From an uncultured Mucispirillum sp. (lineage in GTDB: Bacteria > Chrysiogenota > Deferribacteres > Deferribacterales > Mucispirillaceae), in contig CAMWVK010000133.1 of the NCBI GenBank assembly GCA_947177675.1, positions 1-5,458 on the forward strand: a stretch of 5,458 bases of DNA, written 5' to 3'. The stretch's first letter is position 1. The number at the start of each line of letters is the position of its first letter. The translations under genes and the position numbers were made by a program. This document shows, piece after piece, positions 1 to 5,458 of this stretch. The notes beneath the pieces were generated by a model. That model was given only the letters and a program-made list of their open reading frames with translations. It was not told where the DNA came from and did no database searches.

Positions 1-60
1 AAAATTTTTTTTTTTCATTAAATTTAAAAAATAAAAAAAATTATATTTAAATTTAATATT
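1..60. other. Low-complexity A/T-only tract at window edge
   Basis: This stretch is almost entirely A and T, with long T and A runs. On the + strand frame 1 is stopped at 19-21 and 25-27, frame 2 at 32-34 and frame 3 at 48-50, so no frame reads through it into the gene below. It could be a contig edge, an indel-prone homopolymer region, or true linker-coding DNA of dnaX with a sequencing frameshift in the A-run at 33-40. Confidence 0.5.
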
Positions 61-300
61 AATATAGTTGACAGTAAAAAAAAAGCTGATATAGGGACAG
101 TATCAGAAAAAAAAAGCCCTGATTTAAAAGGTGAAGACAGTATAATAGAAGAGGTGCAGCCGTCTATAAAAGGAGTGCAGGCACACAAAATAGAAAGTTT
201 TGCTGTGCAGAAAATGAAAGAAGAAATAAAAGATAATGAATTTTTAAAAATGGCTGAAAAAGAATTAGGCTGCCAGATAATTAGTATAGAAAAGAATTAA
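28..300 (+). CDS. dnaX: DNA polymerase III tau/gamma subunit, C-terminal end (partial)
   Basis: The frame is open from 28 to the TAA at 298-300 and has no credible start, so it is the 3' end of a longer gene. About 90 residues are visible: a Lys/Glu/Asp/Ser-rich linker followed by a helical tail ending KELGCQIISIEKN. DnaX proteins often end in a short alpha/beta tail after a variable charged linker, so the fit is plausible but not diagnostic. The main support is position: dnaX directly precedes ybaB and recR in many bacteria. DnaX is the clamp-loader subunit that ties the polymerase cores together at the fork. Two runs of nine A followed by G (76-84 and 107-115) lie in the linker. The reading frame cannot be followed upstream of 28 because of stops at 19-21 and 25-27, so the 5' part may be frameshifted here. 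Confidence 0.5.
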   Translation, partial: KIKKIIFKFNINIVDSKKKADIGTVSEKKSPDLKGEDSIIEEVQPSIKGVQAHKIESFAVQKMKEEIKDNEFLKMAEKELGCQIISIEKN

Positions 301-315
301 AATATATAAGAATAT

Positions 316-321
316 GAGGTG
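316..321 (+). promoter_or_regulatory. Ribosome binding site of ybaB
   Basis: GAGGTG lies 6 bases before the ATG at 328. The GTG at 319 that would extend the frame is itself part of this Shine-Dalgarno sequence, so the start is set at 328. Confidence 0.75.
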
Positions 322-327
322 AATATT

Positions 328-636
328 ATGAATATGCAGCAGATTATGCATCAAGCACAAAAAATGCAGAAGAAAATGGAAGAAGCTCAAGCAGAGGCAG
401 CAGCTCAAGTTGTAGAAGCAAGTGCTGGAGGCGGTATGGTATCTGTTAAAGTAAACGGTAAACAGGAACTTTTAGAAATAATAATAGAAAAAGATGTTGT
501 GAATCCAGATGATGTGGAAATGCTGCAGGATTTAATTGCAGCAGCAGTTAATGAGGGTATGAAAAAAGCAAATCAGCTTATGCAGGATAAACTTCAGGGC
601 ATTACTGGCGGTTTAAATATTCCGGGAATGTTTTAA
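328..636 (+). CDS. ybaB: YbaB/EbfC family nucleoid-associated protein
   Basis: This is a 102-residue protein of the YbaB/EbfC family, small dimeric DNA-binding proteins associated with the nucleoid and linked to RecR/RecF-type repair. Residues 2-30 form a Met/Gln/Ala-rich amphipathic helix (QAQKMQKKMEEAQ). Next come the glycine-rich turn ASAGGGMVSVKVNGK (31-45), the strand LLEIIIEKDVVNPDDVEML (48-66) and a long C-terminal helix. The protein ends with GGLNIPGMF, matching the family's conserved GGLxxPG tail. Its length is normal for the family. The ATG at 328 is preferred over the GTG at 319 because of the well-placed GAGGTG. It lies 27 bases after the dnaX stop and 18 bases before recR, so cotranscription is likely. 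The exact cellular role of the family is still not fully settled. Confidence 0.95.
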   Translation: MNMQQIMHQAQKMQKKMEEAQAEAAAQVVEASAGGGMVSVKVNGKQELLEIIIEKDVVNPDDVEMLQDLIAAAVNEGMKKANQLMQDKLQGITGGLNIPGMF

Positions 637-654
637 TAAAGGGATAAGATTTTA

Positions 655-1254
655 ATGCAGAATATTCAAGTTTTTGATGACTGTGTTCATGAGCTTTCAA
701 GACTTCCGGGGGTGGGCAGGAAAACGGCTGCCCGTCTTGCACTTCATATATTAAAAATAAAACCAGAGCAGGCATATAAACTTTCTGATGCTATTAAAAA
801 ACTGAAAGACAATATTAAATTCTGTAAAGAGTGCGGTTCTATTGCAGAAGATGATATATGCAGAGTATGCAGTGATGAACACAGAAATAAAGATATAATA
901 TGTATAGTTGAAGAAGCAAAGGATGTATTTTTTATAGAAAATACAGGCAGGTTTAATGGGCTTTATCATGTTTTAGGTGGTAAAATATCGCCACTTGATG
1001 GTATTGGTCCATCAGATTTAAGTTTTAATAAATTAATTGAAAGAGTAGAGAAACTTCGTATAAAAGAAGTTATTATTGCCACAAATCCAGATGCGGACGG
1101 GGAAACAACTGCATCATACATAGGAAAAATACTTCAGAATATACCTAATTTAAAGGTTACAAAACTTGCAAGTGGCATTCCTATTGGCTCTCATTTAGAA
1201 TATGCAGATGAAATAACTGTTTTAAGAGCCTTGGAAAACAGGGTTGATTTATAA
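655..1254 (+). CDS. recR: Recombination mediator protein RecR
   Basis: RecR (199 aa) works with RecF and RecO in the cytoplasm to load RecA at single-strand gaps. It forms a ring-shaped clamp. Visible in order are a helix-hairpin-helix LSRLPGVGRKTAARLALHI (about 14-32), a four-cysteine zinc motif (C57, C60, C69, C72), and a Toprim domain starting at DIICIVEE (80-87). The Toprim domain continues with GGKISPLDGIGPSDL (108-122) and NPDADGETTA (144-153). The C-terminal LASGIPIGSHLEYADEITV (171-189) is the typical family ending. Length is normal and all domains are complete. AAAGGG at 638-643 is a somewhat distant ribosome binding site for the ATG at 655. In the Toprim motif the common VEGE is ADGE here, a conservative Glu-to-Asp change. 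It belongs to the dnaX-ybaB-recR cluster; the hairpin-filled gap after it separates it from rng. Confidence 0.97.
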   Translation: MQNIQVFDDCVHELSRLPGVGRKTAARLALHILKIKPEQAYKLSDAIKKLKDNIKFCKECGSIAEDDICRVCSDEHRNKDIICIVEEAKDVFFIENTGRFNGLYHVLGGKISPLDGIGPSDLSFNKLIERVEKLRIKEVIIATNPDADGETTASYIGKILQNIPNLKVTKLASGIPIGSHLEYADEITVLRALENRVDL

Positions 1255-1259
1255 TGAAA

Positions 1260-1292
1260 CAGGCTATGACAAGCCTGCTTTAGTGGGCAGGC
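1260..1292 (+). repeat. Overlapping alternative hairpins after recR
   Basis: Three segments share one complementarity: CAGGC (1260-1264), GCCTGC (1273-1278) and GCAGGC (1287-1292). The middle one can pair with the first (8-base loop) or with the third (6 bp, 8-base loop), but not with both. There is no T-run after either hairpin, so neither is a standard intrinsic terminator. They may belong to the dispersed hairpin repeat that follows. Confidence 0.55.
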
Positions 1293-1296
1293 AAAT

Positions 1297-1359
1297 GGAT
1301 TTACTCCGTCAGAGCGTTATTTAAAAAATGCAGGGATGTATTTTTTAATATGAGATTAT
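1297..1359 (+). repeat. 63-base direct repeat, copy 1
   Basis: This copy matches 1402-1464 over 63 bases with two mismatches (1330 G/A and 1351 T/G), at an offset of exactly 105. It contains a weak first hairpin (1295-1299 with 1305-1309, loop TTTAC) and an AT-rich second hairpin (1321-1331 with 1338-1348, loop AGGGAT). The change at 1330 keeps pairing, as G-U here and A-U in copy 2. This copy has TGAG where copy 2 has the GGAG ribosome binding site, and no ATG follows it. Confidence 0.85.
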
Positions 1360-1364
1360 TATAA

Positions 1365-1415
1365 GCCACAGGAAGTGGCGTCGCTTGCGTAAGCGATAGA
1401 CGGATTTACTCCGTC
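1365..1415 (+). repeat. Array of three back-to-back hairpins upstream of rng
   Basis: Three perfect stem-loops stand almost without spacers. They are GCCAC/GTGGC (1365-1379, loop AGGAA), TCGCTT/AAGCGA (1381-1396, loop GCGT) and GACGGA/TCCGTC (1399-1415, loop TTTAC). The last is the first hairpin of repeat copy 2. No T-runs follow, so they are not ordinary terminators. If transcribed, they would make the rng leader highly structured. Confidence 0.75.
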
Positions 1416-1464
1416 AGAGCGTTATTTAAAAAATACAGGGATGTATTTTTTAATAGGAGATTAT
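1402..1464 (+). repeat. 63-base direct repeat, copy 2, carrying the rng leader
   Basis: This is the second copy of 1297-1359. It carries an 11-bp AT-rich stem (1426-1436 with 1443-1453, loop AGGGAT) ending two bases before the rng ribosome binding site. The copy ends exactly one base before the rng ATG, so the last part of the repeat serves as the translation initiation region. Confidence 0.85.
1455..1459 (+). promoter_or_regulatory. Ribosome binding site of rng
   Basis: AGGAG sits 5 bases before the ATG at 1465. An in-frame ATG at 1441 would add eight residues but has no ribosome binding site and lies inside a hairpin, so 1465 is chosen. Confidence 0.85.
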
Positions 1465-3030
1465 ATGTCCAAAGAAATACTTATAAATTCAGGAATGCGG
1501 GAAGTGCGTGCTGCTGTCCTAACAGGCGGTAATGTATCAGAAATTTTTATAGAAAGAGTTAATAAAAAAAGTGCAGCAGGTAATATATATAAAGGAAAGG
1601 TAGTAAAAGTATTGCCCGGAATGCAGTCTGCCTTTGTTGAGATTGGTTTGCAAAGAGCTGCTTTTTTGCATATTGCAGATATTTATACCAGCAGCAGCGA
1701 TGAATTAAGCTATGAAGAAAATATATCAGAAGATGACAGCGAAAGCAGTGAAAACTATGATAAAGAAGACAGCCCAGCAAGTGTAAGCAGAGAAATCCAT
1801 TCAGAACAGCAGCATTATGCCCCTATTGCAGAAATATTAACAGAAGGGCAGGAAATAATTGTGCAGGTTGCAAAAGATGCAATCGCAGCAAAAGGTGCAA
1901 GACTTACTACTCATTTAACAATACCCGGCAGATATCTTGTTTTAATGCCGGGGTATGAGCATATTGGTGTATCAAGAAAAATAGAAAATGAAATAGAAAG
2001 AGAGCGTTTAAAAGATATATTGATTAAACTTCGTCCAGAAGGTATGGGGCTTATTGCAAGAACTGTAAGTGATGGTTTAAGTTTAGAAGAATTAGCAGCA
2101 GATTTAGAATACATAAAAGGTGTTTGGGCAGGGGTAGAGGCTGTTACTCACTCATCTTCAGCACCATCTCTTTTATATGAAGACCATAATTTAATATATA
2201 AACTTCTTCGCGATGTGGTAACTGCAGATACTACTAGAATATTAATAGATAATAAAGCAGATTATGATAAAATGCAGGAATTTTTTGTGAACCATTTATC
2301 TAATCTTGATTTAAAAATAGAATATTATCAAGGGGACGAGCCGCTTTTTGATTTATATAATGTGGAGATAGAAGTAAACAGACTTCTTGATAAAAAAGTA
2401 TGGCTTCGTTCAGGCGGTTCTATTGTTATAGATCAGGCGGAAGCATTAACAGTTATAGATGTAAATACTGGTAAATTTGTAGGTCGTCATAATTTTGATG
2501 ATACTATTTTAAAAACAAACTTAGAAGCATCAAAAGAAATTGCCCATCAGTTAAAAATGCGAAATATTGGAGGTATTATTATTGTAGATTTTATAGATAT
2601 GGAAAGAGTGGAAGATAGAGAAAAAGTTTTAACCACTTTGGAGCAGTATTTAAAAGAAGACAGAGCAAAAACATCTGTTGTTAATATATCACCATTAGGT
2701 CTTGTGGAAATTACAAGGAAAAGAGTGCGTGATAGTGTAACACGGATAATTAGCGAGCCTTGCCCATACTGTGAAGGCAGAGGTGTAATTAAATCTAAAA
2801 TAACAGTGTGTTATGAGATAATGCGTCAGCTTACTCAGCTTGCAGCTCATCATCAAGGTGCAAATATATTAATAGAAGCTAATGTAGATGTTGCAGATTT
2901 AATATTACAGCATGAAAGAGAATCTATTGATAATATGGAACAGCTTTATGGAGTGCATATAGAAATACAGCAGAATAATAGTGGAATTTTTGACAGATAC
3001 AAATTAAAAATTACAGGATACAAACATTAA
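1465..3030 (+). CDS. rng: Ribonuclease G/E family endoribonuclease
   Basis: This 521-residue protein belongs to the RNase G/E family, which cleaves single-stranded A/U-rich RNA and acts in mRNA decay and rRNA maturation. It starts MSKEILIN, like other RNase G proteins. An S1 domain follows (about 39-149, GNIYKGKVVKVLPGMQSAF to KGARLTT), interrupted by an acidic, Ser/Glu/Asp-rich insertion at about 74-120. The 5'-sensor segment begins at IPGRYLVLMPG (153-163). The catalytic DNase I-like domain holds the metal-binding D332 (VIDVNTG) and D375 (IVDFIDM). SPLGLVEITRKR is at 409-420 and the zinc-link is CPYC (C433, C436) followed by GRG. There is no RNase E-type C-terminal scaffold, so RNase G is the better name, though RNase E-like roles are possible. 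It stands apart from recR behind a structured 210-base leader, and no clear promoter was recognised there. Confidence 0.95.
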   Translation: MSKEILINSGMREVRAAVLTGGNVSEIFIERVNKKSAAGNIYKGKVVKVLPGMQSAFVEIGLQRAAFLHIADIYTSSSDELSYEENISEDDSESSENYDKEDSPASVSREIHSEQQHYAPIAEILTEGQEIIVQVAKDAIAAKGARLTTHLTIPGRYLVLMPGYEHIGVSRKIENEIERERLKDILIKLRPEGMGLIARTVSDGLSLEELAADLEYIKGVWAGVEAVTHSSSAPSLLYEDHNLIYKLLRDVVTADTTRILIDNKADYDKMQEFFVNHLSNLDLKIEYYQGDEPLFDLYNVEIEVNRLLDKKVWLRSGGSIVIDQAEALTVIDVNTGKFVGRHNFDDTILKTNLEASKEIAHQLKMRNIGGIIIVDFIDMERVEDREKVLTTLEQYLKEDRAKTSVVNISPLGLVEITRKRVRDSVTRIISEPCPYCEGRGVIKSKITVCYEIMRQLTQLAAHHQGANILIEANVDVADLILQHERESIDNMEQLYGVHIEIQQNNSGIFDRYKLKITGYKH

Positions 3031-3110
3031 AATAAATTAAGTCAAACTTAACTTTGTGCTAATAATTGGAAGTGGATGATGTGTTATTGGCAGCTTAAAT
3101 GCAGTTTTTT

Positions 3111-3191
3111 ATGTCATACTGAGCCTTTTAGGCGAAGTATCTGTAATGAGTAAATATATTTATAGATTATTCGCTATGCTCAGAATGACAT
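3111..3191. repeat. REP/MITE-like inverted repeat
   Basis: The outer arms are ATGTCATACTGAGC (3111-3124) and GCTCAGAATGACAT (3178-3191), complementary except for one base. The inner arms are GCGAAGTATCT (3132-3142) and AGATTATTCGC (3164-3174), complementary except for two bases. The two sides differ in spacer (7 and 3 bases). The pattern resembles the GTCATTCTGAGC...GCGAAGAATCT intergenic repeats I recall from many bacterial genomes. No transposase is nearby, so it would be a non-autonomous unit. Confidence 0.75.
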
Positions 3192-3195
3192 ATAT

Positions 3196-3283
3196 AAGCC
3201 TTAGGATAAGGCTTCTTTAGTGAGCATGGACGGATTTATTTCGTCTATGTGTGGTTTTCAAAATTCATGGACGAATTTTGAAA
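3196..3283 (+). repeat. Structured hairpin repeat, third and diverged copy
   Basis: The order of stems is AAGCCTTA/TAAGGCTT (3196-3214, loop GGA), GACGGA/TTCGTC (3229-3245, loop TTTAT) and an 11-bp AT-rich stem (3256-3266 with 3273-3283, loop ATGGAC). The second stem extends outward to 10 bp with G-U pairs. The layout matches copy 2 upstream of rng: GACGGA hairpin with a 5-base loop, a 10-base linker, then an 11-bp stem with a 6-base loop. The primary sequence of the last stem is different. CTTTAGTG at 3215-3222 also occurs at 1278-1285. Confidence 0.65.
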
Positions 3284-3296
3284 TAAAAATTTAACA

Positions 3297-3324
3297 AGAT
3301 TATTCGCTATGCTCATAATTGACA
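3297..3324 (+). repeat. Partial extra copy of the inverted-repeat arm
   Basis: AGATTATTCGCTATGCTCA at 3297-3315 is identical over 19 bases to 3164-3182, the right arm of the inverted repeat. After it the match decays (TAATTGACA against GAATGACA). No partner arm was found next to it. Confidence 0.8.
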
Positions 3325-3401
3325 GTGTGAAGTTTGAAAGATTAGAATAATATTCTACTACTGTCCTGTCTCTCTGAGGGAGTGAAATGACCGAAGAGTC
3401 T

Positions 3402-3439
3402 AAATCCTCGTGTCGATGGTTCGATTCCGTCTCTGGGCA
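3402..3439 (+). pseudogene. 3' fragment of tRNA-Phe, probable att site scar
   Basis: The sequence matches the 3' half of bacterial tRNA-Phe from about position 36 (anticodon) to the discriminator A73. It includes AAATCCTCGTGTC, the T-arm stem GATGG/CCGTC (3415-3419 with 3427-3431) around the loop TTCGATT, and the acceptor 3' strand TCTGGGC plus A. No 5' partner GCCCAGA and no D-arm precede it, so it cannot fold as a tRNA. CCA is not encoded (C then TTC follows). The match begins at the anticodon loop, a common crossover point for tyrosine recombinases, which supports an attachment site. The intact host tRNA-Phe gene must lie elsewhere. Confidence 0.85.
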
Positions 3440-3449
3440 CTTCTTTTAT

Positions 3450-3482
3450 ACCTTATTAATAAAGTTTTTATTAATACAAGGT
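3450..3482. repeat. Long AT-rich inverted repeat beside the tRNA fragment
   Basis: The left arm ACCTTATTAATAAA (3450-3463) pairs with 3467-3482, with a two-base bulge (AC at 3476-3477) and a GTT loop. It could be the old tRNA-Phe terminator or a recombinase arm site; the sequence does not decide. There is no T-run after the right arm. Confidence 0.6.
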
Positions 3483-3556
3483 TAATAACTAGAAACAGAT
3501 ACTATATATTTTTCTCAATAATTATATTTGTTCTCCAGTTTCTAGTTGCATTTTTT

Positions 3557-3580
3557 ACCGCCTATTATTTAATAGGCGGT
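3557..3580. repeat. 10-bp perfect dyad, possible operator, upstream of the initiator-like gene
   Basis: ACCGCCTATT (3557-3566) and AATAGGCGGT (3571-3580) are exactly complementary with a 4-base centre ATTT. It is GC-rich against its surroundings. No T-run follows on either strand, so it is not a standard terminator. It ends 12 bases before a perfect TATAAT (3592-3597), which places it over the -35 zone and suggests an operator, perhaps for autoregulation by the downstream protein. GGCGGTGC recurs at 3616-3623, over the ribosome binding site. Confidence 0.5.
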
Positions 3581-3591
3581 GCATTTCAAAC

Positions 3592-3597
3592 TATAAT
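3592..3597 (+). promoter_or_regulatory. Candidate -10 element
   Basis: A perfect TATAAT lies 30 bases before the GTG start at 3627. No good -35 hexamer is seen at 16-18 bases upstream (TTAATA is the best), so the promoter is tentative. Confidence 0.3.
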
Positions 3598-3615
3598 TTC
3601 TTGTTTTTCTTTCGT

Positions 3616-3622
3616 GGCGGTG
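3616..3622 (+). promoter_or_regulatory. Ribosome binding site of the initiator-sigma gene
   Basis: GGCGGTG matches the GGAGGTG consensus with one mismatch and ends 4 bases before the GTG at 3627. The in-frame stop at 3594-3596 limits the start to this neighbourhood, and the next in-frame ATG would remove 157 residues. GTG is therefore the best start. Confidence 0.55.
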
Positions 3623-3626
3623 CTTT

Positions 3627-5186
3627 GTGATAAGCACTGAAATAAGAGAAAAGCAAATTCATTTTCACAGTCAAGATTTATATAATTCTGTAAAAATACC
3701 AGTGCGGGATTATTTGCTGGAATTAACGCAGGATTTAGAGCTTGCAATCCTGCTTAATCAAATAATTTTTTCTAAAAAAGATAAACTTACTTTAAATGAT
3801 ATTAAAAAGCTGACTTTAAATGAAAAGACAAAACAGACTATAAGAGCTAAGCTGGAACAGCTTATTGAACTTGGTCTAATTCGCAAATATAAAGGCAATA
3901 GTTTAATATACAACCAAGATTTATATGAACCGACTGATAAAGTAATTTCTGATAACCAGGATATATTAGCACTAATAGAAGGAATTGATTTAAAGTATGA
4001 TTTTCATTACCTTACAGCTGCTTTATTAAACAAATTTAGAACATATGCACTATCAGGTATCAATGAGATAAGAATATCTGCCAGCAAATTAAAATCAATG
4101 CTGGGCGTGAATAACAGTGAAAGTTCTATTCGTTCTATCTTAAAGCAGCTTATAGCTGATGATTACATTGCAGCTGAACTTGTTTATGGTGTCTATAATT
4201 ATAAAATCAATGTATCTAAAATCACAAATAATTACAGTGCTGATGATATAAATAAATTTACTGCTGAACTATTTAGCATATATCAAGAATATTTAAAGCA
4301 GGTAAATATTTCTTTTTCTAAAAGTGAGCTTAAAAGTTATAAAATGACTATTAAAAGAATGCTTAATGATGGTTATAATCCATTAATTTTAAAGCATATT
4401 TTTTCTTTTATCACATTAAACTATTTTGATTTTAAAGAGTTTACAACACCAGCAAAAATAAAAAAATCATATGATAAATTATATAATCTTTCAAAAGCAT
4501 TTTCTAAAAGAAAGGCAAAAAGATTTATATATAAGTTAAAAAATAATTTATTAAGCATGAATGAAACTGATAAAGATAAATCTAATCAAGATAAAGTAGT
4601 CATATCTGATATAGAAATATGGACAAAAGCACAAAGTTATATAGATAATTTAAAAGGTGCATTGCAAAAATGGTATTACTCTTCCCTTGCTGGTGTTACA
4701 GATATTGATTTTGATGATTTCTATCAGGAAGCATTGAAAGCAGCTTATGAGTATAAGAAAAAACATCCAGAATTTGAATTTAAGGCAAATAATATAAAAT
4801 TTTTAACAAAAGATTATATGTTTGATAAAAGAGCTAAAACTATCTACAATGGCAAAAATTCCATTATTAATTTTGAGTATGAACTTGATGATTTAGATTT
4901 AGATAAATATACTATACAAGAGGCAGAAAAGCACATAGAGATTGATTATGATAAAAATACTGGTATAAATAAATTATTTGATATATTAGATGAAAGAAGC
5001 AGATTTATAATTAAGCACTATATCGGCTATGATGGACATTCTCTTACTTTTAAAGAAATAGGCAGTATACTTAATCTTTCGGAATCTTATACAGCAAGAA
5101 TTTATAAAAAAGCTATTCTTTTATTAAAGGAATGTTTTCCACCCGATAAAGAGCAGAAGATAAGGCAGTTAATTTTTAATACTTAA
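3627..5186 (+). CDS. Replication initiator-like protein fused to a sigma-70-like module
   Basis: This is a 519-residue cytoplasmic-looking protein that I cannot place in a named family. Residues 20-100 look like a winged-helix domain of the phage/plasmid initiator type (KIPVRDYLLEL; then TIRAKLEQLIELGLIRKYKGNSLIY). A second wing-like unit is at about 125-195 (ISASKLKSMLGV; SSIRSILKQLIADDYIAAE). Residues 206-293 resemble the C-terminal helical domain of replisome organisers or DnaB loaders (YQEYLK..., DGYNPLILKHIF, then FTTPAKIKKSYDKLYN). After a Lys-rich linker (about 294-325), residues 328-408 resemble sigma region 2 (DFDDFYQEALKAAYEY, later DKRAK). Residues 447-503 resemble sigma region 4 (LDERSRFIIKHYIG, then LTFKEIGSILNLSESYTARIYKKAILLLK). 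It begins with GTG, 187 bases after the tRNA-Phe fragment, which suggests an accessory element. Alternatives: a phage transcription regulator, or a plasmid Rep with an unrelated helical tail. The domain calls are pattern-based inference. Confidence 0.7.
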   Translation: MISTEIREKQIHFHSQDLYNSVKIPVRDYLLELTQDLELAILLNQIIFSKKDKLTLNDIKKLTLNEKTKQTIRAKLEQLIELGLIRKYKGNSLIYNQDLYEPTDKVISDNQDILALIEGIDLKYDFHYLTAALLNKFRTYALSGINEIRISASKLKSMLGVNNSESSIRSILKQLIADDYIAAELVYGVYNYKINVSKITNNYSADDINKFTAELFSIYQEYLKQVNISFSKSELKSYKMTIKRMLNDGYNPLILKHIFSFITLNYFDFKEFTTPAKIKKSYDKLYNLSKAFSKRKAKRFIYKLKNNLLSMNETDKDKSNQDKVVISDIEIWTKAQSYIDNLKGALQKWYYSSLAGVTDIDFDDFYQEALKAAYEYKKKHPEFEFKANNIKFLTKDYMFDKRAKTIYNGKNSIINFEYELDDLDLDKYTIQEAEKHIEIDYDKNTGINKLFDILDERSRFIIKHYIGYDGHSLTFKEIGSILNLSESYTARIYKKAILLLKECFPPDKEQKIRQLIFNT

Positions 5187-5262
5187 CCGCCGATGAAACG
5201 CCAAGCAGCTTAACCAGCATAATGAAAACACCCACCACAATATAATAATATTCACTCTTAAA
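5176..5262 (-). pseudogene. Short membrane-peptide fragment on the minus strand
   Basis: The minus strand encodes 28 residues, ending VGVFIMLVKLLGVSSAVKY, between a stop at 5263-5265 and a stop at 5176-5178. It reads like a transmembrane helix and uses GC-richer codons than its neighbours. There is no start before an internal Met (14 residues to the end) and no clear ribosome binding site. It may be the remnant of a membrane protein or chance. It overlaps the end of the convergent gene by 11 bases. Confidence 0.2.
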
Positions 5263-5320
5263 TTAATCAGAAATAACGATATATCAGTTAAATTTAAGTT
5301 ATAAATTTTATTCCTGGTAT

Positions 5321-5342
5321 ATTATGTAGAAATTATGTAGAA
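5321..5342 (+). repeat. Tandem repeat, 2 x 11 bases
   Basis: ATTATGTAGAA occurs twice in a row without a spacer (5321-5331 and 5332-5342). It is immediately followed by the terminator-like hairpin. Two short copies are too few to call a replication iteron array. Confidence 0.7.
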
Positions 5343-5346
5343 AATT

Positions 5347-5387
5347 AACACTAAAGAGAGAAAATCTTTTTTTATATAGTGTTTTTT
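5347..5387 (+). terminator. AT-rich terminator-like hairpin
   Basis: AACACTA (5347-5353) pairs with TAGTGTT (5377-5383), an inner AAGA/TCTT pairing is possible, and the right arm runs into a T-tract to 5387. The stem is weak in GC. It is 160 bases after the stop of the initiator-sigma gene and could end its transcript. Confidence 0.4.
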
Positions 5388-5458
5388 ATATCAACAGTTC
5401 GCAAAAATTCATACACTGATTACAATTTTTAATACAGTTTATAAGAATATATAAAGAT
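5388..5458. other. AT-rich sequence, nothing recognised
   Basis: No gene start, strong dyad or promoter could be supported in this last stretch. A gene may begin beyond the window. Confidence 0.4.

Follow-up and report, generated by a model that had tools for sequence, protein, structure and literature searches.

The 519-residue protein encoded towards the end of the window (the whole 5,458-nucleotide stretch of DNA analysed, from an uncultured Mucispirillum species) is probably the master activator that switches on transcription in a family of mobile elements integrated at tRNAs, reading a box followed by TATATA. The protein is likely to be the element's own switch, because the transfer genes are preceded by a common signal that, across the Mucispirillum genomes searched, is found only inside elements. 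Of the two roles offered in a first-pass annotation, the wider evidence favours the second, that of a dedicated sigma factor for the element's genes.

The single continuous frame read by that annotation is present and intact on the forward strand, and its GTG start aligns with the ATG start position of homologues. AlphaFold2 models of the protein (block means of pLDDT of 74–96 for the N-terminal domains) agree with the two winged-helix-like segments and one helical segment that had been proposed, followed by the sigma-70-like half (Table 1).

Table 1 Features of the fusion gene and of the sequence preceding it, in window coordinates.
Feature	Position	Strand	Remarks
3' half of tRNA-Phe	3402–3440	+	att-side remnant marking the element's end
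Leader hairpin 1 (predicted)	3450–3482	+	from folding
Leader hairpin 2 (predicted)	3486–3548	+	followed by a T run at 3551–3556; terminator-like
Palindrome ACCGCCTATT-ATTT-AATAGGCGGT	3557–3580	+	likely operator, centred on the -35-like TTAATA (3569–3574)
TATAAT, -10-like box of the gene's likely promoter	3592–3597	+	from sequence
Gene	3627–5186	+	519-residue fusion: predicted tandem winged helices, helical bundle, sigma-70-like half
First winged helix (predicted), residues 23–102	3693–3932	+	AlphaFold2 models
Second winged helix (predicted), residues 113–194	3963–4208	+	AlphaFold2 models
Helical bundle (predicted), residues 205–305	4239–4541	+	AlphaFold2 models
Sigma region 2-like helices, residues 328–406	4608–4844	+	D-F-Y-Q-E motif at 364–368
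Sigma region 4, residues 444–503	4956–5135	+	Pfam, TIGR02937, model

The C-terminal half contains a genuine sigma-70 region 4. Pfam Sigma70_r4 (PF04545) matches residues 452–501 (E = 9e-7; 28.8 bits against a gathering score of 24.1), at nearly the position of the helix-turn-helix anticipated at about residues 447–503, and region 4 is matched in 11 of 15 family members at E ≤ 1. The predicted model superposes on region 4 of sigma-A at 1.0 Å over 60 residues, and comparison of a family profile with the sigma factors of related genomes gives this region a probability of 95.6 (E = 1.3e-8), 20 column-shuffled controls all scoring at most 0.3. Through region 4, the family profile detects sigma-like frames across the phylum, with some match in 47 of 50 genomes.

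Region 2 is more weakly indicated. Pfam region 2 has no match in the window protein or in the 15 members scanned, so its assignment rests on the span of TIGR02937, a motif and the predicted fold. The TIGR02937 sigma-70 model covers residues 344–503 (E = 3.8e-7; its score of 29.9 bits falls short of the model's cut-off, 42.9); at E ≤ 0.01 it is found in 13 of 15 members, the best E being 9.5e-13. The segment DFDDFYQEALKAAYEY, in which a region 2 had been suspected, begins at residue 361; within its D-x-x-Q-E-like motif (D-F-Y-Q-E), D364 is invariant in all 15 members and the Q and E vary. Residues 322–517 of the model align to sigma-A with a large global r.m.s.d., and region 2 matches weakly in the profile comparison (probability 1.9).

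A search of 5.8 billion proteins returned 223 relatives among 7,998 scored candidates. The 120 listed of these are 489–556 residues long with a query cover of at least 95%, and all retain the sigma-like half; an assembly error joining two separate genes, as the first-pass annotation had envisaged, is ruled out by these full-length homologues. One homologue among the matches listed carries an organism name, Mucispirillum schaedleri. In six-frame searches the window protein matched 16 of 59 genomes (G020, G027, G033 and G054 by region 4 alone), and its N-terminal half 12 of 384, all from the window's order, Deferribacterales, and spread over two families and four genera; in the genomes searched, the fusion protein is confined to this order. 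A profile of four divergent members found two proteins, the member from another family (f4) itself and a 319-residue sigma-like protein. No relatives were found in the plasmids, phages and viral contigs searched (one stretch of a viral contig fitted the pattern and none was confirmed), and a viral or plasmid origin was ruled out on these grounds. A host core gene was likewise ruled out, as four of ten genomes of the genus have no match (G002, G007, G008 and G009, of which G008 is only 75% complete) and the copies lie at tRNAs.

Copies of the gene evidently recombine with one another. Residues 1–410 of protein P0027 are identical to P0032 at 342 of 409 positions and to P0004 at 222 of 381, whereas residues 411–534 match P0004 at 120 of 124 and P0032 at 72 of 124, a sharp shift of nearest relative at residue 411 that points to paralogues swapping C-terminal halves. 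Two f4 elements carry a second fusion gene downstream of the first. Its product is a second sigma-like protein, in which the sigma part precedes a ParB-like domain, encoded at L045 2–1124 (reverse strand; PHROG sigma E = 4.8e-9, ParB-like E = 1e-6) and L047 5725–6930 (forward strand; PHROG sigma weak, E = 0.0036; ParB-like E = 2.1e-5). One and the same element can thus hold the sigma-like module twice, each time with another partner.

The fusion recurs at tRNA genes, which bears out the idea of looking for it beside att sites. Flanking sequence is available for 19 copies, and in 17 of these the gene lies directly 3' of a same-strand tRNA, tmRNA or half-tRNA: an intact tRNA or tmRNA in 12 (Arg, Leu, Asn, Phe, tmRNA), and a half-tRNA in five (the window, L036, L038, L039 and, by eye, L047). 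The two exceptions, the second copy of L043 and that of L046, begin 5' of a tRNA-Leu that points the other way. Of the 19, L036 (at tRNA-Asn) has a broken gene, L049 a truncated one and L006 one interrupted by the end of its contig; short remnants, and copies at contig edges that lack flank, are not in the count.

Three gene copies of the closed genome G006 are in elements flanked on both sides by tRNA-derived repeats. These are a 6.5-kb element at tRNA-Phe (43/43-bp repeats), a 5.3-kb element at tRNA-Asn (43/43; gene broken) and a 35.2-kb element at tRNA-Arg (41/41), the far end of which is an intact tRNA-Arg; a fourth such element, in G003, measures 9.7 kb (45/45). The tRNA-Phe half in the window is the same one that forms the 43-bp repeat of the G006 tRNA-Phe element. 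The window reaches a contig end, so that only one element end is visible there. To the right of the tRNA-Phe element, and just past it, is a short remnant of a fourth G006 copy (L037 15993–16283), suggesting an earlier tandem insertion. Immediately before the tRNA-Phe half of the window is a dispersed repeat (3297–3401), one genomic copy of which has a match stopping exactly at that half; the chromosome junction is therefore either a secondary insertion or an assembly join, an ambiguity in a genome of 329 contigs that leaves the gene unaffected. A local repeat pair occupies 1297–1359 and 1402–1464 of the window.

The 35-kb element of G006 is an integrative conjugative element, with an integrase, att repeats, a relaxase, a coupling protein and type IV secretion genes. 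Pfam identifies VirB11, VirB4, VirB9, VirB10, ArdC-like, ParA, ParB and integrase proteins in it, and a relaxase and TraG/VirD4 in the closely related copy of G001, for which G006 has matching frames. Further frames we take, by eye, to encode TraF, topoisomerase III, VirB5, a 193-residue helix-turn-helix protein and a NikA-like protein. The fusion gene stands at one end of this element and the integrase at the opposite end. Tra, Trb and VirB genes adjoining integrases and tRNA genes are described in the M. schaedleri genome paper, in the accessible text of which the terms 'sigma factor' and 'integrative' do not appear.

Small tRNA-integrated elements of 5–10 kb (L037 9103–15679, L036 14381–19760 and L041 9546–19326) carry, besides the fusion gene (which L036 has in broken form), a tyrosine integrase and a NikA-like protein; the NikA-like protein of the G003 element is identified by Pfam, and a ParA-like gene lies near the fusion gene in the tRNA-Phe and G003 elements. 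In these three small elements we recognised neither a relaxase nor secretion genes, and they are likely to be satellites of the 35-kb element. An inverted repeat lies between the box described below and the NikA-like gene (L037 13380–13740; GTGAATGTG..CACATTCAC are the L037 arms), with equivalents at matching places in L036, L041 and L040, and is a possible origin of transfer.

The leader between tRNA and gene contains three predicted hairpins, the third being the palindrome, and the interval 3442–3640 folds better than each of 200 shuffled sequences (z-score of -6.07). TATAAT begins 11 nt past the palindrome in the window; a TATAAT-like hexamer follows it by 10–11 nt in 14 of 15 leaders, the fifteenth having AACAAT. 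In four leaders, all from a branch whose protein is about 31% identical, the palindrome is a different one, TTCGCTCC...GGAGCGAA, with almost unchanged spacing. The exact window palindrome occurs ten times in six of the ten genomes searched, each time ahead of a copy of the fusion gene, and the sole other match in the ten has three mismatches (G012); the broken G006 copy is preceded by a shorter variant with both arms changed. The palindrome as the operator of a regulon was rejected, its exact matches in the ten genomes standing only before the fusion gene. A short hairpin, GTGCTT..AAGCAC (3618–3639), is predicted with the start codon in its loop; it is also present in some other leaders and may control translation.

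A different signal, resembling a promoter in its placement, marks the operons of the elements. In the first lineage the motif GTTCAGTTnnnAnCAGTATA, mostly followed by TA, lies upstream of the NikA-like or relaxase gene, the gene for the 193-residue protein with ParA, the VirB11 operons, a VirB5-like frame, a topoisomerase-like frame and a ParA/ParB/integrase operon. With at most one mismatch, it has 16 sites among ten genomes of the genus, all 16 of them in elements: six in G006 (2.35 Mb), all of them within its three elements, four in G001 and three each in G005 and G003. Nine sites are located between att repeats (G006, G003) and seven on contigs recognised through element genes, such as C24 of G001 with VirB11, ParA, ParB and integrase. 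The reversed pattern gave one match overall and a shuffled 20-kb locus none. At the same threshold there are no sites in the gene-less genomes G002, G007, G008 and G009, nor in the gene-bearing genomes G000 (that of the window) and G004, whose contigs end near the gene. Some sites in the large element fit the box only at two mismatches, and a box-like 20-mer near the contig end of the window (5432; four mismatches) is excluded from the count.

In a second lineage, the protein is 25% identical and the box is a different one, CTCGAACAAGnnnnTGATATATA. It has 15 exact sites, four each in G010, G012 and G013 and three in G014; a further 11 rows appear at two to three mismatches, and as the reversed control gave 18 matches at up to three mismatches, only the exact sites are counted. 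Gene and boxes share one contig in G012 and in G010 (where the gene is cut by the contig end). G013 has one box on the contig of the gene and three on another (C28), which, like the box-bearing contig C148 of G014, lacks an intact gene. Boxes are known for these two lineages only, and nothing convincing was seen by eye in the other g2 branch (A-type) or in f4 elements.

In both lineages the box is positioned about ten bases upstream of TATATA, which in the cases read precedes the start codon by 18–54 nt; ahead of the NikA-like gene in small elements the interval is longer, about 150 nt. In the first lineage, the best-matching hexamers at the -35 position upstream of TATATA agree at 3.22 of 6 bases, against 3.05 (s.d. 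0.19) in shuffled sequences; this comparison used 18 of 25 places, near-duplicates and one at a locus edge having been dropped. Four second-lineage sites match at 2–3 of 6 by plain count; no -35 stands out in either lineage. The boxes are singletons before separate operons, a pattern as for a transcription factor.

We propose that the host polymerase transcribes the fusion gene from an ordinary promoter, consisting of TATAAT and a -35 covered by the palindrome. The winged helices would then read the box just upstream of TATATA, and the sigma half would contact polymerase and the -10, so recruiting RNA polymerase; the protein would activate, rather than repress, the transfer, partition and integrase operons. 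If TATATA is the -10, the box spans roughly -28 to -20 and is closer than the normal region 4 contact would allow, which is why we conjecture that it is read by the winged helices and not by region 4. In the small elements, the element's own copy would turn on a helper conjugative element having the same box. Activation would account for the co-variation of box and protein between lineages, the missing -35, the absence of boxes where the gene is absent and the keeping of the gene by small elements in which no secretion system is recognised. We hold it possible, if somewhat doubtful, that a conjugative element supplies the whole of its promoter recognition in one polypeptide, a sigma factor with a winged-helix pair reading a -10-adjacent box that replaces the -35 and diverges between lineages together with the protein, and that minute satellites survive with not much besides this switch, a NikA-like protein, ParA and an integrase.

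Three other readings bear on this assignment. Were the protein to repress the element operons globally, in the manner of KorA/KorB, the sigma-like half would merely be an extra part binding DNA or polymerase. One box type does serve many operons and stands immediately before TATATA, where a promoter could be blocked; however, the -35 is no better than in shuffled sequence, so the promoters would be weak unaided, the boxes are non-palindromic, unlike the gene's likely own operator, and the sigma-like half is kept in every listed homologue. We regard repression as unlikely. Slightly less likely again is a role in line with the annotation's 'replication initiator-like' N-terminus, in which the protein initiates replication of the excised element and its sigma-like half brings RNA polymerase for transcription or priming at the origin. 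The sigma-70-like part of that joint identity holds, and the initiator part is weakly indicated. The order of two winged helices and a helical region resembles that of one predicted phage 'replication initiator protein' (Foldseek E = 2.5e-6; TM-score of 0.47 by target, r.m.s.d. of 10.2), PHROG 270 gives short matches in five of 15 members at E ≤ 0.05 (best E = 3.3e-5, and E = 1 for the window protein itself), and ParA-like genes lie nearby in the tRNA-Phe and G003 elements. Against this, the solved structures among the matches listed are mostly generic winged helices of the MarR, Fur and CRP types (the absence of Rep_3/RepE and DnaA from that list being no argument against those folds), and no Pfam initiator family appears among the best 25 of 30 matches for 15 family members. 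Foldseek matches to RPC62 of RNA polymerase III were taken as generic tandem winged helices. No iteron array adjoins the gene among 20 of the 29 repeat families listed for the window (an origin may lie elsewhere in the element), the palindrome is single before each copy that has one, and the boxes stand singly ahead of operons.

It is more improbable still that the boxes serve another regulator and the fusion protein acts otherwise, for example in antitermination as GafZ does, or in relaxosome work. The first lineage's 193-residue protein, a helix-turn-helix protein by eye, is a candidate for that regulator, and the tie between fusion protein and box comes solely from co-occurrence. GafZ, a homologue of the C-terminal end of GafA, does act in antitermination (PMC11150451, accessible part). 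The 193-residue protein, however, has no BLASTP match in the second lineage, although BLASTP can miss small diverged proteins, and only the fusion protein and the integrase are common to the 6.5-kb tRNA-Phe element and the second-lineage element (BLASTP, E ≤ 1e-3). The large element and the second-lineage element also have TraF-, VirB4- and ArdC-like proteins in common (BLASTP).

Should the activator reading be correct, a sigma factor and operator reader in one protein would be a new mode of building a regulon, with an unusual promoter geometry. It would also open a way to study gene flow in a bacterium common in the mouse gut and explain how tiny elements could command a helper; the boxes of two lineages make the idea testable. 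The decision of a conjugative element to exit has been worked out in few models and, to our knowledge, in none from this phylum. We found no description of such a fusion in a conjugative element in the literature, surveyed by titles and openings of abstracts and mostly outside subscription journals.

Among mobilizable elements, SGI1 brings along, in SgaDC, the same kind of activator as its helper, an IncC plasmid; SgaDC is FlhDC-like and not sigma-like. ECF-type sigma factors resemble the fusion protein in the order of region 2 (putative in the fusion protein), linker and region 4, the model showing no evident region 3; they differ from it in that the fusion protein has a 310-residue, likely DNA-binding front half, and its likely promoter spacing is unlike the -35/-10 spacing usual for sigma factors. 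By design, the nearest system appears to be GafA of Rhodobacter capsulatus, which, with GafY/GafZ of Caulobacter, directly activates gene transfer agents and, according to the accessible text, has a DnaA-like N-terminus and a weak likeness to sigma, serves a phage-like particle and activates the gene-transfer operons and its own gene (PMC6363796, PMC9638019, PMC11150451). Compared by description, the two share a DNA-binding N-terminus (predicted in the fusion protein) and a sigma-like C-terminus, whereas the fusion protein is modelled with two winged helices, has a strong region 4 and would serve conjugative-element cargo. FseA, a DUF6499–DUF2285 protein that binds an inverted repeat beside a -35, is likewise, by description, an element-encoded activator with a conserved box before element genes; its helix-turn-helix resembles several families including sigma factors, and the accessible part of its report describes no sigma domain (PMC10359603). 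On the best reading, the fusion protein would be an element-encoded, sigma-like activator of transfer that operates in the way of GafA or FseA and not as an initiator of replication.
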